This document shows positions 1 through 64,000 of a stretch of 64,000 nt of DNA, piece after piece. The DNA is from Maridesulfovibrio sp. (GTDB lineage: Bacteria > Desulfobacterota > Desulfovibrionia > Desulfovibrionales > Desulfovibrionaceae). The position numbers were made by a program, and so were the translations under genes. The notes below the pieces were generated by a model. It worked only from the letters and a program-made list of their open reading frames with translations. It was not told where the DNA came from and searched no databases. Position 1 is the first letter of the stretch; the number at the start of each line of letters is the position of its first letter. Where the stretch lies: the NCBI RefSeq assembly GCF_963677005.1, contig NZ_OY781616.1:1839501-1903500 (forward strand), read 5' to 3'.

Positions 1-2549
1 CTTTCCTGACTCTTCTCGAATTCACCGCCGTATGCAACGGAATAACCCACCGGCCATTCATGCGATTTCATCATCCTGTTTATTTCCGGGCGAACAGCAT
101 CCAGAGTCTGCATGGCGAAATAGCCGTCCAGAAGGTCGGCCTTGACGGTCATGGTTCTGGTCTGATCACGGCGACGTATGTCCGAAGGCTGCCAGACCAG
201 TCTGGAACTGGCTATCTGGCTGAGCGGCACGGATTTGCCGTCCTGATATGAATAGATGTTTATACTGTCCAGCTTGTCCAGCCTGTTGCGGAAGGATTCC
301 TCACTGCGCAGCAGGATAGGAATATTGGTATCTCCTTCACGGTAAGTTGAAGCCTGATAGCCGCTCATGGCCGACTGCAGGGAAGCGGCAACATCGAAAC
401 TGGACAAACCGGCCTGCCGGGCCTTGTCCTGATCCACATCGACTTCCATTTTCTTGGTCCACTGCCCCCAGTCGTCCCATACACGGGCAACTCCGGGTGT
501 TTTATCAAGCAGTGCGGCGATTTTGTCACGTAGCATATAAAGAGTCTTCTGGTCCGGACCGGAAATACGAATCTGCACCGGAGCACCCACCGGAGGACCG
601 TTCATAAGCTTCTTGAGACTGAAGTCCGCATCCGGGAACTTGCCCTTTAACTCCTTCCTGACCCGCTCGATAACGGCATCGGTTTCCGGAACACTTTTGG
701 TGTTGACCACAAAAGTGGCGAGGTTGTCATTGCGCTGTTCAAGGTTGAGCGGCAGGTACCAGCGCGGACCGCCATGGCCTACGAAAGTTCCGACACTCTC
801 CACCCCTTCATCGGACATCAGGAACTGTTCAAGCTTCCCGGCTTCCTCGGCGGTGGTGGTTATGTCCGATCCGAAGGGCTGCCAGAAATCAATTGTGAAC
901 TGGGCCCGTTCGTTGGGCGGAAAGAACATTTTAGGGACAAACTTGAATCCCCAGAAAGCCACCGCGCAACCGAAAAGAACTATGACAAGAAACACGGTCC
1001 TGTGTTTCAGGCAGGCGATGAGCATGCTCCTGTAGATTCTGTACATACGGCTGGAAAATGTCTGAATGACCTTCTTGGGCTTGAGTATGTAATAGCAGAG
1101 CATGGGCACCATGGACATGGACAGCACCCAGGAACACAGCAGAGTCAGGCTCACGACTATGAACAGTGAAAAGCAGTATTCCCCGGTGGTATTGTCGGCC
1201 AGCGGAATCGGCAGAAAAGCGAAAACTGTTGTCAGCGATGCAGCAAGAAGCGGCATCCAGAGTTCTGAAACGGAACCGACAACCGCCTTCATACGGTCCT
1301 CACCGGCCGCAAGGCGTACAAGAATGGCTTCCGAAACAACGACACCGTTATCGACAAGGATACCCAGTGAGATGATAAGCGAGGCAATGGATATTCTCTG
1401 CATCCCCACATCGAAAAACGGCATCAGACCGATGCACCCCAGCATGGCCATGGGAACCAGCGATCCGGCGATCAGCCCGGTCTTGAACCCGGCGAAAACA
1501 AGAATGACCACGACCACGAAGACAAAAGACTCAAGCAGATTGAGCATGAAATCCGAAACGGCCGTATCAACATAATCCGGCTGGTAGACTACTATATTGT
1601 AGTCCATGCCGAGATATAGATCCTTGGAAAGCTCATCCAGCTTTGCGCTGACCAGTTTGCCAACTTCCATGATGTTGTTGCCGTCGGCCATGGAGATGGC
1701 GAGCATAATGGCCGGTTTTCCGTTATACCTGGCCAGAACACCCGGAGGATCGGCGAATCCGCGGCTGACTTTGGTAACATCGGAAAGCTTTACCGAAGAC
1801 TTCATGCCCTCGATTCTCATGGAAAGGTCAGCGATGTCGTCAACTGATTTGAACTCACCGGTCGGCTCTATGGAAATACGCTCCGGTCCGACCTTGGCCG
1901 AACCGCTGGGGCGGATCGAGTTCTGGTGATCGATCATCTGTCCCAGAGCAAACGGAGTTATACCTGCCGCTGCCATGCGCGAGTTTGAAAAATCGATGAA
2001 AACCCGCTCGTCCTGCAGCCCCCACCGCTCGACCTTACCGACTCCGGGAGTCTGCAACAGCTTGTCGCGGGTATAGTCGGCCACGTCCTTGAGTTCCCGA
2101 TAGGTGAAGCCGTCACCGGTAAGGGCGACCAGAATTCCGTACACATCTCCGAACTCGTCATTGATGCTCGGGGTCATGGCTTCCGGCGGCAGTGTCGGTT
2201 GCGCGTCTGAGACCTTGTTACGCAGTTTCTGCCAGATAGGATTCATATCCTTCTGGCTATCCTGAAACTCGACCTCTATGATGGATATGCCGGTCATGGA
2301 CTGCGAACGGACATTCTTGATTACATCAATCTCGCGAATCTTCTCTTCAAGCTTGTCGGTAACCAGTTCCTCCACCCTCTGTGGAGAGGCTCCCGGAAAC
2401 GCGGTGATGACCACGGCCGTGCGGATTGTAAAATCCGGATCTTCCGACTTCGGAATGCTCATGAAAGTCATCACGCCGCCAAGGGCGATGAGCAGAAACA
2501 GAGCTATGGAAGTGCGGCTGTTCTCTATGCACCATCTGGCAAGATTCAC
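1..2549 (-). CDS. RND-family multidrug efflux permease, C-terminus beyond window
   Basis: Inner-membrane proton-driven pump of the RND (AcrB-like) superfamily, working with the periplasmic adaptor encoded just upstream. The frame is open from a GTG at 2549 to the window edge, about 849 codons. The N-terminus reads through a first membrane helix into MSIPKSEDPDFTIR and then ITAFPGASPQRVEELVTD, the usual start of RND porter domains. The last visible residues (GGEFEKSQE) match GGEYEDSKD, near residue 840 of the 1010-residue RND pump at 17948, so roughly 170 residues are missing. The GTG start overlaps the adaptor stop by 4 bp (GTGA), so the genes are translationally coupled. No outer-membrane channel gene is visible; substrate unknown. 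Confidence 0.93.
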   Translation of the reverse strand, partial: MNLARWCIENSRTSIALFLLIALGGVMTFMSIPKSEDPDFTIRTAVVITAFPGASPQRVEELVTDKLEEKIREIDVIKNVRSQSMTGISIIEVEFQDSQKDMNPIWQKLRNKVSDAQPTLPPEAMTPSINDEFGDVYGILVALTGDGFTYRELKDVADYTRDKLLQTPGVGKVERWGLQDERVFIDFSNSRMAAAGITPFALGQMIDHQNSIRPSGSAKVGPERISIEPTGEFKSVDDIADLSMRIEGMKSSVKLSDVTKVSRGFADPPGVLARYNGKPAIMLAISMADGNNIMEVGKLVSAKLDELSKDLYLGMDYNIVVYQPDYVDTAVSDFMLNLLESFVFVVVVILVFAGFKTGLIAGSLVPMAMLGCIGLMPFFDVGMQRISIASLIISLGILVDNGVVVSEAILVRLAAGEDRMKAVVGSVSELWMPLLAASLTTVFAFLPIPLADNTTGEYCFSLFIVVSLTLLCSWVLSMSMVPMLCYYILKPKKVIQTFSSRMYRIYRSMLIACLKHRTVFLVIVLFGCAVAFWGFKFVPKMFFPPNERAQFTIDFWQPFGSDITTTAEEAGKLEQFLMSDEGVESVGTFVGHGGPRWYLPLNLEQRNDNLATFVVNTKSVPETDAVIERVRKELKGKFPDADFSLKKLMNGPPVGAPVQIRISGPDQKTLYMLRDKIAALLDKTPGVARVWDDWGQWTKKMEVDVDQDKARQAGLSSFDVAASLQSAMSGYQASTYREGDTNIPILLRSEESFRNRLDKLDSINIYSYQDGKSVPLSQIASSRLVWQPSDIRRRDQTRTMTVKADLLDGYFAMQTLDAVRPEINRMMKSHEWPVGYSVAYGGEFEKSQE

Positions 2550-3625
2550 GACAATCCCCCCACGCTGCGAACTTTCATGCCGTCCTTCAGCGAATGAACA
2601 CCGCGTGTGACAACTGTTTCACCGGACTTCAGGCCTTCCAGAATCTCCAGTCCCTGCCTGGAAAGAGTCCCGACCTTTACGTCACGGCGTTTAACCACAG
2701 TCCCGTTCTCCAGCACCCACACGTACTTGCTGCCGTCAGATCCGCCCACGACCGAGGACGGAGCCACAAAAAGACTGCCACCGGCTGAACGCCCCAGAAA
2801 CTTCACGTTTCCGGACATGCCGCTGCGAACCAGTTGCTTGGAATTATCGAGATAAACCTTGACCGGAAAAGAGGAACCATGGTTCGTGCCTATGCCGACC
2901 TCCATGATCACCCCGTTCATGACTTTTCCCGGAAGGGCATCAAAGGTTACAAGCACCTTCTCGCCTTCCGATATCTCTGAAATGAGGGTATCCGGCAGAG
3001 CTATATACATTTTCATCTGTTTACCGGCATTGAATCCCACGACCTTCTGGCCGGGCTGCACGTTCTGGTGCACATTGACATCCACGGAACCGACCCATCC
3101 ATCAAACGGGGCCTTGAGGACTGTGTAACGCACCCTTTTACGCGCAATATCAAGCAGCTTTTCAGAAGCGTTCAGCTGAGCCTGAAAGGATTTGAAATCC
3201 GCATCGGCCTGATCCAGCTCGGACTTGGAAACAACCTTGCGTTCATAAAGGGTTCTGATGCGGGCCACATCCGCCTTGGCGCGGACATAGTTGGCCCGGA
3301 CCTGTTCAAGGTTGGATTCGCTCTGGCGCACTTCCAGCTCGTAGTCGGCAGGGTCCAGCCGGGCAATAACTTCTCCGGCCTGAAACTTGCGACCTATCTG
3401 GTCGCCGGGGAAGGAAATTATCTTGCCTCCGACACGAAAAGACAGGTCTGACTGGAGGGCGTCCTCAGCCGTTCCGGAAAAAACCCACTGCCTGCTGGAT
3501 GCAGATTCTCCGACAGTCATTGTCTTGACCGGACGCAGGATTTCCTGCGCCGGACCCGGTTTTTCCTTGCACCCGCCAAGCGCGAACAAAAACAGGATTA
3601 TCGTAGCAACTAATATTTTTTTCAT
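2546..3625 (-). CDS. RND efflux periplasmic adaptor (membrane fusion lipoprotein)
   Basis: Periplasmic adaptor (HlyD/AcrA family) linking the RND pump to an outer-membrane channel. About 359 residues from the chosen ATG at 3625. It begins MKKILVATIILFLFALGGCK, a lipoprotein signal with lipobox LGGC, so it is probably lipid-anchored. Then come a beta-barrel/lipoyl half (SFRVGGKI, EVIARLDPADYELEV), an alpha-helical hairpin rich in R/A/E/Q (about residues 95-150), the second lipoyl half (LKAPFDGWVGSVDVNVHQ) and a membrane-proximal tail. An in-frame ATG 24 nt upstream lies inside the tetR 3' end; 3625 is preferred because of the lipobox spacing and a GAGG about 7 nt upstream. It sits 1 bp after the tetR stop and overlaps the pump gene, giving a tetR-adaptor-pump operon. 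Confidence 0.93.
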   Translation of the reverse strand: MKKILVATIILFLFALGGCKEKPGPAQEILRPVKTMTVGESASSRQWVFSGTAEDALQSDLSFRVGGKIISFPGDQIGRKFQAGEVIARLDPADYELEVRQSESNLEQVRANYVRAKADVARIRTLYERKVVSKSELDQADADFKSFQAQLNASEKLLDIARKRVRYTVLKAPFDGWVGSVDVNVHQNVQPGQKVVGFNAGKQMKMYIALPDTLISEISEGEKVLVTFDALPGKVMNGVIMEVGIGTNHGSSFPVKVYLDNSKQLVRSGMSGNVKFLGRSAGGSLFVAPSSVVGGSDGSKYVWVLENGTVVKRRDVKVGTLSRQGLEILEGLKSGETVVTRGVHSLKDGMKVRSVGGLS

Positions 3626-3626
3626 A

Positions 3627-4322
3627 TTAAGCCTCGTTGCAGCAGACAAAAGCCACGGCTCTTTTACACAGGGTTTCAGTTATTATATCAATTCTTTCCG
3701 GGGTCATTTCATCCCACCCGACACGGTCGGAAAAAGCCTTGTGATTTACAAACTTAAGCGCGATACCGATCAGAGCGGTACCCACGATCATAATTTCGGT
3801 AAAGGTGGTTCCATCAGGCATGACAGCCTTGAGCAGCATGTTCATGGCATCAATGGAAGGGCTGAAAAATTTCTCATCAAGCATGGAATACGCTTCACTG
3901 GGAGCGGCAAGCTCCCGGTTGATAAGCATTATACCCCAGATGGAAGCCGGATTGCTGAGCATTCCGCTCATAAAGGATCTGAAAAACCAGGCCACTGCTT
4001 CTTCGCCGCTAAGCGTTCCGGATTCGTATTCGGATACTTTCTCCATGACGACATCCATGCCGGGCATGACTTCATCGCGACACGCAATGATCTCATTCAG
4101 AATAGCCTCGTAAAGCCCTTGTTTTCCCCCGAAGTGGTACCCCACGGTCGCAAGGTTGACTTCCGCCTCGGAAGCCAGATTGCGCATGCTCACCCCGTTG
4201 AACCCGTTCATGGCAAACAGTTGCAACCCGACTTCTATCAGCCGTCTGCGGGTCTCTTCTCCCCTGGCCTTGTTGGTCATTCCCTTGGACTTGCACACCG
4301 TACACGTGGCATTAGTTTTCAT
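3627..4322 (-). CDS. TetR/AcrR-family transcriptional regulator
   Basis: Likely local repressor of the efflux operon it heads. About 231 residues from the ATG at 4322, which has GAGG 9 nt upstream; the frame is open further upstream (to 4448) but no better-placed start is seen. An N-terminal Cys-containing stretch (KTNATCTVCKSKG) precedes a classic TetR helix-turn-helix: RRRLIEVGLQLFAMNGFNG, then VSMRNLASEAEVNLATVGYH and the FGGKQGLY turn. The C-terminal domain (about residues 75-230) is helical, as expected for ligand binding. The short CxxC pair before the HTH is unusual and could be a metal or redox handle, which is only a guess. The promoter region upstream carries palindromes (see 4421-4470). 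Confidence 0.9.
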   Translation of the reverse strand: MKTNATCTVCKSKGMTNKARGEETRRRLIEVGLQLFAMNGFNGVSMRNLASEAEVNLATVGYHFGGKQGLYEAILNEIIACRDEVMPGMDVVMEKVSEYESGTLSGEEAVAWFFRSFMSGMLSNPASIWGIMLINRELAAPSEAYSMLDEKFFSPSIDAMNMLLKAVMPDGTTFTEIMIVGTALIGIALKFVNHKAFSDRVGWDEMTPERIDIITETLCKRAVAFVCCNEA

Positions 4323-4420
4323 ACCCGGAAACCTCACATTTGATCGGGCGGCGAAAATCGACCGCCCGCAATCTATTTTCATTCTTACAGGAACTAAATA
4401 AACACCGTTCACTATAAAGT

Positions 4421-4470
4421 CAAACGTTTGTTTAAAATATTTGTTCAAAACTTTTGTTTATATACAAACA
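4421..4470 (-). promoter_or_regulatory. Putative TetR operator/promoter region
   Basis: AT-rich stretch just upstream of the tetR-adaptor-pump operon. It contains the perfect palindrome CAAACGTTTG (4421-4430) and the near-perfect inverted repeat TGTTTATATACAAACA (4455-4470). TetR-family regulators usually bind such palindromes in their own promoters, so autoregulation is likely. This is inferred from position and symmetry only. Confidence 0.5.
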
Positions 4471-4783
4471 GGAAAGATAAACCAGACTAATGTTCAGGTA
4501 TAGTAGAGTGTTAAAGCAGCAAGTTTCTCCAGGAAATATTCGTTAGCGTGGGATTTTTCCCAGATTATGGAATGCCCCCTTACCGTACGATTTTTTCCGA
4601 ATTCTGCACTCCCCTTATGAAGCTGACTCCCGGTGGGAGCGAAGCTGCAATATGAGGACATTTAGAGCTCTCTTCACCAAACGGAAATTTGTGTACGGTA
4701 AGTCCGGAAACCTGAAGAACACCCACACGACCAAAAGGTCTGCGTCGTTGCCGCGAGCGCCTATCTGGCTGCGATCCCTGGCC
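4471..4783. other. Gene-free spacer with a 124-bp inverted-repeat-bounded segment
   Basis: No convincing gene lies between tetR and the MATE gene. The segment 4579-4702 is bounded by inverted copies of CTTACCGTAC (4579-4588 and, inverted, 4693-4702). The similarity continues inward for about 10 more bases to a shared TTTCCG. Inside is a small hairpin CTCCC-GGT-GGGAG near 4630. It resembles a small non-coding mobile remnant (MITE-like), but no flanking target duplication is visible. The segment holds no clear U-tract terminator for the MATE gene. Confidence 0.35.
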
Positions 4784-6169
4784 TCACACCCCATGGCGGG
4801 GCACAAGGGATGCTGAATTCTCCTCCAGCCCGTTCAAAGACCTTTTCAGCGGAATGAACAGCAAAAAGGCAAGGGCGAAGGACAATACCTCGGCCACGGG
4901 CTGGGCGTAGATCACGCCTTTCATTCCATATATTCCGGGCAGGATCATGATCGCGGGAATGAAGAATATTCCCTGCCTGCTGAGATTCAACAGCATCCCT
5001 TCCCCGGCCTTTCCAAGGGCCAGGAAAAGCGTCGCATCAACCACGAAAAGTCCGAACAATATGAAGACGAGCCCGTTGTACATAAGGACTTTCCCGCCTA
5101 TTTCCACGATGTTCAAGTCTCCGTGGCTGAAAAGCCTCATGATTTCGCCGTTGAAAAGGCACAGGGATACGGCCACCACGGCGCAATAGGCTCCGGTCCA
5201 TTTCAGCGCGACGGCGATGGATTCCTTTAAGCGGCCATAGTTTCCCGCTCCATAGTTGTATCCAGCTATGGGCTGAAATCCTTTGACAAAACCAAAAACA
5301 ACAAAGGACACCAAGGCCAGTATTCTGAGCGCGACCCCGATGCTGGCAACCGCCGAGTCTCCGTATTCGCTGATGGCCGTGTTGGTCATTCCCATGGAAA
5401 GGCCGGAAAGCAATTGAAAGGCGAACATGGGAAGGCCCAGCTTGAGCACGTTGAGATATACGTCTTTTTCAAAAGTCATATGTTTTGGAGCGATGCTGAC
5501 ATTTGCCCTGGAACTTGCGAAATACCAGATGAAAACCGCGAGCATGGAGGCTTGGGAAATGACCGTCGCGGCCGCGGCCCCATAAACTCCCCAGTTGAAC
5601 ACGAAGATGAATACCGGGTCCAAAACCATGTTCAGCACCCCGCCGAACAGCATCACGACCATGGACATCCTGGCCGCGCCTTCGGAGATGACGATGTTGT
5701 TTATGGTGATGTAGCATACGCCTACAGTAGAAAACAGCATGAAGACCGAGAAATAATCCCGTGCATAGGGCAGGATGGTTTCCGTTGCCCCCAGGTATGT
5801 CAACAATTCCTCTGAAAACAGCATGCAGGCGGCGGTAAGGACAGCTCCAGCGGCAATACCGGAGAACAGGGCCGTGGAGGCGACCTTGCTCGCGCCGGAT
5901 ATGTCGCCATCGCCCATGTACCGGGAGATGCAGGACGCCGCCCCGCATCCGAATGTCAGCCCCAGGCCGATGACGACCTGCACCACCGGAAAAACAATGG
6001 ACACAGCGGCCATCTGGCTGGGGCCGAGCCAACCGATGAAGTAGGCGTCCACCACGTTGTACAAGGCCGAGACCAGCATCCCGATGATGGCCGGGAGCCC
6101 GAGCTTCAAAAGGGCAGTTGAAACCTTTTCCTCGCTCAAGATGCGGATTCTTTTGTCTTTGGCGTTCAT
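4784..6169 (-). CDS. MATE-family multidrug/Na+ efflux transporter
   Basis: Inner-membrane cation-coupled drug exporter of the MATE family (NorM/DinF-like). 461 residues, the usual family length, with 12 predicted hydrophobic helices in two homologous halves. Seen directly: LLKLGLPAIIGMLVSALYNV at the start, YFIGWLGPSQMAAVSIVFPV in helix 2 and the second-half repeat NVLKLGLPMFAFQLLSG. ATG at 6169 has AAGGAA about 6 nt upstream. It lies 58 nt downstream of marR on the same strand and has its own copy of the GTATAG-N3-CTATAC palindrome in between, so MarR probably represses it directly. Substrate cannot be told from sequence. Confidence 0.93.
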   Translation of the reverse strand: MNAKDKRIRILSEEKVSTALLKLGLPAIIGMLVSALYNVVDAYFIGWLGPSQMAAVSIVFPVVQVVIGLGLTFGCGAASCISRYMGDGDISGASKVASTALFSGIAAGAVLTAACMLFSEELLTYLGATETILPYARDYFSVFMLFSTVGVCYITINNIVISEGAARMSMVVMLFGGVLNMVLDPVFIFVFNWGVYGAAAATVISQASMLAVFIWYFASSRANVSIAPKHMTFEKDVYLNVLKLGLPMFAFQLLSGLSMGMTNTAISEYGDSAVASIGVALRILALVSFVVFGFVKGFQPIAGYNYGAGNYGRLKESIAVALKWTGAYCAVVAVSLCLFNGEIMRLFSHGDLNIVEIGGKVLMYNGLVFILFGLFVVDATLFLALGKAGEGMLLNLSRQGIFFIPAIMILPGIYGMKGVIYAQPVAEVLSFALAFLLFIPLKRSLNGLEENSASLVPRHGV

Positions 6170-6196
6170 ATGATTCCTTATGATTGTGATTAAAGC

Positions 6197-6211
6197 GTAT
6201 AGCTACTATAC
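6197..6211. promoter_or_regulatory. Palindromic MarR-type operator before MATE gene
   Basis: GTATAGCTACTATAC, two 6-bp inverted arms around 3 nt, in the 58-nt gap between the marR stop and the MATE ATG. The same arms recur upstream of marR (6699-6713), which makes both likely binding sites of the local MarR protein. Confidence 0.65.
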
Positions 6212-6227
6212 ACTTTAGATAAAAAAA

Positions 6228-6689
6228 TTATCCCTCGTGGGATTCGATCTCCTGGGACACCCTGCGCAGAAAATTTTTCAGAAACACGAGATGTTCTTCG
6301 GACTCCTGCTCAAGCAGCCCGGCCACCATTTCGTCAAAGTCGCGGTGGAGCCTGGCGTGGGCCTCATAGGCTGTTTCCCCTTTGGTGGTAAGGCTCAGCA
6401 AAAGCCTTGACTGGTTCTTCGGATCGCTGGCCTTGACGACCATTCCCTTTTTTTCCAGCTTTTTTATTATCTGGGAAATCGCGCCTTTGGTCACGCCGAA
6501 CCTTTGGGCCAGGGCGGCCACATGGAATCCTGGATTGTCCTTGATTGCCACTATCAAATGGATTTCGGCCTCGAACAGGCGTTCGTCCGTGCCGTAGTAA
6601 TGGGTCCGCTTGTCATGATCGAAAAGCAGCCAAGCCACGCGCAACAATTGATAGCTTACACCGGATTCTTCTTTGCTACGAACCAACAT
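6228..6689 (-). CDS. MarR-family transcriptional regulator
   Basis: Winged-helix repressor, probably controlling itself and the downstream MATE exporter. 153 residues from ATG at 6689; a TTG two codons upstream is possible. The DNA-binding core is plain: FHVAALAQRFGVTKGAISQI, then IKKLEKKGMVVKASDPKNQS, followed by the wing and a dimerisation helix. No Shine-Dalgarno precedes the ATG. A TTGACG (-35-like) and TATACA (-10-like) flank the operator at 6699-6713 and would start the transcript within a few bases of the ATG, so a leaderless mRNA is possible (inference). Confidence 0.9.
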   Translation of the reverse strand: MLVRSKEESGVSYQLLRVAWLLFDHDKRTHYYGTDERLFEAEIHLIVAIKDNPGFHVAALAQRFGVTKGAISQIIKKLEKKGMVVKASDPKNQSRLLLSLTTKGETAYEAHARLHRDFDEMVAGLLEQESEEHLVFLKNFLRRVSQEIESHEG

Positions 6690-6698
6690 GCGCAATGT

Positions 6699-6713
6699 GT
6701 ATAGCAGCTATAC
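6699..6713. promoter_or_regulatory. Palindromic operator in the marR promoter
   Basis: GTATAGCAGCTATAC, arms of 7 bp around one base. Read on the minus strand it sits between a TTGACG and a TATACA-like hexamer, where repressor binding would block RNA polymerase. It is the same motif as 6197-6211. Confidence 0.65.
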
Positions 6714-6934
6714 TCTATCGTCAATCTTTTTCTCGTTGCCGGCGGGTATATGATTGGGAATGGCCGGACAGGCACGGCCTTGAAAAATATTGCCGAGGGG
6801 CCAGGAGGCGGCCATGCCAGACAACCGCCCGGCATGGCGGAAAAAGGACGATTTTGAAAGGCGCGTCCTTTGACCTGGGAAGGCTGGCGCGCGCTCAAAT
6901 TTTTTGCCCTCTTCCAATCGTCCAAGTCCTTTTA

Positions 6935-7284
6935 TCACGCCAGATCTTCTACTGCAAGATACTGAGGCAACAAGCTTCTTCTTTCATCATCCGACTTTAC
7001 GCCAGGCAGTCTTTCAAAGAGAAAGTGCAGATATCGCAGCGGTTCCAGCCCGTTAGCCTACGCAGTCTCGACCAGGCTGTACAAGTCCGTGCCTCGTTTT
7101 TTTGTCCCGGCCTTGAGCACGTCCATGAACTTACGCCGCACGTGCGCCAGACAGCCGACATGGATGATGCCCTCTCGCCCCCCAAAGGCGTTATACCCCG
7201 CATACCCGTCGGTTTGCAGATAGCCTGAAAATTCACGCACCAGCCCCTCGGCAACCTTGCCGGAACGCGAGGGTGAATAGCTGT
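6935..7284 (-). pseudogene. IS66 transposase TnpC, 3' fragment with an amber codon
   Basis: C-terminal part of the DDE transposase. Seen: YSPSRSGKVAEGLV, then GYLQTDGYAGYNAFGG, CLAHVRRKFMDVLKAG and YSLVETA. Next comes a TAG (codon at 7058-7060) exactly where IS66 proteins usually have Lys in VETAKANGLEP. After the TAG the same frame continues ANGLEPLRYLHFLFERLP and DERRSLLPQYLAVEDLA to a TGA at 6935-6937. So this is a truncated gene with one nonsense mutation. The catalytic N-terminal two-thirds is absent. Confidence 0.8.
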
Positions 7285-7523
7285 TGGACTTCCTTGGCCG
7301 TGATCTGTTGCACCGGAATCGCAACTATGTCCGGCGTCTTGACACGAAAACCTTCACTTTGCCCCAGGAAACGCCGTTTCCAGTGATAAAACGCGCCTGC
7401 GGAAAGCTTGTGTCTGCGGCAGTATTCGGCTTGCGTCAGCTTGCTCGCACGCCAACCATCGACATGTTTACGCCAAAAGTCGGCTGAACGGAGTTTCTTC
7501 TGTTTTCGGGATGCCTTGGCCAT
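7233..7523 (-). pseudogene. IS66 accessory protein TnpA remnant
   Basis: 96-residue frame beginning MAKASRKQKKLRSADFWRKH and continuing WRASKLTQAEYCRRHKLSAG and FYHWKRRF, the helix-turn-helix region of IS66 OrfA/TnpA. After about residue 74 (VAIPVQQI) the match ends and the frame runs into tnpC DNA read out of frame. That marks the deletion junction at about 7280-7300. Probably non-functional on its own. Confidence 0.75.
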
Positions 7524-7611
7524 GGATGCTCCTCCTTGAGCTGAAGGGCATCATGGCATTGATGGGGTGCTGCTGTAAGAAGGGGGTTATCGTGCGCTTA
7601 CGAATATTCAT

Positions 7612-7652
7612 GGGCATAAAAAAGTCCCGCTGACCTAAATCAGCGGGACTTT
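7612..7652 (-). terminator. Rho-independent terminator after rel
   Basis: Perfect 13-bp stem AAAGTCCCGCTGA / TCAGCGGGACTTT (7621-7633 with 7640-7652), 6-nt loop, and a run of T on the minus strand (A-run at about 7618-7623 on the plus strand). Placed about 70 nt after the rel stop. Confidence 0.85.
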
Positions 7653-7724
7653 ATTTGATAGGGCTATAAATCTAGTCGGGGTTCCTCTGTCGTTAATTAG
7701 ACATGGACTTCGGCACAAAACAAA

Positions 7725-9890
7725 TCAACTCAATCTGGTTGCTTCCAGAACTCCATCAATGGTTTTGACTTTGTTCAGGGAACGGTGCAAGTGGCCGAGA
7801 TCGGTTACTTCCACTGTGAATTCCAGAAACGAAATACCGTCTACATCGGACTTGAAGTTTCCGGAATCTATATTCACGTCCATTTCCGTCAGCACAGTAC
7901 ATATCTGGGCCAGCATCCCCCTGCGGTTGCGGCAGCGGATTCTGATCTGAGCAGGATGCGATGTTTCCTCCTGCCCGCCTTCCCAGGATACATTCAGCAG
8001 CCTTTCGGCCTCCAGATTCTTGATGTTCGGACAGGTGGCAGAGTGAATTATCACGCCCCGGCCACGGCTGATGTATCCGATGATCGGTTCGCCCGGAAGC
8101 GGAGTACAGCAACCTGCGAAACGGATCAGAACATTGTCCACACCTTCGATATTGATGGAGCTTGCAGCATTCTTGCCGCCCCCCTCTCCCGGCTCGTGGT
8201 GTTCCGGCTGCTGCGGTTCGTCAGTCAGACCTTCAGCTTCATTGATCACCGCGTAAAGACGGCGCAGCACCTTTCTGGGCGTGATTCTGGAATATCCGAT
8301 ATTGGAAAGCAGGTCGTCCACGCTGCCGCAGGAAAACTCGTCTGCCAGAATGACGAAATAACCGTCCTTCATGGCTTTGGTAACGTTGAGATTCATGCGC
8401 CGGCCTTCTTTTTCCAGCATTTCCCTTGCCAGTACGATGGAACGGGTCCGTTCCTCGGTATGGATGTAATGCTTGATCCGAGTACGCGCCTTGGCTGTCT
8501 TGACAAATTTAAGCCAGTCCCGGCTGGGCTTGCGCTTCTTGTCGGTAATAACCTCTATGGTGTCGCCGTTCTTGAGCGCGGTATTGAGAGGCACAAGTCT
8601 TCCGTTGACCTTGGCCCCGGCACAATGGTTCCCCACCTCGGTGTGGATGGAATAGGCAAAGTCCACGGGAGTTGCACCGTCCGGCAGTTCCTTGATCTCA
8701 CCGGCGGGAGTGAAAACGTAGACTTCATCGTTGAAAAGATCAAAACGCAACGAAGACATGAACTCGCGGGGATCTTCAAGCTCCCGCTGCCAGTCCATTA
8801 TCTGACGCAGCCACGAGAAACGTTCGGCATCACGGTTCTGCTTGGCGGCACTGGAACCGGTTTCCTTGTACTGCCAGTGAGCCGCAACCCCGTACTCGGC
8901 AACCTGCTGCATTTCATCGGTACGTATCTGGATTTCTATGCGCTCCCCTTCCGGGCCGATGACCGTGGTGTGCAGACTCTGGTACATGTTGGCCTTGGGG
9001 ATGGAAATATAGTCCTTGAACCTGCCGGAAACAGGTTTCCACATGGAATGGACCAGCCCCAGAACAGCGTAACAGTCCTTGACGGAATCGGTAATGACCC
9101 TGAAGGCGATTATGTCGTGAACTTCATCAAGGTTGAGTCCCTGCCGCTGCATCTTCTTGTGGATGCTGAACTTGTGCTTGGTACGGCCGTAAACGGTCCC
9201 CTTGATCTTGTTGTCCTTGAGCATATCGCCGAGCAGACTGACTACCTTGTCCACATACTCCTTGCCGAGGGTATGCTGCCTCGCCAGTCCGTCCGTGATA
9301 TCCTTGTATACATCAGGCTTGAGATAATAAAGGCAGAGATCTTCAAGGTCCCTCTTGACCATGTACAGACCGAGCCTGTTGGCCAGCGGGGAATATATAT
9401 CAAGGGTCTCCTGAGCGATAAGCATCTGCTTGTAGCTCTTCTGGAAATCAAGGGTGCGCATGTTGTGCAGACGGTCGGCGAGCTTGACCATAAGCACCCG
9501 GATATCCTCGGCCATGGCCAGAATCATCTTGCGGATGTTCTCGGCCTTGGCAATGGCCTTGGATTCAAAATCCATCATGCTTATCTTGGTCACCCCGTCC
9601 ACGATATCGGCGACTTCCTCACCGAAAAGATCGGCGATCTCGTCGATGGTGGCATCGGTGTCCTCCACCGTATCGTGGAGCAGGCCGGCGGCCACGGTAG
9701 GTTCGTCCAGACGCATGTCCGCCAGAATCTTGGCCACATGCAGGGGGTGGGCAAGATAAGGCTCACCGGAAAGACGGACCTGCCCTTCGTGAGCCCGGGC
9801 CGAAAAAACGTATGCCCGCTGGATCAGGGCCAGGTCCGGGTCGCTGATATAGGAACTGACTATGTCAGTTATTTCATTGATGCGTATCAT
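7725..9890 (-). CDS. rel: Bifunctional (p)ppGpp synthetase/hydrolase (RelA/SpoT family)
   Basis: Makes and degrades the alarmone (p)ppGpp in the stringent response. 721 residues, normal for long RSH proteins. Domain order: HD hydrolase (about 25-180) with intact GLLHDTVEDTDAT and RLHNMRTL; synthetase (about 230-370) with YGRTKHKFSIHKKMQR and YQSLHTTVIGPEG; TGS (about 385-450, VFTPAGEIKELPDGATPVDF); a helical/zinc-finger-like region with RFAGCCTPLPGEPIIGY; and a C-terminal ACT domain (RIRCRNRRGMLAQICTVL). An intact HD motif supports hydrolase activity, i.e. a bifunctional Rel/SpoT rather than a synthetase-only RelA. It starts 4 nt after the stop of the upstream binding-protein gene, so the two are probably co-transcribed. 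Confidence 0.97.
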   Translation of the reverse strand: MIRINEITDIVSSYISDPDLALIQRAYVFSARAHEGQVRLSGEPYLAHPLHVAKILADMRLDEPTVAAGLLHDTVEDTDATIDEIADLFGEEVADIVDGVTKISMMDFESKAIAKAENIRKMILAMAEDIRVLMVKLADRLHNMRTLDFQKSYKQMLIAQETLDIYSPLANRLGLYMVKRDLEDLCLYYLKPDVYKDITDGLARQHTLGKEYVDKVVSLLGDMLKDNKIKGTVYGRTKHKFSIHKKMQRQGLNLDEVHDIIAFRVITDSVKDCYAVLGLVHSMWKPVSGRFKDYISIPKANMYQSLHTTVIGPEGERIEIQIRTDEMQQVAEYGVAAHWQYKETGSSAAKQNRDAERFSWLRQIMDWQRELEDPREFMSSLRFDLFNDEVYVFTPAGEIKELPDGATPVDFAYSIHTEVGNHCAGAKVNGRLVPLNTALKNGDTIEVITDKKRKPSRDWLKFVKTAKARTRIKHYIHTEERTRSIVLAREMLEKEGRRMNLNVTKAMKDGYFVILADEFSCGSVDDLLSNIGYSRITPRKVLRRLYAVINEAEGLTDEPQQPEHHEPGEGGGKNAASSINIEGVDNVLIRFAGCCTPLPGEPIIGYISRGRGVIIHSATCPNIKNLEAERLLNVSWEGGQEETSHPAQIRIRCRNRRGMLAQICTVLTEMDVNIDSGNFKSDVDGISFLEFTVEVTDLGHLHRSLNKVKTIDGVLEATRLS

Positions 9891-9893
9891 AAT

Positions 9894-11555
9894 CTACTGC
9901 TGTAAGGTGGGTTTCTTCTGCAGCGCTTTCGGAATCCACCACTCGTTTGCATTGTAATCAAGCCCTGCCGGGGCCACTTCGATCCCCTTTATTCTCTTGC
10001 TGAAAATCGGCAGAGACATGGGAACATAAAGAAAACAATAAGGCTGCTCTTCGTGCATGATCTCCTGAACGCGGTCATAAATCCGTTTCCGCTCAGCCTG
10101 ATCCAGAGTGGAGCGCCCCCTGTCGAGCAATTCATCCACTTCGCTGTTCTTGTACTTGATGAAATTCAAGCCGCCGGGAACGGCCTTGGAGGAGTGCCAT
10201 ACGGAATAGATATCCGGGTCCTGCAAGATATTCCAACCGAGAATAGTGGCATCGAATCGACCTTTGTCAATAAACTCCTTGAGAAAGGCAGCCCATTCAA
10301 TTGTCCGTATCTTGACATCTATACCGATTTTCCTGAGCCGGTTCTGAATAATTGTTGCGGACTTAATACGCAAGGAATTTCCCTGATTGGTGATGATGCT
10401 GAAGGAAAAAGGCTTGCCGTCACGGTCGAGAATTCCGTCCCCGTCCGTATCGGTCCACCCGGCTTCCTTAAGCAGGGCCAGAGCCTTTTCCGGATGATAT
10501 CCGTAAGGCTTGAGCTTGTCGTTGTATACCCAGGTGCCCGGCTTGTACGGACCGATTGCCGGATAGCCCAGCCCAAACAGAACCCCTTTTACTATCTCAT
10601 CCTTGTCTATGGCGTAATTGACGGCCTGACGCACCCTGACGTCCTTGAAAAAAGGACTCTCCATATTAAAGCCGAGGTAGGTGTATGAGAACGACAGATA
10701 TTTGTATTTCTGAAAATTGCTATCCCAGTTTCCCCCTTTGGTCTGATAAAGATACTGCTGGGGGGTAAGCTCCATGTCATCAAGAGAACCGCTCTTGAAT
10801 TCCAGAAACTGCGTGGACTGGTCCGGTATGACCCTGTAGACCAATTCATCAATATACGGACGGCCTTCAAAATAATCGTCATTAGCCTCCAGCACGAGCC
10901 GCCTGCCCGGAATCCATTCCTTGAGTTTGTAGGGGCCTGCGCCGATGGGCTCGCGCCTGTATTTTGTTTCGTTCAGGTTCTCGTGTTCAAGAATATGCTT
11001 CGGAAGGATGTCGTTTGCCCAGGAAATCAGGGAACGGGCGAACACCTTATCGTAACGGACTTCGAACGAATATTTCCCGGTCAGCCGGAATTCCCTGACG
11101 TTTCTGTAATCCCCGGCATATGCCGTAGGCGTATCAGGATCGATCATCATTTTATATGTGAACTCCACATCTTCGGCAGTCAAAGGAACTCCGTCCGTCC
11201 AGCGGATATCCTTCCTGAGTTTGAAGCGCAGCAGCTTCCCGCCATCCAGAACCTCGAAAGATTCGGCCGCGTCCGGGACAAGCTCAATATTCTTGTTGTA
11301 CTTCAGCAGCGAGACGAAAAGCTTGCTTGCAACTCCGTGACTGGCGGAATCGGAAGCCAGAGCCGAAAGGAGACACATAGGCTCCGCCAGCACAGGGTCG
11401 GTCAGCCTGCCGCCGAAAACCGGTTTCGAGTCATCAATCGTCGCTTGCGCAACCTCTTTCGCAGGCTCCTCTTTTTTAACATCAGGAGCATCCCCACACC
11501 CTGCAAGCAGTGCGAGAAACAAAAAAAACATAAAAACTATCGCAGGTCTGTTCAT
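9894..11555 (-). CDS. Oligopeptide/dipeptide-type ABC substrate-binding lipoprotein (SBP_bac_5)
   Basis: Extracytoplasmic solute-binding protein of the OppA/DppA cluster, about 553 residues. ATG at 11555 is chosen because AAGGGC lies 5 nt upstream; an ATG 7 codons earlier is less well placed. Signal and lipobox: IVFMFFLFLALLAGCGD (LAGC). Family signatures seen: LRFKLRKDIRWTDGVPLTAE, DVEFTYKMM, IGAGPYKLKEW and VRQAVNYAIDKDEIV. No permease or ATPase genes are adjacent; the next gene in the operon is rel. It may therefore serve transporters encoded elsewhere, or act in sensing peptides (inference). Confidence 0.92.
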   Translation of the reverse strand: MNRPAIVFMFFLFLALLAGCGDAPDVKKEEPAKEVAQATIDDSKPVFGGRLTDPVLAEPMCLLSALASDSASHGVASKLFVSLLKYNKNIELVPDAAESFEVLDGGKLLRFKLRKDIRWTDGVPLTAEDVEFTYKMMIDPDTPTAYAGDYRNVREFRLTGKYSFEVRYDKVFARSLISWANDILPKHILEHENLNETKYRREPIGAGPYKLKEWIPGRRLVLEANDDYFEGRPYIDELVYRVIPDQSTQFLEFKSGSLDDMELTPQQYLYQTKGGNWDSNFQKYKYLSFSYTYLGFNMESPFFKDVRVRQAVNYAIDKDEIVKGVLFGLGYPAIGPYKPGTWVYNDKLKPYGYHPEKALALLKEAGWTDTDGDGILDRDGKPFSFSIITNQGNSLRIKSATIIQNRLRKIGIDVKIRTIEWAAFLKEFIDKGRFDATILGWNILQDPDIYSVWHSSKAVPGGLNFIKYKNSEVDELLDRGRSTLDQAERKRIYDRVQEIMHEEQPYCFLYVPMSLPIFSKRIKGIEVAPAGLDYNANEWWIPKALQKKPTLQQ

Positions 11556-11715
11556 GTTGCCCTTATTTTTTTGCATAAAAATCTTCCATAAAGATCGCTA
11601 GATTGCTAACATATTCAGTATGGACTATTGTTCTGGAAAAGCCAAGCAATGTGCAGCGGCATATTGACCGCTAACAGATTTTACTTTACGGAAACATTCT
11701 ATCTGCCTCTACTTA

Positions 11716-11734
11716 GAATAATTATCATTATAAC
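11716..11734. promoter_or_regulatory. Fur-box-like sequence in divergent promoter region
   Basis: GAATAATTATCATTATAAC resembles the 19-bp Fur consensus in its central AATNATNATCATTAT part. It lies between the divergent binding-protein and SNF2 genes. The surrounding DNA is AT-rich, so chance similarity is possible. Confidence 0.3.
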
Positions 11735-11790
11735 AAAGACTGAATTATACATAACATACTGAAGTTTATAGTTCGGGGGAACGTGTAAGT

Positions 11791-14700
11791 ATGTCACAAA
11801 ATGAAGAAACCGTAGTTAAATCGATTCTGAAATCATTTTTATCCGGTACCGTACCGGAATATATCCTCGACGGCTCACACTCTATTGTGGCCTGTGACGG
11901 AGTACAGCGTCTTGAATTGAAAAAAAGAGAAAGATACTGGGATGTAGACGCGTCAATCCAGGGAGAAGATTTCCAGATATATTCCACGGAACTCGGCCTC
12001 AATCTGGCCGAGGAAAGCATAAATTTCTACTGCAACTGTCCTGAATCGTTTTCCGGGGTATGCAAACATGTCGGTGCTGCGGCCATAAAGCTGCTTCAGA
12101 CTATTGATACTGACGAGGATCAGCCGGAGGCACAGAACACCGTTGACTGGCGCCAGAACTTCCGATCCTTTTTTGCCACGGAACTGGAGCCGGAAGCGGG
12201 CAAGCACTATATCCTGTACCGCATGTACCCGGAACCGGAACGCCTGCAGGTTGCTTTTTTCAGAGCCAGACAGAACAAGTCCGGCCTGTCTCAGGTGCAG
12301 AACGAAATCGAGCTGCAGGATATAATCGACAAGCCGGACTGGAGCGAAACGTCACCCGGCCTTCCGCTGGTGGCCGAACAGATCGGGCATTACCTTGATT
12401 ACCGCGGGCACCGGGTGGAAATCCCTCCGGGGCTGCATGCCTGGTTTTTCACTGCTGTAAAGGATGAATACTACATGTTCCTGCGGGATACGGATATTCC
12501 GATCCGCATTGAAAGCAGGACCATGCAGCTCAGACTCTCTCCGGAGCTTTCCGAGGAAGGCCTCAGGTTCGATATACTTTTGTCTGATGAAGGCAAACCG
12601 CCGTTTTCCATCATGGATGATGATGAGGTCTTTTTTTACGGGCGGCTGCCCCTGTGGGTATACTGGAAACAGGGATTCTACCCCGTCCAGACCACCCTTG
12701 CGCCCAAGCTGGTGCAGGAAATGCGCATACAGAATCCGGTGATTCCCCCCGCGGACATACCGGAATTCCTTGACCGCGTCTGGACCCAGATTCCGGTATC
12801 CGACCTGCATGATCACGAAGAATTTCTGGAAAAGATGCAGCCGTTCTTCGTTCCCGCAACCTTCAATCCCAAGCTTTACCTCAACGAGGAAGGCTCGCTG
12901 CTGACGATCAAGATCGACAACATCTACGATACCGAGCACGGGGAAGTCTCCATGGGAGATCCCAACCCGGATCTGCAGACCGGAAGTTACAGGGACGGCG
13001 AAAAATCCTACCTGGTCCGCCGGGCACAGGACGAGGAAGCACAGCTTTTTTCGGAACTCAGAGACATGGGATTCCAGCCGAGAAGCAACTCGGTCTGGTT
13101 CATGGAACAGGAAGCGGCCATAACCTTTCTGCTGGACTTTTACCCGCAGCTTGTCGAAGCCTACAGAATATACGGGGAAAAGAACCTTACCCGCTACAAG
13201 GTAAGACTTACCTCGCCTCAGATTGTCGCCGAAATCGAGACTGACGAAGACAACAAGTGGTTCAACCTCGACATCAACGTGGAATACGACGACCAGCGGG
13301 TACCCATTGATAAGATATGGGAAGCCTGGAGTCAGGGCAAACGGTACGTGCAGTTGAAGGACGGCTCCTATACAAGCCTGCCTGAATCATGGCTCAAGAA
13401 ACTCAGCCACAAGCTCAAGGCTCTGGGTTACGATCCCGAACAGCCGCCAAGACAGCAGTACGAACAATATGAAACTCCGGTTCTCGATAAGATCATTGAG
13501 GATCTCCCCGATGCCAGAACAGATGAACATTTCGTCAAGCTCAGGGAAAAGATTCATAACTTCGATGAAATCAGGATGATTGATCAGCCCAAGGCGCTCA
13601 ATGCCACCCTGCGGCCGTATCAGGTTCAGGGGCTCAGCTATCTCAACTTCCTGCGTGAATACCGCTTCGGCGGGATTCTGGCTGACGAAATGGGGCTGGG
13701 TAAAACCATCCAGACCCTGTCGTTCATCCTTTCTCTGCACGAACGGGGAATCACCGGTCCGAACCTGATCATTGTTCCCACTTCGGTAATGCCGAACTGG
13801 GAAAGGGAAGCACAAAAATTCTGTCCGCATCTGCCCCTGCTGACCATTTACGGTTCAAGGCGTGAAGACCTGTTCAAAAAGATTCCTGAATCGACCATCG
13901 TCATCACCACCTATGCGCTGCTGCGGCGGGATCTGGAAGAACTGCTCAAGCACGAATACACATCGGTTATTCTGGACGAAGCCCAGAACATCAAAAACCC
14001 GAATACCATAACGGCAAAATCGGTCCGCAAGCTCAAGAGCGACATGAGACTGTGTCTCTCCGGTACGCCGATAGAAAACAACCTTTTTGAACTGTGGTCC
14101 CTGTTTGAATTCCTCATGCCCGGATTCCTCAGTTCACAGCATTCGTTCCAGCGCGGAATAGTAAAACCGATCAAGGACGGGGACGAGGAAACTCTGAACT
14201 ATCTGCGGACAAGGGTAAAACCCTTTATCCTGCGCCGCACCAAGTCTGAAGTGGCCAAAGACCTGCCGCCCAAGATCGAGACCGTGCATTACTGCGACCT
14301 CATCGAGGAGCAGAGGGAGCTCTACAACGCTCTTGCAAAGCGGCTCAAGGACCAGGTGCTCAAGGATGTGGACGAAAAAGGCATGGCCAAAAGCCAGATG
14401 TCCATACTCGACGCCCTGCTCAAACTCAGGCAGATCTGCTGCCATCCGCGCCTGCTCAAACTGGATATGCCCGGACTTTCCACCAACCTGCCCTCCGGCA
14501 AGTTCGATGCGTTCAAGGACCTGGTCTTTGATATCGTGGAAGGTGGACACAAGGTGCTGGTCTTCTCACAGTTCGTACAGATGCTGCATGTGATCCGCTC
14601 CTGGCTGACCATCAAGGATATTCCGTTTGCCTATCTTGACGGCTCCAGCAAGGACCGTTTCGATCAGGTTGACCGCTTCAATGACAGCCCGGACATCCCC

Positions 14701-15000
14701 ATCTTCCTCATTTCTCTGAAGGCTGGCGGAACCGGACTGAACCTGACCTCTGCCGACTACGTGATCCACTACGACCCGTGGTGGAACCCGGCAGTGGAAA
14801 ACCAGGCAACAGACCGTACGCACCGCATAGGACAGAAGCGTCAGGTCTTTGCGTACAAGATGATCTGCCAGAACACGGTGGAAGAAAAAATACTCAAGCT
14901 GCAGGAAATGAAGAAAAACGTTGCGGATGCCATTATTCCCGGCCAGTCCGCCCTCAAGTCGCTCACCCGTGACGATCTTGAAATGTTGTTCGAAATTTAA
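11791..15000 (+). CDS. SNF2/Rad54-family helicase with N-terminal SWIM zinc finger
   Basis: Large ATP-dependent DNA translocase, 1069 residues. N-terminal SWIM zinc finger (about 75-92) with FYCNC-x7-CKHVGAAA, the CxC...CxH pattern. A long middle region of unknown role follows. The helicase N-lobe starts near 605 (LRPYQVQGLSYLNFLREY) with Walker A ILADEMGLGKTIQTL and box II VILDEAQNIKNP. The C-lobe has VLVFSQFVQML, LDGSSKDRF, ISLKAGGTGLNLTSADYVI and DRTHRIGQKRQV. All ATPase motifs look intact. This SWIM-SNF2 arrangement is common in bacteria, where the role is thought to be in nucleic-acid transactions; a precise function cannot be given. ATG at 11791 has a GGGGGA about 10 nt upstream. Followed by a strong hairpin. 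Confidence 0.93.
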   Translation: MSQNEETVVKSILKSFLSGTVPEYILDGSHSIVACDGVQRLELKKRERYWDVDASIQGEDFQIYSTELGLNLAEESINFYCNCPESFSGVCKHVGAAAIKLLQTIDTDEDQPEAQNTVDWRQNFRSFFATELEPEAGKHYILYRMYPEPERLQVAFFRARQNKSGLSQVQNEIELQDIIDKPDWSETSPGLPLVAEQIGHYLDYRGHRVEIPPGLHAWFFTAVKDEYYMFLRDTDIPIRIESRTMQLRLSPELSEEGLRFDILLSDEGKPPFSIMDDDEVFFYGRLPLWVYWKQGFYPVQTTLAPKLVQEMRIQNPVIPPADIPEFLDRVWTQIPVSDLHDHEEFLEKMQPFFVPATFNPKLYLNEEGSLLTIKIDNIYDTEHGEVSMGDPNPDLQTGSYRDGEKSYLVRRAQDEEAQLFSELRDMGFQPRSNSVWFMEQEAAITFLLDFYPQLVEAYRIYGEKNLTRYKVRLTSPQIVAEIETDEDNKWFNLDINVEYDDQRVPIDKIWEAWSQGKRYVQLKDGSYTSLPESWLKKLSHKLKALGYDPEQPPRQQYEQYETPVLDKIIEDLPDARTDEHFVKLREKIHNFDEIRMIDQPKALNATLRPYQVQGLSYLNFLREYRFGGILADEMGLGKTIQTLSFILSLHERGITGPNLIIVPTSVMPNWEREAQKFCPHLPLLTIYGSRREDLFKKIPESTIVITTYALLRRDLEELLKHEYTSVILDEAQNIKNPNTITAKSVRKLKSDMRLCLSGTPIENNLFELWSLFEFLMPGFLSSQHSFQRGIVKPIKDGDEETLNYLRTRVKPFILRRTKSEVAKDLPPKIETVHYCDLIEEQRELYNALAKRLKDQVLKDVDEKGMAKSQMSILDALLKLRQICCHPRLLKLDMPGLSTNLPSGKFDAFKDLVFDIVEGGHKVLVFSQFVQMLHVIRSWLTIKDIPFAYLDGSSKDRFDQVDRFNDSPDIPIFLISLKAGGTGLNLTSADYVIHYDPWWNPAVENQATDRTHRIGQKRQVFAYKMICQNTVEEKILKLQEMKKNVADAIIPGQSALKSLTRDDLEMLFEI

Positions 15001-15039
15001 CCTGCACGTAACAAAAATATAACCGGATCAAATTAAGTT

Positions 15040-15074
15040 GGCCCGGACTCTCTTAAGAGAGTCCGGGCCTTTTT
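15040..15074 (+). terminator. Strong intrinsic terminator between SNF2 and PilZ genes
   Basis: A perfect 30-bp palindrome (15040-15069, 13-bp GC-rich stem around a TTAA loop) followed by T5. It ends only about 20 bp before the PilZ start codon, and the PilZ ribosome-binding site follows at once. It may therefore act as a leader attenuator as well as the SNF2 terminator. Confidence 0.85.
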
Positions 15075-15093
15075 ACCTGAAAGGAGAAACAAG

Positions 15094-15768
15094 ATGAACT
15101 GTAATACTGAAATTGCCGTGATAGCCTATGCGGACAGCGGCAACTGCTGCCCGTCACTCGGAACATATCCGGAACTGAACATCAGACACTGCCGGGACCT
15201 GGAAAGCTTTCTTGATGAAATGCTCGAAAACGATTTTTCAGGTGTTATCCTGGAGATGAAAAAAGTCATGAGCACACCGGCAAATGATCGAAACAAGATA
15301 TTCGCCCTTGCTGCCGGCAGACCCATGATGAGAATACGAGGAAATGGTCGGCAGACATTGCCGGTTGACGACCCGGTCTGTTTTCGCAATGACTGCATGC
15401 AGAGAAAAACCAGATCAACCCGCCTGTATGAAAGGGTTCCCGTTTCTCTGCAGGTGCAGCTCAGCCACGAGGACGACCACGTAATGGCAAGGGAGTTCTA
15501 CGCCAATGTCGAGAACCTGTCCGAAGCAGGATGCTTCATAACAACCGAAACCGACCTTTCCGCAAACAGATTCGTACACATGAGATTTCACGACATCTCA
15601 AACAAACTTCCTGTATACGGGGCCATCCGCTGGTCTGCTGCAAAAGAAAACGGAAAATTCGGGTACGGACTGCAATTTGTGAAAATTAGCGATGACCAGA
15701 AACAGGAACTTATCGAAAAACACATCTCACCGAACCTCCTCGCGAACAGCCCCGCTGAAATAGAATAA
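15094..15768 (+). CDS. PilZ-domain protein (putative cyclic-di-GMP receptor)
   Basis: 224 residues; ATG at 15094 has an ideal AAGGAG 7-8 nt upstream. Residues 1-105 match nothing I recognise. The C-terminal half is a PilZ domain with both c-di-GMP-binding signatures: RLYERVPVSL (RxxxR) near 110 and NLSEAGCF (NxSxxG) near 147, then GAIRWSAAKENGKFGYGLQF. It probably binds c-di-GMP and adjusts motility, polysaccharide or surface functions; the partner is unknown. No room for a promoter is left between the preceding terminator and the RBS, so transcription must begin before the hairpin and read through it, or start inside it. Confidence 0.85.
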   Translation: MNCNTEIAVIAYADSGNCCPSLGTYPELNIRHCRDLESFLDEMLENDFSGVILEMKKVMSTPANDRNKIFALAAGRPMMRIRGNGRQTLPVDDPVCFRNDCMQRKTRSTRLYERVPVSLQVQLSHEDDHVMAREFYANVENLSEAGCFITTETDLSANRFVHMRFHDISNKLPVYGAIRWSAAKENGKFGYGLQFVKISDDQKQELIEKHISPNLLANSPAEIE

Positions 15769-15840
15769 ACTCCCACCCCAGACTACCGCAATGCTCAAGC
15801 ATGGACAGTGTCCTTCCTGATGTGCAATAATGACGGCATC

Positions 15841-16320
15841 ATGAAATACTCCATGTCACGACTGAGCATTGCGGCAAAACTGATACTCATCCTGCTGCTG
15901 ATTATGGCGAACGGCTGTGCCATGATGCACGGCTCGCTGGACCAGGCGCAGGAATACAGCCGGGAATCCAATTATGAGGCTGCGGTACAGACTCTGGACA
16001 ACGTAATCGGTTCGGATGAATCGGAATCAGTCAAAGCACACGCATTCATGCTCCGGGCGGAGGCATACTCTTCCCTCAAGGAATACCGCTCGGCCTATCG
16101 TGATCTTCAGGTTGCCTGGAAGCTGTCCTGCCACCTCTACCAGAAAGGACCGGACGCAGCTGATGCTGAATCCGATTTCAATACAGCAAAATCCTGCACG
16201 GAAAAAATTCCCCTGCTGATTGACGAATTGAAACCCTTCATAAGCGACTTCGGAGCCATCATGGCAACACAGGAAGCAGCGGCCATTGTCAGAAAAATAT
16301 TCCCTGAACTGCCCAGATGA
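15841..16320 (+). CDS. Small lipoprotein-like protein with TPR-type helices
   Basis: About 159 residues. Start uncertain: ATG at 15841 gives MKYSMSRLSIAAKLILILLL followed by IMANGC, a lipoprotein-type signal with a slightly atypical lipobox (ANGC). A GTG at 15808 and an ATG at 15853 are alternatives. No strong Shine-Dalgarno is seen. The mature part has tetratricopeptide-like pairs: AQEYSRESNYEAAVQTLDNV and MLRAEAYSSLKEYRSAYRDL. Probably exported to the periplasmic face of a membrane; role unknown. Confidence 0.6.
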   Translation: MKYSMSRLSIAAKLILILLLIMANGCAMMHGSLDQAQEYSRESNYEAAVQTLDNVIGSDESESVKAHAFMLRAEAYSSLKEYRSAYRDLQVAWKLSCHLYQKGPDAADAESDFNTAKSCTEKIPLLIDELKPFISDFGAIMATQEAAAIVRKIFPELPR

Positions 16321-16844
16321 AAATCTTATAAGAGACCTAACTAAAAATTTTACTGCACCCTATGGCGCGTTTACCTATTGTCGTTCTGATCCAACATGCA
16401 AGGACAGTTGGAATATTTTCCGGATGTCAACATCTAATCAATCGATTGACATTCTTTAATCATGCGATTAATTAAGGCCATGAAGGCGTGCAAAAAGACA
16501 TTGCCGAGAAACGGATATCGCCGGATATCTCATCAATTCACATAATGCCGTAACAAAGAAGCAAACGGATGACTTGCGTAGCGTTGCTACTTTTTCACTC
16601 TGGCCGCATTTAGTTACGACAAACCCAGATCGCAGAGGTTCACTGCTTCTGCTGCGACTGCCGGAACCTTTTCCGGTCACCAGTCCAAGGACGTAAGCAT
16701 GATCAGAGAATTAGACCGATATGGGTGTTCGCGAAATTGAATAATGATGGGCTCCGGAACATCCATATTCCCATTTTTTTTGCACGATTACTAATCAACT
16801 GATTGATTAGATACGTCGAAATATTGCCATAAGGGGGGATAGCC
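16321..16844. other. Long intergenic region with two related palindromes
   Basis: 524 bp without a convincing gene. A perfect 12-bp palindrome TCAATCGATTGA lies at 16438-16449, next to CTAA. The related CTAATCAACTGATTGATTAG (8-bp arms) lies at 16791-16810, 35 bp before the adaptor start. Both contain TAATCAA and look like binding sites of one regulator, probably TetR type, which often controls such pumps. No regulator gene is intact here. A minus-strand frame at 16468-16680 has no recognisable features and is not called. Confidence 0.5.
16791..16810. promoter_or_regulatory. Operator-like palindrome before RND operon
   Basis: CTAATCAACTGATTGATTAG: perfect 8-bp inverted arms around CTGA, in the promoter position of the adaptor-pump operon. 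A partial copy is present at 16435-16449. Confidence 0.55.
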
Positions 16845-17951
16845 ATGCGCAATACAATATTATTTTTGATGCTGACAATGCTGCTTCTACCGGGATGCAA
16901 AGAAGAAGTTCAGGTGGAGCAGCCCATACGCCCTGTGCGGGTTCTTAAAATAACAGACCAGAACATGCCGGAACAACGCAAATTTCCCGGCAAGGTCAAG
17001 GCCACCCGTGAGGCGACCCTTGCATTCCGGGTTCCGGGGCAGATTGAACATTTTGATGTAAAGGAAGGCGATTTCGTTGCAAAGGGACAGGTGATTGCCG
17101 AGCTTGACCAGCGGGATTTTCAGGCCGCGGTAGCAGATCTGGAAGCAAAGCTTCTGGGCGCAAGGTCTGTGATGAACGAAGCCAGACTTAATTATGAACG
17201 CAACGGCAAACTGCTCGCTTCCGATACCGTGGCCCAGTCTTCCTTTGATTCAGCCAAAAGTACGTATGAAAGCAGCCGGGCCCGGGTCAACTCGCTGGTT
17301 CAGGAACTGCGCCGGGCCAAGCTCAACCTGCAGTACACCCGGCTGGTAGCACCCTTCAGCGGAACAATTGCCGTAAAATCAGTGGACAATCATGAATTCA
17401 TCCAGGCCAAGGAGCCTATTGTGCAGCTTGAGGACACATCAGCTCTGGATGTGGTTGTGGATGTGCCGGAAAACATATGGGTTCGCGGATTCATCAATAA
17501 GGACAGCCGCACCTTCAACGCCTTTGCCAGGTTTGAAAGTTACCCGGGCCGCGATTTCAAGCTTGGGATCAAGGAGTTCCAGACAAAGGCCAATTCCGAG
17601 ACCCAGACCTATGAGGTAACCCTCAAAATGGAAAAACCCGAGGGACTGTCCATACATCCGGGTATGACCGCAGAGGTCGTGGCCAGTATGCCGGAGACAA
17701 AAGGAGTGAAAACTGTTTCCGTACCTGTTTCAGCCGTTGTCGGCTTTCCGGATCAGGACAAATTCGTCTGGATCTACGAAAAGGGCACTGTGAAGAAACG
17801 CAATGTCAAAATAGGCAGAATCATCGGCGACAGGTTTGAAGTCCACAAGGGGGTCAACCCCGGCGAACAGGTTGTCGTATCCGGAGCGCATTACCTGCGC
17901 GAAGGACAGGAAGTTAAGATCCTGAAGGGCAGAATCGGAGGCCGGGGATGA
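16845..17951 (+). CDS. RND efflux periplasmic adaptor lipoprotein
   Basis: Membrane-fusion protein (HlyD/AcrA family), 368 residues. ATG at 16845 follows AAGGGGGGAT. Lipoprotein signal MRNTILFLMLTMLLLPGCKE (lipobox LPGC). Core features: FRVPGQIEHFDVKEGDFVAK (lipoyl half 1), a helical hairpin about 95-150 with SDTVAQSSFDSAKSTYESSR, LQYTRLVAPFSGTIAVKSVD (lipoyl half 2), then beta-barrel and membrane-proximal domains ending GAHYLREGQEVKIL. It overlaps the pump gene by 4 bp (ATGA). Only distantly similar to the adaptor at 2546. Confidence 0.94.
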   Translation: MRNTILFLMLTMLLLPGCKEEVQVEQPIRPVRVLKITDQNMPEQRKFPGKVKATREATLAFRVPGQIEHFDVKEGDFVAKGQVIAELDQRDFQAAVADLEAKLLGARSVMNEARLNYERNGKLLASDTVAQSSFDSAKSTYESSRARVNSLVQELRRAKLNLQYTRLVAPFSGTIAVKSVDNHEFIQAKEPIVQLEDTSALDVVVDVPENIWVRGFINKDSRTFNAFARFESYPGRDFKLGIKEFQTKANSETQTYEVTLKMEKPEGLSIHPGMTAEVVASMPETKGVKTVSVPVSAVVGFPDQDKFVWIYEKGTVKKRNVKIGRIIGDRFEVHKGVNPGEQVVVSGAHYLREGQEVKILKGRIGGRG

Positions 17952-20900
17952 GTCTTGCACGGCTGACCATTGAGAAGAAAACCGTCTCAGTGGTCCTGAC
18001 AATTGTGTTTTTTCTATACGGGATAATGGCGTTTCTGAATATGCCCCGCCTTGAAGATCCCGAATTCACTATCAAGGAAGCGCTGGTAGTAACCTCGTAC
18101 CCCGGAGCCACTCCCTCGGAAGTGGCTGACGAAGTCACCGATGTGATTGAAGGGGCGGCCCAGCAACTCAAACAACTCAAGAAGGTAACCTCCATCTCCA
18201 ACCGTGGACAGTCCATTGTCACCGTTGAAGTGCAGGACCGATATGACAAGGACACCCTGCCCCAAGTCTGGGACGAACTCCGCCGGAAGGTCAGTGATGC
18301 CCAGCCATCCCTCCCCCCCGGGGCAGGGAAGTCCCTTGTCATAGATGATTTCAGTGATGTTTACGGAATTCTGCTTTCAATTTCCGGGGACGGATACTCT
18401 CAGCAGGATCTGCAGGATTATGTGACGTTCCTGCGCAAGCAGCTGCTGCTGGTGGACAATGTGGCCAAGATCACGGTCTGGGGGGAACAGCAGGAAACCG
18501 TATTCGTGGAGATTTCAAGGGCGCGTATGGCCCGGTTGGGAGTCTCCCTTGATTCGATTTACAAAACTCTGTCCAACCGCAACCTTGTGGTCAAATCCGG
18601 CAACGTCAAGGTCGGCAGGGAATATATCGAGATCTCACCGTCAGGCGGAGTTGAATCGGTTGAAGACCTTGGGGACCTCTACATAAGGGACGGTTCGGGC
18701 AGACTGGTTCCGCTACGGGACGTGGCCGAAATTCATCGCGGTTATCAAAGCCCGCCCTCGCAGTTGATGAGCTTCAACGGGCGCAATGCCGTTGCCATCG
18801 GAATTTCCATGACTCCATCGGCCAATGTGGTCGACCTTGGCGTAGCCATCAATAAAAAGCTGGATGAACTGCAGGCCCAGACCCCGGTTGGCATGAATGT
18901 GGAACATGTGTACTTCCAGCCGAGCCGAGTGGAAGCCGCAGTCAATTCCTTTGTCATAAACCTGGCTGAAGCCGTGGTCATCGTCATTATCGTACTGCTG
19001 CTGTTCATGGGGCTGCAATCCGGTCTGCTCATCGGGGCAATCCTGCTCATCACCATCTGCGGATCGTTCATTTTCATCCAGATGGCGGGAGTGGCGCTGG
19101 AACGCATTTCCCTCGGCGCGCTGATCATTGCACTGGGAATGCTTGTGGACAACGCCATTGTGGTAACGGAAGGCGTGCTCATCCGCTACCAGAAAGGCAT
19201 GGACCGCATCCAATCCGCAATTGACGTTGTAGAGCAAAGCAAGTGGCCTCTTCTCGGCGGCACAGTCATAGCGATTATGGCTTTTGCCGGAATAGGATTC
19301 AGTCCGGACAAGGTCGGCGAATTCTGCCGATCCCTGTTTATTGTCCTGTTCATCTCACTGATGATGAGCTGGGTAACTGCAGTGACAGTAACCCCGCTGC
19401 TCTGTGAAATATTCCTGCGGCCCAAAATCAGCGAATCCGGTGATCCATATGGAGGAGTCCTCTTTCGCATATATCGCGGCATTCTCGAATTCTGCCTGCG
19501 CAACCGGGTTTTGACCATGGCAACCCTGTTCCTGATGCTGGTGGGGTCAATATACGGTTTCGGCTACGTCAAGCAGAGTTTCTTTCCGGACTCCACCCAG
19601 CCCCGTTTTTATATCCACTACTGGTTACCGCAGGGAACGGATATCCGGGCCACGGCTGAGGATGTAAATGAAATAGCAGCGGTAATAAGGAAAGACGAGC
19701 AGGTCAAAAATGTGACCACTTTCACCGGCGAAGGAGCACCCCGTTTTATCCTGACCTATTCCCCGGAAAAGACGGCTTCATCATACGGCATGCTGCTGGT
19801 GGAAGTGAAGGATTATGAAACTACCGGCGAGGTCATGGCCCGCTATAAAAAATATCTTGAAACAAACTATCCTGATGCTGAACCAAAGGTAAAAAAATTC
19901 AAGCTTGGTCCAGGCCGGGCTGCCTCCATTGAAGTCCGGTTCAGCGGTCCGGACACATCTGTTTTGCGGAGGATATCACGCGACGCACAGGAAATAATGC
20001 TTGCTGGAGGAAAAACGGAATCAGTACGAGATGACTGGCGGCAGGATGTCAAAATCATCAGCCCGGTCATATCGGAGGCACAGGCCAAAATCGCGGGTAT
20101 CACCCGTCCGGACCTGGCAAAAGCCATGAATATGTTTTTCACCGGCACCAACGTGGGAATCTACAGGGAAGGTGACAAGCTCCTGCCTATTGTTGCCCGC
20201 CCCCCGGACAAGGAGAGGCTGGATGTAACCCAGATAGGGGATGTACAGATATTCAGCCCTGTGGCCGGGCGCATGATACCAGTAGAGGAAGTCGTTTCCG
20301 GATTTGAAACAAATATCGAACCGGGCAAACTGTGCACACGCAACCGCATGCTGACCGTGACCGTATCCTGCGAGCCGGTAAGCGGCCTGCCTTCGATGCT
20401 TTTCAAAGAGCTTCGTCCGCAGATCGAAGCCATGAAACTTCCCGCGGGATACTCCATGGAATGGGGCGGGGAATATGAAGACTCCAAGGACGCCCAGACC
20501 AGTCTTGCAAAATGTCTCGGCGGCCCGTTCCTGATCATGATCATCGTAACCATAATGCTCTTCAACAACCTGCGGGTCCCGGCCATAATCTGGCTGACTG
20601 TGCCCCTGTCCATCATCGGGGTAACCTGGGGACTGCTGGCCACGGGAGAGCCGTTCGGGTTCATGGCTCTGCTGGGCTTCCTTTCACTTTCGGGAATGCT
20701 CATCAAAAACGCCATCGTCCTGCTGGACCAGATCAACATAGAACTGGCTGACGGCAAGCCCCCATACCGTGCGGTCATGGATGCGGCGCTGAGCCGTATC
20801 CGCCCGGTGGCCATGGCTTCCGGCACAACCATACTCGGCATGCTCCCGCTGGTAACCGATGCCTTCTTCTCGGCCATGGCGGTTACCATCATGGCAGGTC

Positions 20901-20980
20901 TGGCCTTTGCCACAGTGCTGACACTGCTGGTTGTTCCGGTTCTTTATTCCATGTTCTACAAGGTCAAAAACCCTTCATAA
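17948..20980 (+). CDS. RND-family efflux permease
   Basis: Complete 1010-residue inner-membrane RND pump (AcrB-like fold: 12 helices, two large periplasmic loops). Seen: MSLARLTIEKKTVSVVLTIV at the start, TSYPGATPSEVADEVTDVIE in the porter domain, and LGALIIALGMLVDNAIVVTE in helix 4, carrying the Asp-Asn region that relays protons. GGEYEDSKD opens the second half's last porter segment, and FLSLSGMLIKNAIVLLDQIN is the matching helix 10. Translationally coupled to the adaptor upstream. No TolC-like gene follows, so the outer-membrane partner must be elsewhere. Substrate unknown. Confidence 0.96.
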   Translation: MSLARLTIEKKTVSVVLTIVFFLYGIMAFLNMPRLEDPEFTIKEALVVTSYPGATPSEVADEVTDVIEGAAQQLKQLKKVTSISNRGQSIVTVEVQDRYDKDTLPQVWDELRRKVSDAQPSLPPGAGKSLVIDDFSDVYGILLSISGDGYSQQDLQDYVTFLRKQLLLVDNVAKITVWGEQQETVFVEISRARMARLGVSLDSIYKTLSNRNLVVKSGNVKVGREYIEISPSGGVESVEDLGDLYIRDGSGRLVPLRDVAEIHRGYQSPPSQLMSFNGRNAVAIGISMTPSANVVDLGVAINKKLDELQAQTPVGMNVEHVYFQPSRVEAAVNSFVINLAEAVVIVIIVLLLFMGLQSGLLIGAILLITICGSFIFIQMAGVALERISLGALIIALGMLVDNAIVVTEGVLIRYQKGMDRIQSAIDVVEQSKWPLLGGTVIAIMAFAGIGFSPDKVGEFCRSLFIVLFISLMMSWVTAVTVTPLLCEIFLRPKISESGDPYGGVLFRIYRGILEFCLRNRVLTMATLFLMLVGSIYGFGYVKQSFFPDSTQPRFYIHYWLPQGTDIRATAEDVNEIAAVIRKDEQVKNVTTFTGEGAPRFILTYSPEKTASSYGMLLVEVKDYETTGEVMARYKKYLETNYPDAEPKVKKFKLGPGRAASIEVRFSGPDTSVLRRISRDAQEIMLAGGKTESVRDDWRQDVKIISPVISEAQAKIAGITRPDLAKAMNMFFTGTNVGIYREGDKLLPIVARPPDKERLDVTQIGDVQIFSPVAGRMIPVEEVVSGFETNIEPGKLCTRNRMLTVTVSCEPVSGLPSMLFKELRPQIEAMKLPAGYSMEWGGEYEDSKDAQTSLAKCLGGPFLIMIIVTIMLFNNLRVPAIIWLTVPLSIIGVTWGLLATGEPFGFMALLGFLSLSGMLIKNAIVLLDQINIELADGKPPYRAVMDAALSRIRPVAMASGTTILGMLPLVTDAFFSAMAVTIMAGLAFATVLTLLVVPVLYSMFYKVKNPS

Positions 20981-20989
20981 ACACTGCTC

Positions 20990-21018
20990 CCGGCCTCCGC
21001 TGCTGCGGCGGGGGCCGG
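20990..21018 (+). terminator. GC-rich hairpin after RND pump gene
   Basis: CCGGCCTCCGC and a partly complementary GCGGCGGGGGCCGG around TGCT, 10 bp after the pump stop. There is no T-run on the plus strand, so it is a weak terminator candidate or an mRNA-stabilising hairpin. Confidence 0.35.
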
Positions 21019-21178
21019 AAAAACAGCTGACCACTATTTAAATACTGCTTACTCTTTTCTGCAACTTTATGTTTTAATAAAACACCGACAGAAAGCAGCT
21101 GTTGAAACACTGACTGCCGGAATCAGGACTCTTTCGCTGTCTAATCTGAAACAGGTACAGAGGATGGAGGATAGTTGA

Positions 21179-22711
21179 ATGAAAAGAATTCATATACTGA
21201 CAGTCTTCGTCTCACTGCTGTTTTTCGCCATAGCAGCCCATGCCGGATCATACCCCATAGTGGATAGCGGGCAGGAAGCATGCTTCAACAATTCACGGCA
21301 GATAAGTTGCCCGGATAAAGGTGACAGCTTTTACGGTCAGGATGCCCAGTATAAAGGAAACCAACCGCAATACCGGGATAATGGAGACGGAACGGTTTCG
21401 GATCTGGTGACCGGTCTGATGTGGGTCAAAGCCCGAGGGCCTCAGCTTTCATGGCAGGAGGCCATGGACGGGGCAAAAGACTGCAGGGTGGGCGGATATA
21501 CCGACTGGCGTGCCCCAACCATTAAGGAACTGTACTCTCTTATAAATTTTAACGGATGGGTTCAGTGTTCCGAATCAAGTTCAATTCCATTCATAAACAC
21601 AAAATATTTCGATTTCAAATTTGGAGACACCTCGAAAGGAAACCGCATAATTGACTGCCAGGACTGGTCTTCGACCAGCTATGTGAGCAGAACCATGGAC
21701 GGCAACCCCACCGCATTCGGAGTCAATTTCGCTGACGGACGCATAAAAGGGTATGGGAAAACACATCGCAGACCCATGGATAAAAAATACATACGTTACG
21801 TTCGTGGAAATCCTGATTACGGAAAAAATATTTTTGTTAAGCGCAGTGACGGTACTATTGAAGACAGGGCCACCGGACTCATCTGGCAGAAGACTGACAG
21901 CGGCCGGAAGCTCAACTGGGAGCAGGCTCTCAGTTACTGCGAGAATCTTACCTACGGAGGCCGCAATGACTGGCGTCTGCCAAGCGTGAAGGAACTGCAG
22001 TCAATCGTTGATTACTCACGCAGCCCAGAAACAACCAATTCTGCTGCCATCGATCCTGTATTTGATGTCACTGACATAGAATCTTATTATTACTCTTCCA
22101 CAACCCATCTGGACGGCCCCAGTCCCAGAGCGGCCTGTTATGTCGCTTTCGGTCGGGCCATGGGCAATTTCGCACCTTTTCGCAGCAAGAACAAAAGCTG
22201 GATGGATGTCCACGGAGCGGGAGCACAACGCAGCGATCCCAAATCTGGTGATCCCGATGCTTATTCCTCCGGGCGCGGTCCTCAAGGGGATGATATACGC
22301 ATCTACAACTATGTACGCTGTGTGGCCGGTGGCGATGTAGAAACCTATGATCCGCCTTATGTCAAAATACCCGTATGGAAAGGAACTGCAGGCTTCTCCG
22401 GTTCAGGAATGAGAGGCAGGAATGGTCTACAGGAATTCGGAGGAAATCCGAATCAGAACGGACGCTCGAGCTTCAACAACCGGAATAATGGGGAAATGAG
22501 AGACAATTCCATGGGGCAGGGTCCCGGAAACAGGCAGGGCCCGCCTGAAGAAGCATTCACAGCCTGCGAAGGACGCGCTGTCGGAGACGATTGCACAGTG
22601 CAGACTCCCCATGGCCCCCTTAAAGGACTCTGCATATCCCGCAATAAGCGGATTTTCTGTGTGCCTGAAGGCCACGGTCCCGGCAGGAACCGAAGGGGAG
22701 GACCTCAATAG
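21179..22711 (+). CDS. Secreted protein with two DUF1566 (Lcl-type) domains
   Basis: 510 residues. ATG at 21179 with GGAGG 8 nt upstream. Sec signal MKRIHILTVFVSLLFFAIAA with likely cleavage after AHA. Two copies of a DUF1566 unit: GTVSDLVTGLMWVKARGPQL...GGYTDWRAPTIKEL (about 65-120) and GTIEDRATGLIWQKTDSGRK...GGRNDWRLPSVKEL (about 222-275). These are C-type-lectin-like folds seen in bacterial surface proteins. About residues 395-460 are Gly/Asn-rich and low in complexity; the last 55 residues hold four Cys, likely two disulfides. Role unknown; probably periplasmic or extracellular. Confidence 0.8.
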   Translation: MKRIHILTVFVSLLFFAIAAHAGSYPIVDSGQEACFNNSRQISCPDKGDSFYGQDAQYKGNQPQYRDNGDGTVSDLVTGLMWVKARGPQLSWQEAMDGAKDCRVGGYTDWRAPTIKELYSLINFNGWVQCSESSSIPFINTKYFDFKFGDTSKGNRIIDCQDWSSTSYVSRTMDGNPTAFGVNFADGRIKGYGKTHRRPMDKKYIRYVRGNPDYGKNIFVKRSDGTIEDRATGLIWQKTDSGRKLNWEQALSYCENLTYGGRNDWRLPSVKELQSIVDYSRSPETTNSAAIDPVFDVTDIESYYYSSTTHLDGPSPRAACYVAFGRAMGNFAPFRSKNKSWMDVHGAGAQRSDPKSGDPDAYSSGRGPQGDDIRIYNYVRCVAGGDVETYDPPYVKIPVWKGTAGFSGSGMRGRNGLQEFGGNPNQNGRSSFNNRNNGEMRDNSMGQGPGNRQGPPEEAFTACEGRAVGDDCTVQTPHGPLKGLCISRNKRIFCVPEGHGPGRNRRGGPQ

Positions 22712-22818
22712 CGGCCCCGAACCCTTTTTTCTTTCACCGGTTCTGCCGGATTATGGTTTTCAGCTTCATATCTAACTTTCCGACCAGTCAAAAAGACATA
22801 GCAATCTCACTGATTAAT

Positions 22819-22849
22819 CAAAAAAAAGGAGTGGTTAAAACCACTCCTT
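22819..22849 (-). terminator. Intrinsic terminator after ssb
   Basis: On the minus strand AAGGAGTGG...CCACTCCTT (plus-strand arms 22826-22834 and 22841-22849), followed by T7 from the A-run at 22821-22827. Lies 80 nt after the ssb stop. Confidence 0.85.
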
Positions 22850-22928
22850 GAAATCTGTTAGCCCTTGTCAATTCTAGGCTAAAGAAGACTCATAGACTAA
22901 TAACTGGACACTCTTCTTACACAACGAA

Positions 22929-23483
22929 TCAGAACGGAACCTCGTCCATTCCGCTGGCCTCGGAAGGAAAAGCCGGGCCGAGATCTTCATCATCCTGATA
23001 GCCGTTCTGCTGATTCTGGGGTTGCTGATAGCCACCCTGCTGCTGAGGCTGCTGATATCCGCCCTGCTGGCGGTTGTTGTTATACTGGCCCTGGTTATTC
23101 TGCTGACTGTAGCCGCCCTGCTGTCCCTGATAGCCGCCGGCATCCTGTCTGCTGTCCAGGCCCTGAATATTGTTGGCCACGATTTCAGTCGTATAGCGGT
23201 CCTGACCGTTCTGGTCCTGCCACTTGCGGGTCTGCAGTTTACCCTCAACCAGTACAAGCCGTCCCTTGGAAAGATATTTGCCTACGAATTCAGCGGTCTG
23301 GCGCCAGGCCACAACACGGTGCCATTCGGTTTTATCAACCCGCTGTCCGGTATTGCGGTCCTTGTACCCTTCGTCGGTAGCGACTGACAGGTTGGCAAAT
23401 GCCTGGCCGGAGGTAGTGTACGAAATTTTCGGATCCTGACCGATCCGGCCTATCAATATAACCTTGTTCATGCTTCCAGCCAT
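22929..23483 (-). CDS. ssb: Single-stranded DNA-binding protein
   Basis: Coats single-stranded DNA in replication, repair and recombination and recruits partners through its C-terminal tip. About 184 residues from ATG at 23483 (MAGSMNKVILIGRIGQDPKI), with GGGGA upstream. The frame is open 18 codons further, but the OB-fold begins at MNKVILIG. OB-fold about 5-112: FANLSVATDEGYKDRNTGQR, TEWHRVVAW, GKLQTRKWQDQNGQDRYTTE. Then a Gln/Gly/Asn-rich linker (about 115-165, many GGYQQ repeats) and the acidic tip MDEVPF, in place of the usual DDDIPF. The preceding small gene ends 13 nt upstream, so they share an operon. Confidence 0.96.
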   Translation of the reverse strand: MAGSMNKVILIGRIGQDPKISYTTSGQAFANLSVATDEGYKDRNTGQRVDKTEWHRVVAWRQTAEFVGKYLSKGRLVLVEGKLQTRKWQDQNGQDRYTTEIVANNIQGLDSRQDAGGYQGQQGGYSQQNNQGQYNNNRQQGGYQQPQQQGGYQQPQNQQNGYQDDEDLGPAFPSEASGMDEVPF

Positions 23484-23496
23484 TTTCGGTCCCCAC

Positions 23497-23850
23497 TTAT
23501 CTAAATTTTCTTTTAGCCGCCGTTTTTTCGGCAGCACTCAATTCTTCTTCAAGATCATAGCTGATCGTATTGGCTTCCGAGGGCTTCCAGTCCCCGAGAG
23601 CCTTTTCCAGACGTAATTTCAAGTCATAAGCCCGGCGGATGGATTCGCCAACGGCTTCGGCCTTGTCTTCGGGAATCATGCCAAGTTCCAGCCTGTCCTT
23701 CAAGTCCTCAACAAGCTCGATGACTCCTCTGGCCCTTCCGGGCGACCGGGGTTCCTCCCAGGCGGTAGCGACCAAAGCCGGCCATTTCTTTTCCACCTCG
23801 CCCTCATCATAAGTCCGGGCCATAACCCTTATCTGAAGTACGTCTCCCAT
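23497..23850 (-). CDS. Conserved hypothetical protein upstream of ssb
   Basis: 117 residues; ATG at 23850 with AAGGAG 7 nt upstream. No signal peptide or membrane segment. Predicted mostly helical: EVEKKWPALVATAWEE, ARGVIELVEDLKDRLELGMI, KAEAVGESIRRAYDLKLRLE, with a basic C-terminus (KTAAKRKFR). I do not recognise the family. It lies 13 nt before ssb and is probably co-transcribed, so a role near ssDNA or replication is possible but unproven. Confidence 0.75.
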   Translation of the reverse strand: MGDVLQIRVMARTYDEGEVEKKWPALVATAWEEPRSPGRARGVIELVEDLKDRLELGMIPEDKAEAVGESIRRAYDLKLRLEKALGDWKPSEANTISYDLEEELSAAEKTAAKRKFR

Positions 23851-23913
23851 TACAGGCTCCTTATAAGCTGCAGACAGAAAATCGGAAAGCCGGAAAGGAT
23901 CTGTTGAAGAACT

Positions 23914-24564
23914 TTAATCGCGTTCTTCCCACTCGCTCTGTACCCGGTTTACAACTTCCTGAATCTGTTTGAGCTGATCGGCCGGACAGACTCCGATAAG
24001 CGGCTGTCCCGCATCTACATTGTCTCCGTTATGAAAATAAACGGAATAAATCAACCCTTCCGGTCCGCTGTAGTTGAGTGCTGTTTCACGTTTCATGCGG
24101 GAAACGATAAAAAGATCCATGCCTTCCCCGACCTTTACGGAACGGGCGCCGGAACCTTTGACCTTGCTGTCGACCTCAGGAATAAAATAATATTTTGCCT
24201 TTTCCGGAGCATTAAACAGAAAAAGGGCTTTCTTGAGAATCTGCTCGATAACCTCTTCCTTGGACAGGAAATGACGAATCCTGATCAGGACTTCACCGGC
24301 TTCCACAAACTGCCCTTCCAGCTCCTGCCGTACAGAGACTATTTCGCCCTTTTCCGGTGCTGTTATACTCTTGGTGTTGCGTTCGCGAGTGAGTTTGGCC
24401 AGCACGGTTCCCTGTTTTTCCTTCCATTCCCCGGAAGGTCCCTTCACCTTGTCTCCGGGTTTGAGACCGGCAAATTCCACCAGTCCGGTATGCGGAACTG
24501 AAATTTCGATTTCCTCATACGGAGAAGCCTTTATTTCTTCAAGTAATTCCTTGATATTAAGCAT
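23914..24564 (-). CDS. Biotinyl/lipoyl-domain protein, putative biotin carrier of the local acetyl-CoA carboxylase
   Basis: 216 residues; probable BCCP equivalent, carrying CO2 on biotin between AccC and the carboxyltransferase encoded upstream. Two lipoyl-like parts: residues about 58-98 (SITAPEKGEIVSVRQELEGQ, FVEAGEVLIRI) and a C-terminal half (about 140-200) with GEGMDLFIVSRMKRETAL, then GLIYSVYFHNGDNVDAGQPL. The position and spacing match the BCCP core EAMKM...GxV...V.NGD.V..GQPL. The lysine of SRMKRE is the candidate biotin site, although the usual Ala-Met-Lys-Met context is changed to Arg-Met-Lys-Arg. A 211-bp gap separates it from the carboxyltransferase gene. Confidence 0.7.
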   Translation of the reverse strand: MLNIKELLEEIKASPYEEIEISVPHTGLVEFAGLKPGDKVKGPSGEWKEKQGTVLAKLTRERNTKSITAPEKGEIVSVRQELEGQFVEAGEVLIRIRHFLSKEEVIEQILKKALFLFNAPEKAKYYFIPEVDSKVKGSGARSVKVGEGMDLFIVSRMKRETALNYSGPEGLIYSVYFHNGDNVDAGQPLIGVCPADQLKQIQEVVNRVQSEWEERD

Positions 24565-24775
24565 TTATCGACCTCGATTCATTTATGACTGATGCAGCGC
24601 GCTTCAGGCGGCAGTCCATTATATACATTTTTATACGCCGGAACCGCAAGGCAGGCGGTCCGAAAAACACGGCTTCGGGAAACTTGCAGACAATATCCCC
24701 GAAGTCAACAGATTCATGAGGGTCCTATCATAGAAAACGGACAACGATAAGTACATGCATAAGCGAAGGTAAAAA

Positions 24776-27028
24776 CTACCTGTAGTACAGATTCCTGCCG
24801 CCCATGGTCAGCAATGCCTGCCGGATATTCTTCGCCATTTCACGGCGATCCCAGATCCCCAGAATATGGCTCCGGGACAAGGCTTTCCAGGCATTGTGAT
24901 AATCCGGCGGAACTGAAATCCCGGTTGTCTCGGCAATGACTCTGGGTCCGGCGAAGCCGATGCTGGAGGACCTGATACCGAACTGGTACGCGGAGCATCC
25001 CAGAAAACTGGCCACAGAACCGCCGTATGAATTGGTATCGTAAACAACAAGGTACAATCCCCCGGCATCCATATACCGGCGCAGGGCCATGGTACAGCGC
25101 GGCATCTGCAGCACACCGTTTGTTCCTTCCTGAATCCTTATCCCGGCAGTTCCATGCACATAGGCAATCAGGGGAAGCTGCTTGCGCTGGGCCCGTTCGG
25201 TCGCACGGATAATCTTTTCACCCTCGGCAGCCCCCACGGACCCTCCCCTGAACGGAGCCGCCAGACAGATTACAACCGCGTTGATGTCGTCCAGCCTGGT
25301 TTCAAAAGTAATGCAGGCAGATCTCAGGCCGGTTTTCTTGCGGGCTTCATCAAGCTTCAGGTCAAACCCTTCGTAATCCAGCGGGTTGGCTGATTCTATC
25401 CCGGAATTGAACTCGAACCCGTCTGCGTAATTGAAAACATTGTAAAGATACCACTGGTACTCCATCGGGAAATGATGTCCGCAATGGCTGCATACCCCGG
25501 CAAAATCTCCAAACAGATCCGGCCCCCACAGATCGAGGCATCCTTCCGTTCCGGAATTGGGGCAGGAGTATGCGCGGTCCTCTTTGGCCCGGACACTGAT
25601 GTATTTCCATTTCCCGTCCTCGAAACAAGGACCCTGCTCGGGGTTGGACAGGCAGAACAGCTTATCGCGAGTGTCAGAGGATAAGGCAGCGCGAGGCTTG
25701 CGTTTCTTTTCTTCCTTTCGCAGCAGCCTTGCGGTCCTCTCTCTAATTATATGGGCTTCGGCCTGAATCTCCTCCATTCCGTTCTTTGCAGCGCGTATGC
25801 CGCGACCTACAAAGTTATAGACAACCCATGACCGCGTGGTCCAGGCCGCGCCCTGAATAGCTGCACCGACCCGCAAAAAAATGGATCGGTTGTCCAGATA
25901 TGATCCGGTGGAAAGACTGCGGAACTTCTCATAGCGCTTTTCAACAAGCCTTTCCCGCGCCCGGGGAGACAGGCTCCAACGCATGAAAACATCTTCGCCG
26001 CCCTTGCTCCCCTTCTGTTTCAGGGCCATGGCCCTGAACAGCTTGATCCCCCTTACGGAGACACAGGCCTCATTTGTGGCCTTTATAACCGAAGACCGCA
26101 ACATCTTGAAAAAATTATAACTGTTCGGTTTGGCGCCGAGATGGGGCTCCTGGACTATCCTGTCCACATAGCCCATCCTCAGATTATCCTCGGCAGTAAT
26201 GCGGAGTCGGCGGGCGCAATTGGCCACAAGCTCCTCACTGACGCGCCTGCCGCTGCCGGAACCGGCCTCTATGGCAGCAGCCCCCTCCGGAGAAATAACC
26301 GAATAATACCCATGGGAAAGCATCAGCCGACGATCGGCAAGGCCAATGGCTTCCGCCCCTCCGGACCCGCCCTCGGATATAACCGCTATTATCGGCACAT
26401 CGATTCGCGACATTTCATATATATTTCTGGCAATCTGCTGGGCTGCACCGGGGTAATCCTCCACGGGATATGATCCGGGCGTGAATATGTATGTATGGAT
26501 GGGAATCCCCTCGGCCTGTGCGACTTTCATATAGTGGAGCGCTCTGGCGTTTCCCCACGGCTTTACTGATCCGCCGTTACGGAACTCCTGCCCGTGTCCC
26601 TTCTCCTGCCCGATAACCATGACCGGCTGATGCACGACCTTCTGCCCCACGCGCCTGCTGATGTACGCCTGAGCAATGACCATGGACGGATCAATGCTGT
26701 ATTCCCCCAGCCCGCCCAGTTCGGTATAGTTGTCGTAGACGTTTTCAAGAATGTCGGCCAGACATATCCGTTGCGGATGGCGGACTATGCGCACCCGATC
26801 CATGGGGGTGAGTTCCTTTTCCAGCTTGGATTCCAGAAATGCGAAAAGGTCCTCCAGACGGGTCAGTCGATGAACGGATTCGGAATGTGAAAGCCCCCGG
26901 ACATCGGCACGGAATTCGGCCAGTTCCGTACCGAGCATAGTGATATTGGCATTTTCATTGTTGCCGAAAATATCGCGAATATAGTTCAACCGCTCTGTCA
27001 GGATATCTATCTGCTTATCGATGTTCAT
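24776..27028 (-). CDS. Acetyl-CoA carboxylase carboxyltransferase, AccA-AccD-type fusion
   Basis: Transfers CO2 from biotin to acetyl-CoA to give malonyl-CoA, first step of fatty-acid synthesis. 750 residues, about the sum of AccA and AccD. The N-terminal half is alpha-like: QPVMVIGQEKGHGQEFRNGG, PIIAVISEGGSGGAEAIGLA, YYSVISPEGAAAIEAGSG. A basic, helical linker (about 390-450) joins to a beta-like half with a zinc ribbon (CPNSGTEGC...CSHCGHHF, about 487-520). The crotonase core follows: GTAGIRIQEGTNGVLQMPRC, DTNSYGGSVASFLG and GFAGPRVIAETTG. Order alpha-beta in one chain is uncommon. The ATG directly abuts the TAG of accC, so the two are coupled. Confidence 0.9.
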   Translation of the reverse strand: MNIDKQIDILTERLNYIRDIFGNNENANITMLGTELAEFRADVRGLSHSESVHRLTRLEDLFAFLESKLEKELTPMDRVRIVRHPQRICLADILENVYDNYTELGGLGEYSIDPSMVIAQAYISRRVGQKVVHQPVMVIGQEKGHGQEFRNGGSVKPWGNARALHYMKVAQAEGIPIHTYIFTPGSYPVEDYPGAAQQIARNIYEMSRIDVPIIAVISEGGSGGAEAIGLADRRLMLSHGYYSVISPEGAAAIEAGSGSGRRVSEELVANCARRLRITAEDNLRMGYVDRIVQEPHLGAKPNSYNFFKMLRSSVIKATNEACVSVRGIKLFRAMALKQKGSKGGEDVFMRWSLSPRARERLVEKRYEKFRSLSTGSYLDNRSIFLRVGAAIQGAAWTTRSWVVYNFVGRGIRAAKNGMEEIQAEAHIIRERTARLLRKEEKKRKPRAALSSDTRDKLFCLSNPEQGPCFEDGKWKYISVRAKEDRAYSCPNSGTEGCLDLWGPDLFGDFAGVCSHCGHHFPMEYQWYLYNVFNYADGFEFNSGIESANPLDYEGFDLKLDEARKKTGLRSACITFETRLDDINAVVICLAAPFRGGSVGAAEGEKIIRATERAQRKQLPLIAYVHGTAGIRIQEGTNGVLQMPRCTMALRRYMDAGGLYLVVYDTNSYGGSVASFLGCSAYQFGIRSSSIGFAGPRVIAETTGISVPPDYHNAWKALSRSHILGIWDRREMAKNIRQALLTMGGRNLYYR

Positions 27029-28480
27029 CTAAAATTCCAGCAGCCCGGCAGTCTTGTCCATCAGATATGAAACATTGGATTCAAGGAGACGACCATTGCG
27101 GTCCGCACCTTTGAGGCTCAGATCGCGGAGAAAGCGCAGTCCCCGTTCCTGAACCTGACGCAGGGAACTTCCGCGCACAATGGCCAGAGCAAGATTGGGA
27201 TCGAATTCAGTGGGAATTTCGTAGCTTCTGCCAGCCGGAACCTGAGTATAAACCTCCAGCCAATCCTCATCCCGCCAGGCGAATTCGTCAATACAGCCCA
27301 CCCATGGTGCGAAATCAGCAGCAGGATTTTCAGCGATAATACGGTATTCCAATGCAGCGCCGCACAAAGAGATATCCTGCTGGCAATAATCCATGGGACC
27401 TCCGAGAGCCAACCGGACCTGTTCGCGCACGATGTCCACATCATCATTTCCGCAGATGGAAGCAATTGCGGCTGAAACCCCGTTCTCGACCTGAATACGG
27501 GTATTCACTTCCATGAGGAAAGGTTCCCCCCTTGGCGTGACAATCCACTCCCAGGTCCCCACACTGTCGTAATTCACCTCACGGGCCATGGTCAGAGAAT
27601 GCCCGGTAATTCTTTCCAGCAGGTTTCCGGCATCGAAAATATAATGAATTTCATCTGGAGCGAAGCCGGGAGCAACTTCAATGCGTTTCTGGTTCCCGCT
27701 GCTCTGAACAGAACAGTTGCGGGTGCCGAAATGGACATGGTTGCGACCTTCCCGATCTGAAACAACCTGAACTTCAAGGTGATTGAAGTCGTAGATACGC
27801 TGTTCAATGAGAACACCATCGTCATTGAACTGCCGCTTGGCATAATTTCTGATCCGTCTGTATACGGACCGGAACTCGTCAGGATCAGAAACTTCCTCAA
27901 TCCCCATGCCTCCACCTCCGGCGGAAGCCTTGACCATTATGGCCGGAGACTGAAAGCCCTGCTCCCGCTGAAATGAGAAGAGGCTACCGGCCAGTTCCAC
28001 GGCCTCAAGTTCGTCATAAACGGGACTGTCCGATCCTGGAACCGTGGGCACACCCAGACTGCGGGCCAGCCGCTTGGTATTGATCTTGTCGCCGAGTTCC
28101 CTGATTATCCACCAGGACGGCCCTATGAATATAAGTGGATTGCTGCGCTCGGTAACGCGCCGGGCAAAACGGAAATCCTCGGCGAAAAAGCCGTATCCAG
28201 GATGGATGGCAGTGGCTCCGGCCTTGTCCGCAACACTGAAAATTTCATTGGCATCGCGGTACGAACCGATCCTGAACAGGGAGTCCGGCCCACCATGTTC
28301 ACGGGCGTAGTCCACATGCCCGCTCTGGCTGTCCGCCTCTGTGTACACACAAACGAACCCGTGACCGAGTTCGACACAGGCCCGCGCTATACGAATCGCA
28401 ATTTCGCCACGGTTTGCGATCAGGATTTTATGCCGTCCGTTATGCAAAATCAAACCGCCGGGAATATCAGCTGTTAGCAC
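27029..28480 (-). CDS. accC: Biotin carboxylase subunit of acetyl-CoA carboxylase
   Basis: ATP-grasp enzyme that carboxylates biotin on the carrier protein. 483 residues from GTG at 28480, which overlaps the PilZ gene end by 14 bp. A TTG 13 codons in, preceded by GGCGG, would start at HNGRHKILIANRGE and fits the family start better, so the true start is uncertain. Signatures: ILIANRGEIAIRIARACVEL, AIHPGYGFFAEDFRFA, Gly-rich ATP loop KASAGGGGMGIEEV, HLEVQVVSDREG, GTRNCSVQSSGNQKRIEVAP and EVNTRIQVENGVSAAI (usual EMNTRLQVEH). The last motif has Asn in place of the family His. Next gene on the strand is the carboxyltransferase fusion. Confidence 0.93.
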   Translation of the reverse strand: MLTADIPGGLILHNGRHKILIANRGEIAIRIARACVELGHGFVCVYTEADSQSGHVDYAREHGGPDSLFRIGSYRDANEIFSVADKAGATAIHPGYGFFAEDFRFARRVTERSNPLIFIGPSWWIIRELGDKINTKRLARSLGVPTVPGSDSPVYDELEAVELAGSLFSFQREQGFQSPAIMVKASAGGGGMGIEEVSDPDEFRSVYRRIRNYAKRQFNDDGVLIEQRIYDFNHLEVQVVSDREGRNHVHFGTRNCSVQSSGNQKRIEVAPGFAPDEIHYIFDAGNLLERITGHSLTMAREVNYDSVGTWEWIVTPRGEPFLMEVNTRIQVENGVSAAIASICGNDDVDIVREQVRLALGGPMDYCQQDISLCGAALEYRIIAENPAADFAPWVGCIDEFAWRDEDWLEVYTQVPAGRSYEIPTEFDPNLALAIVRGSSLRQVQERGLRFLRDLSLKGADRNGRLLESNVSYLMDKTAGLLEF

Positions 28481-28838
28481 CTTTCTGCTTGCGCATCATG
28501 ATCATACGTTTCTGAACCTCAAGAACGAGTTTATCGAGACGCTCTTCCTGATATTTGTCCAGATCCACATAAATGCAGCCCATGAGCCCCTTGCCGATAT
28601 CCCGCACAATCTTGATCGTCAGCCCCGAGAGAATCACTTTCGGTCCCAGCACGAAATCGGCCGAAAACTGTTCTCCCACATTGAACTTCCGGCCACCGGA
28701 GGAGAAAGCCAGCCCGTTGACGCTGAAATCCTTAACCGAGTATGGAGCCGGCTTTCCCGAAATCTTGATAGCCAGTCCCGGAATGCTGGTCCGGAAAGCC
28801 CCTCTGGCCTGATTCTTACTGTCAAATGAAATATCCAT
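28467..28838 (-). CDS. PilZ-domain protein
   Basis: 123 residues, a single PilZ domain likely to bind cyclic-di-GMP: RGAFRTSIPGL (RxxxR) near 12-16 and KDFSVNGLAFSSGG (DxSxxG) near 37-42, then KVILSGLTIKIVRDIGKGLM. The basic C-terminal tail (KRMIMMRKQKG) is a short helix. It lies between motAB and accC on the same strand, overlapping accC, so it could tie c-di-GMP to the flagellar stator by position, as YcgR-type PilZ proteins do elsewhere. This is only an inference. Confidence 0.85.
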   Translation of the reverse strand: MDISFDSKNQARGAFRTSIPGLAIKISGKPAPYSVKDFSVNGLAFSSGGRKFNVGEQFSADFVLGPKVILSGLTIKIVRDIGKGLMGCIYVDLDKYQEERLDKLVLEVQKRMIMMRKQKGANS

Positions 28839-28885
28839 CTTTCACTCCAAAAAACGCCGACAACCCACTGCCGGACAACCGCGAT

Positions 28886-29635
28886 TTACGGCCCTGTCAT
28901 TATCTTATCCAGAACAAATTCCACCCTACGGTTGAGTTGACGGTTCCGGGGGGAACTGTTCGGCACCAACGGATTCATTTCACCAAGTCCCGTGGCTGTA
29001 AGCCTGTTAGGCTTAAGCCCGAGTTTCATCAAATATCTTAACACATTGACTGCGCGAAGAGAAGATATCTCCCAATTATCCTTCAACCTGCCCCCCTTTC
29101 CGGGAAGGGTGTTGTCGGTGTACCCCTTGATGTTGATGTACTGATCGGGATGTTTGAGAAAAAAATCCCTCAACGCCCTGACTGCCGCCATGCCTTCCTT
29201 GGTGAGGTCTACCTGACCGGGTTGGAAAAGGACATCCGAGGGCAGTTTTATAGTGATTTTTCCATCCTCGAACTTGGCGCTCATTAACCCGGCCACACCT
29301 TTAGTGGTCTGAAGATACTTCACATCTTCATAAACCCTGCGTTGCGCCTTTATTATCTGCCTGCGGGTCATCACCTGATTCAGGATGGCCCCGGCCTCCT
29401 CCCTTTCGGTCCTGCTCGTGGCCACCTTATCCATCTTACCGTGAATAGCCTGGGTCACAGACTGAAAAGTCATATCGAATTTCTTGGCATCAATCTCGGA
29501 CATGGAATAAAGCAGAATAAAAAAGACCAACAGAAGCATGGAAAGATCCGCAAAGGTGGTTATCCACTCATTGGAATCATCTTCTTCCTCGCCGTCATCC
29601 TGAATCAGCGAACCTTTAAGGAGTTCGTCATCCAT
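28886..29635 (-). CDS. motB: Flagellar stator protein MotB
   Basis: Peptidoglycan-anchored stator subunit that, with MotA, passes ions to drive the flagellar motor. 249 residues. One membrane helix near 27-47 (ITTFADLSMLLLVFFILLYS) carrying the essential Asp in FADLSML. A plug/linker follows, then a C-terminal OmpA-like domain (about 130-245) with INIKGYTDNTLPGKG, NWEISSLRAVNVLRYLMKLG, LGEMNPLVPNSSPRNRQLNR and RVEF, which bind peptidoglycan. ATG is 2 nt after the motA stop. Ion choice (H+ or Na+) cannot be fixed from sequence alone. Confidence 0.95.
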   Translation of the reverse strand: MDDELLKGSLIQDDGEEEDDSNEWITTFADLSMLLLVFFILLYSMSEIDAKKFDMTFQSVTQAIHGKMDKVATSRTEREEAGAILNQVMTRRQIIKAQRRVYEDVKYLQTTKGVAGLMSAKFEDGKITIKLPSDVLFQPGQVDLTKEGMAAVRALRDFFLKHPDQYINIKGYTDNTLPGKGGRLKDNWEISSLRAVNVLRYLMKLGLKPNRLTATGLGEMNPLVPNSSPRNRQLNRRVEFVLDKIMTGP

Positions 29636-29637
29636 GG

Positions 29638-30390
29638 CTAGTCTCCGGTACGGTCCTTGGGAGCCTGGAAGGATGACAGCTTTTCATAAACCAGTCTCGG
29701 GTTATTATTCTCAAGAATTGATTTGGCGCCTTCGAAAATTATCTCAAGGTGCAGTTGCTCCTGCAACGTTCTGGCCCGAAGTTTGGCCCCGATGGGTATG
29801 AAAAGCAGTGTAGCCAGCAGGGACCCGTAAAAAGTGGTCAGAATGGCAACGGCCATTGCAGGCCCGATGGAAGCTGGATCCTCCAGATTTGAAAGCATCT
29901 GGACCAGACCGATCAGGGTTCCGAGCATTCCGAAGGCAGGCGCCAGACCGGCAAGACGCTTGTATACGTCCTGTGCAATCTTGTGCCGCCTTTTCATTGC
30001 AGAAATTTCAATAGCCAGAGTGGCCCGGATCAGTTCAGGATCGGCATTGTCCGCAATAAGCTGGCAGGATTTTCTAAGGACCACATTTTCCGTCTGAACG
30101 TTCTCAAGAGCGATCAGGCCTTCGCGGCGGCTGATTTCAGCAACCTTGACCATGATGTTGACTACATCGTTGACCCTGACTTTTCTGGAAGCGAAAGCCT
30201 TGAACCCGGCAAGCATGGCCTGCAGGACCTCTTCAAACGGAAAGGCAACGCAAATAGAGGCCAGGGTTCCGCCGACAACAATCATCATACCGGGAACGTT
30301 AATGAAAACATTAACGGCTCCGCCGATAAATATAGCTCCGACAACCAGGGAAAGCCCCACAAGCATGCCGATCAAAGTGGAAAAATCCAT
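29638..30390 (-). CDS. motA: Flagellar stator protein MotA
   Basis: Four-helix inner-membrane stator subunit. 250 residues, typical of PomA/MotA of this type. Seen: MDFSTLIGMLVGLSLVVGAI, then INVPGMMIVVGGTLASICVA; the cytoplasmic loop (about 65-150) with basic/acidic residues (ISRREGLIALENVQTE, SAMKRRHKIAQDVYKRLAG); and the last two helices APAFGMLGTLIGLVQMLSNL and ILTTFYGSLLATLLFIPIGA. First gene of the motA-motB-pilZ run; the 108-bp gap to the divergent PNP gene should hold its promoter. Confidence 0.95.
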   Translation of the reverse strand: MDFSTLIGMLVGLSLVVGAIFIGGAVNVFINVPGMMIVVGGTLASICVAFPFEEVLQAMLAGFKAFASRKVRVNDVVNIMVKVAEISRREGLIALENVQTENVVLRKSCQLIADNADPELIRATLAIEISAMKRRHKIAQDVYKRLAGLAPAFGMLGTLIGLVQMLSNLEDPASIGPAMAVAILTTFYGSLLATLLFIPIGAKLRARTLQEQLHLEIIFEGAKSILENNNPRLVYEKLSSFQAPKDRTGD

Positions 30391-30498
30391 AGAATCCCGT
30401 TCTCTTTTCAGTTAGTAGTGGAGCAGGCGATAGAGCGGCGCAACAGCCCCTCCCCTGTGCAACACCTGCATTTCAACTTAAAAACACGAGCAAAGACT

Positions 30499-31326
30499 AT
30501 GACCTCCCCCGAATCCATAAGTTATATTAACAGGCATATACTAGAAAAGATAGATAATTTTCAACCCGGAGCAACCGGGATAATCTTGGGTTCCGGGCTC
30601 GGCGAAGCAATCACACGTCTGGATGAATGCACCGAACTGTCTTATTCGGACATTCCCGGGTTTCCGGAATCAACAGTCAAAGGGCATGGCGGCAAACTGT
30701 TTTACGGTTTCATGGACGGAACGCCGGTTATGGTCTTCAGCGGTCGTTTTCATCTGTACGAAGGGTACAGTGCAGCAGAAGCATGCACCCCGGTAAGGGT
30801 GATGGGAGAACTCGGCATCGGCCGGATATTCATCACCAATGCTGCGGGAGCTCTCAACCCCCAATTCGATGCCGGCGACCTGATGCTGATCACCGATCAC
30901 ATAAATTTCACCGGATGCTCACCGCTTTCCGGGCCGAACCACGAAAAATGGGGCGTGCGCTTCCCGGATATGAGCCGGGTGTATTGCAAAGAACTGTGCA
31001 GCACAGCCATAGAAGCGGCCAAAACGGTTTCCGTGCGTCTGGAACGGGGTGTCTATGTTCAGGTGTCCGGCCCAAACCTTGAAACACCTGCTGAAACCCG
31101 CATGTTCAGGACTCTGGGAGCGGACGCCGTCGGGATGTCCACAGCCATTGAGGCCATTGCCGCAGTTCATATGGGCATAAAAGTCATGGGCATTGCCTGC
31201 CTGACCAACAAGAACCTCCCGGACTGCATGGCCGAAACAACTCACGAAGCGGTAATTGAGCAGGCGGCTAAATCATCTGCAGCCATGTCCGCCCTGATCA
31301 GAGAAATTATTTCCCGGCAGGATTAG
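30499..31326 (+). CDS. punA: Purine nucleoside phosphorylase (inosine/guanosine type)
   Basis: Splits purine nucleosides with phosphate to base and ribose-1-phosphate in purine salvage. 275 residues from ATG at 30499; the frame is open for 172 codons upstream, but that is antisense to motA. Class II trimeric PNP motifs: ATGIILGSGLGEAI, HGGKLFYGFMDG, VFSGRFHLYEGYSAAE, FITNAAGALNPQFDAGDLML, YVQVSGPNLETPAETRMFRT and DAVGMSTAIEAIAA. The Asn of CLTNKN near the C-terminus fits the base-binding Asn. Divergent from motA. A weak GAG-type RBS precedes the start. Confidence 0.93.
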   Translation: MTSPESISYINRHILEKIDNFQPGATGIILGSGLGEAITRLDECTELSYSDIPGFPESTVKGHGGKLFYGFMDGTPVMVFSGRFHLYEGYSAAEACTPVRVMGELGIGRIFITNAAGALNPQFDAGDLMLITDHINFTGCSPLSGPNHEKWGVRFPDMSRVYCKELCSTAIEAAKTVSVRLERGVYVQVSGPNLETPAETRMFRTLGADAVGMSTAIEAIAAVHMGIKVMGIACLTNKNLPDCMAETTHEAVIEQAAKSSAAMSALIREIISRQD

Positions 31327-31495
31327 CCGGAGTCGGAATTCCGGCGTTATTTGCCTGAATTGCTGACACAAATCACCCCTGAGCAGAGTCAATACACCGG
31401 ATAAACACCGCTTTTATTCCATGGCATCTTCATTGCTTGACACTTGGCGCAGGAAAAGCCTGCATGGTTCCAGCATGCAACAACGGGGATAACCG

Positions 31496-32176
31496 ATGAA
31501 ATCAAGATCAGCCTTCATATTATTTGCCTTCATGGTCATGACCAGTATCTGCGCCTGCTCCGGATGGGAGGACCGCACACTGGACTACCTCGGAGAAAGA
31601 CCTACAACAGGACCTTTCTTCAAGGAAGACAACACACCCATGGTGGAACTCAACTACAATGCAGGCGATACAATAGCCCGCCAGCTTGAAGAAAGGCTCC
31701 CTCCGGGGTCTCCCATTACCGTTACCATGTTCCGCATGCGCGGCAGTGAGATTCAAACAGATTTCGCAAAGGTTCTTACCGAACAGGTTGCATCCAGGCT
31801 GGCTCAGGAAGGCTTTGCCATAGTGGCCGACAGTTCCGGATTTCCGACAAAATCAGAAGACGCCGATTTTCCGGCCCCGGTCAAATGTGTTCTGGCCGGA
31901 GCATACTCGGTCGGTCAGGAACAGATCTTCATAACTGCTGCTGTTTCCACCGTAAAAGACGGTGAAATAATGGGCTCATACGACTGGAATGTTCCGCTCA
32001 ACTCGAAGACCCGTTCACTGCTTCCGATTGAAGAGTCCCCGTATATGGAGCCGCTGGTGAACACTTCCGGACCGCTTGAAAAAGAAAGCAGCGGAAGCTT
32101 TGCAACAGGAGATGCAGCGCAGCCCGTGCCGATGCCCACTCCCATGCCCGGATTTGAACAGAACATAATGGAATAG
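31496..32176 (+). CDS. FlgO-like outer-membrane lipoprotein
   Basis: 226 residues; ATG at 31496 after GGGGAT. Signal MKSRSAFILFAFMVMTSICA with a Cys right after (ICAC), suggesting a lipoprotein. The core (about 55-165) fits the FlgO family: YNAGDTIARQLEERLPPGSP, FAKVLTEQVASRLAQEGFAI, GAYSVGQEQIFITAAVSTVK. The C-terminal 40 residues are Pro/Ser-rich. FlgO is known from vibrios as an outer-membrane protein needed for flagellar stability; motAB nearby agrees with this. Family assignment from pattern only. Confidence 0.6.
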   Translation: MKSRSAFILFAFMVMTSICACSGWEDRTLDYLGERPTTGPFFKEDNTPMVELNYNAGDTIARQLEERLPPGSPITVTMFRMRGSEIQTDFAKVLTEQVASRLAQEGFAIVADSSGFPTKSEDADFPAPVKCVLAGAYSVGQEQIFITAAVSTVKDGEIMGSYDWNVPLNSKTRSLLPIEESPYMEPLVNTSGPLEKESSGSFATGDAAQPVPMPTPMPGFEQNIME

Positions 32177-32196
32177 TGTCCCGACCACATCAGGTG

Positions 32197-32466
32197 TCAG
32201 TTGAGCATTGCCGCGTAAAGTCGCCTGGCATGTCTTTTAGAGATTCCCAGACGCTCGGCTATTTCACTGGTCCCGATACCGGAGTTGCGAAGTTTCAGCA
32301 CCTTTTCCCCAAGGCGTGCATGCCTTAGAAAACGGGTCGAAACATAGATACTTTCCCGCGAAAACTCGTTCATTACACTGAAAGCCGCGTTCTCCGGACA
32401 TTTGTCCCCGGCCTTGACCTTATGCATTTCCCTGAGGATTGCCTCATACAAATCATTATCTCTCAT
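32197..32466 (-). CDS. Small helix-turn-helix protein
   Basis: 89 residues; ATG at 32466 with a very strong GGAGG-type RBS. The C-terminal 40 residues form a clear HTH: LGEKVLKLRNSGIGTSEIAE then RLGISKRHARRLYAAML, like Mor/sigma-70-region-4 or resolvase HTHs. The N-terminal half is a short helical stretch (NDLYEAILREMHKVKAGDKC). Probably a DNA-binding regulator; target unknown. It converges on the FlgO-like gene, ending 20 bp after that gene's stop on the other strand. Confidence 0.75.
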   Translation of the reverse strand: MRDNDLYEAILREMHKVKAGDKCPENAAFSVMNEFSRESIYVSTRFLRHARLGEKVLKLRNSGIGTSEIAERLGISKRHARRLYAAMLN

Positions 32467-32540
32467 CTCCCCTTCCTCCTTGTTTGTCTATAAAGATATA
32501 TTAAATTCTATAAAGGACAGTCTCTGCCATTTTTTGGCGG

Positions 32541-32577
32541 CAAAATAAAAAAGCCGTTCCTGCGTAGGAACGGCTTT
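32541..32577 (-). terminator. Intrinsic terminator after AsmA gene
   Basis: Perfect 12-bp stem AAAGCCGTTCCT / AGGAACGGCTTT (32550-32561 with 32566-32577), 4-nt loop, and T-rich tract on the minus strand. 28 nt after the AsmA stop. Confidence 0.9.
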
Positions 32578-32604
32578 GCTTCAGAGGGGTTATGCGGGTA
32601 CTTA

Positions 32605-34806
32605 TTAAAAAAGCTTTTTGAGGGTATTTCCAAGCTCCTGAACCGGGTTCTTGTCCTTGGATTCAGTCCCGGAACTCTTCTTTCCGGAAAGTGTGTTGCC
32701 TATGCCTTCAAGGACATTTCCCACGCCTTCAATCACGCTACCGACAATCTTGAAACCGGATTTGGCAAGAATCACGGTAAACTTGGGCAGGTCAACCATA
32801 ACGGAAGGATCGGCAACCTCCCCGGTCACGGTAAAAGGAACAGTCAGTCCGATAAGATCGTCCATACCCTTTCCGCCCTGACCTTCCAGTGTTCCAACAA
32901 TCTTGGCATCAAGAGCGTAATCTATTTTCATGGTATTCAGATCAAGCGATCCTTGACCTGCAGCGCGCAGCAACGGGGACTGCATGACCAGATCCTTGTT
33001 TACGGCCACTCCGTTTTTTATGGTGGCGGTAGCGGAAACCTCTCCGAATTCAGTTCTCTTGCTGTCTCTCTTTCCGAACGCCCCGCCGGTCAATATGGAA
33101 AAGGCATCTCCGGCCAGATAAAGCATATCGAATCCGGAAACATAACCGTCAAGGACCTTGAAACCGAGCTTCCCGTTCAGATTGGCATAAATCGCCTTCA
33201 GGTCATTTCCTTTGGTGTTAAGTCCGGTATTGAAATCCACCTTACCGGAAAAGCTGTCCTTTCCGGTCATATCCTGAGCAAGCACCGCCCCATCCAGACC
33301 GCTGAGCGATGCGGACGTGGAAATAACCGGGAGCTTACCGCGCACATCAACAACGGCGGAGCTTGTGAAAGAGCCTTTTGCCAGGTTGAACGAAGCCGGC
33401 TTTACGGTCAGAACCCCGTCCTTTGCCCGCGCCTTGATAATCAGGTCCGTAAGTTTTGCCTTTGACGCAACCAGACTCTTCACGGACAGATCAGCCTTGA
33501 GGGTAAGCTTGCGCAGCAATTCAACCGGGATCAGCCCCTGATCTTCTGTGGCAGGTTCTGCTTTACCTTCTTTTTCAGCTGCGGATTTGCTTTCGGCCTT
33601 TTTCTTTTCAGCCGGTGGAAGATACCTGTCCACGTCAATGGAATCGACATCAACCTGCGCCACGATGTTCGGGCGATCCGGGGTTGCGATGGAGAACAGC
33701 CCCTTTACAGTAGTCTCATCAAGATTGACCAGCAGGTCCTTGATCTCTGCGGAACTTTTGGTTCCGGAAAAATTGAAATTCATCCCGACCGAGGTCAACG
33801 CCTTGGCGTCCGCTGTTTTCAGCGGTGTTCCCATCCTTTTCAGGGAATCTTTCAGATTAAAGGACGGGACATTGATGTCACCGGAAAATTTCATTTTTTT
33901 ATTACCAAGATCGGAAGCCTTAAGATTGCCTTCCGCCCTCAGGCCATATGCCTCAAGAACGAGCCCGGATACATCCGCCGACTCTTTGAGCAGATCAAAA
34001 GCAGCATCACCGGAAATTTTGACCGTGCCTTTGCCCCCCGGAACAGCCTGCCCCGAAGCCTCAACTACAACACTCAATCCGGTGACTCCGGCCTTTTTGA
34101 AATCTTCGAAAAGTTCAGCCTTGCCGGAAACATTGATATCAGCATTTATTTCAGGACGGGTGGAGGAAGCGGCAACATGGATTTTAAAAGTAAACGGGTC
34201 CCCCGGTGCAAATCCATTCACATTAATATCGCAGTCGTCTATGGCCTGCCGAATGTCTTCCATCCTGTCATCCCAGACAATTTGCGCGTTTTCGATATTT
34301 ATTCCGGCCACGGAAATCGGAATTGATGCACCACCCTTTTCCGCTTTGGTTTCCTTTGAATCGGAAGGAGTTGCAGCTTCCGCCTGTGCCGAAGCTTCTT
34401 CCGCTTTTACAAGATCATCCCAGTTTGTTTTTCCCTGTTTGTCACGCATCAAGTAAAGCTGGAGATCAGCCACATCAATGTTATTGAGCTCGATTGACCC
34501 GAAAATAAGGGGGACGAGTTTCAGGCTTACATCAGCGGATTTCAGGCTGAGCATATCCTGACCTTCGAATCCCTTGGCATTGGAAAGGGCCAAACCACCG
34601 GTTCGCACCCCGATCCAGGGAAAGACGGAGAGAGAAAGATCTCCCTTGAAAACAAGTTCACGCCCGGTTTTATCCCGAACAATTTTTGAAATATCATCCT
34701 TGTAATCATTCGGATCAATCAAAACAGTCGCCAGCACCATGGCTGCCGCAATAACCGTAACCAGACCAGCTACAATCCAAATGGCAATTTTGGATACTTT
34801 TCCCAT
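32605..34806 (-). CDS. AsmA-family envelope protein
   Basis: 733 residues. N-terminal membrane anchor (KIAIWIVAGLVTVIAAAMVL) followed at once by the AsmA start ATVLIDPNDYKDDISKIVRD and GRELVFKGDLSLSVFPWIGV. A long periplasmic beta-rich body has alternating strand patterns, with a low-complexity Ala/Glu/Lys linker (about 140-158, and again near 400-420). A typical C-terminal AsmA part comes after: FSGKVDFNTGLNTKGNDLKA, then VNKDLVMQSPLLRAAGQGSL and LTVPFTVTGEVADPSV. Relatives are now viewed as bridge-like lipid-transfer or outer-membrane assembly factors. The C-terminus ends KKLF. Single-gene unit with its own terminator. Confidence 0.9.
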   Translation of the reverse strand: MGKVSKIAIWIVAGLVTVIAAAMVLATVLIDPNDYKDDISKIVRDKTGRELVFKGDLSLSVFPWIGVRTGGLALSNAKGFEGQDMLSLKSADVSLKLVPLIFGSIELNNIDVADLQLYLMRDKQGKTNWDDLVKAEEASAQAEAATPSDSKETKAEKGGASIPISVAGINIENAQIVWDDRMEDIRQAIDDCDINVNGFAPGDPFTFKIHVAASSTRPEINADINVSGKAELFEDFKKAGVTGLSVVVEASGQAVPGGKGTVKISGDAAFDLLKESADVSGLVLEAYGLRAEGNLKASDLGNKKMKFSGDINVPSFNLKDSLKRMGTPLKTADAKALTSVGMNFNFSGTKSSAEIKDLLVNLDETTVKGLFSIATPDRPNIVAQVDVDSIDVDRYLPPAEKKKAESKSAAEKEGKAEPATEDQGLIPVELLRKLTLKADLSVKSLVASKAKLTDLIIKARAKDGVLTVKPASFNLAKGSFTSSAVVDVRGKLPVISTSASLSGLDGAVLAQDMTGKDSFSGKVDFNTGLNTKGNDLKAIYANLNGKLGFKVLDGYVSGFDMLYLAGDAFSILTGGAFGKRDSKRTEFGEVSATATIKNGVAVNKDLVMQSPLLRAAGQGSLDLNTMKIDYALDAKIVGTLEGQGGKGMDDLIGLTVPFTVTGEVADPSVMVDLPKFTVILAKSGFKIVGSVIEGVGNVLEGIGNTLSGKKSSGTESKDKNPVQELGNTLKKLF

Positions 34807-35012
34807 AAGTTCCCCGCTTGGTATAGACTGAAAAAGCAGTACAAATTCATTTAAAAATCAGATGCAAAAAAACACATCAGCTTCAGTATATCTTCACAGC
34901 AGATAAAATCAAATCTTATTATAGATAATAGAACTCGTTTCAGAAACAAGTCTCAACGGATCACATTCAAGCGGCTATTGCCAACTGCTGCGGAATCGGG
35001 CAATAAGTCGTC

Positions 35013-35807
35013 ATGAAAAATAAGTGGTTTCTTCTTCTGGCGAGTATTGTTTCGTATGCCCTGTATCTTATCACCATGGTCAGCCTGCCTCATTTTCTGG
35101 ACGGTGTTTTGGGCTTCTGGCCCGAAGAACTGGGATACCGATTTGCAATAAAACTGAAAGGCAATACCCCTCTGCTATATTTCTGCATCGGACATATGGC
35201 AATTTTCGGGGCTGCCATTCCCCTAACCATCGCCAAGATCTTCAAGTTGAAACCGCACAGGAAAGTGCCGGGAAAAATACTCTGGCCGAGCATAATCGTT
35301 TTGCTGGGGGCATTCTTTTTTTACGCCAGCTATCAGGGATTCCTGATGAACATGCTTCACCCGGACCCGGACCCGCCATACATGACGGAAGCTTTTTTCT
35401 ATATCTTTCCATTGGCTTTGGGATTTTCAGCATATTCCTGCTTTCTTCTGCCCAGAGCCATAATGTTTCTGCTGGATCAGAACAGATTCTCCCCTGTCAT
35501 TGAAGCTCTTGTTGCAGCCGGAACAATGTTCATATCGTGGAAAGTCTACAACCTTGATCCGCACATACTCCCGGAAAAAATATTCTGGACCGGGATGGTA
35601 ATTGCCGCGGCCGGAGCACTTTCCCGGTCATTCTACATGTCATTTGCAGCCTGCTTCGCAACCCTGTACGGAGCAGCGATGGTACATCCCGTTTTTTACC
35701 ACATCCCCTGGGAACCCATTCTGCCGGGATTCATTGTCGCTTTCAGCGCCTTCTGTCTATACCTTCACTCCCGCGATACAAGGATATTTCCGCCCCCCCA
35801 GAGCTGA
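35013..35807 (+). CDS. Integral membrane protein of unknown function
   Basis: 264 residues, about seven hydrophobic segments: FLLLASIVSYALYLITMVSL, FCIGHMAIFGAAIPLTIAKI, IIVLLGAFFFYASYQGFLMN, FYIFPLALGFSAYSCFLLPR, VIEALVAAGTMFISWKVY, TGMVIAAAGALSRSFYMSFA and GFIVAFSAFCLYLHSRDT. Loops are short and contain HPDPDPPYM. I do not recognise the family. It stands alone with a terminator behind it. Confidence 0.75.
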   Translation: MKNKWFLLLASIVSYALYLITMVSLPHFLDGVLGFWPEELGYRFAIKLKGNTPLLYFCIGHMAIFGAAIPLTIAKIFKLKPHRKVPGKILWPSIIVLLGAFFFYASYQGFLMNMLHPDPDPPYMTEAFFYIFPLALGFSAYSCFLLPRAIMFLLDQNRFSPVIEALVAAGTMFISWKVYNLDPHILPEKIFWTGMVIAAAGALSRSFYMSFAACFATLYGAAMVHPVFYHIPWEPILPGFIVAFSAFCLYLHSRDTRIFPPPQS

Positions 35808-35820
35808 ACCAATTGATTAA

Positions 35821-35860
35821 AAAAGGGGAAACATCGGCATTAACCGGCGTTTCCCCTTTT
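35821..35860. terminator. Bidirectional intrinsic terminator
   Basis: AAAAGGGGAAAC (35821-35832) pairs with GTTTCCCCTTTT (35849-35860). A/T tails on both sides let it serve both the membrane-protein gene and the converging merR gene. Confidence 0.85.
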
Positions 35861-35885
35861 CATTATCACAATAATCCAAAATATA

Positions 35886-36287
35886 TCAGCCGAGCAGTTT
35901 CCTGATCTCCTGCAGTTCCGCTCTTACCTCACGCAAAATTTTCCTTTCCGGGATCATTTCCGATTCATTCCCGATGCGCAAAAGCGGCAGTTGATCTACG
36001 GGGGCCGGAGATGCGGCTCTATTCTGTTCAGCACAATTGCCGTTCTCTGAACCTTCAAGTCGCTTGCGGGCACCTTCTATGGTCAATCCTTCGTCATGAA
36101 GCAATCCCTTGATCCGGCGGATCAGCGAAATATGCTCATCGCTGTAGAGACGCTGTCCGGAAAGGGTCCGGATAGGCTCCAGCTGCTCGAACTCCCCTTC
36201 CCAAAAACGCAGGACATAGGACTTCAGCCCGACAAGTTTGGCCGCCTGCCCGATCTTATATGTTTTCTCTTCAATCTGTCCTGACAT
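35886..36287 (-). CDS. MerR-family transcriptional regulator
   Basis: About 133 residues from ATG at 36287; the frame is open 24 codons upstream but the MerR core starts soon after MSGQIEEK. Winged HTH: YKIGQAAKLVGLKSYVLRFW, EGEFEQLEPIRTLSGQRLYS, then DEHISLIRRIKGLLHDEGLT. The C-terminal part is a linker and a coiled-coil-like helix (ERKILREVRAELQEIRKLLG). No metal-binding cysteines are seen, so it is unlikely to be a metal sensor. No Shine-Dalgarno was found near the chosen start. Confidence 0.85.
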   Translation of the reverse strand: MSGQIEEKTYKIGQAAKLVGLKSYVLRFWEGEFEQLEPIRTLSGQRLYSDEHISLIRRIKGLLHDEGLTIEGARKRLEGSENGNCAEQNRAASPAPVDQLPLLRIGNESEMIPERKILREVRAELQEIRKLLG

Positions 36288-36535
36288 AGAATATCTTAGT
36301 ATCAGAGAGGCACTCCTTAGAAAAGCCCAAAAGAGCCGAATATCTGCCGAACAGAACAAACTTTCCCTCTACAGAGCATAGCCCGAAAACACCAGCCAAC
36401 AACCCCGCTAAACGGTTCAACCGGCTGATTATTTAGAAGAACAGACAGAATCAACAAAAAATCTAAAAAGCAGCTTGACAGCAAAGCCCCTCTCACGTAG
36501 AACCTGCTTCGTCGACAGCGAGTCGGCCCAAAAAT

Positions 36536-36610
36536 AGGCGCGTAGCTCAGGGGGAGAGCGCTTGCTTGACACGCAAGAGGTCAGCAGTTCAAAGCTGCTC
36601 GTGCCTACCA
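36536..36610 (+). tRNA. tRNA-Val (anticodon GAC), CCA encoded
   Basis: 75 nt folding into a full cloverleaf. The acceptor stem AGGCGCG pairs with CGTGCCT, followed by A and CCA. D-arm TAGCTCAGGGGGAGAG; anticodon stem CTTGC/GCAAG with loop TTGACAC (anticodon GAC); T-arm with GTTCAAA. Its 3' part is duplicated at 39709-39757, marking it as the insertion site of an accessory element. Confidence 0.95.
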
Positions 36611-36620
36611 GGTAAATTAT

Positions 36621-36654
36621 AAGGACTTACGATGAAAATCGTGAGTCCTTTTTT
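36621..36654 (+). terminator. Terminator of tRNA-Val
   Basis: AAGGACTTACGAT, GAAA loop, ATCGTGAGTCCTT, then T-run. A second copy of this hairpin follows the tRNA-3' duplicate at 39765-39799. Confidence 0.9.
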
Positions 36655-36789
36655 CGTTGGGTCAACACAAGGGTCAACATCTGGAGATCTTATAGTGATC
36701 CTGTTTGGTTTTACAGTGATCCGTAAATGCTTCCCTGACTGCTTGCCTTGGCAAGCTGTATCCCACATATTTTAGTTACAATTACGATT

Positions 36790-36817
36790 AAAAAAATCCA
36801 GCCTCCCGGGAGACTGG
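36790..36817 (-). terminator. Terminator after the Rhs/partner operon
   Basis: Minus strand CCAG-T-CTCCCGGGAG-G-CTGG hairpin (36798-36817) followed by a T-run (A-run 36790-36796 on the plus strand), 10 nt after the partner gene stop. The 170 bp between the tRNA terminator and here holds repeated GGGTCAAC words and no gene. Confidence 0.8.
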
Positions 36818-36825
36818 CTTTAAAT

Positions 36826-37461
36826 TTACTCTTCAACCAAAGTAGACGTAAGTTTGTTTGAACTGGGAGCTAAGCTCTCTTCTCGGATAATACCCAACCC
36901 AGAAGCCACCACGTATAATTTCTCAATGTGCATCCCTGCAAGATCAAGTGAATACTTAACGTGTACAAGTTTGCGTAACTTACCCAGAACTACTCTTTCC
37001 TCTTCTTTAACAATCACATAGTCAGCTTTCACCTTCCCGGTCGAAGACCAGATAAGCTGGCTCCATTCTCTATTATTTAAGTCAAGAATAATATTTTCAT
37101 TCTTTTTGCCCTTGTTGAAAATTAATTTTCCATCTTCAGCTGTGAGGTAGTAACGATACATTGTTTCTTCCGGAAGATCATCCGCATAGCGAACTCCTTC
37201 AGGAAGCTTAGTTTTTAGTCTCTCGCCCGGTGAAACTTTTCTTACTTTAGGTAACTTCGTCCATTCTTCAATAACATAGCTTCCATCATCATTCACCGTA
37301 GTGCATATTACCCTTTTGGTGATCCCAAAATCACTTAATTTTAATTTTATGCTTTCTCCTGGCTGTGGCCCTAAAAACTGAGACACATCAGAAGAAGCCC
37401 AAACAGTTTGGGAAACTAAAACCAAAACAACCAATACGGCATTAATTATTACTGAGTACAA
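36826..37461 (-). CDS. Exported protein overlapping the Rhs gene; putative immunity/partner
   Basis: About 211 residues if started at the TTG at 37461 (AGGAAAG upstream); in-frame ATGs at 37506 and 37512 are alternatives. It begins with a hydrophobic export signal (SVIINAVLVVLVLVSQTVWA, cleavage after VWA). The mature part (about 190 residues) is predicted beta-rich: ESIKLKLSDFGITKRVICTT, MYRYYLTAEDGKLIFNKGK, GKLRKLVHVKYSLDLAG, IEKLYVVASGLGIIREESL. I do not recognise a family. It overlaps the Rhs 3' end by 20 bp or more, the usual place for an immunity gene. An exported immunity protein would imply a toxin acting in the periplasm or envelope (inference). Confidence 0.65.
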   Translation of the reverse strand: MYSVIINAVLVVLVLVSQTVWASSDVSQFLGPQPGESIKLKLSDFGITKRVICTTVNDDGSYVIEEWTKLPKVRKVSPGERLKTKLPEGVRYADDLPEETMYRYYLTAEDGKLIFNKGKKNENIILDLNNREWSQLIWSSTGKVKADYVIVKEEERVVLGKLRKLVHVKYSLDLAGMHIEKLYVVASGLGIIREESLAPSSNKLTSTLVEE

Positions 37462-39397
37462 CGGTCTTTCCTGTCCCCGGATGATAGGTAAATACAAAAT
37501 CTCCATGTTCAATATTTCTACCTTGGCAAATCACTGTGACATCTGTCTCAACGACATCGGTCTCATCGACTTGCCGGGTTTCAGTTTTATTTAACAATTC
37601 TGTCTTTGAGTCCTCACATTCCCTGACCCTTCTTTTGGTCCTTTGTTCCTCTGCCGTATAATATTTTCGCCAATATGCAGAACCCCCAGACCCTACAATG
37701 AAAGCACGGATATATTCATAATAAATATCAGTTTCTCTCACTTTTTCCCATTTTGTGACTTCCTCCCAGACAACGCACTCAATTAGTCGACATCGACAAT
37801 TCGGATGCGGCCTTTTCACCGCAGGGGTATCGAAGTATTCACCATCCAATTTTTTGCATTCAGCACATGCCCCATCACTCGCTTGCCACCGATAGAAAAT
37901 CCCTAAAACAGTTCGCTCAGGAGGAAAATCGATAGGCCCAACTCCACCGGTCATCAACCCATCAGGATCATTAAAATTAATCGGATCATCCAAGCAATAC
38001 CCATAAACATCCACATCACCGCCACCATATCCAAGCGGATCTTGGGCTGTAAAACGCCCAATCTCGGAATCATACTCGCGGAAACCGAAATGAACCAACC
38101 CGGTATCTTTATCAGTAAGCCCGGATGCAAAGCCAAGCGGCAGATAAAACTGCTCATTTGTATCCACCAACACATTTCCAAACGAATCGTATATAATTCG
38201 CTTTATCTCATTTCCCTGATCATCAGCAACCATAAAAACCGATCCGACCTGATCAACTGCCAGATAGAACGTCTTACCCTCGGATGTCATGATAATCTGG
38301 TCAGACTCTTCATCGTGGGTAAAAGTTATTTTATTCTTACCCGTTCCGTCAGCGATTGCTTCAATAGTCTTGAAATCTTTCCACTTATATTTTTCGACAA
38401 TCTCACCGTTAATTTTCTTAGCAATGCGCACACCACGTTTATCGAAAACGTATTTAATAATTCGACCATCAGGCAGAACAACCTTACAGAGCTGACCATT
38501 GGACAGGTATTCGTATTGAGTAACCCTATTTTTGACTTTCTTCTCAGACAGGCTTCCATAAGCATTGTATGTGTATGTGGTATCACCAGCCTGTAGAAGA
38601 CGAAGCTTATCATCATACTCGTAGTGCCTACGCCCAGAATGCAATGTTTCAGAAACTAACCGCTCGCCCTGCGCTCCGTACTGGTACTGCTCAACAAGAC
38701 GATCTCCCTCCCAAACCTTATTCAGTCTCCCGCCTGCATCATATCCATATTGGAGATGAAGATCATTCGGATCAAACGCGAGCAACCTCTCAAATATGCG
38801 CCACTTTTCATCACGTGCAGCAGCCAGAATGGAGAAGGGCTTATCAGCTCCGGGGACAGTAAAAGCGATGGTACGAACCTTTTCATCAGGATCAATTTCA
38901 ATACCATCCTTGGCTAGTTCGTCCTGAATACTTTCTCCGGTTCCAGCTTGTACATATGGATGAAGCGGATGTTGAGAATGCTGATGATTAACACTTGCTG
39001 TGGCTGCACTAAATTCTGCTACAGCTTTCCTTCCGTAGTCCGTTTCAGCCAGTCCGCGAACAACGGGCAGGTTTGGATTCTGTTCCATAAACTGAGCATG
39101 GACCATTCGCTTCAGTTTGGCGAAAATAGCTTTGGATTGCTCCTGCTCGTATAACTTCTGATCCCATCTACGTTTGGTCTCCGGCTTCATCATAGATGAA
39201 TAAAGTTTGTCTCCCATTGAAAATTCTGAAAAATCAACTCTCGGCTCTTTCAGTTCCTCACCTGTTCTGCGGTCAACTATCTTCCAAAGATTTTCGATCT
39301 GCATTTCCGCTGGTTCGGTTTCACCGTACAGCACCAGACCAGTTGTCAATTCACTGCGGGGTCTAAGCTCCATCCGGTAATTAGTGAAAGATTTCAT
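37442..39397 (-). CDS. Compact Rhs/YD-repeat protein with variable C-terminal (putative toxin) domain
   Basis: 651 residues; ATG at 39397 with GGAGG 6-7 nt upstream. Residues 1-200 are not Rhs-like. About 210-480 carry YD repeats (YGYDAGGRLNKVWEGDRLVE, YEYDDKLRLLQAGDTTYTYN, YEYLSNGQLCKVVLPDGRII) and the Rhs core end: IIYDSFGNVLVDTNEQFYLP, YDSEIGRFTAQDPLGYGGGD, then DPINFNDPDGL near 481. The next 170 residues are unrelated to Rhs and form the C-terminal tip. They start with a zinc-ligand-like motif ACAECKKLDGEYF...RPHPNCRC, as in phage Mu gpF-type minor head proteins, then a charged region with no recognised toxin fold. Far smaller than classic Rhs (about 1400). It lies between tRNA-Val and its partial duplicate. 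Confidence 0.85.
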   Translation of the reverse strand: MKSFTNYRMELRPRSELTTGLVLYGETEPAEMQIENLWKIVDRRTGEELKEPRVDFSEFSMGDKLYSSMMKPETKRRWDQKLYEQEQSKAIFAKLKRMVHAQFMEQNPNLPVVRGLAETDYGRKAVAEFSAATASVNHQHSQHPLHPYVQAGTGESIQDELAKDGIEIDPDEKVRTIAFTVPGADKPFSILAAARDEKWRIFERLLAFDPNDLHLQYGYDAGGRLNKVWEGDRLVEQYQYGAQGERLVSETLHSGRRHYEYDDKLRLLQAGDTTYTYNAYGSLSEKKVKNRVTQYEYLSNGQLCKVVLPDGRIIKYVFDKRGVRIAKKINGEIVEKYKWKDFKTIEAIADGTGKNKITFTHDEESDQIIMTSEGKTFYLAVDQVGSVFMVADDQGNEIKRIIYDSFGNVLVDTNEQFYLPLGFASGLTDKDTGLVHFGFREYDSEIGRFTAQDPLGYGGGDVDVYGYCLDDPINFNDPDGLMTGGVGPIDFPPERTVLGIFYRWQASDGACAECKKLDGEYFDTPAVKRPHPNCRCRLIECVVWEEVTKWEKVRETDIYYEYIRAFIVGSGGSAYWRKYYTAEEQRTKRRVRECEDSKTELLNKTETRQVDETDVVETDVTVICQGRNIEHGDFVFTYHPGTGKTVVLSNN

Positions 39398-39476
39398 TCT
39401 TTCCTCCAGTCTTAAAGGTTGTTGGGGAGTGCCCAGAATCCTTGTGATCCAAAACAGCCCTCCCCTTTGACCTCAA

Positions 39477-39556
39477 AATTAAATGACAAAACGGACCTGA
39501 ATCAGCTAACTCAGGTCCGCCTTGAAAGGAAAAATAAACGATTTAAAATTGTCTCA
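39477..39556. repeat. Dispersed 80-bp intergenic repeat, copy 1
   Basis: Upstream of the Rhs gene. Begins AATTAAATG, contains the hairpin CGGACCTGA...TCAGGTCCG (39492-39519), the box GGAAAAAT and ends TTGTCTCA. An equally long copy lies at 51731-51810. Confidence 0.7.
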
Positions 39557-39708
39557 ACATCATCCCACAAGCCCCAGAATCATCCCCGAAAAACAGGGTC
39601 AACCGGGACGGCCAGCCAATGCCTATAACACCCCTATTACATCACTGAAAAATGTTGACCTTCAAAAAAATAGACCAATAAATACAAACAGTTAAGGCCG
39701 TACCCCTG
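39557..39708. other. Spacer between repeat and tRNA duplicate
   Basis: Non-coding, AT-rich. It holds single GGGTCAAC and GTTGACC words like those after the tRNA-Val terminator. Nothing else recognisable. Confidence 0.4.
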
Positions 39709-39799
39709 TGCTTGACACGCAAGAGGTCAACAGTTCAAAGAAGCTCGTGCCGACCAGAGAATTCAAGGACTTACGTTAATAAATCGTAAGTCCTTTTTT
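39709..39799 (+). repeat. Duplicated 3' half of tRNA-Val plus its terminator (att-like direct repeat)
   Basis: 39709-39757 matches tRNA-Val 36563-36611 over 49 nt with about four differences, including the anticodon loop and T-arm. After a few bases comes a copy of the tRNA terminator: AAGGACTTACG / CGTAAGTCCTT (39765-39795) with a T-run. The 5' half is absent, so it is not a functional tRNA. Such direct repeats are the mark of integration at the 3' end of a tRNA. The enclosed segment is about 3.15 kb and has no integrase. Confidence 0.85.
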
Positions 39800-39841
39800 A
39801 TCAGGATTCTTCACTGCCCTTTCTTTGAGGTAGAGCCATTT

Positions 39842-40603
39842 ACTGTTGCCGATTCCTCAGGAAACAGTGTACAGGAAGTCCTATATGATTCTTTCGGAGT
39901 TATGATACAAAACAGCCATCCCGAACTAGTGCTCCCGCTCGGCTTTGCCGGGGGACTATGTGATTCCGATACCGGGCTGATCCATTTCGGCTACCGAGAA
40001 TACGATCCGACCATTGGTAGATTCATTTCTCCTGATCCTTTGGGGTATGCTGGCGGTGATGTGGATCTTTATGGTTACTGCGGAGATGACCCGGTTAACT
40101 TTATCGACCGTATGGGTCTGAGTGACACCAGTGAGGCGCAGGAGGAAGACGAGGGCGAAGGAACTGAGCCTGAAAAGGAAGACGAAAATTTCTTTTGGAC
40201 GGTAACTCCCAAAGAGAATGCCTGCGAAAAATGTCAGGCACTCAAAGGAAAAACCTTTAAGAAAGAACCTGAAAGACCGCACCCCAACTGTAAGTGCGAA
40301 ATCAAGAGACATTTCAAGGGCATCACTATTATGGGTAAACTTGATGGTCAAGGCAGCAGCGAAAGTCATAAATTCGGTGCCGGGCAGAAAATCGTTGTTG
40401 AAGTGAGGAATCTCGGCCCCTTTTTTGCCGGGGCAAGAATTCAGGTTGACGGCGATGTGGAGGAAAATACTGGACATATGGCTCCGGGCCAGTCCAAGTC
40501 TTTTGATTTTACGAAATTCGGCGAGATACCGGTGCCATGGGAAGTGGCGATCACCTGCGATGGAGCCGACAATTCCAGTATTCTTTATTTCATAAGGGGT
40601 TAA
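39842..40603 (+). pseudogene. Headless Rhs fragment: core end plus toxin-like tip
   Basis: The frame joins the Rhs core at TVADSSGNSVQEVLYDSFGV, equivalent to about residue 400 of the Rhs at 37442, and runs to a TAA. Core end: YREYDPTIGRFISPDPLGYA, DDPVNFIDRMGL. The tip (about 155 residues) is an acidic linker, then ACEKCQALKGKTF...RPHPNCKC, the same Cys/His motif as the first Rhs tip, then a different domain ending WEVAITCDGADNSS. The 5' part is missing and no good start exists (ATG at 39902 is the first). It is the kind of orphan Rhs tip that is silent until recombined behind a full Rhs gene (known for rhs loci; inference here). Confidence 0.8.
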
Positions 40604-41050
40604 ATGAAATTCACAACATTCTTTCTACTCATCGCACTGTTCATACCAACGAATAGCTGGGCACAATCTATATTGCCGCTCTCTTGCGATGATGTAACCA
40701 AAATTGAGGTCTGGCGTCTTCGTGGAGAAGTTTGGCACTGTCCAACCAAAGAAGGCTATCATTATATAGTCATGGCCTACCTGACGAAGGAGGCCCTGAC
40801 ACGATCGGCTCAAATATATGAGGAGGCTGAAGAAACTATCGTTATGGTCGATAATTGCAAGGTTTTCACTAGACATGTGCAAATTAAGGCTCAAGGTAGA
40901 CTCATACAGAGTGATGCTCCCACCTGGGACAACTTCCGTGGTTACAAAGCAGTCATCATAAGTAAGAAAACCAAGGAAGGGGCCTTTGAAGCTGCCCGGC
41001 TGATCTGCCCAAGCAAAGCACCAACGGTTATGCTTACAGATGGAAGCTGA
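40604..41050 (+). CDS. Exported 148-residue protein, putative immunity copy 1
   Basis: Starts at the base after the orphan Rhs stop (TAA then ATG), with AAGGGG 5 nt upstream. Sec signal FFLLIALFIPTNSWA with cleavage after SWA. The mature part has four conserved Cys (SCDDVTKIE, WHCPTKEGYHYIVMAYL, DNCKVFTRHVQI, LICPSKAPTV), so disulfide-bonded. No known family recognised. Nearly the same as the protein at 41310. Its position directly behind a toxin-like tip suggests a cognate immunity protein in the periplasm. Confidence 0.75.
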   Translation: MKFTTFFLLIALFIPTNSWAQSILPLSCDDVTKIEVWRLRGEVWHCPTKEGYHYIVMAYLTKEALTRSAQIYEEAEETIVMVDNCKVFTRHVQIKAQGRLIQSDAPTWDNFRGYKAVIISKKTKEGAFEAARLICPSKAPTVMLTDGS

Positions 41051-41111
41051 CTCTAGGTTGAAAAAATCAAGAAGCCCCGTCAGCACTTGCTGCGGTGCTT
41101 CTGTTTTACCC

Positions 41112-41309
41112 GGCTTTATCTCCCCCTTTGTTTCCGGAGCTAAAATTCAGGTTGACGGCAGTGTAGGTGAATATTCCGGGTGGATGGCTCCGGGAATGTC
41201 GGAATCTTTTGAATTCACGAAATTTTGCGAAATACCGGTGCCATGGGAAGTGGCGATCACCTGTGATGGAGCCGACAATTGCAGTGTTTTTTATCCCATA
41301 AGAGGTTAA
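41112..41309 (+). pseudogene. Duplicated 3' end of the toxin-like tip
   Basis: 66 codons matching the last part of the orphan Rhs tip: GAKIQVDGSVGEYSGWMAPG, EFTKFCEIPVPWEVAITCDG, ADNCSVFYPIRG. No start or upstream tip domain. It brings the second copy of the 148-residue gene with it, so it marks a tandem duplication of about 706 bp. A hairpin (AGAAGCCCCG...GGTGCTTCT) sits just before it near 41070-41103. Confidence 0.75.
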
Positions 41310-41756
41310 ATGAAATTCGCAACATTCATTCTACTCATCGCACTGTTCATACCAATGAATAGCTGGGCACAATCTATATTACCGCTCTCTTGCGATGATG
41401 TAACCAAAATTGAGGTCTGGCATCTTCGTGGAGAAGTTTGGCACTGTCCAACCAAAGAGGGTTACCACTATGTGGTCGTAGCTTACCTGACGAAAGAAGC
41501 TCAGGCACGCAGGAATCAAGTGTATGAGGCTACTGAAAAAACTCTCTTTATGGTCGATGAATGCAAATATTTTATTAGATATGTGCAAATTGAGGCTCAG
41601 GGGAGACTCATACAGAGCGATGCCCCCACCTGGGATAATTTTTATGGTGCGGAAGTAGTCATTATAACCAAGAAAACCAAGGAAGCAGCCTTTGAAGCTG
41701 CTCGGCAGATCTGCCCAAGCAAAGCACCAACGGTTATGCTTACAGACGGAAGCTGA
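41310..41756 (+). CDS. Exported 148-residue protein, putative immunity copy 2
   Basis: Close paralogue of 40604-41050, same length and signal peptide (FILLIALFIPMNSWA) and the same four Cys. Differences cluster in the middle (AYLTKEAQARRNQVYEATEK) and in KYFIRYVQIEAQG. Directly behind the duplicated toxin tail, AAGAGG upstream of ATG. Two diverged copies may widen protection or preserve immunity to a past toxin version (inference). Confidence 0.75.
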   Translation: MKFATFILLIALFIPMNSWAQSILPLSCDDVTKIEVWHLRGEVWHCPTKEGYHYVVVAYLTKEAQARRNQVYEATEKTLFMVDECKYFIRYVQIEAQGRLIQSDAPTWDNFYGAEVVIITKKTKEAAFEAARQICPSKAPTVMLTDGS

Positions 41757-41774
41757 CTCTCGGCTGAAAAAAAA

Positions 41775-42503
41775 TCATATACCTGCAGGCATATTTCTAA
41801 CCCGCAACTCAATAGCATCAAATCTCCAGTATTCATGCTCCACAGTCAAAACAACGCCTGATCCATCTGTCTTTATCCTGCGGATATACATTCCCGGTGA
41901 CCCCGGCAGAACATCAAGCTCGTTTGAAACTTCCGGTGAGTGAAATTGAGGGCGTATCAACAGATCTTTCTGAATCAGTTTTATCTTGTATTCTTTCTCA
42001 AGAACCTGAGTCATAGCCTCCGTACGGGTCTTGGGAATAATTCCCGCAAGGCGTTCAGCGTGGAGATAATTTTTGGTGTATGCGACTTTCTGTCCGTCCA
42101 GAAAAAAAATATTTTTCATCACATCCACTTCAGTCCCATCAGGAAAGCCTTCCAACAATCCGGACGAATCTTTATCCTTTTCAACTGTAATCCGCCCATC
42201 TTCCTCCGTAGTCCAGCGGGCTTCGCGGCCTTGCGATGCGGCAAGCCGGGCAAAGTTTACATGGTGAGCCGGATTGTAAACCAGGCGAACGGGATTGACG
42301 TACCACCCCCGGCGGTCAAGTCGATAGATTTTTCCTTCACGCTGCAGCATGGTCAACGCGTGACGCACGGTATTGCGGTTAGTCCCTGTTTCCGCGCAAA
42401 GCTCGCGTTCTGACGGAAGCTTGTCCCCGTGCCGTAATTCACCGGATTTTAACCGATCAAGAATAACCTGCCGTACAATCTGATAAAAACGCTGTTTTTC
42501 CAT
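41775..42503 (-). CDS. GntR-family (HutC/UTRA) transcriptional regulator
   Basis: 242 residues. N-terminal winged HTH: FYQIVRQVILDRLKSGELRH, PSERELCAETGTNRNTVRHA, REGKIYRLDRRGWYVNPVRL. C-terminal UTRA ligand-binding domain (about 85-240): KNIFFLDGQKVAYTKNYLHA, ending VVLTVEHEYWRFDAIELRVR. Divergent from an amino-acid ABC transporter operon with a 300-bp shared region holding the palindrome at 42592, so it probably senses a nitrogen compound and controls uptake (inference). Confidence 0.9.
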   Translation of the reverse strand: MEKQRFYQIVRQVILDRLKSGELRHGDKLPSERELCAETGTNRNTVRHALTMLQREGKIYRLDRRGWYVNPVRLVYNPAHHVNFARLAASQGREARWTTEEDGRITVEKDKDSSGLLEGFPDGTEVDVMKNIFFLDGQKVAYTKNYLHAERLAGIIPKTRTEAMTQVLEKEYKIKLIQKDLLIRPQFHSPEVSNELDVLPGSPGMYIRRIKTDGSGVVLTVEHEYWRFDAIELRVRNMPAGI

Positions 42504-42591
42504 TAAAATCCCTCATTATTTATCACCACGTTCGTATGGCACTTATTTTTAACAATGTCATTACGGCTTTGTAACACAAAAACTCGCAATC

Positions 42592-42603
42592 TGGGTTAAC
42601 CCA
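42592..42603. promoter_or_regulatory. Palindrome TGGGTTAACCCA in gntR/ABC divergent promoter
   Basis: Perfect 12-bp palindrome about 90 bp from the gntR start and 200 bp from the binding-protein start. Plausible GntR operator, judged by position and symmetry only. Confidence 0.4.
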
Positions 42604-42804
42604 ATTGCTAATGTAAAAGTTATTGTGTAAGGAAAGACTCATTCCTTGAATGTGTTAATATTCAGTCCGGGAATGATTGCCTTTGGTTTAGGCAAAGGTT
42701 TTATCCGTTCAACCTGCAGCATATTACCGCATGGATTCCATGTGGTAGCAAAAGCCCTCAATGATTCTGTCTTAGCTGATTTATTGCGGGGGCGGGAGAA
42801 AAGT

Positions 42805-43815
42805 ATGAAATTTATACGTGTAATTTCAGTAGGTCTGGTGCTTATGCTGATCGCTGCCACAGCCAGCGCGAGCACACTTGAAAACGTTCGCAAGGAAGGT
42901 TTTCTTAAATGTGGAACCCACATTGAAAACCCGGGATTTTCCTCTTTGGACAGTAACGGCAAGAGAGTCGGTTTTGATGTCGACTTTATGCGTGCAGTCG
43001 CTGCCGCAGTAAATGTTCCCGAAATAAAATTTGTTCCCCTGACTTCAAAGGAACGTCTGCCCGCTCTCCAATCCGGAGAAATTGATCTTCTGGCTCGCAC
43101 CACGACTTTGACCATGAGCCGTGACGTAAAACTAGGACTCGATTTTACCGTCACCACTCTTTACGATGGTCAGGGAATGATGGTTCGCAAATCTCTTGGA
43201 GTAACAAGTGCCAAAGATCTGGACGGAGCTTCCGTATGTCTCCAGACCGGTTCTACCACCGAACTCAATATTTCAGATTACTTCCGTAAGAATGGAATGA
43301 AGTTTACGCCTGTTGTATTCGATAAACAGGCTGATGTTCGCAAAGCTTATGATGCAGGCCGCTGTGATGTTCATACAACGGATATTTCCGGTCTTGCTGC
43401 ACAGCGTTCACTCATGAAAGACCCTGCTGAGCACATCATTCTTCCTGAAGTCATTTCCAAGGAACCTCTCGGACCCTATGTCCGTCAGGGTGACGATCAG
43501 TGGGAAGATATCGTCCGCTGGACTGTCTGGCTGACTATGGCTGCTGAAGAAAAAGGCATTACACAGGCTAATGTTGAAGAAATGTATGCCGACAGCAAGG
43601 ATCCTGAAGTCCAGCGTATGCTGGGAAAAACAGGCTCGCTGTGGACAGATTTGGGTCTTGATGACAAGGCTCCTGTACGCATTCTTAAATCTGTGGGCAA
43701 CTATGGCGAGATTTTTGACCGCCACCTCGGCCCTAAAACCCCTCTCCGCCTTGAAAGAGGCCTGAATGCCCAGTGGACCGACGGCGGTCTGGTTTACGCT
43801 CCCCCTTTCCGTTAG
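42805..43815 (+). CDS. aapJ: General amino-acid ABC transporter, periplasmic binding protein
   Basis: 336 residues; ATG at 42805 after GGGAGA (an upstream ATG at 42646 lacks an RBS). Sec signal MKFIRVISVGLVLMLIAATA, cleavage after ASA. AapJ/BztA signatures: VRKEGFLKCGTHIENPGFSS, GFDVDFMRAVAAAVNVPEIK, LARTTTLTMSRDVKLGLDFT, SVCLQTGSTTELNISDYFRK, and RLERGLNAQWTDGGLVYAPP at the end. Captures L-amino acids for the two permeases and ATPase that follow. Confidence 0.93.
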   Translation: MKFIRVISVGLVLMLIAATASASTLENVRKEGFLKCGTHIENPGFSSLDSNGKRVGFDVDFMRAVAAAVNVPEIKFVPLTSKERLPALQSGEIDLLARTTTLTMSRDVKLGLDFTVTTLYDGQGMMVRKSLGVTSAKDLDGASVCLQTGSTTELNISDYFRKNGMKFTPVVFDKQADVRKAYDAGRCDVHTTDISGLAAQRSLMKDPAEHIILPEVISKEPLGPYVRQGDDQWEDIVRWTVWLTMAAEEKGITQANVEEMYADSKDPEVQRMLGKTGSLWTDLGLDDKAPVRILKSVGNYGEIFDRHLGPKTPLRLERGLNAQWTDGGLVYAPPFR

Positions 43816-43947
43816 AATCTACAAGACTGATCCAGTCCGTGTCGGCATAATGCCGGCACGGATTTTATATTTTAAAATCCATGAGCCCTGTGTATCTTTT
43901 ACTTCTTTAACTTGAATCCACCTCGGCTCGAATGGAGAGCTTTTTTA

Positions 43948-45324
43948 ATGTCCGAAAAATCCGCACCTCCGAAAGTTCCGGTCTGGCGCAGCCCGCAAGG
44001 CAGGGCCTGGATATTTCAGATCTGTATGATGACAGCGTTTCTGTATGTGGCGATATCCGCTTACAGAAATGCTCTTACAAACCTTGCCAAGCGTGGAATC
44101 AGTTCCGGATTCGGTTTTCTTTCCAATGAAGCCGGATTCAGAATCGGTGAGATAAATTCCATACCGCTTCCAAAGGGCGGGGTCCTCTGGTTTCTTGTCA
44201 GTCTGATTGCAGGCCTTGCAATATGTAAGATTATTTCACGGTATCTGAAGGATAAAAATAACGGTCCCATGGACAGTCGGTGGTTTTCCGTATGCCTGCT
44301 CATAAGTTTCGGACTGCCTTTGCTCACGCTGTACCTGTTCAGAAATGATATCGAGATTGTCCGCTATTCGGAATCTTCAAGCTATACTCTAGCACTGGAT
44401 ACAGCCCTTATAAACACCTTGAAAGTTACGTTTATCGGCTGTGTAGCATCAACTGTCCTAGGACTTCTGGTTGCGCTCGGAAGACTTTCCCCCAACTGGC
44501 TTTTACGTAACCTATGCCGCTGGTATGTCGAACTGAACCGCAACCTCCCTGTTCTGCTGCAACTGTTTTTCTGGTATTTTATCGTCTTCCAACAGCTTCC
44601 GAATGTGCGCAAATCAATTGATATAGGCGGCTGGCTGATCCTTAATAAACGCGGACTTTATATACCGTCACTCGTACCCCTGTCCGGGGCCTGGTTGTTC
44701 TGTACAGCCGTTCTCGCGGCCATTCTGGGCATTCTGGTTCTCCTCAGACGTTCAAAACGCATGCGCAATGAAACAGGGACTCCGGGCAAAGTGTTCCTGC
44801 CGGGACTTGCGCTGCTGGTTGTCCTCCCTTCACTTGCCTGGTTAATCACCGGTACTCCATTCAGCCTCGATTTTCCGGTTCTTAAAGGATTTAATTATCA
44901 GGGCGGAACCGGGCTTACTCCTGAATTTTCCGCCCTTGTTGTCGGACTGAGTGTCTACGTATCCGCCTTCAATGCCGAAATAATCCGTTCCGGAATTCAA
45001 TCTGTAGCCAAGGGACAACGGGAAGCCGCGCGTGCTCTGGCCATGAAAGAACGTCAGGTAATGCGGGTGGTTATTCTGCCGCAGGCTATGAGGGTTATTG
45101 TCCCGCCGATGACAAGTGAATATCTGGCCATTGCCAAAAACAGTTCTCTGGCCGTTGCGATAGGTTACCCGGATTTTGTCAGCGTCGGCGGAACCATTTT
45201 AAATCAGTCAGGGCAGGCAATTGAAATTGTCGGAATCTGGATGGGGGTTTATCTGTGTATTTCCCTGCTTATTTCCGGCGGAATGAACTGGTACAATAAT
45301 AAAGTCAGGCTGGTGGAGAGATAG
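43948..45324 (+). CDS. aapQ: General amino-acid ABC transporter permease (AapQ type)
   Basis: 458 residues; ATG at 43948 with GGAGAG about 9 nt upstream. About eight hydrophobic segments. N-terminal AapQ trait: WRSPQGRAWIFQICMMTAFL, NLAKRGISSGFGFLSNEAGF. The ABC permease core has LALDTALINTLKVTFIGCVA, a long insertion near 230-300 and the EAA loop QREAARALAMKERQVMRVVI then LPQAMRVIVPPMTSEYLAIA. Forms a heterodimeric channel with the next gene. Slightly longer than typical AapQ. Confidence 0.92.
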   Translation: MSEKSAPPKVPVWRSPQGRAWIFQICMMTAFLYVAISAYRNALTNLAKRGISSGFGFLSNEAGFRIGEINSIPLPKGGVLWFLVSLIAGLAICKIISRYLKDKNNGPMDSRWFSVCLLISFGLPLLTLYLFRNDIEIVRYSESSSYTLALDTALINTLKVTFIGCVASTVLGLLVALGRLSPNWLLRNLCRWYVELNRNLPVLLQLFFWYFIVFQQLPNVRKSIDIGGWLILNKRGLYIPSLVPLSGAWLFCTAVLAAILGILVLLRRSKRMRNETGTPGKVFLPGLALLVVLPSLAWLITGTPFSLDFPVLKGFNYQGGTGLTPEFSALVVGLSVYVSAFNAEIIRSGIQSVAKGQREAARALAMKERQVMRVVILPQAMRVIVPPMTSEYLAIAKNSSLAVAIGYPDFVSVGGTILNQSGQAIEIVGIWMGVYLCISLLISGGMNWYNNKVRLVER

Positions 45325-45326
45325 GT

Positions 45327-46415
45327 ATGGTTAAAGAAATTCCGGATAGACTTCCGCCTGCTAAAAACATCGGTTTTATCGGCTGGATACGCAACAATCT
45401 TTTGTGCCCATGGTACAACGCCGTACTGACTTTCAGTACCGCCTTCATTGTTTACATTCTGGTCAAACCGTTTTGGAACTGGGCGGTTGTAAACGCTTCC
45501 ATTTCACTTGACCCGGAAGTGGCGAAGCAATCCAGCGGCGCCGCATGGGGATTTATACGCGAGATGTGGCCGGTCTTCATGACCGGGATTTATCCGGCAG
45601 CGGATCGTTGGCGTCCGCTTGTTGCTCTTGCCCTGGTCATTCTGCTGATCTGTTTGAGCATGGCCGGGAAATTACGCTCCACACGATGGCTCCGCGCCTT
45701 ATGGATTATTTCTCCTTTTGTTGTTTACGGCCTTGTGCACGGCGGTGCTTTCAGCGGTCTTCCGGTAGTGGAATCTCACTACTGGGGCGGTCTTATGCTT
45801 ACAGTTATTCTGGCAGTAGTGGCCATGATTGCCGCATTCCCCATTGCCGTTCTTCTTGCGCTTGGCCGGACTTCGGACATGCCGGTGGCTAAGCCGTTTT
45901 GCATTGCTTATATTGAACTGGTCAGGGGTGTCCCGCTGATAACAATCCTTTTTATGGCCTCGGTTGTTCTGCCTTTGTTCCTGCCGGGTGATGTAAAACT
46001 CGATAAAGTGCTTAGGGCAATGGTCGGTATAACCATGTTCTTTTCCGCTTATCTGGCAGAAAACATTCGCGGCGGACTTCAGGGAATATCCAAAGGGCAG
46101 TATGAAGCTGCGGATGCATTGGGCATGAGCTACTGGAAAAAGACTATTGTGGTCATTCTTCCTCAGGCATTACGCATTGTAATACCTCCGATGGTCAATA
46201 ATTTCATAGGGATACTCAAAGACACATCTCTCGTCGGAATCGTCGGCCTTGTGGACCTTCTGCAGGTTGCTTTTGCTACAACTTCAAATCCAAAATGGTT
46301 CGGACGTCTTGAAGAAGCTTATGTTTTTGTGGCCTTCTGGTACTGGGTGCTTTGTTTTGCTCTTTCCAGTTACAGCCGCCATCTTGAAAATAAAATACCA
46401 TCCGCAGACAAATAG
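45327..46415 (+). CDS. aapM: General amino-acid ABC transporter permease (AapM type)
   Basis: 362 residues; ATG 2 nt after the previous stop, GGAGAG upstream. Seen: WIRNNLLCPWYNAVLTFSTA near the start, SHYWGGLMLTVILAVVAMIA, YIELVRGVPLITILFMASVV and the EAA loop GQYEAADALGMSYWKKTIVV, ILPQALRIVIPPMVNNFIGI. Pairs with the AapQ-like permease. Confidence 0.93.
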   Translation: MVKEIPDRLPPAKNIGFIGWIRNNLLCPWYNAVLTFSTAFIVYILVKPFWNWAVVNASISLDPEVAKQSSGAAWGFIREMWPVFMTGIYPAADRWRPLVALALVILLICLSMAGKLRSTRWLRALWIISPFVVYGLVHGGAFSGLPVVESHYWGGLMLTVILAVVAMIAAFPIAVLLALGRTSDMPVAKPFCIAYIELVRGVPLITILFMASVVLPLFLPGDVKLDKVLRAMVGITMFFSAYLAENIRGGLQGISKGQYEAADALGMSYWKKTIVVILPQALRIVIPPMVNNFIGILKDTSLVGIVGLVDLLQVAFATTSNPKWFGRLEEAYVFVAFWYWVLCFALSSYSRHLENKIPSADK

Positions 46416-46442
46416 CGGGTTGCTATAATAAAGGAAAACCAA

Positions 46443-47222
46443 GTGCAAAGAACTCATCCCCATGATGCTCTGCATCTGGCAGAAAGTCCGGCGGTAATAA
46501 AAATTCGCGGATTGAATAAGTGGTACGGCCAGTTCCATGTCCTGAAAGACATCAATCTTGAAGTCCGCCAGGGTGAACGTGTTGTTGTCTGCGGACCTTC
46601 CGGCTCAGGCAAATCGACCCTTATAAGAACCATCAACCGCCTTGAAGAACATCAGGAAGGAACAATCGAAGTCAAGGGAACCACTTTGACCAACGATGTC
46701 CGTAAAATTGAGATGATCAGACGCGAAGTCGGCATGGTATTTCAGCAATTCAACCTGTTTCCGCATCTTTCCATATTGGAAAATGTAATTTCCGGTCCGG
46801 TTCATGTGCGCAACATGCCGCGTAAGCAGGCTGAAGAAATTGCAATGACCTATCTCAAACGAGTGGGAATTGCCGAGCAGGCGGATAAATTTCCCGGCCA
46901 GCTTTCAGGTGGACAACAGCAGCGGGTGGCCATAGCCAGAGCTCTGGCCATGCAGCCCAAAATCATGCTTTTCGATGAACCGACTTCTGCCCTTGACCCC
47001 GAAATGATCAAGGAAGTTCTGGATGTTATGCGCGAACTGGCTGAGCAGGGAATGACCATGATCTGCGTTACCCACGAGATGGGATTTGCCAGAGAGGTGT
47101 CTGATACAATGGTTTTTATGGATAAAGGACAGGTAGTTGAATATTCACCTGTTAAAGAGTTTTTTGCCGCACCGAAAGAAGAACGCAGCAGACTTTTCCT
47201 TGAGCAGATTTTAAATCATTAA
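46443..47222 (+). CDS. aapP: General amino-acid ABC transporter ATP-binding protein
   Basis: 259 residues; GTG start at 46443 with AAGGAAA upstream. All ABC motifs are present: Walker [17 protein letters not shown]-loop [12 protein letters not shown], signature [15 protein letters not shown], Walker [15 protein letters not shown] and switch His in CVTHEMGFA. Energises the AapQM permease pair. Confidence 0.96.
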
Positions 47223-47279
47223 TTCATATTCGTTTTTTCAACATGACCGATCACGATTCTTTTCGCCGGAGTTTTTTCA

Positions 47280-48134
47280 TTGTCGAAATTAAAACTTATT
47301 AACGATACCCCCCTGATCTGGGGGCATCGCGGTGCTCGGGCTCTTGCTCCCGAAAACACATTGCGTGCCATGCGTAAGGGGCATGATGCCGGAGCGGACG
47401 GATGGGAAATTGATGTACAGACTACAGCTGACGGGGAGCTTATCATTCTGCATGACTTGAATCTGCTGCGCACCACGAATGCAGGGGTTCATCCTGTCAT
47501 GTCGGGCAAGAAATTTCCCCTGCCATGGCTGGCGACATTGGAGGAGCTTAAGCAGCTCTCGGCTGACATTTTCCCACGCAGATTCTGTCCTCCTCATTAT
47601 GCGGAAAAACCCTGGCTGGATATGCCTACGACAGTCTCAAATGATGTCTGCATCCCCACTCTCGGCGAAGTTCTGCAACTTGCAGACAAACTCGGCATGT
47701 GGGTAAATATCGAGATCAAGGACCTTTCCAGGGCTGTGCCAGCAAAGATTGAACATGACATTGTAGAAAGGGTACTCAAGAGCGTTGACTTGTATTCCAT
47801 GAATGACAAGGTGCTCCTTTCTTCATTTAACCACTCCTATATGAAGCGAAGTAAGGTGTTGAATCCGAAAATCCTGACCGGACTTTTGACTGAGCACAAA
47901 TTCAGCAAAGATCCTGTTGCGCTGCTCAAAGAAAATAAAGCCGATGCATGGCATCCCGGATTCCGATTTCTGACAGCAGACATCATTGCTGCGGTCCGAG
48001 AATGCGGAACAGCTATCAATCCGTACACTGTAAATGAACCGGACGATGTGGCTCGCCTTGCGAAATGGGGAGTTACAGGCCTTGTTACCGATAACCCTGT
48101 TCTTGCGATAAACGAACTTAATAAACGAACATAG
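47280..48134 (+). CDS. Glycerophosphodiester phosphodiesterase family protein
   Basis: 284 residues; TTG start at 47280, 9 nt after GGAG. Catalytic GDPD pattern: IWGHRGARALAPENTLRA (HR), DGWEIDVQTTADGELIILHD (E-x-D...HD) and WVNIEIKD (metal Glu), then GVTGLVTDNPVLA. Cleaves glycerophosphodiesters to glycerol-3-phosphate and alcohol. No signal peptide, so cytoplasmic. It follows the amino-acid ABC genes by 57 bp and may be in that operon; the substrate could be a deacylated phospholipid head group such as glycerophospho-ethanolamine or -serine. Confidence 0.9.
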   Translation: MSKLKLINDTPLIWGHRGARALAPENTLRAMRKGHDAGADGWEIDVQTTADGELIILHDLNLLRTTNAGVHPVMSGKKFPLPWLATLEELKQLSADIFPRRFCPPHYAEKPWLDMPTTVSNDVCIPTLGEVLQLADKLGMWVNIEIKDLSRAVPAKIEHDIVERVLKSVDLYSMNDKVLLSSFNHSYMKRSKVLNPKILTGLLTEHKFSKDPVALLKENKADAWHPGFRFLTADIIAAVRECGTAINPYTVNEPDDVARLAKWGVTGLVTDNPVLAINELNKRT

Positions 48135-48423
48135 AAAACCATATCAGCGAATTGCCAGCTATTTACTAGGCACTCCAGATGCCGCTAGCAATTTTTTCAG
48201 ATTCAGCTATCGATAACACTTATGATAATTAAATAAATGTCGCCGAAAGCACAAAAGTCATGGGGAATATCACAACAAAGCGAATACCTCATGAAACACG
48301 GCGGCATGAGGACTGAATACATCTGATTACCCAGCCTGCTTGAATATACATCAGCTGATTTTACGGAATAGACATTGCATATTTTCGGGTCAGGAAAAAA
48401 TTTCCCGATAAACGGAGCCTGAT

Positions 48424-48987
48424 ATGATCAACACAGTCCAGTCCGCATATGCAAGCAGTCCTGTTAATAAACTCCAATACCGCGCTGAAACGCAAACTAC
48501 TACACAAAAACAGAAATCAGGGGATACAGTAACCATCTCCGACTCGGCACGAAAACTGGCTTCAATGACGCCTCTTTTGTCAGAGTCTCTGGATTTCTTT
48601 GATAATGATGAAAGCCTGGAAACAATAACCAAAAAATTCAAGGATGATGTCAACATTCTATTTTTGGAAAACGGTATCAGCACCGATCCACCGGTAGAAC
48701 TTACCTCCGACAGTTCCGGCTATGTGCGAGTTAAGGGCGACCATCCACAAAAAGACAAAATTGAGCAGCTTTTCAAAGACAACCGTGATCTATCAAATGA
48801 TTTCAGAGGAATAAGCGTAAAGAACAGTATTGCTGAAGCCGTGAAATTATCGCAGGAATTCGCCAAAGCTTACGAAAAGGACCCCGCTGAAGCATTGGCA
48901 AGATACGGGCACCTTTTCAATAAAACGAATGCTAAAGAATTCAGCATGATTATCGGAGGAGAGTCCCAGGAGTCGGAGTTTGTTTGA
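48424..48987 (+). CDS. Hypothetical cytoplasmic protein
   Basis: 187 residues; ATG at 48424 after AGCCTGAT, weak RBS. No signal or membrane segment. The N-terminus (TQKQKSGDTVTISDSARKLA) resembles linker segments of flagellar or anti-sigma-like small proteins, but I cannot assign a family. The rest is helical and charged (FKDNRDLSNDFRGISVKNSI, AKAYEKDPAEALARYGHLFN). Confidence 0.65.
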   Translation: MINTVQSAYASSPVNKLQYRAETQTTTQKQKSGDTVTISDSARKLASMTPLLSESLDFFDNDESLETITKKFKDDVNILFLENGISTDPPVELTSDSSGYVRVKGDHPQKDKIEQLFKDNRDLSNDFRGISVKNSIAEAVKLSQEFAKAYEKDPAEALARYGHLFNKTNAKEFSMIIGGESQESEFV

Positions 48988-49228
48988 GTGGCCCATCTCC
49001 CCTGAAGCGGTTTGTTGACCCTACCGTGTTTGTATGATCAGATTTTGACTGGAGACTTCCGCTGAACGTGAGTTTAAACGTGGTAGGCGGAATAATGCGC
49101 GCCATAGCTCCACTCAATTATGATCCTCAGCAGGTTTGAAATGAGACTTCAGATTACTCTTCACCTATGGGGGTTCCATACAGATTTATATGGAGTTGGC
49201 TTACCTGTCGTTAACACGGGAGATTATC

Positions 49229-49663
49229 ATGTTAAAATTATTTATTTTTTGCGCTTCACTTCTCTGTTTTATAGCAGTGCCGGCCATAGCTGCAGAAGCG
49301 GAAAAAGGCATACGGGTCAAGATAACCGTGCAAGGTCACGTGCTGAAAGCAACGTTCATTGATAATGAGACAACAAGAGCGCTTATAGCCAAATTCCCGC
49401 TGACAGTTTCGATGATGGATCTTTATTCCCGCGAAATGTGTTATCGCTTCCCTGATGCGTTACCCGCGAATGAAGCCAGCACCAGCGGTTACGACGTTGG
49501 GGACATTGTGTATTGGACCCCGAGACACAGTTTCGTCATCATGTATGAACAGAATGGTGAACGAATCAGCAATTTACAAAAGATCGGCCATATCGAATCC
49601 GGTGTAGAAATATTCCGAAAGACCGGAGATATTGATGTTACCTTTGAGTTAGTGGATAATTAA
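49229..49663 (+). CDS. Secreted cyclophilin-like-fold protein
   Basis: 144 residues from ATG at 49229 (GGGAG upstream); an ATG 13 codons earlier lacks an RBS. Sec signal LKLFIFCASLLCFIAVPAIA. The mature part fits the cyclophilin-like-2 family: RVKITVQGHVLKATFIDNET, YRFPDALPANEASTSGYDVG, DIVYWTPRHSFVIMYEQNGE, IGHIESGVEIFRKTGDIDVT. Catalytic proline isomerase residues are not obvious; role unknown. The 240 bp upstream to the previous gene shows nothing notable. Confidence 0.7.
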   Translation: MLKLFIFCASLLCFIAVPAIAAEAEKGIRVKITVQGHVLKATFIDNETTRALIAKFPLTVSMMDLYSREMCYRFPDALPANEASTSGYDVGDIVYWTPRHSFVIMYEQNGERISNLQKIGHIESGVEIFRKTGDIDVTFELVDN

Positions 49664-49782
49664 TATCAGCCGGTATTCTACTCACCGTTTATTTCAGGCA
49701 GCCTAACTTTCTGCAGCGGATGTTATTACGCATGGTGTAAAAAAAGACCGAAAAAAGATAGGTTTGATGCCCGTCCCTTTAA

Positions 49783-51573
49783 TTATCTTTTAAATATGTG
49801 GCGCAGGCGAAAGCCCAACGGGGCCAGCAGAAGCAGCAACCATTCAACACTGAAGGTTGCCTGCGGATTCAGCGTGCAGCCTGTGGAGGAAGCGGAACCG
49901 GAACTTGTGCTGGTTCCAACAGCCACCGGGTCAGATATTTCACCGAGATCGCGGTCTTCGTCAAAGCTGCCGTTATCCTTGATTACAAAATAGATGAAAT
50001 ACTCAGTACCCAGTGTGGTGTCGTCCGTTTGAGCCAGATGGTTGCCATCTGCGTCTGTCACCCACCAGTAGCCATCGATATTGTATTCCGGTCCGGTCAG
50101 GGCGTAATTACTATATTCCTTGGATGTCCCGTTGGTGTTGTAGAATTTCATCAGGGTCAGGTCGGAGACCTTGCCGGTCGGGATGGTAGCGGAACTGATC
50201 CTGAAAGTAGCGCAGCCGCCATTTATATCAATGGTGGCGTTGAAGGAATCAACATTACTTTTGGGTGTAAATCCGCCGGAATTGTATTTTGAAGTAAGTT
50301 CGGTGCCGTCCATTTCTTTGGCAACGCTTTCGGAAATACTGACACTTACCCCGTCCGCCTGGGTTTCACTTGGAAAGACGCTGCCGGACTCACTGGCTCC
50401 GGTATTCTGGTTGTCTTTTTGGGACCTGGGCCATTCAGTATTCGCAAGACCACCGGAATCCCCTTCTGATGCGCGCAAATATTGAGCATCGAACCCCGGA
50501 TTCAAGATATAATAAATTGTTCCATCATTACCTATGGCCGGGGATACGCTGGTTGTTGTTCTTGAAGTATCCGCACTCCATTTCAGCGACCCATCAGCCT
50601 TTATAGCGTATAATTTAGAATTAAGTGTATGAATATAGATGGTTCCATCGCTGGCAATGGCCGGTGAGCCTACATAACCTTCTGTGGTATATTTCCATCT
50701 TTCACTGCCGTCAGCATTCAAAGCATATAAATAACCGTCCTGATCGTCATCTGCCGCGCCTGCTGTTCCGAAATAAATAACGCCCCCACTGCCTATAGCC
50801 GGCGAAGAGGAAATTCCGGTATCTGTTTTAAATTTCCATTTCAGTGTTCCGTCAGGCCTGACTGCATACAGATTCTGGTCAGCTCCATCCGAGCCGAAGT
50901 AGATGACACCATTGCTGCCGATGGCAGGAGGAAAATATACGGATCCACTTGCCTCATATGTCCATTTAAGTGTGCCGTCGGGTTGGATTGCATATAAATT
51001 ATCGTCGCTTGCTTCTACATAAACAGTCCCGTCCGGCCCTATCACCGGAGCAGAGTTGAACCTTTTGCCTGAGTCATATATCCATTTTTCGGAACCATCA
51101 GAGTTTACGGCATACAGTTTACCATCGTTTGTTGCTACATATATGGTCCCGTCGTTTCCTATGGCCGGAGAATAGCCGATTGAACTGCCTGCTTGGTATT
51201 TCCATTTTTCGCTGCCGTCTGAATTTAAAGCGTACAATATCTGGTCAGATGCTCCGACATAAATAGTTCCGTCACTACCGATTGTCGGTGGGGAATAGAT
51301 TTCGCCCGTAGTTTGATACTTCCATTTCTCCGTTTTATCAGTTTTGAGAGCGTATAAGACCCCATCTGAGCCACCCACATAAAGAATTCCATCACTGCCG
51401 ATTGCAGGGGGATATGCCTTTCCCGTCTCTGGTGCAAAATTCCATATTAAACTTCCCGGTGTTGCCATACAGGGGGAAGCAAATACTATTAGAATGGATA
51501 GAACTGCAATTAAGCTTACTGCCGTCAGTGTAAGGGAGTGGCGAGAGTTTCCGGTGGAGTCTGAGATGTTCAT
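49783..51573 (-). CDS. Surface/periplasmic PQQ-type beta-propeller protein with C-terminal sorting-like tail
   Basis: 596 residues from ATG at 51573 (GAGG upstream); an ATG 20 codons earlier is possible. Export signal LTAVSLIAVLSILIVFASPC. Eight or more PQQ-like blades, each about 40 residues, with the repeat SPAIGxDGTIYVGxxDxxLYALNxDGSEKWKY. Then a linker, a Ca-type beta domain (about 405-560, choice-of-anchor-U-like) and a tail GCTLNPQATFSVEWLLLLLA then PLGFRLRHIFKR. That tail is a Cys-led hydrophobic and basic segment like CTERM sorting signals. No metal or quinone residues identified. Probably displayed on the cell envelope. The dispersed repeat copy 2 lies upstream. Confidence 0.8.
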   Translation of the reverse strand: MNISDSTGNSRHSLTLTAVSLIAVLSILIVFASPCMATPGSLIWNFAPETGKAYPPAIGSDGILYVGGSDGVLYALKTDKTEKWKYQTTGEIYSPPTIGSDGTIYVGASDQILYALNSDGSEKWKYQAGSSIGYSPAIGNDGTIYVATNDGKLYAVNSDGSEKWIYDSGKRFNSAPVIGPDGTVYVEASDDNLYAIQPDGTLKWTYEASGSVYFPPAIGSNGVIYFGSDGADQNLYAVRPDGTLKWKFKTDTGISSSPAIGSGGVIYFGTAGAADDDQDGYLYALNADGSERWKYTTEGYVGSPAIASDGTIYIHTLNSKLYAIKADGSLKWSADTSRTTTSVSPAIGNDGTIYYILNPGFDAQYLRASEGDSGGLANTEWPRSQKDNQNTGASESGSVFPSETQADGVSVSISESVAKEMDGTELTSKYNSGGFTPKSNVDSFNATIDINGGCATFRISSATIPTGKVSDLTLMKFYNTNGTSKEYSNYALTGPEYNIDGYWWVTDADGNHLAQTDDTTLGTEYFIYFVIKDNGSFDEDRDLGEISDPVAVGTSTSSGSASSTGCTLNPQATFSVEWLLLLLAPLGFRLRHIFKR

Positions 51574-51730
51574 GTTCTGCCTCTGCAAAGTTTTTGGACT
51601 TAATGCCCGGTCGGGAATTAATTTTTCCTCCATAACAACTCTGCAAAAGTGTGTATGTCCGTCAAAACACGTACAAATAAACTTGAGACTGCCCCCTTAC
51701 ACTTTGAGACAATTCTGCCTTCTCTATATC

Positions 51731-51810
51731 AATTAAATGGAAAGACGGACCTGAGTCCGCTACTCAGATCCGCCTTTGAAGGAAAAATGAACTTTTTTAA
51801 ACTTGTCTCA
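51731..51810. repeat. Dispersed 80-bp intergenic repeat, copy 2
   Basis: Same layout and length as 39477-39556: AATTAAATG, hairpin CGGACCTGAGT...ACTCAGATCCG (51746-51772), GGAAAAAT and TTGTCTCA. Here the stem is extended to 11 bp with one mismatch. Lies upstream of the beta-propeller gene and downstream of the glycosyltransferase. Confidence 0.7.
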
Positions 51811-51888
51811 CCACTGCGTATGCCCCCAAATAACTAAAAAACGGGCATCAATTTTCGGTCTATAAATGGAAAGAGGGAGATTGATTTC

Positions 51889-52875
51889 TTAATAACTGTC
51901 ATCCGCAACATCAATTTTCGACCCGGGCGCAACGGATTTGACCAGTTTAACTAAAATGGAACGATTGATACGATCTATTTCGTTTCCGTTGTCCTCTGCA
52001 ATTTTCATTGCTTTGCGAATCTCTGATTGCAACCGGGTTATGCGGGATGAATATTCCCTGTTGAGGAAAAAAGATACGTCGTCACCTTCAGTCCGGGCAT
52101 CATATTTGCGGTTTACACGAAGGCTGCGCAGTTTGAAATGGTACATAAGATTATTGATCTGAAAAAGTCCCCCATACCGTTTATGGGACTTCTGACGGAT
52201 GTTTTTTGATACAATATATTTTTCATTGTCCTCGGCACTGAAATCATCATGGCTTCCCCAGTCGAAGCAATTGATATAGAAGCGTTTCCTGTCCTGCAGA
52301 TCGATACGTACACAGTAATCCCCGTCTTCAGCCCCGTATGAGCCGTAATCTTCATTCCACGGCCCCATTTCCTTAAACGAAAAATAGTCCATGAAAAAAA
52401 TTCCTCCGGGATGACTGCCTTTGAAATCAACCCGATCCAAAAGCTCTTCTCCGTACATGGTGGGGACGACCTTATAATGGTCTGAATTATAAAAAATCGG
52501 ATATGAAAGGACGCTGACATCTTTGTGTTTTTTGCCCAGTTCACACATTTCTTTTAGCCAGCCGTCCTTGGAAAAAAAGATGTCATTGTCCAGCCTAAGA
52601 TAATAAGGAGCTGTGAACTGCGACCATACGTAATTGGTCGCCACAGCCGGCCCCATATTCTTGGTAAAACGGTACGCCTTATGAACCAGCCCCTGTTCAC
52701 GAAGTTCGCAAAGGGTATCCCAGGTGTCGTCAGTACTTGAATTATCTACAACGCATAGCGTGAAATCGCATCCGGCATGCTCCCATATGGATTCAATTGT
52801 ACGCCGAGTATGAGCACTACGATTGTATGCGGTAACAGCAATACAGACTTCACCGCAGGGCAAAAAACGTGGCAT
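51889..52875 (-). CDS. Family-2 glycosyltransferase
   Basis: 328 residues. GT-A fold: VCIAVTAYNRSAHTRRTIES, LCVVDNSSTDDTWDTL (nucleotide-binding Asp), YLRLDNDIFFSKDGWLKEMC (DxD metal motif as DND), then SYGAEDGDYCVRIDLQDRKR (ED catalytic region). The C-terminal 80 residues are helical and charged. Transfers a sugar to an unknown acceptor, likely in surface polysaccharide or protein glycosylation. It stands alone. Confidence 0.88.
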   Translation of the reverse strand: MPRFLPCGEVCIAVTAYNRSAHTRRTIESIWEHAGCDFTLCVVDNSSTDDTWDTLCELREQGLVHKAYRFTKNMGPAVATNYVWSQFTAPYYLRLDNDIFFSKDGWLKEMCELGKKHKDVSVLSYPIFYNSDHYKVVPTMYGEELLDRVDFKGSHPGGIFFMDYFSFKEMGPWNEDYGSYGAEDGDYCVRIDLQDRKRFYINCFDWGSHDDFSAEDNEKYIVSKNIRQKSHKRYGGLFQINNLMYHFKLRSLRVNRKYDARTEGDDVSFFLNREYSSRITRLQSEIRKAMKIAEDNGNEIDRINRSILVKLVKSVAPGSKIDVADDSY

Positions 52876-53245
52876 TGCAATACAACTCCGCTCAATTTGA
52901 TTTTGATTGCTGATTCAGTAGTTTTTATTTTCCCAATCCCACCCATCAAGGGCCGTACAAATCTGCACATCCGGGACCTAAGTCCAATATATTATGAAAC
53001 AGCCCCATCTTTGCGAGTATAAAAATCTTTCTGTAATCCACTTTTTTCCTTCAATTTCGCTGTGGGACATTTTTTACTTTTTCTATAAAATATGATTTGT
53101 TAATACGAAATTAATATATCAACAGCAATATATAGAAAAAATCAACATTTCAAGTTCTTTATCAAAAAACAGAAACCACCGCTTATTTAACCGTTCCACA
53201 GAGCAGATCCATACCGGTATGGCAACACCCCCGAATATGCCCGAT
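52876..53245. other. Intergenic region with no recognised gene
   Basis: About 370 bp between the glycosyltransferase start and the menA terminator. AT-rich; a frame antisense to menA that extends into it (53119-53577) has no coding look. It should hold the promoter of the glycosyltransferase gene; no clear motif. Confidence 0.4.
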
Positions 53246-53278
53246 ATAAAAAAAGGACCGCTTTTAAGGGCGGCCCTT
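53246..53278 (-). terminator. Intrinsic terminator after menA
   Basis: Stem AAGGACCGC (53253-53261) with GCGGCCCTT (53270-53278), one G-T pair, and a T-run on the minus strand. 80 nt after the menA stop. Confidence 0.75.
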
Positions 53279-53357
53279 CCATTTGTGCGCTTCAGTGTTT
53301 CACGGTGAGTACACACCAAGAGTTGAAGCCTGTTTGGACAGAAAAAACTTATATCTA

Positions 53358-54239
53358 TCAGATTAAAATCAGACTTAAACTCATCAGAATACAATACAAA
53401 ACCATAATTAAAGAGGTCTGGCCCAGCATGGCGATATAAACCGGCCCGGTCTGCGGATTCCCTATTTTTACGCAAAGTTTCATACCGAACGGCACAACAA
53501 CCAAGGGGAGAAGCAACAAAAATGATTTCAAAATCATTGCCATAACAATGGTGCAGACTACTGCGAGCGCAAACCATGTTCGGTATTCATTTGCAGTAAA
53601 CTTTCTTCCGAAACGAACAGCAAGAGTGCGCTTATCGGCTTTCGTGTCCGTATCCACATCACGGAGATTATTCACTACAAGCAAATTTGTGCTCAAAGCG
53701 CCTACTGCCGTTCCCGCCAAAAGTACGGTGAAATTAAAGCCTCCGGCCTGTACCATGTAGGTAAAACCGACTGCCACCCACCCAAAGAATATCATTACGA
53801 AAATTTCGCCCAGCCCCAGGTAGGCCAGAGGAAAGGGACCGGCGGTATAACCGTAGCCCAGCGCAATGGAAATGATACCCACGACCAGCAGCTTCCAGCC
53901 GCCATAAGGGACAAGACCAAATCCAACCACGAAAGCCAGTAAAAAGACCGCGGCTGTCATGATTTTCATTTTTTTAAGCGAGATCAACCCGGAAGCGGTG
54001 ACCCGCTTTGGTCCCTGGCGTTCCTCCGTATCAGCACCTTTTATAAAGTCATAATAGTCATTTGCGAAATTGGTACCGATCTGGATCAACAGGGCAAACA
54101 GAAGGCACAGAAATGCCGGGATAAACTTGAAGGTATCGTCCTGCACAGCCAGAGAGGTTCCGACCAGAACCGGGCATATGGCTGCCGAAAGTGTTTTCGG
54201 TCGGATAGCCAGAAACCATGATTTCAATTTAATTTTCAT
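53358..54239 (-). CDS. menA: 1,4-Dihydroxy-2-naphthoate polyprenyltransferase (menaquinone synthesis)
   Basis: UbiA-family membrane prenyltransferase joining dihydroxynaphthoate to a polyprenyl chain. 293 residues from ATG at 54239; the frame is open upstream but the MenA core starts KLKSWFLAIRPKTLSAAICP. Eight to nine helices. Two Asp-rich prenyl-diphosphate motifs: FANDYYDFIKGADTEERQGP and NNLRDVDTDTKADKRTLAVR. Indicates menaquinone as respiratory quinone. Single gene with its own terminator. Confidence 0.93.
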   Translation of the reverse strand: MKIKLKSWFLAIRPKTLSAAICPVLVGTSLAVQDDTFKFIPAFLCLLFALLIQIGTNFANDYYDFIKGADTEERQGPKRVTASGLISLKKMKIMTAAVFLLAFVVGFGLVPYGGWKLLVVGIISIALGYGYTAGPFPLAYLGLGEIFVMIFFGWVAVGFTYMVQAGGFNFTVLLAGTAVGALSTNLLVVNNLRDVDTDTKADKRTLAVRFGRKFTANEYRTWFALAVVCTIVMAMILKSFLLLLPLVVVPFGMKLCVKIGNPQTGPVYIAMLGQTSLIMVLYCILMSLSLILI

Positions 54240-54545
54240 AACATTTCGTTGATTATAAAGGCTTATTGGTAACACGCGCGCCTTGACCAATCCTGATGGG
54301 AAAACAAAGCACGCATCATCGCACAGCACAGTCATCCATAAAACAAACAGCGCGCTAATTGAAGATTCCATAAGAAACTCGTGTATTGTGTTCAACCTGA
54401 AATTCATAAAGTCAAGAATCTTTAACTATTATACAATTAATCATGCCATTTAACGGACAATTTGTAATTCACATTTATTCTAGGCCAACTCTTTACTGGT
54501 GGAGAACCGGTAAGCCGAAGAGACTGAAGGGAGGCCCTTGAGCAA
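54240..54545. other. Intergenic region upstream of menA
   Basis: 306 bp. Holds the menA upstream region and the end of the araC-type gene unit. Nothing recognisable beyond AT-rich stretches near 54420-54480. Confidence 0.4.
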
Positions 54546-55517
54546 CTATGCCCCTTTCATAAAATGGGCCCGATATTGCGCAGGGCTGAGTCCAAGTCTT
54601 CGCTGGAAGGCCCGTCGTAAACGTTCCTCACGACCGAAACCGGATTTGTCCGCTACCCATTCAAGTTCCTGCGCTCCAGATTCAAGCAGTTCCCGTGCGC
54701 GATCGATCCGCAGCTGCTCAACAAAACGGCCCGGACTCATTCCTGTTTCCGAAGGGAAGATGCGAGCAAAGGATCGTGGACTCATATTGGCCTTTTCCGC
54801 CAGCTGGTCCACTGTAAATTTTTTATCCAGATTGTTTTCAAGCCAATCAAGAAGAGGCTTGAACCGTTTTCCAACCTTCGCCTGCAGAGCCAGTGTTGTG
54901 CTGAACTGACTCTGGTTTCCCGGACGCTTGCGGTAGAGCAGTAAAAGTCGAGCAACTTCGATAGCCAATGAAGACCCATAGTCGTTTTCGACCAGGGCAA
55001 GGGCAAGATCAATTCCCGCAGTTACCCCGGCACTGGTGGATACGTTGCCGTCCTGAACATAAATGGCATCAGGTTCTAAACGGATATCCGGGTAAAGCTC
55101 GGCAAATCTGTCGGTCTCAGCCCAATGTGTGGTAGCTCGCCGACCGTCCAGAAGCCCTGCCGCGGCCAATAAAAACGCTCCGCTGCAAACAGATACTGTT
55201 CGCACTGCTTTCTGTGAGGCACTACGAATAGACAAAATATTGGCCGGATCAGTCGCAGCCTTTTCTGCCTCCGGTCCCCCCGGGACCAAAAGCGTATCAA
55301 TCACGTGCTTTCCGGGGGTTGTGTCAGCACAAAACCGCAAGCCGGATGAGGTCGACACGGGGCCGGGTTCGGTAGCGGAAAAAATCAACTCATACCCCTC
55401 CCCCGATCTCCCGCCACGAGCCAGCAACAGGTCGGCCGCATGAAAAACATCAAGCGGTCCGGTAACATCAAGCGCGAGTATGCCTTGATAGAAAAAAAAT
55501 TCCATCTGCTTCTTCAT
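54546..55517 (-). CDS. GlxA-type transcriptional regulator: DJ-1/PfpI domain plus AraC HTH
   Basis: 323 residues from ATG at 55517; a GTG at 55565 would add 16 residues, and neither has a good RBS. N-terminal DJ-1/PfpI (amidotransferase-like) domain, about 1-190: FFYQGILALDVTGPLDVFHA, TLLVPGGPEAEKAA, VSVCSGAFLLAAAGLLDGRR (nucleophile-elbow Cys present in VCSGAF), ATTHWAETDRF. C-terminal AraC HTH pair, about 225-320: FTVDQLAEKANMSPRSFARI, GMSPGRFVEQLRIDRAREL, GFGREERLRRAFQRRLGLSP. Relatives regulate amine/betaine catabolism genes. Its promoter element is shared with the DJ-1 gene at 55668. Confidence 0.9.
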   Translation of the reverse strand: MKKQMEFFFYQGILALDVTGPLDVFHAADLLLARGGRSGEGYELIFSATEPGPVSTSSGLRFCADTTPGKHVIDTLLVPGGPEAEKAATDPANILSIRSASQKAVRTVSVCSGAFLLAAAGLLDGRRATTHWAETDRFAELYPDIRLEPDAIYVQDGNVSTSAGVTAGIDLALALVENDYGSSLAIEVARLLLLYRKRPGNQSQFSTTLALQAKVGKRFKPLLDWLENNLDKKFTVDQLAEKANMSPRSFARIFPSETGMSPGRFVEQLRIDRARELLESGAQELEWVADKSGFGREERLRRAFQRRLGLSPAQYRAHFMKGA

Positions 55518-55542
55518 GGAGACAAAATAGAAAAGAACGTAT

Positions 55543-55579
55543 TTGGCTGCAATAATTAAAAACACGCTTTTTACGCCAA
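55543..55579. promoter_or_regulatory. Shared 37-bp element TTGGC-N27-GCCAA, copy 1
   Basis: Upstream of the GlxA-type gene: TTGGC at 55543 and GCCAA ending at 55579, with the inner bases GCAAT, AAAAACA and TTTA in common with the copy at 56539-56575. Probably a binding site of one regulator, possibly the GlxA-type protein itself. Confidence 0.55.
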
Positions 55580-55667
55580 CAGAATTTCAAACCTGACACC
55601 GTGTTCAAAGCAATAAGAATTAACCTGCTTGCACTGAACACGGTGCAGGACTGGCTGTCAGCTGATC

Positions 55668-56272
55668 CTAGACTTCAGACGTATAAGGCGGAGCAGGATT
55701 GTACTGGAGAATTTTCTGAATCTGACGGGAATGGTCAGGCGTGTGAATCTGCCCTATCAGCCACAAGGTCATGTCGATACCGGCAGAAACCCCTGCGGAA
55801 GTAACGATTTTTCCATCCCGGACGTAGCGCATATCCAACAGCTCCGTAATGTCTGGATCGTTTTTAAGAAAATCAGCAAGCATCCAATGCGTGGTAGCCT
55901 TTCGCCCTTTGAGCAGACCGGCCTTCTGCAGGATTAAAGCCCCGGTGCAGACTGAAGTCATGTATTCAACTTTATCATACTGCTCCCGTACCCACTCAAC
56001 CGTATTGCTGTCTTTGATTGCATATTCATAAACATTGCCGGTTCCGGGCAAAACCAGAACGTCCAGATCCGGCGCACTTTCAAAACTGTACTGGGGGGTT
56101 ACCTTCAGCCCTCCGCTTCCGGTGATAGGATCTGTCGTCTTTCCAATGGTCACAACACTGCAGGACTCAGGAGAGATGATATGTGACGCCGTAAAAACTT
56201 CCATTGGGCCCACAAAATCAAGTTCCGCGACCTGCTCATAAATGAATATTCCGCATGTTACTTTTTTTTCAT
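55668..56272 (-). CDS. DJ-1/PfpI family protein, start separated from frame by an A8 tract
   Basis: About 201 residues if the frames are joined. DJ-1/PfpI fold: VTCGIFIYEQVAELDFVGPM, LDVLVLPGTGNVYEYA, YMTSVCTGALILQKAGLLKG (nucleophile Cys in VCTGAL), KATTHWMLADFL, VRDGKIVTSAGVSAGIDMTL; closest in look to isonitrile-hydratase/InhA-type proteins. The expected start is ATG at 56272 after a perfect AAGGAG. However, ATG is followed by eight A then GTA ACA, so the ATG is out of frame: one more A is needed to read MKKKVTCG. Either a sequence error, a slippage-controlled start, or a recent frameshift. The rest of the frame is intact. Confidence 0.75.
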
Positions 56273-56683
56273 TGTTTTCTCCTTTGCAGATAAGGGATTG
56301 CCGTTTTAGTTGCTCTGTTGCCCTGCAACGGGAATCCATACCGGTAGTACAGAAATTCCAAATATGAAGGGTCACAGGAGCAGCAACACCATTTGTCCTC
56401 AGTGCTTTTCTTCCGCTTTCAGCCAAACAGTGCTCTTTCCGTTTCATCTTTCCCGATAAAATCCGGGGTGAGCCAAAGCAGGCATTCCTGAAGACATGAA
56501 CATCTAATTTCTTGAGTACAATGTAGGGAGGACACCCTTTGGCAGCAATGACAAAAAACAAGCGATTTATGCCAAGCGATAATTGAGGGAGTAAATCTTT
56601 GAAGTTGAAACAACTGCCCGGTGCTAAAAATTGCCATAGAGGCAGGATGCTCTGCTAATTTCCTAATTGCAGCAGGCCACACG
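56273..56683. other. Upstream region of the DJ-1 gene
   Basis: 411 bp with no convincing gene, though the DJ-1 frame stays open back to 56561. Contains the 37-bp shared element at 56539-56575. Confidence 0.4.
56539..56575. promoter_or_regulatory. Shared 37-bp element TTGGC-N27-GCCAA, copy 2
   Basis: Upstream of the DJ-1/PfpI gene: TTGGC at 56539, GCCAA ending at 56575. Same length and many inner bases as the copy at 55543-55579, but 267 bp from the gene start rather than 26. Confidence 0.55.
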
Positions 56684-56709
56684 AAAAGCCGACCCCTTGC
56701 GAGATCGGC
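56684..56709 (-). terminator. Weak intrinsic terminator after the kinase gene
   Basis: GCCGATC / GGTCGGC hairpin on the minus strand (plus-strand arms 56688-56694 and 56703-56709) with four T, 39 nt after the kinase stop. It would end the peptide-cluster operon. Confidence 0.55.
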
Positions 56710-56747
56710 CATTACTTTTTTATGAAATTTAAAATGCAGTGTATTAA

Positions 56748-58835
56748 TTACCGCTGGTTGGGCTTGTTTTGATCGGTAAGAATCTCATTGCGCATATAAA
56801 TCAGTAAACGAGCATTCAATTCACTCCAACCCAGAGATTCTGCAGTTTCCCAAATGGCTGTAAGTTGGTTCTGGTGCAGACTTGCCTGTTCATCAACAGC
56901 ATCCGCAAGAACTGATTCAACAACCGGAACAAGTGCTTCAACGCTTTGCCGCACAGCACCGGCCAGATGCAGCACCTGCGTCCGGCATTCTTCATCATCC
57001 AGATGAGTGGCAAAAAGAAACAAACGGGCAAGCTGTTTCAGCTTGGCAGTAAAAGCAGAGAGCTTGGCATCCGGGGCGGAGACCTCCCCAAGGAGCTCAG
57101 CAGCATAAATTTCAACAAGTCCTTCCGCCGCAGCGATAAAATCGATAACGATTTCCCGCCCCATGCTCAGCTGATAACCGCACGCACCGTCAGCGTCCAA
57201 AGTCCGTTCAGCCACAACAATCAACTCATCAATCTGGCACATGAAATTAGCCACATCAAAACGGGACATCATATCGCCACCATGCGTAAACTCACGAATG
57301 GCGGCAGCAACCCGCTTTAAAACCTGCCCGGAAAACATCTGGACCTGATTTGAAATCTGCCGCACTTCCATTTCTCCGCCGAGCTCCTCGACTCCCCATT
57401 GAAGTATATCCAAGCGCATGAAGTCAGCGGCGATACGCGTGATTTCCAAATGGTCCGGAGAAAAAAGATATGTGTTGATATGTCCGGCATACATCATACA
57501 TGCGCCGAGCAACTCCGCCCGAACAACACGGGCCAGTGCTTCTCCAACTCCCGGTCTGCCGAGATCTTCCAACGTCTTTGACAGTGCGGTAAAAATGTCA
57601 ATGCACCCCATCCAGTCTGAGCGATCATTAAGGCACAGCGATTTTCCGGGCAAGGGAGCCCCTTCCAGAATCAACTCCTTGACCCGAGGAAGCACGCAGT
57701 CTCCGAAAACGGAACAGTCCCGCTCAAGGACAGCGGATAATCTGGGATCGGCCGGAGGCATGCTTCCCCCGGACGCAGCGAGAACGGTATTGACGTAGTC
57801 GTCCGCAAGTTTTCTGCACTCACTCACAAGACAATCGGAAAATTCTTTATCCAGACCTTTCTGCAACAGTTCCTTCATTCGTGTTCCCAAGTCCGAAAGA
57901 GCTTCCGGGGCCGGCATGGAGGCAAGCATTGTCCCGTCATCCAGCACGGTCGCATCCATATCCACAAAAACAGTTACATCGTTCAGGTCTTCTTCCCGTG
58001 CACAGGCAAAGGCATCCGCAAGGGCATCGGAGAACTCCTTTGCACTCAGGAAACGCCCGTCCCGTTCCTTGGCCATGGACCGGGCAATGATAGAATCAAA
58101 AGCACGGGATACACGGATATTGACGGAAGACGGCGCGGCCGGGACCGTACTCAAGACCTGCTGCATGATCTGAGTCAGAGAACCCTGAAACGGCTTTTTT
58201 CCCGTAAGCAACTGATAAAGGACTACTCCGGCGGAATAGATGTCGGTCCTGCGGTCCACACATTCACCGATAACCTGCTCCGGGGACATGTAGGACGGAG
58301 TGCCGAGCATGGCTCCGGCCTGCGTCATTTCCGAGGATTCCACACGTGCAATACCGAAATCCATGACTTTTACATTACCGGAGTCCACCAGCAGAATATT
58401 TGATGGTTTGATATCCCTGTGGATAATTCCCTTTTCATGGGAATAGGAGAGGGCTGCCAGGACCTTGGAGAACAGAATTTCAATCCGGTCAAGATCCATG
58501 GGTTTTCCCGAATCGAGTGCCTCCTTGAGTTCCCGGCCCAGAACCAGCTCCATGGCCATGAAAACATCAACTCCGTCCTGACCGGAATCCAGAACATGAA
58601 TTATATTCTCGTGTCTGAGGCTTTTGGAGATGGCTGCTTCATGCAGAAAACGCTCAAGCACACGGTCCCTCTCTCCGGAGGCCAAAAGATCAGGGCGAAG
58701 CGTTTTGACGGCGACCTCCATACCAGATGAAGGGGCAAACCCTTTGTAAACCACGCCCATAGCACCTCTGCCGAGGATCGGACCCAACCGATAGCCTCCA
58801 AGCGATCTCCCCTCATTAGGGCAGGAATTATCCAT
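56748..58835 (-). CDS. Hanks-type Ser/Thr protein kinase with long C-terminal region
   Basis: About 695 residues; ATG at 58835 has AAAGG 9 nt upstream (an ATG 3 codons earlier is too close to the RBS). Kinase domain about 12-275, all key residues present: ILGRGAMGVVYKGF (P-loop), VAVKTL (Lys), GIIHRDIKPSNILLVD (HRD), VKVMDFGIARVES (DFG), GTPSYMSPEQVIG, DRRTDIYSAGVVLYQLLTGK. The remaining 420 residues are helical, with no membrane segment and no PASTA or other known sensor; they may bind a partner. Cytoplasmic. 155 bp after the PP2C gene, so it is the last gene of the unit peptides - ATP-grasp - phosphatase - kinase. Confidence 0.93.
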   Translation of the reverse strand: MDNSCPNEGRSLGGYRLGPILGRGAMGVVYKGFAPSSGMEVAVKTLRPDLLASGERDRVLERFLHEAAISKSLRHENIIHVLDSGQDGVDVFMAMELVLGRELKEALDSGKPMDLDRIEILFSKVLAALSYSHEKGIIHRDIKPSNILLVDSGNVKVMDFGIARVESSEMTQAGAMLGTPSYMSPEQVIGECVDRRTDIYSAGVVLYQLLTGKKPFQGSLTQIMQQVLSTVPAAPSSVNIRVSRAFDSIIARSMAKERDGRFLSAKEFSDALADAFACAREEDLNDVTVFVDMDATVLDDGTMLASMPAPEALSDLGTRMKELLQKGLDKEFSDCLVSECRKLADDYVNTVLAASGGSMPPADPRLSAVLERDCSVFGDCVLPRVKELILEGAPLPGKSLCLNDRSDWMGCIDIFTALSKTLEDLGRPGVGEALARVVRAELLGACMMYAGHINTYLFSPDHLEITRIAADFMRLDILQWGVEELGGEMEVRQISNQVQMFSGQVLKRVAAAIREFTHGGDMMSRFDVANFMCQIDELIVVAERTLDADGACGYQLSMGREIVIDFIAAAEGLVEIYAAELLGEVSAPDAKLSAFTAKLKQLARLFLFATHLDDEECRTQVLHLAGAVRQSVEALVPVVESVLADAVDEQASLHQNQLTAIWETAESLGWSELNARLLIYMRNEILTDQNKPNQR

Positions 58836-58989
58836 CAAACGCATCCTTTTATAGCCCGTATTCCTACCGAACCCTCAAGGTTGCCGGCAGACCGAAAACG
58901 GGGAAAGAAGCTGAATTGCTGCACCGTAATTCGTATAAAACGGCAGGCAACTTGCGGCAGTATATTTTCTTAAATGAAAAAGTAACTCA

Positions 58990-59763
58990 TCAGAGACTAG
59001 CCGCGATGACGATTCCGATATTATCCCGACCTCCGCCTCGCTTGGCAAGTTCAACAAGAGCGTCGGCAGCTTCCGGCAGGCTTTCCCGCCGTACGTTTCT
59101 TATGACCCCTTCAATCTCTTCGTCAGAAACCATACCGGTCAGGCCGTCAGAACATGCCAGCCACACATCTCCGGGCAGCACGGCCTGAATGCTTATTTCC
59201 GGGTTGACGGAAGGATTGGGGCCCACGGCCCGAAGTATGTAATTCTTGAACGGAGCCTTTCCATGACCGCCTTCGCGTTTCCACTCCTCGAACACGGAAT
59301 GGTCACGGGTAAGACGCACCAGACACCCTCCGCGATACCTGTAAACCCGGCTGTCACCTACATGAAAAACAACCGATCGTGAGTGGTCATCAAACATCTT
59401 GAATCCGGCAAGAGTTGCTCCCATGCCCCGTCCTCGTGACATTCCCCTGGCTTTGTTCAAGGTAAAAATTTCAGCGTTGGCGCATTCCACCGCCCTGCGA
59501 ACCGCCTCGACCATCGGTTCCGGAGTTTCACAGAGGGTCGCGTCATCATCAGCCAGTTCGGCAACGGGGTTCTCCTCCGACTCCATAACATCGGCCAGTT
59601 CTCTTTCCAGAACCTTAAGGCAAAGGGAACTGGCCACGTCACCCATGCCGTGTCCGCCCATACCGTCAGCCACGGCAAAAAGCCCTGCTGCTTCATCCAC
59701 AATCACGGCATCTTCATTGTGGTCACGCATAATGCCTTTATCAGCAACGCAATACGCGTGCAT
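58990..59763 (-). CDS. PP2C-type Ser/Thr protein phosphatase
   Basis: About 257 residues. Metal-dependent phosphatase with intact motifs: VADKGIMRDHNEDAVI, LFAVADGMGGHGMGDVASSL, FHVGDSRVYRYRGG, VWLACSDGLTGMVSDEEIE, GGGRDNIGIVI. The start lies inside the 3' end of the ATP-grasp gene (overlap about 23 nt). GGAGG there is 8 nt before the ATG at 59763; the ATG at 59766 and a GTG at 59772 are alternatives. Expected to counter the neighbouring Ser/Thr kinase. Confidence 0.93.
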   Translation of the reverse strand: MHAYCVADKGIMRDHNEDAVIVDEAAGLFAVADGMGGHGMGDVASSLCLKVLERELADVMESEENPVAELADDDATLCETPEPMVEAVRRAVECANAEIFTLNKARGMSRGRGMGATLAGFKMFDDHSRSVVFHVGDSRVYRYRGGCLVRLTRDHSVFEEWKREGGHGKAPFKNYILRAVGPNPSVNPEISIQAVLPGDVWLACSDGLTGMVSDEEIEGVIRNVRRESLPEAADALVELAKRGGGRDNIGIVIAASL

Positions 59764-60748
59764 CATGCACACCTCCAGCTTTAACCAGGGCTGAGGCTTC
59801 CTCTACGCTTCCGGTCCGGGCATACCCGACCAGATAGCGGGCCAATTGACGGAAAACCAACGCCCTGTTTTCCTTACCGATCCACATTACATAAGGACCG
59901 GGATTGCAATCCAAGTAGACATAGCGGCCGTCAGCGGACGCCATCACGTCCCAGGCCGCGTAATGGAGCCCCAGAAAACGGGTCGCTTGAACTATGCGTT
60001 CCTTTTCTTCCGGCGGCATTATGAAACGTTCAAATCCTTTGGTAGAGGTCCGGCTGTCAACATCCGGGGCTATTATTTCAAGGGCCAGCACCATGGAGTC
60101 TCCGACCACATGCACCCGCAAGGTCTTCCCGCGCACATATTCCTGAAAAAGCACAGGACAAAGGGGCAGATCCGAAGACTCCCTGATATCATCCGGCAAT
60201 ACGGCACGGGTGGACCCCACGCCGATGGAAGGTTTGCACACGGCCTCTCCGACCAGCGAGATGAATCGTGCTGCCTCGTCCGGACTGTTGGTCATGATAC
60301 TGCGGGGAGCGTCGAAGCCGTTCTCGCGGAGTTTGGAACAGAGTTGAGCCTTGGTGTCGTGATCCACATAAGCGCCGAAAGGGGAATTCACCACGAGCCC
60401 TCCTCGTCTGGCAAACTCTTCGAAAAAACCGAAAGCAGCTCCCTGAAAAAACTGTTCCCGCATGAAAGATGTACGAAACTCTTCATACTGGACAGCATTG
60501 GTAACCGGCGGCATGGAAAAAGAAGTGTTTTGGGAAATGCAACGAATATGCAGGGCCTTTATTTCGGAAAAATCGACCCCGCCCCAGGACATGCGAGAAG
60601 ACGAGAGTGAGACCTCTTCTCCGTTTTCCCCTCCCAGACCGGAGCGGCACACAACGGGATCAGCACCCTCTTCACGAACAAAACGACTTATTTCATCTAC
60701 CTGACGGCAATGCTTTCCTGAAAAAAGGGCGACTTTCGGCTGCATCAT
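59741..60748 (-). CDS. RimK-like ATP-grasp ligase, putative peptide-modifying enzyme
   Basis: 335 residues; ATG-ATG start at 60748/60745 after GCAGGT. N-terminal part (about 1-125) is unlike any family I know. Then an ATP-grasp domain: KLRENGFDAPRSIMTN, GEAVCKPSIGVGSTRAVLPD (ATP-binding Lys and Gly-rich loop), VLFQEYVRGKTLRVHVVGDS, then DVMASADGRYVYLDCNPGPY (Mg-binding Asp/Asn pair). This type ligates a carboxylate to an amine or hydroxyl with ATP. Next to the three small peptides, it probably forms side-chain ester or amide links in them (graspetide type), but a free small-molecule ligase role cannot be excluded. Confidence 0.85.
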   Translation of the reverse strand: MMQPKVALFSGKHCRQVDEISRFVREEGADPVVCRSGLGGENGEEVSLSSSRMSWGGVDFSEIKALHIRCISQNTSFSMPPVTNAVQYEEFRTSFMREQFFQGAAFGFFEEFARRGGLVVNSPFGAYVDHDTKAQLCSKLRENGFDAPRSIMTNSPDEAARFISLVGEAVCKPSIGVGSTRAVLPDDIRESSDLPLCPVLFQEYVRGKTLRVHVVGDSMVLALEIIAPDVDSRTSTKGFERFIMPPEEKERIVQATRFLGLHYAAWDVMASADGRYVYLDCNPGPYVMWIGKENRALVFRQLARYLVGYARTGSVEEASALVKAGGVHDARVLRC

Positions 60749-60769
60749 ACCTGCTTGGCTTTGAGCAAT

Positions 60770-60868
60770 TCATCCCCGTAGAAAAACGAGCAGCCCGTTC
60801 ACATTAAAAAGGCTGCCGACATCTCCAAGAAATGTAATAAACGCCGTAGCCACCCCGCACTTACCCAT
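60770..60868 (-). other. 32-residue small ORF overlapping the precursor/ATP-grasp hairpin
   Basis: ATG at 60868, 2 nt after the stop of the first peptide gene, reading 32 hydrophobic residues (ending NGLLVFLRG) to a TGA at 60770. It has no ribosome-binding site and overlaps the hairpin at 60782-60816. Probably not a gene; given for completeness. Confidence 0.2.
60782..60816 (-). terminator. Hairpin between peptide genes and ATP-grasp gene
   Basis: On the minus strand GCAGCC...GGCTGC (plus-strand arms 60790-60795 and 60811-60816) and then TCGTTTTT. A partial terminator here would let the peptides be made in excess over the modifying enzyme, a common arrangement in peptide clusters. Confidence 0.55.
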
Positions 60869-60870
60869 GA

Positions 60871-61098
60871 TCAGGAACTTATATTAATAGAACCGATATC
60901 CACATTGTCAGTTACATCGCCGCCTATACCAGACTGAGAACCGCTATCGGCCTGATCACCGGAGGTTCCCCATCCCTCGTTGGAATTATCGGCTTGCGAG
61001 CCCATATAGCTACCGATGCACTGCCCTTGCAGAATATCTCCACCGGACTTCGCCATCCCGCCCGCTGCAGCTGTTACATCATAATTGCTGTCACCCAT
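60871..61098 (-). CDS. Small Gly/Asp/Ser-rich peptide 1, putative RiPP precursor
   Basis: 75 residues; ATG at 61098, GGAGA 6-7 nt upstream. Starts MGDSNYDVTAAAGGMAKSGG, has DNSNEGWG near 37-44 and ends DNVDIGSINISS. No signal peptide or membrane segment; acidic, Gly-rich, no Lys except one. It carries a single Cys (QGQCIG), missing in the other two copies. The last 12 residues equal those of the other two peptides. Third in the array and nearest to the ATP-grasp gene. Could also be a kinase substrate or a structural peptide. Confidence 0.75.
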   Translation of the reverse strand: MGDSNYDVTAAAGGMAKSGGDILQGQCIGSYMGSQADNSNEGWGTSGDQADSGSQSGIGGDVTDNVDIGSINISS

Positions 61099-61124
61099 AA
61101 CGTTTCTCCATTGATTTGAACTTA

Positions 61125-61352
61125 TTAAGAACTGATGTTGATGGAACCGATGTCCACATTATCCGTTGCATCTCCGCCTGTTCCGGACTGGCTTCCACTG
61201 CTTGCCTGATCGCCATCGGCTCCCCATCCTTCATTCGAATTATCCGTCATGTCGCCCATGTAACCACCTACGCCCTGCAGTTGCACAACATCTCCACCGG
61301 ATTTTCCCATTACGCCGCCTAAACCAGTTCCATCATAAGTAGTATCACCCAT
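61125..61352 (-). CDS. Small Gly/Asp/Ser-rich peptide 2, putative RiPP precursor
   Basis: 75 residues; ATG at 61352, strong GGAGG 6 nt upstream (a longer frame upstream exists but starts inside peptide 3). Reads MGDTTYDGTGLGGVMGKSGG, then DMTDNSNEGWGADGDQ and TGGDATDNVDIGSINISS. Two Gly-Gly-Asp sites: KSGGD near 17-21 and TGGD at 58-61. A cut after the second would leave a 15-residue C-terminal piece with three Asp, one Thr and three Ser, all possible ring partners. Spacing to the next peptide gene is 26 nt. Confidence 0.78.
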   Translation of the reverse strand: MGDTTYDGTGLGGVMGKSGGDVVQLQGVGGYMGDMTDNSNEGWGADGDQASSGSQSGTGGDATDNVDIGSINISS

Positions 61353-61377
61353 AACATACCTCCATTGATTTATTTTT

Positions 61378-61617
61378 TTACGAACTGATGTTAATGGAAC
61401 CGATGTCCACATTATCAGTTGCATCTCCGCCTGTACCGGTCTGGTTTCCATGGCTTTTCTGATCGCCGTCGGCTCCCCATCCTTCATTCGAATTGTCAGT
61501 CATGTCGCCCATATAACTACCGACGCCCTGCATTTGCACAACATCTCCACCGGACTTCAATGACATCCCACCCGCAAATGTTTCTGAAAAATTATCTGCC
61601 ACAACAAAATCTCCCAT
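61378..61617 (-). CDS. Small Gly/Asp/Ser-rich peptide 3, putative RiPP precursor
   Basis: 79 residues; ATG at 61617 with no good Shine-Dalgarno (AAGGTG is about 18 nt away). First gene of the array. Four residues longer at the N-terminus than its paralogues (MGDFVVADNFSETFAGGMSL), then KSGGDVVQMQGVGSYMGDMT, DNSNEGWGADGDQ and GGDATDNVDIGSINISS. Shares the invariant C-terminal 12 residues. The upstream 286-bp divergent region must contain its promoter and that of the HlyD gene. Confidence 0.75.
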   Translation of the reverse strand: MGDFVVADNFSETFAGGMSLKSGGDVVQMQGVGSYMGDMTDNSNEGWGADGDQKSHGNQTGTGGDATDNVDIGSINISS

Positions 61618-61903
61618 TACAGCATTATAATTTTACACCTTATACACTACATCCTCGTAACACACTTAGTCACTTTATGTACAGACATTTTGTCTTTTGA
61701 AATAAAAGTTACCACAACAGAAAAACACACCGGAAAACAATATGTTAAAGAACAAAGTTCACCAACCGTAACAATGACAATATTTCTTAGGCTGTTCTGC
61801 GTTTTCAGCCCACTTTTTCTACCTATACATTGCCTATTTGATACGATTAATGTATTGATATAAAAAAATAATAAATCGTACCACGAACATCAGTCAGGAA
61901 ACC

Positions 61904-63283
61904 ATGCTCCCCATGGAAACCCAGAAAACAAAGCCAGCTCGTTCCCGCGGGCCCCAAACAGGAATCAGGCACCCCATTAAAGCGGCACGACTCCTGTACA
62001 CCGTTCCCGGTTTTGTCCTCCGCGGACCGATATACGCCATCAGCCTCATCATCATAGTTTCCATCGCCTATTCCTTCTGGGCAAAGAAGGACACTATCGT
62101 CACGGCCCCGCTTACTCTCGGCAAAAAAGTAACTATAATCGAAGCCATAACTGGAGGACAGGTCGCCCGTGTGGCAGTAAGTCCCAACTCGCACGTGAAC
62201 TTTAACGAAGTGCTGATCGAAGTTCAGGAAAAGACCCGCGCAATAATGAATACCGAAATGGAAACTTTCGAATCCCGTATAGCTGAAGCAGCAAGAGAGC
62301 GCGAAAGAGTTGCTGACGAATACGAATACAAACTGGCCCAGTTCAGACTTGAACTTACCGATGCCAGTCATGGGCGAAGCACTAAGGCAATTACTATTCA
62401 GGGCCGGATAGACCAGTTGAACGAACGTTTGCGGACTGCGCGCAAGGAACTGGATCTGCGCCAGAAAGAATTTACCACCGCCAGAAACAGGTGGGAACGC
62501 GCCAGAAAACGATATGAAGACCGCGACATCACCATAACCCAATACGAAGAGGCGGAGCAGACCAAGGACCGCAGGCAAAAGGCGGTATCCGATGCCCAGG
62601 GATCAGTTGCGCAGCTCGCTGTTTCGCTGCGCACCGCCAGGGTGGAACTGAAGACTCTCAACGATGCGCACAGTCTGGAAAAAATCAGGGAAAACATTCA
62701 GCAGCTGCAGGAACGGCAGGAACGTGAGCTAATACTTCTTGACGATTACATAGCCTCGCTCAAGCACAAGAAAAAAGCCAGCCAGCAACTGGTTGGGGGA
62801 GTGAGCTACGAAGACAACATTACCGTTTACAAAAGCATGGTCGACGGTCTGGTCACAGATGTAAATGTCAACAAGGGAGAAATAATTTCACCGGGGCAGC
62901 CGCTGATAACGCTGGTCAGGGACACCGCAGTTCTGGAAGGACACGCCATGGTCCAGAACAAGGATATCGGGGCCATCCGCATCGGACAAAAGGCCAAACT
63001 GAAGTTCTGGGCCTATCCGTTTCAGGAATACGGGATACTCGAAGGAGTTATCTATGAAATTGACAAACAACCCGACAAGACCGAAGGCGGGACCTCGACA
63101 TATGAAATACTTATCGCCCTGGACAGGGAGTGGGCACAGAAAGATGGCAGCAAAGTACGTCACCCTCTGGCAATCGGCCTGGAGGGAATTGCGGAAATCA
63201 AGACCGGTGAAAAACGCTGGATAGAAATCCTGTTCACTCCGCTTTCCAAATTTTTCACGAATGATGAGGACCAGGATGGCTGA
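61904..63283 (+). CDS. HlyD-type secretion adaptor for peptide/bacteriocin export
   Basis: 459 residues; ATG at 61904 with AGGAAA upstream (61913 also possible). One N-terminal membrane helix (about 45-62, ISLIIIVSIAYSFW) and a long periplasmic part: lipoyl half 1 (IEAITGGQVARVAVSPNSHV, NFNEVLIEVQEKT); a long coiled coil about 115-300 (QGRIDQLNERLRTARKELDL, YEEAEQTKDRRQKAVSDAQG); lipoyl half 2 (SMVDGLVTDVNVNKGEIISP); and a beta-barrel end (AHPLAIGLEGI-like, with GEKRWIEILFTPLSKFF). It resembles adaptors of ABC exporters for bacteriocins/NHLM peptides. Divergent from the three peptide genes; overlaps the next gene by 8 nt. Confidence 0.88.
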   Translation: MLPMETQKTKPARSRGPQTGIRHPIKAARLLYTVPGFVLRGPIYAISLIIIVSIAYSFWAKKDTIVTAPLTLGKKVTIIEAITGGQVARVAVSPNSHVNFNEVLIEVQEKTRAIMNTEMETFESRIAEAARERERVADEYEYKLAQFRLELTDASHGRSTKAITIQGRIDQLNERLRTARKELDLRQKEFTTARNRWERARKRYEDRDITITQYEEAEQTKDRRQKAVSDAQGSVAQLAVSLRTARVELKTLNDAHSLEKIRENIQQLQERQERELILLDDYIASLKHKKKASQQLVGGVSYEDNITVYKSMVDGLVTDVNVNKGEIISPGQPLITLVRDTAVLEGHAMVQNKDIGAIRIGQKAKLKFWAYPFQEYGILEGVIYEIDKQPDKTEGGTSTYEILIALDREWAQKDGSKVRHPLAIGLEGIAEIKTGEKRWIEILFTPLSKFFTNDEDQDG

Positions 63284-64000
63284 TAAACACGACGCTATAC
63301 GAGACATTCTGGAATCCCACGTAATGTTCGCGACCCTTTCCGCAAAGGACAAGGCGGAACTGGCCCGGATGTTCGTCTTAAAAGAATACATGCCCGGTGA
63401 ACGTCTGGTTAGGCAGAATGAGTACACGGCCGGCGTATTGCACATTTACTCCGGTCAGGTCCGGCTGAAGCAGACCGTTGAAGGCCGCCGCACGGCTCTC
63501 GGCGACTTCGGCCCCGGCTCCACCTTCGGCGAAACATGCCTGCTGCATGAAACAGTCTGGGAATATGAGCTTGTGGCCGGGCAGGATCAGGTCAAGGCTA
63601 TCGTGCTTCCTGCTGAATCTGCCAAAAAATTCGCCGCAGAGCACGCTGAGGCCGCCGCTCTGTTCAGAAAAAACATCGGCCAGATTGAACTGAGCCACCG
63701 TCTGAAGTCGCTGATAGGCTCCTCAACCTGTCCACCGGCCAGGTTCGCCCTGATACTGAACAATCTGGGGGTAAAAAAAATTCCCAAGGGTTCAGCCGTA
63801 TTTTCACAAAACGATAATGACCCACGCCTTTATTCCATCGAGCAGGGTACCGTAGACATAATCCGGCAGGAAGACGGCGAAGAAATTACTCTTGACCGCT
63901 GTGCCCGTTTCGAACTGCTGGGTGAAACTGCAGCGCTGAGTGAAGCCGGCAACAACGACTGCCATTTCTATACGGCAAGGGCGGTAACGGATGTAACCGT
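63276..64000 (+). CDS. Protein with two cyclic-nucleotide-binding-like domains, 5' part (window edge)
   Basis: ATG at 63276 inside the hlyD end; open to the window edge (241+ codons). Domain 1 about 10-125: FATLSAKDKAELARMFVLKE, GERLVRQNEYTAGVLHIYSG, FGPGSTFGETCLL. Domain 2 from about 155: IPKGSAVFSQNDNDPRLYSI, EQGTVDIIRQEDGEEITLDR, LLGETAALSEAG. Both have the cNMP fold pattern (FGE/LGE turn) but lack a clear phosphate-binding Arg, so they may not bind cAMP. Some peptide ABC exporters carry such N-terminal domains. The rest, possibly an ABC transporter/peptidase, lies outside. Confidence 0.8.
   Translation, partial: MADKHDAIRDILESHVMFATLSAKDKAELARMFVLKEYMPGERLVRQNEYTAGVLHIYSGQVRLKQTVEGRRTALGDFGPGSTFGETCLLHETVWEYELVAGQDQVKAIVLPAESAKKFAAEHAEAAALFRKNIGQIELSHRLKSLIGSSTCPPARFALILNNLGVKKIPKGSAVFSQNDNDPRLYSIEQGTVDIIRQEDGEEITLDRCARFELLGETAALSEAGNNDCHFYTARAVTDVT

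Follow-up and report, generated by a model that had tools for sequence, protein, structure and literature searches.

Three tandem small open reading frames, located on the minus strand of the window (the whole 64,000-nucleotide stretch of Maridesulfovibrio sp. DNA that was analysed), probably encode graspetide-type precursor peptides with predicted modification and a dedicated exporter. The precursors P1 (60871..61098, minus strand) and P2 (61125..61352, minus strand) are both 75 aa long, and their ATG codons are preceded by the Shine-Dalgarno sequences GGAG and GGAGG, respectively. The first-pass annotation had given lengths of 75, 75 and 79 residues; the first two stand, and the value of 79 for P3 (61378..61602, minus strand) is likely a start-site error. 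No Shine-Dalgarno sequence was found ahead of ATG 61617, from which 79 aa would be translated, whereas GGGAGA is present 7 nt ahead of GTG 61602, and a GTG start resulting in 74 aa is therefore the probable one. With this start, the number of residues ahead of the KSGGD sequence described below is 15 in P3 vs 16 in P1 and P2.

The same annotation had described a common C-terminus, a fixed middle motif, GG-D sites and a 15-residue remainder, and these features were confirmed. All three peptides end in DNVDIGSINISS and contain DNSNEGWG; in P1 and P2, GG-D is present at residues 19-21 and 59-61, with exactly 15 residues after the final GG-D. The constant C-terminal block, with coordinates obtained by codon count, corresponds to GGDVTDNVDIGSINISS in P1 (60874..60924, minus strand) and to GGDATDNVDIGSINISS in P2 (61128..61178, minus strand) and P3 (61381..61431, minus strand), and P1 deviates at the second residue of the final 15 (DVTDN vs DATDN). 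The DNSNEGWG block is located at 60967..60990 in P1, 61221-61244 in P2 and 61474-61497 in P3, and KSGGD, a further invariant block of the three peptides, at 61036..61050, 61290-61304 and 61543-61557, respectively (all on the minus strand). At the protein level, no copy besides these three was found in the complete genome, a single contig of 4.26 Mb. No RNA family was found in 56000-64000, and a promoter and terminator scan of 60700-62000 gave 1 and 0 sites, respectively, not above the values for shuffles.

Homologues of the precursors were identified in one genome of the same genus (G140) and in one of another genus (G656), the genome of the window being designated G000. A DNA pattern made of the IGSINISS codons followed by TRR (TAA, TAG, TGA or TGG) was present in 3 of 288 genomes of the family, with three matches in G000, four in G140 and two in G656; all nine end in a true stop, and the reversed control of this pattern gave no match among the genomes listed. 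The third copy of G656 ends in IGAINISS. When a relaxed motif was searched in 348 genomes of the order, 13 scattered matches in 12 genomes were obtained outside these three, against 7 for the reversed control. The precursor genes directly adjoin the gene for the ATP-grasp ligase GRASP1 in the three genomes (3, 3 and 4 copies), and the ten full precursors constitute the alignment used in this work. In addition, a decayed precursor fragment of 27 aa with the tail IGSINVSS was observed between intact copies in G140 (L013:7546-7629).

Conservation had been predicted to peak at the C-terminal 15 residues, and such a peak was found in the homologues of the two other genomes; conservation over the full length, the pattern that would have spoken against this prediction, was looked for in the homologues and was absent. 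Ten of the 17 columns of the tail show no variation among the ten peptides. For the six peptides of G000 and G656 (three each, last 59 residues), the final 15 columns include 12 invariant ones; when the invariant columns were shuffled 100,000 times, this number was reached in 908 cases. An acid (Asp/Glu) at position −15, Asp at −12, Ser at −2 and −1 and, within the K[SR]GGD block recovered in all ten precursors, the Lys and the Asp are fixed throughout and represent the invariant candidates for crosslinked residues; IG[SA]INISS is entirely fixed, with the unreactive Ile, Gly and Asn included. Strictly invariant acids thus precede strictly invariant Ser residues in the tail. Every precursor has 15 residues behind its last GG, which is AG in one case; K[SR]GG is followed by exactly 55 residues in all six precursors of G000 and G656 and by 68-71 in the four of G140. 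As for the middle motif, its expected conservation held in two of the three genomes, where it persists as DNS..GWG (6 of 10 precursors), but the motif was lost in G140, being not recognisable in its four precursors in the ten-precursor alignment.

Substitution rates for each block were determined in the ten homologues, with P3 counted from the ATG, with pairs that are not independent and with some dS values near saturation; they gave dN 0.12 and dS 1.52 for the tail (last 17 residues), dN 0.04 and dS 1.30 for the KSGGD block, dN 0.92 and dS 2.31 for the N-terminus, and dN 0.92 and 0.75 for the two linkers, while the DNS..GWG block of G000 and G656 showed dN 0.13 with saturated synonymous sites. 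For the paralogues P1-P3, the tail gave a pS of 0.53 and a pN of 0.02. Recent duplication or gene conversion was rejected as the origin of the identical tails, since their synonymous sites have diverged. A genome-wide general secretion tag was also rejected, since the exact IGSINISS-stop motif in G000 is restricted to the three precursors. Altogether, the conservation of the tail exceeds that due to chance or recent copying, and the rates indicate that purifying selection acts on the precursor protein.

GRASP1 (59741..60748, minus strand), encoded next to the precursors, is an ATP-grasp ligase similar to graspetide synthetases, with its active-site residues kept: K172, D267, D280 and N282 are present in the three orthologues. 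Comparison of a three-row GRASP1 profile with solved chains gave 113.8 bits for 7drm, 54 for 5ig9, 51 for 5ig8 and 41 for RimK types, 7drm outscoring the latter by 72 bits; with the single sequence, 7drm was also first at 95.5 bits, and the rest remained at or below 36. The PDB text on 7drm reads only 'ATP-grasp domain-containing protein'; we take 7drm-7drp to be PsnB, the plesiocin graspetide synthetase, and 5ig9 and 5ig8 to be microviridin ligases. Scores against the NCBIfam maturase models were 66 bits for SAV_5884, 52 for MvdD and 44 for MvdC, all far under the cut-offs. An AlphaFold2 model of GRASP1 from a two-row alignment showed a pLDDT of 34.6. On the basis of its best solved match, 7drm, GRASP1 is assigned to the ligases of the graspetide-synthetase kind.

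In the 348 genomes of the order (E 1e-10), GRASP1 matches were obtained in four, and those above 600 bits corresponded to the three motif-bearing genomes, of which G656 had first been found through the motif. The match in G656 runs beyond the stop of the gene, the ORF itself being intact. The fourth match, in G026, reached 44.7 bits at the start of a contig, and no other cluster gene was found within the 14 kb fetched around it. Further ATP-grasp matches in G026, G014, G045, G184, G227, G339 and G496 scored 27-45 bits; in the sequence retrieved around them, none of the other nine cluster proteins exceeded 45 bits, G014 and G496 being short contigs. Searches of phages and plasmids with GRASP1 resulted in partial matches only, with less than 31% identity (2 and 1 records, respectively), no relative was found in viral contigs, and a genome-contig scan, which finds close relatives only, gave one distant Nocardia match. 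Because GRASP1 orthologues were found only with and beside the precursors, and because GRASP1 is closest to a graspetide synthetase, the precursors are its likely substrates. Graspetide synthetases join Ser, Thr or Lys to Asp or Glu side chains, according to passages of PMC13097080.

The cluster encodes a second ATP-grasp protein, GRASP2, which also matched 7drm (43.5 bits). In the three genomes, GRASP2 contains Arg in place of the ATP-binding Lys and Asp in place of the metal-binding Asn, and D280 is kept; the D267 column contains no acid, with Gln in one alignment and Leu/Ala/Met in another. GRASP2 was found in 1 of 395 sampled genomes of the phylum, G140 and G656 not being among its matches there, and no match was observed in plasmids.

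The export genes are located on the other side of the precursors and comprise a HlyD-type periplasmic adaptor of type I secretion (61904..63283, plus strand) and the start of the exporter gene (63276..64000, plus strand), which continues as L004:4777-8109 and encodes a protein of 1110 aa with two cNMP-binding domains, a C39 peptidase and an ABC permease/ATPase. The C39 domain aligns to the solved C39 exporters 4ry2 and 6mpz, presumably PCAT1 and LahT. Its Cys, His and Asp residues are intact in G000 and G656, and the His is replaced by Gln (CAG) in G140. An insertion of ca. 42 residues between the C39 His and Asp was observed in the G000 exporter, and it is absent in both homologues. The ABC exporter, HlyD adaptor and TolC-type outer membrane genes are all present together, which suggests that a dedicated type I exporter serves the precursors. 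In section 7 of PMC8939145, C39-ABC exporters and HlyD are included among the commonest neighbours of graspetide ligases, and the pairing of ligase and exporter is therefore ordinary. The peptides are thus adjoined by a ligase that probably modifies them and by an exporter that includes a peptidase domain, in support of the first-pass interpretation.

With regard to processing after Gly-Gly, as suggested by the first-pass annotation, the data point in both directions: the C39 triad is present in two genomes, but the His is lost in G140, and hydrophobic residues at −4, −7 and −12 are missing. In LahT, the leader residues at these positions fit hydrophobic pockets, as described in passages of PMC6363468. 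In the precursors, residue −4 of the K[SR]GG site is Lys in all ten; at both GG sites, no more than one of −4, −7 and −12 is V, I, L, M, F, W or Y (Ala uncounted), and at the last GG/AG site strongly hydrophobic residues are missing from all three positions in nine of ten precursors. A cut after KSGG in G000 and G656 is possible but would be noncanonical, because −4 is Lys and the leader hydrophobics are missing, and a putative cut after the last GG has less support than one after KSGG. The GGD sequence is kept in G140 although the catalytic His of C39 is Gln.

In the window, the precursors are adjoined by GRASP1, a PP2C-type Ser/Thr phosphatase (58990..59766, minus strand; the ORF extends from GTG 59772, and ATG 59766 fits the G656 homologue) and a PknB-type Ser/Thr protein kinase (56748..58844, minus strand), with HlyD and then the exporter in divergent orientation. 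Beyond the window (L004) are the rest of the exporter, an FHA protein, three TolC-type proteins and GRASP2. The FHA protein contains a strongly hydrophobic segment (19-residue hydropathy of 2.2 to 2.8 in the three genomes) and gave 50 bits with the TagH model TIGR03354, for which the curated cut-off is 120. By tblastn, each of the ten cluster proteins was matched in the loci of G140 and G656, and the best match of every OMF protein was its own counterpart. The ten counterparts are present in G656 with the same arrangement as in G000. The layout of G140 differs: precursors and export genes are on one strand, PP2C is located after GRASP2, three other ORFs are present between GRASP1 and HlyD, and the kinase match, 36% identical, may not be an orthologue. 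The levels of identity to G656 are 72% for GRASP1, 72% for HlyD and 49% for FHA, and to G140 they are 48%, 50% and 29%, respectively. All ten proteins are nearer to their counterparts in G656 than to those in G140, although it is G140 that shares the genus of G000. The cluster has therefore probably crossed a genus boundary, likely through horizontal transfer. The kinase, PP2C and FHA families, present in all three loci, perhaps form a Thr-phosphorylation switch on export.

Several additional features were observed in and around these regions. The large cluster genes (56748-64000 and L004) have a G+C content of 0.51-0.55, vs 0.50 around them, in line with the likely horizontal transfer. Just past the cluster, G140 contains four tandem genes for peptides of 114-118 aa (L014:12014-13846) which, judged by eye, begin like signal peptides, are nearly identical in their middle part and have ends rich in Gly and Ser. 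Elsewhere in the window, two proteins that by eye are RHS/YD-repeat-like, one per strand (37442-39397 and 39902-40603), have similar Cys-containing C-terminal parts (CAECKKLDG and CEKCQALKG), and the product of 49783-51633 contains, also by eye, repeated DGTIYVG-like, propeller-like units and a C-terminus that is hydrophobic and basic and resembles a sorting tail.

Starting from the observed peptide family, its selection pattern, the co-occurrence of the gene set, the relationship of the ligase and the active-site residues of GRASP1, GRASP2 and C39, we infer a substrate relation, crosslinks, cleavage, secretion and a regulatory role that would combine as follows. GRASP1, perhaps in partnership with GRASP2 and its altered active site, would use ATP to activate Asp/Glu side chains and link these to Ser, Thr or Lys side chains in the precursor. 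The dedicated ABC exporter would recruit the peptides through its C39 domain, a probable cut after KSGG in G000 would release a 55-residue product, and this product would pass HlyD and then TolC-like channels, with export turned on and off by the kinase, phosphatase and FHA protein through Thr phosphorylation. The constant tail would be either the crosslinked part of the product or a tag read by GRASP1 and/or the exporter. Counting against the graspetide reading are the NCBIfam scores of GRASP1, all below cut-offs, and the features of G140, where the middle motif is missing, 68-71 residues follow KSGG and C39 has no His. The leader motif Phhx(1,2)h was found in none of the ten precursors (first 40 residues), nine of which are devoid of any Pro; this motif, reported for about half of graspetide precursors in section 5 of PMC8939145, is not strictly defining. 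The combination of kinase, FHA, C39-exporter and graspetide genes is undescribed in titles and abstracts among the matches listed, and supplements may list the family. FHA, TolC, phosphatase, Desulfo and Deltaproteobacteria are absent as words from the main text of PMC8939145, as are kinase, FHA, follower and Desulfo from that of PMC13097080, in section 7 of which phosphotransferase neighbours are noted for groups 29 and 37.

As for the role of the constant tail, its identification as the crosslinked core has close to an even chance, its identification as a recognition tag for GRASP1 and/or the exporter is a plausible reading with somewhat less than even chances, and a role other than core or tag seems quite unlikely. 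To our knowledge, hydroxyls precede acids in graspetide cores, the reverse of the order found in the tail, and the contiguous fixation of Ile, Gly and Asn is not expected for a core. The fixation of these unreactive residues in IG[SA]INISS is like that of recognition motifs, and it favours the tentative proposal, also at rather less than even chances, that the tail is a C-terminal 'follower' for GRASP1 and GRASP2, with the crosslinked core upstream, between KSGGD and the tail. Furthermore, the segment before KSGGD is unconstrained (dN 0.92), and an N-terminal leader is not visible, because of this lack of constraint and of the absence of Phhx(1,2)h in all ten precursors. Passages of PMC13003496 describe an engineered graspetide synthetase that takes a C-terminal leader at a two-fold lower rate, the synthetase ThfB being functional with an engineered C-terminal leader. 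On the contrary, the upstream region in G140 is Gly/Ala/Ser-rich, with few acids and no evident shared donor-acceptor spacing. In addition, a C-terminal leader is not known to us from any natural graspetide. A native 'follower' pathway including possible acid-to-later-hydroxyl links, a pseudo-ATP-grasp partner and phospho-Thr-gated type I export is, in its entirety, doubtful.

It is unlikely that the tail acts as a type I secretion signal bound by C39 and the exporter, with the ATP-grasp proteins acting elsewhere or on the C-terminal carboxylate, a reading that may hold alongside the 'follower' proposal. HlyD, ABC and TolC genes are indeed part of the cluster, and C-terminal signals are usual in HlyB-type export. 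The C39 domain of G140, without its His, also resembles a non-cleaving docking domain, a domain role described in passages of PMC6363468. However, the ligase gene adjoins the precursors in each of the three loci, no orthologue was found elsewhere, and a ligase so confined needs a substrate; moreover, the C39 residues are intact in two of the three exporters, and the exact motif in G000 is limited to the three precursors. An improbable alternative, less favoured still, considers the precursors as unmodified structural or adhesive surface peptides, with GRASP1 and GRASP2 making another product. The Gly/Ala/Ser-rich copies of G140 would be consistent with it, as would the three OMF and the kinase/FHA genes, which in our judgement are unusual for a small metabolite, but the three genomes with the motif are also those with GRASP1, and GRASP1 is nearest to a graspetide synthetase, an enzyme that acts on peptides encoded beside it, as the precursors are here. 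These readings overlap, and their probabilities do not sum to one. If the graspetide-type pathway proposed here is true, the family would depart from the usual layout of leader and then core, and a peptide-crosslinking pathway would be connected with type I export that is switched by a kinase, a phosphatase and an FHA protein. Because the tail is short and does not vary, a few peptides would be enough to tell core from tag directly.

Comparison with known systems shows partial likeness in each case. The plesiocin-type graspetides (7drm-7drp) provide the best solved match for the ligase, and precursor genes adjoin the ligase in both systems; unlike them, the precursors described here have no N-terminal leader motif and show another residue pattern. 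For its own part, the cluster described here includes an altered second ATP-grasp protein, a kinase, a phosphatase, an FHA protein and three OMF genes. The microviridin system (TIGR04184/TIGR04185, 5ig8/5ig9) also has two ATP-grasp proteins, and GRASP1 matches its models at 52 and 44 bits, but these scores are far under the cut-offs of 475 and 425 bits, no Phhx(1,2)h leader is present, and GRASP2 is altered. In partner-dependent graspetide pathways, as presented in passages of PMC13097080, a second protein beside the ligase may be needed, as could be the case here, although the published partner is PPIase-like, unlike the ATP-grasp paralogue GRASP2. With peptidase-containing exporters (4ry2, 6mpz), the system shares an ABC core and, in two of three clusters, the C39 Cys, His and Asp; it differs from them in the two cNMP-binding domains in front, in the His to Gln change of G140 and in substrates without hydrophobic residues at −4, −7 and −12. 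Finally, type VI secretion is controlled by Thr phosphorylation via a kinase, a PP2C phosphatase and an FHA protein. Genes of these three families are also present here, but they are linked to type I secretion, and the 50 bits of the FHA protein are below the TagH cut-off of 120.
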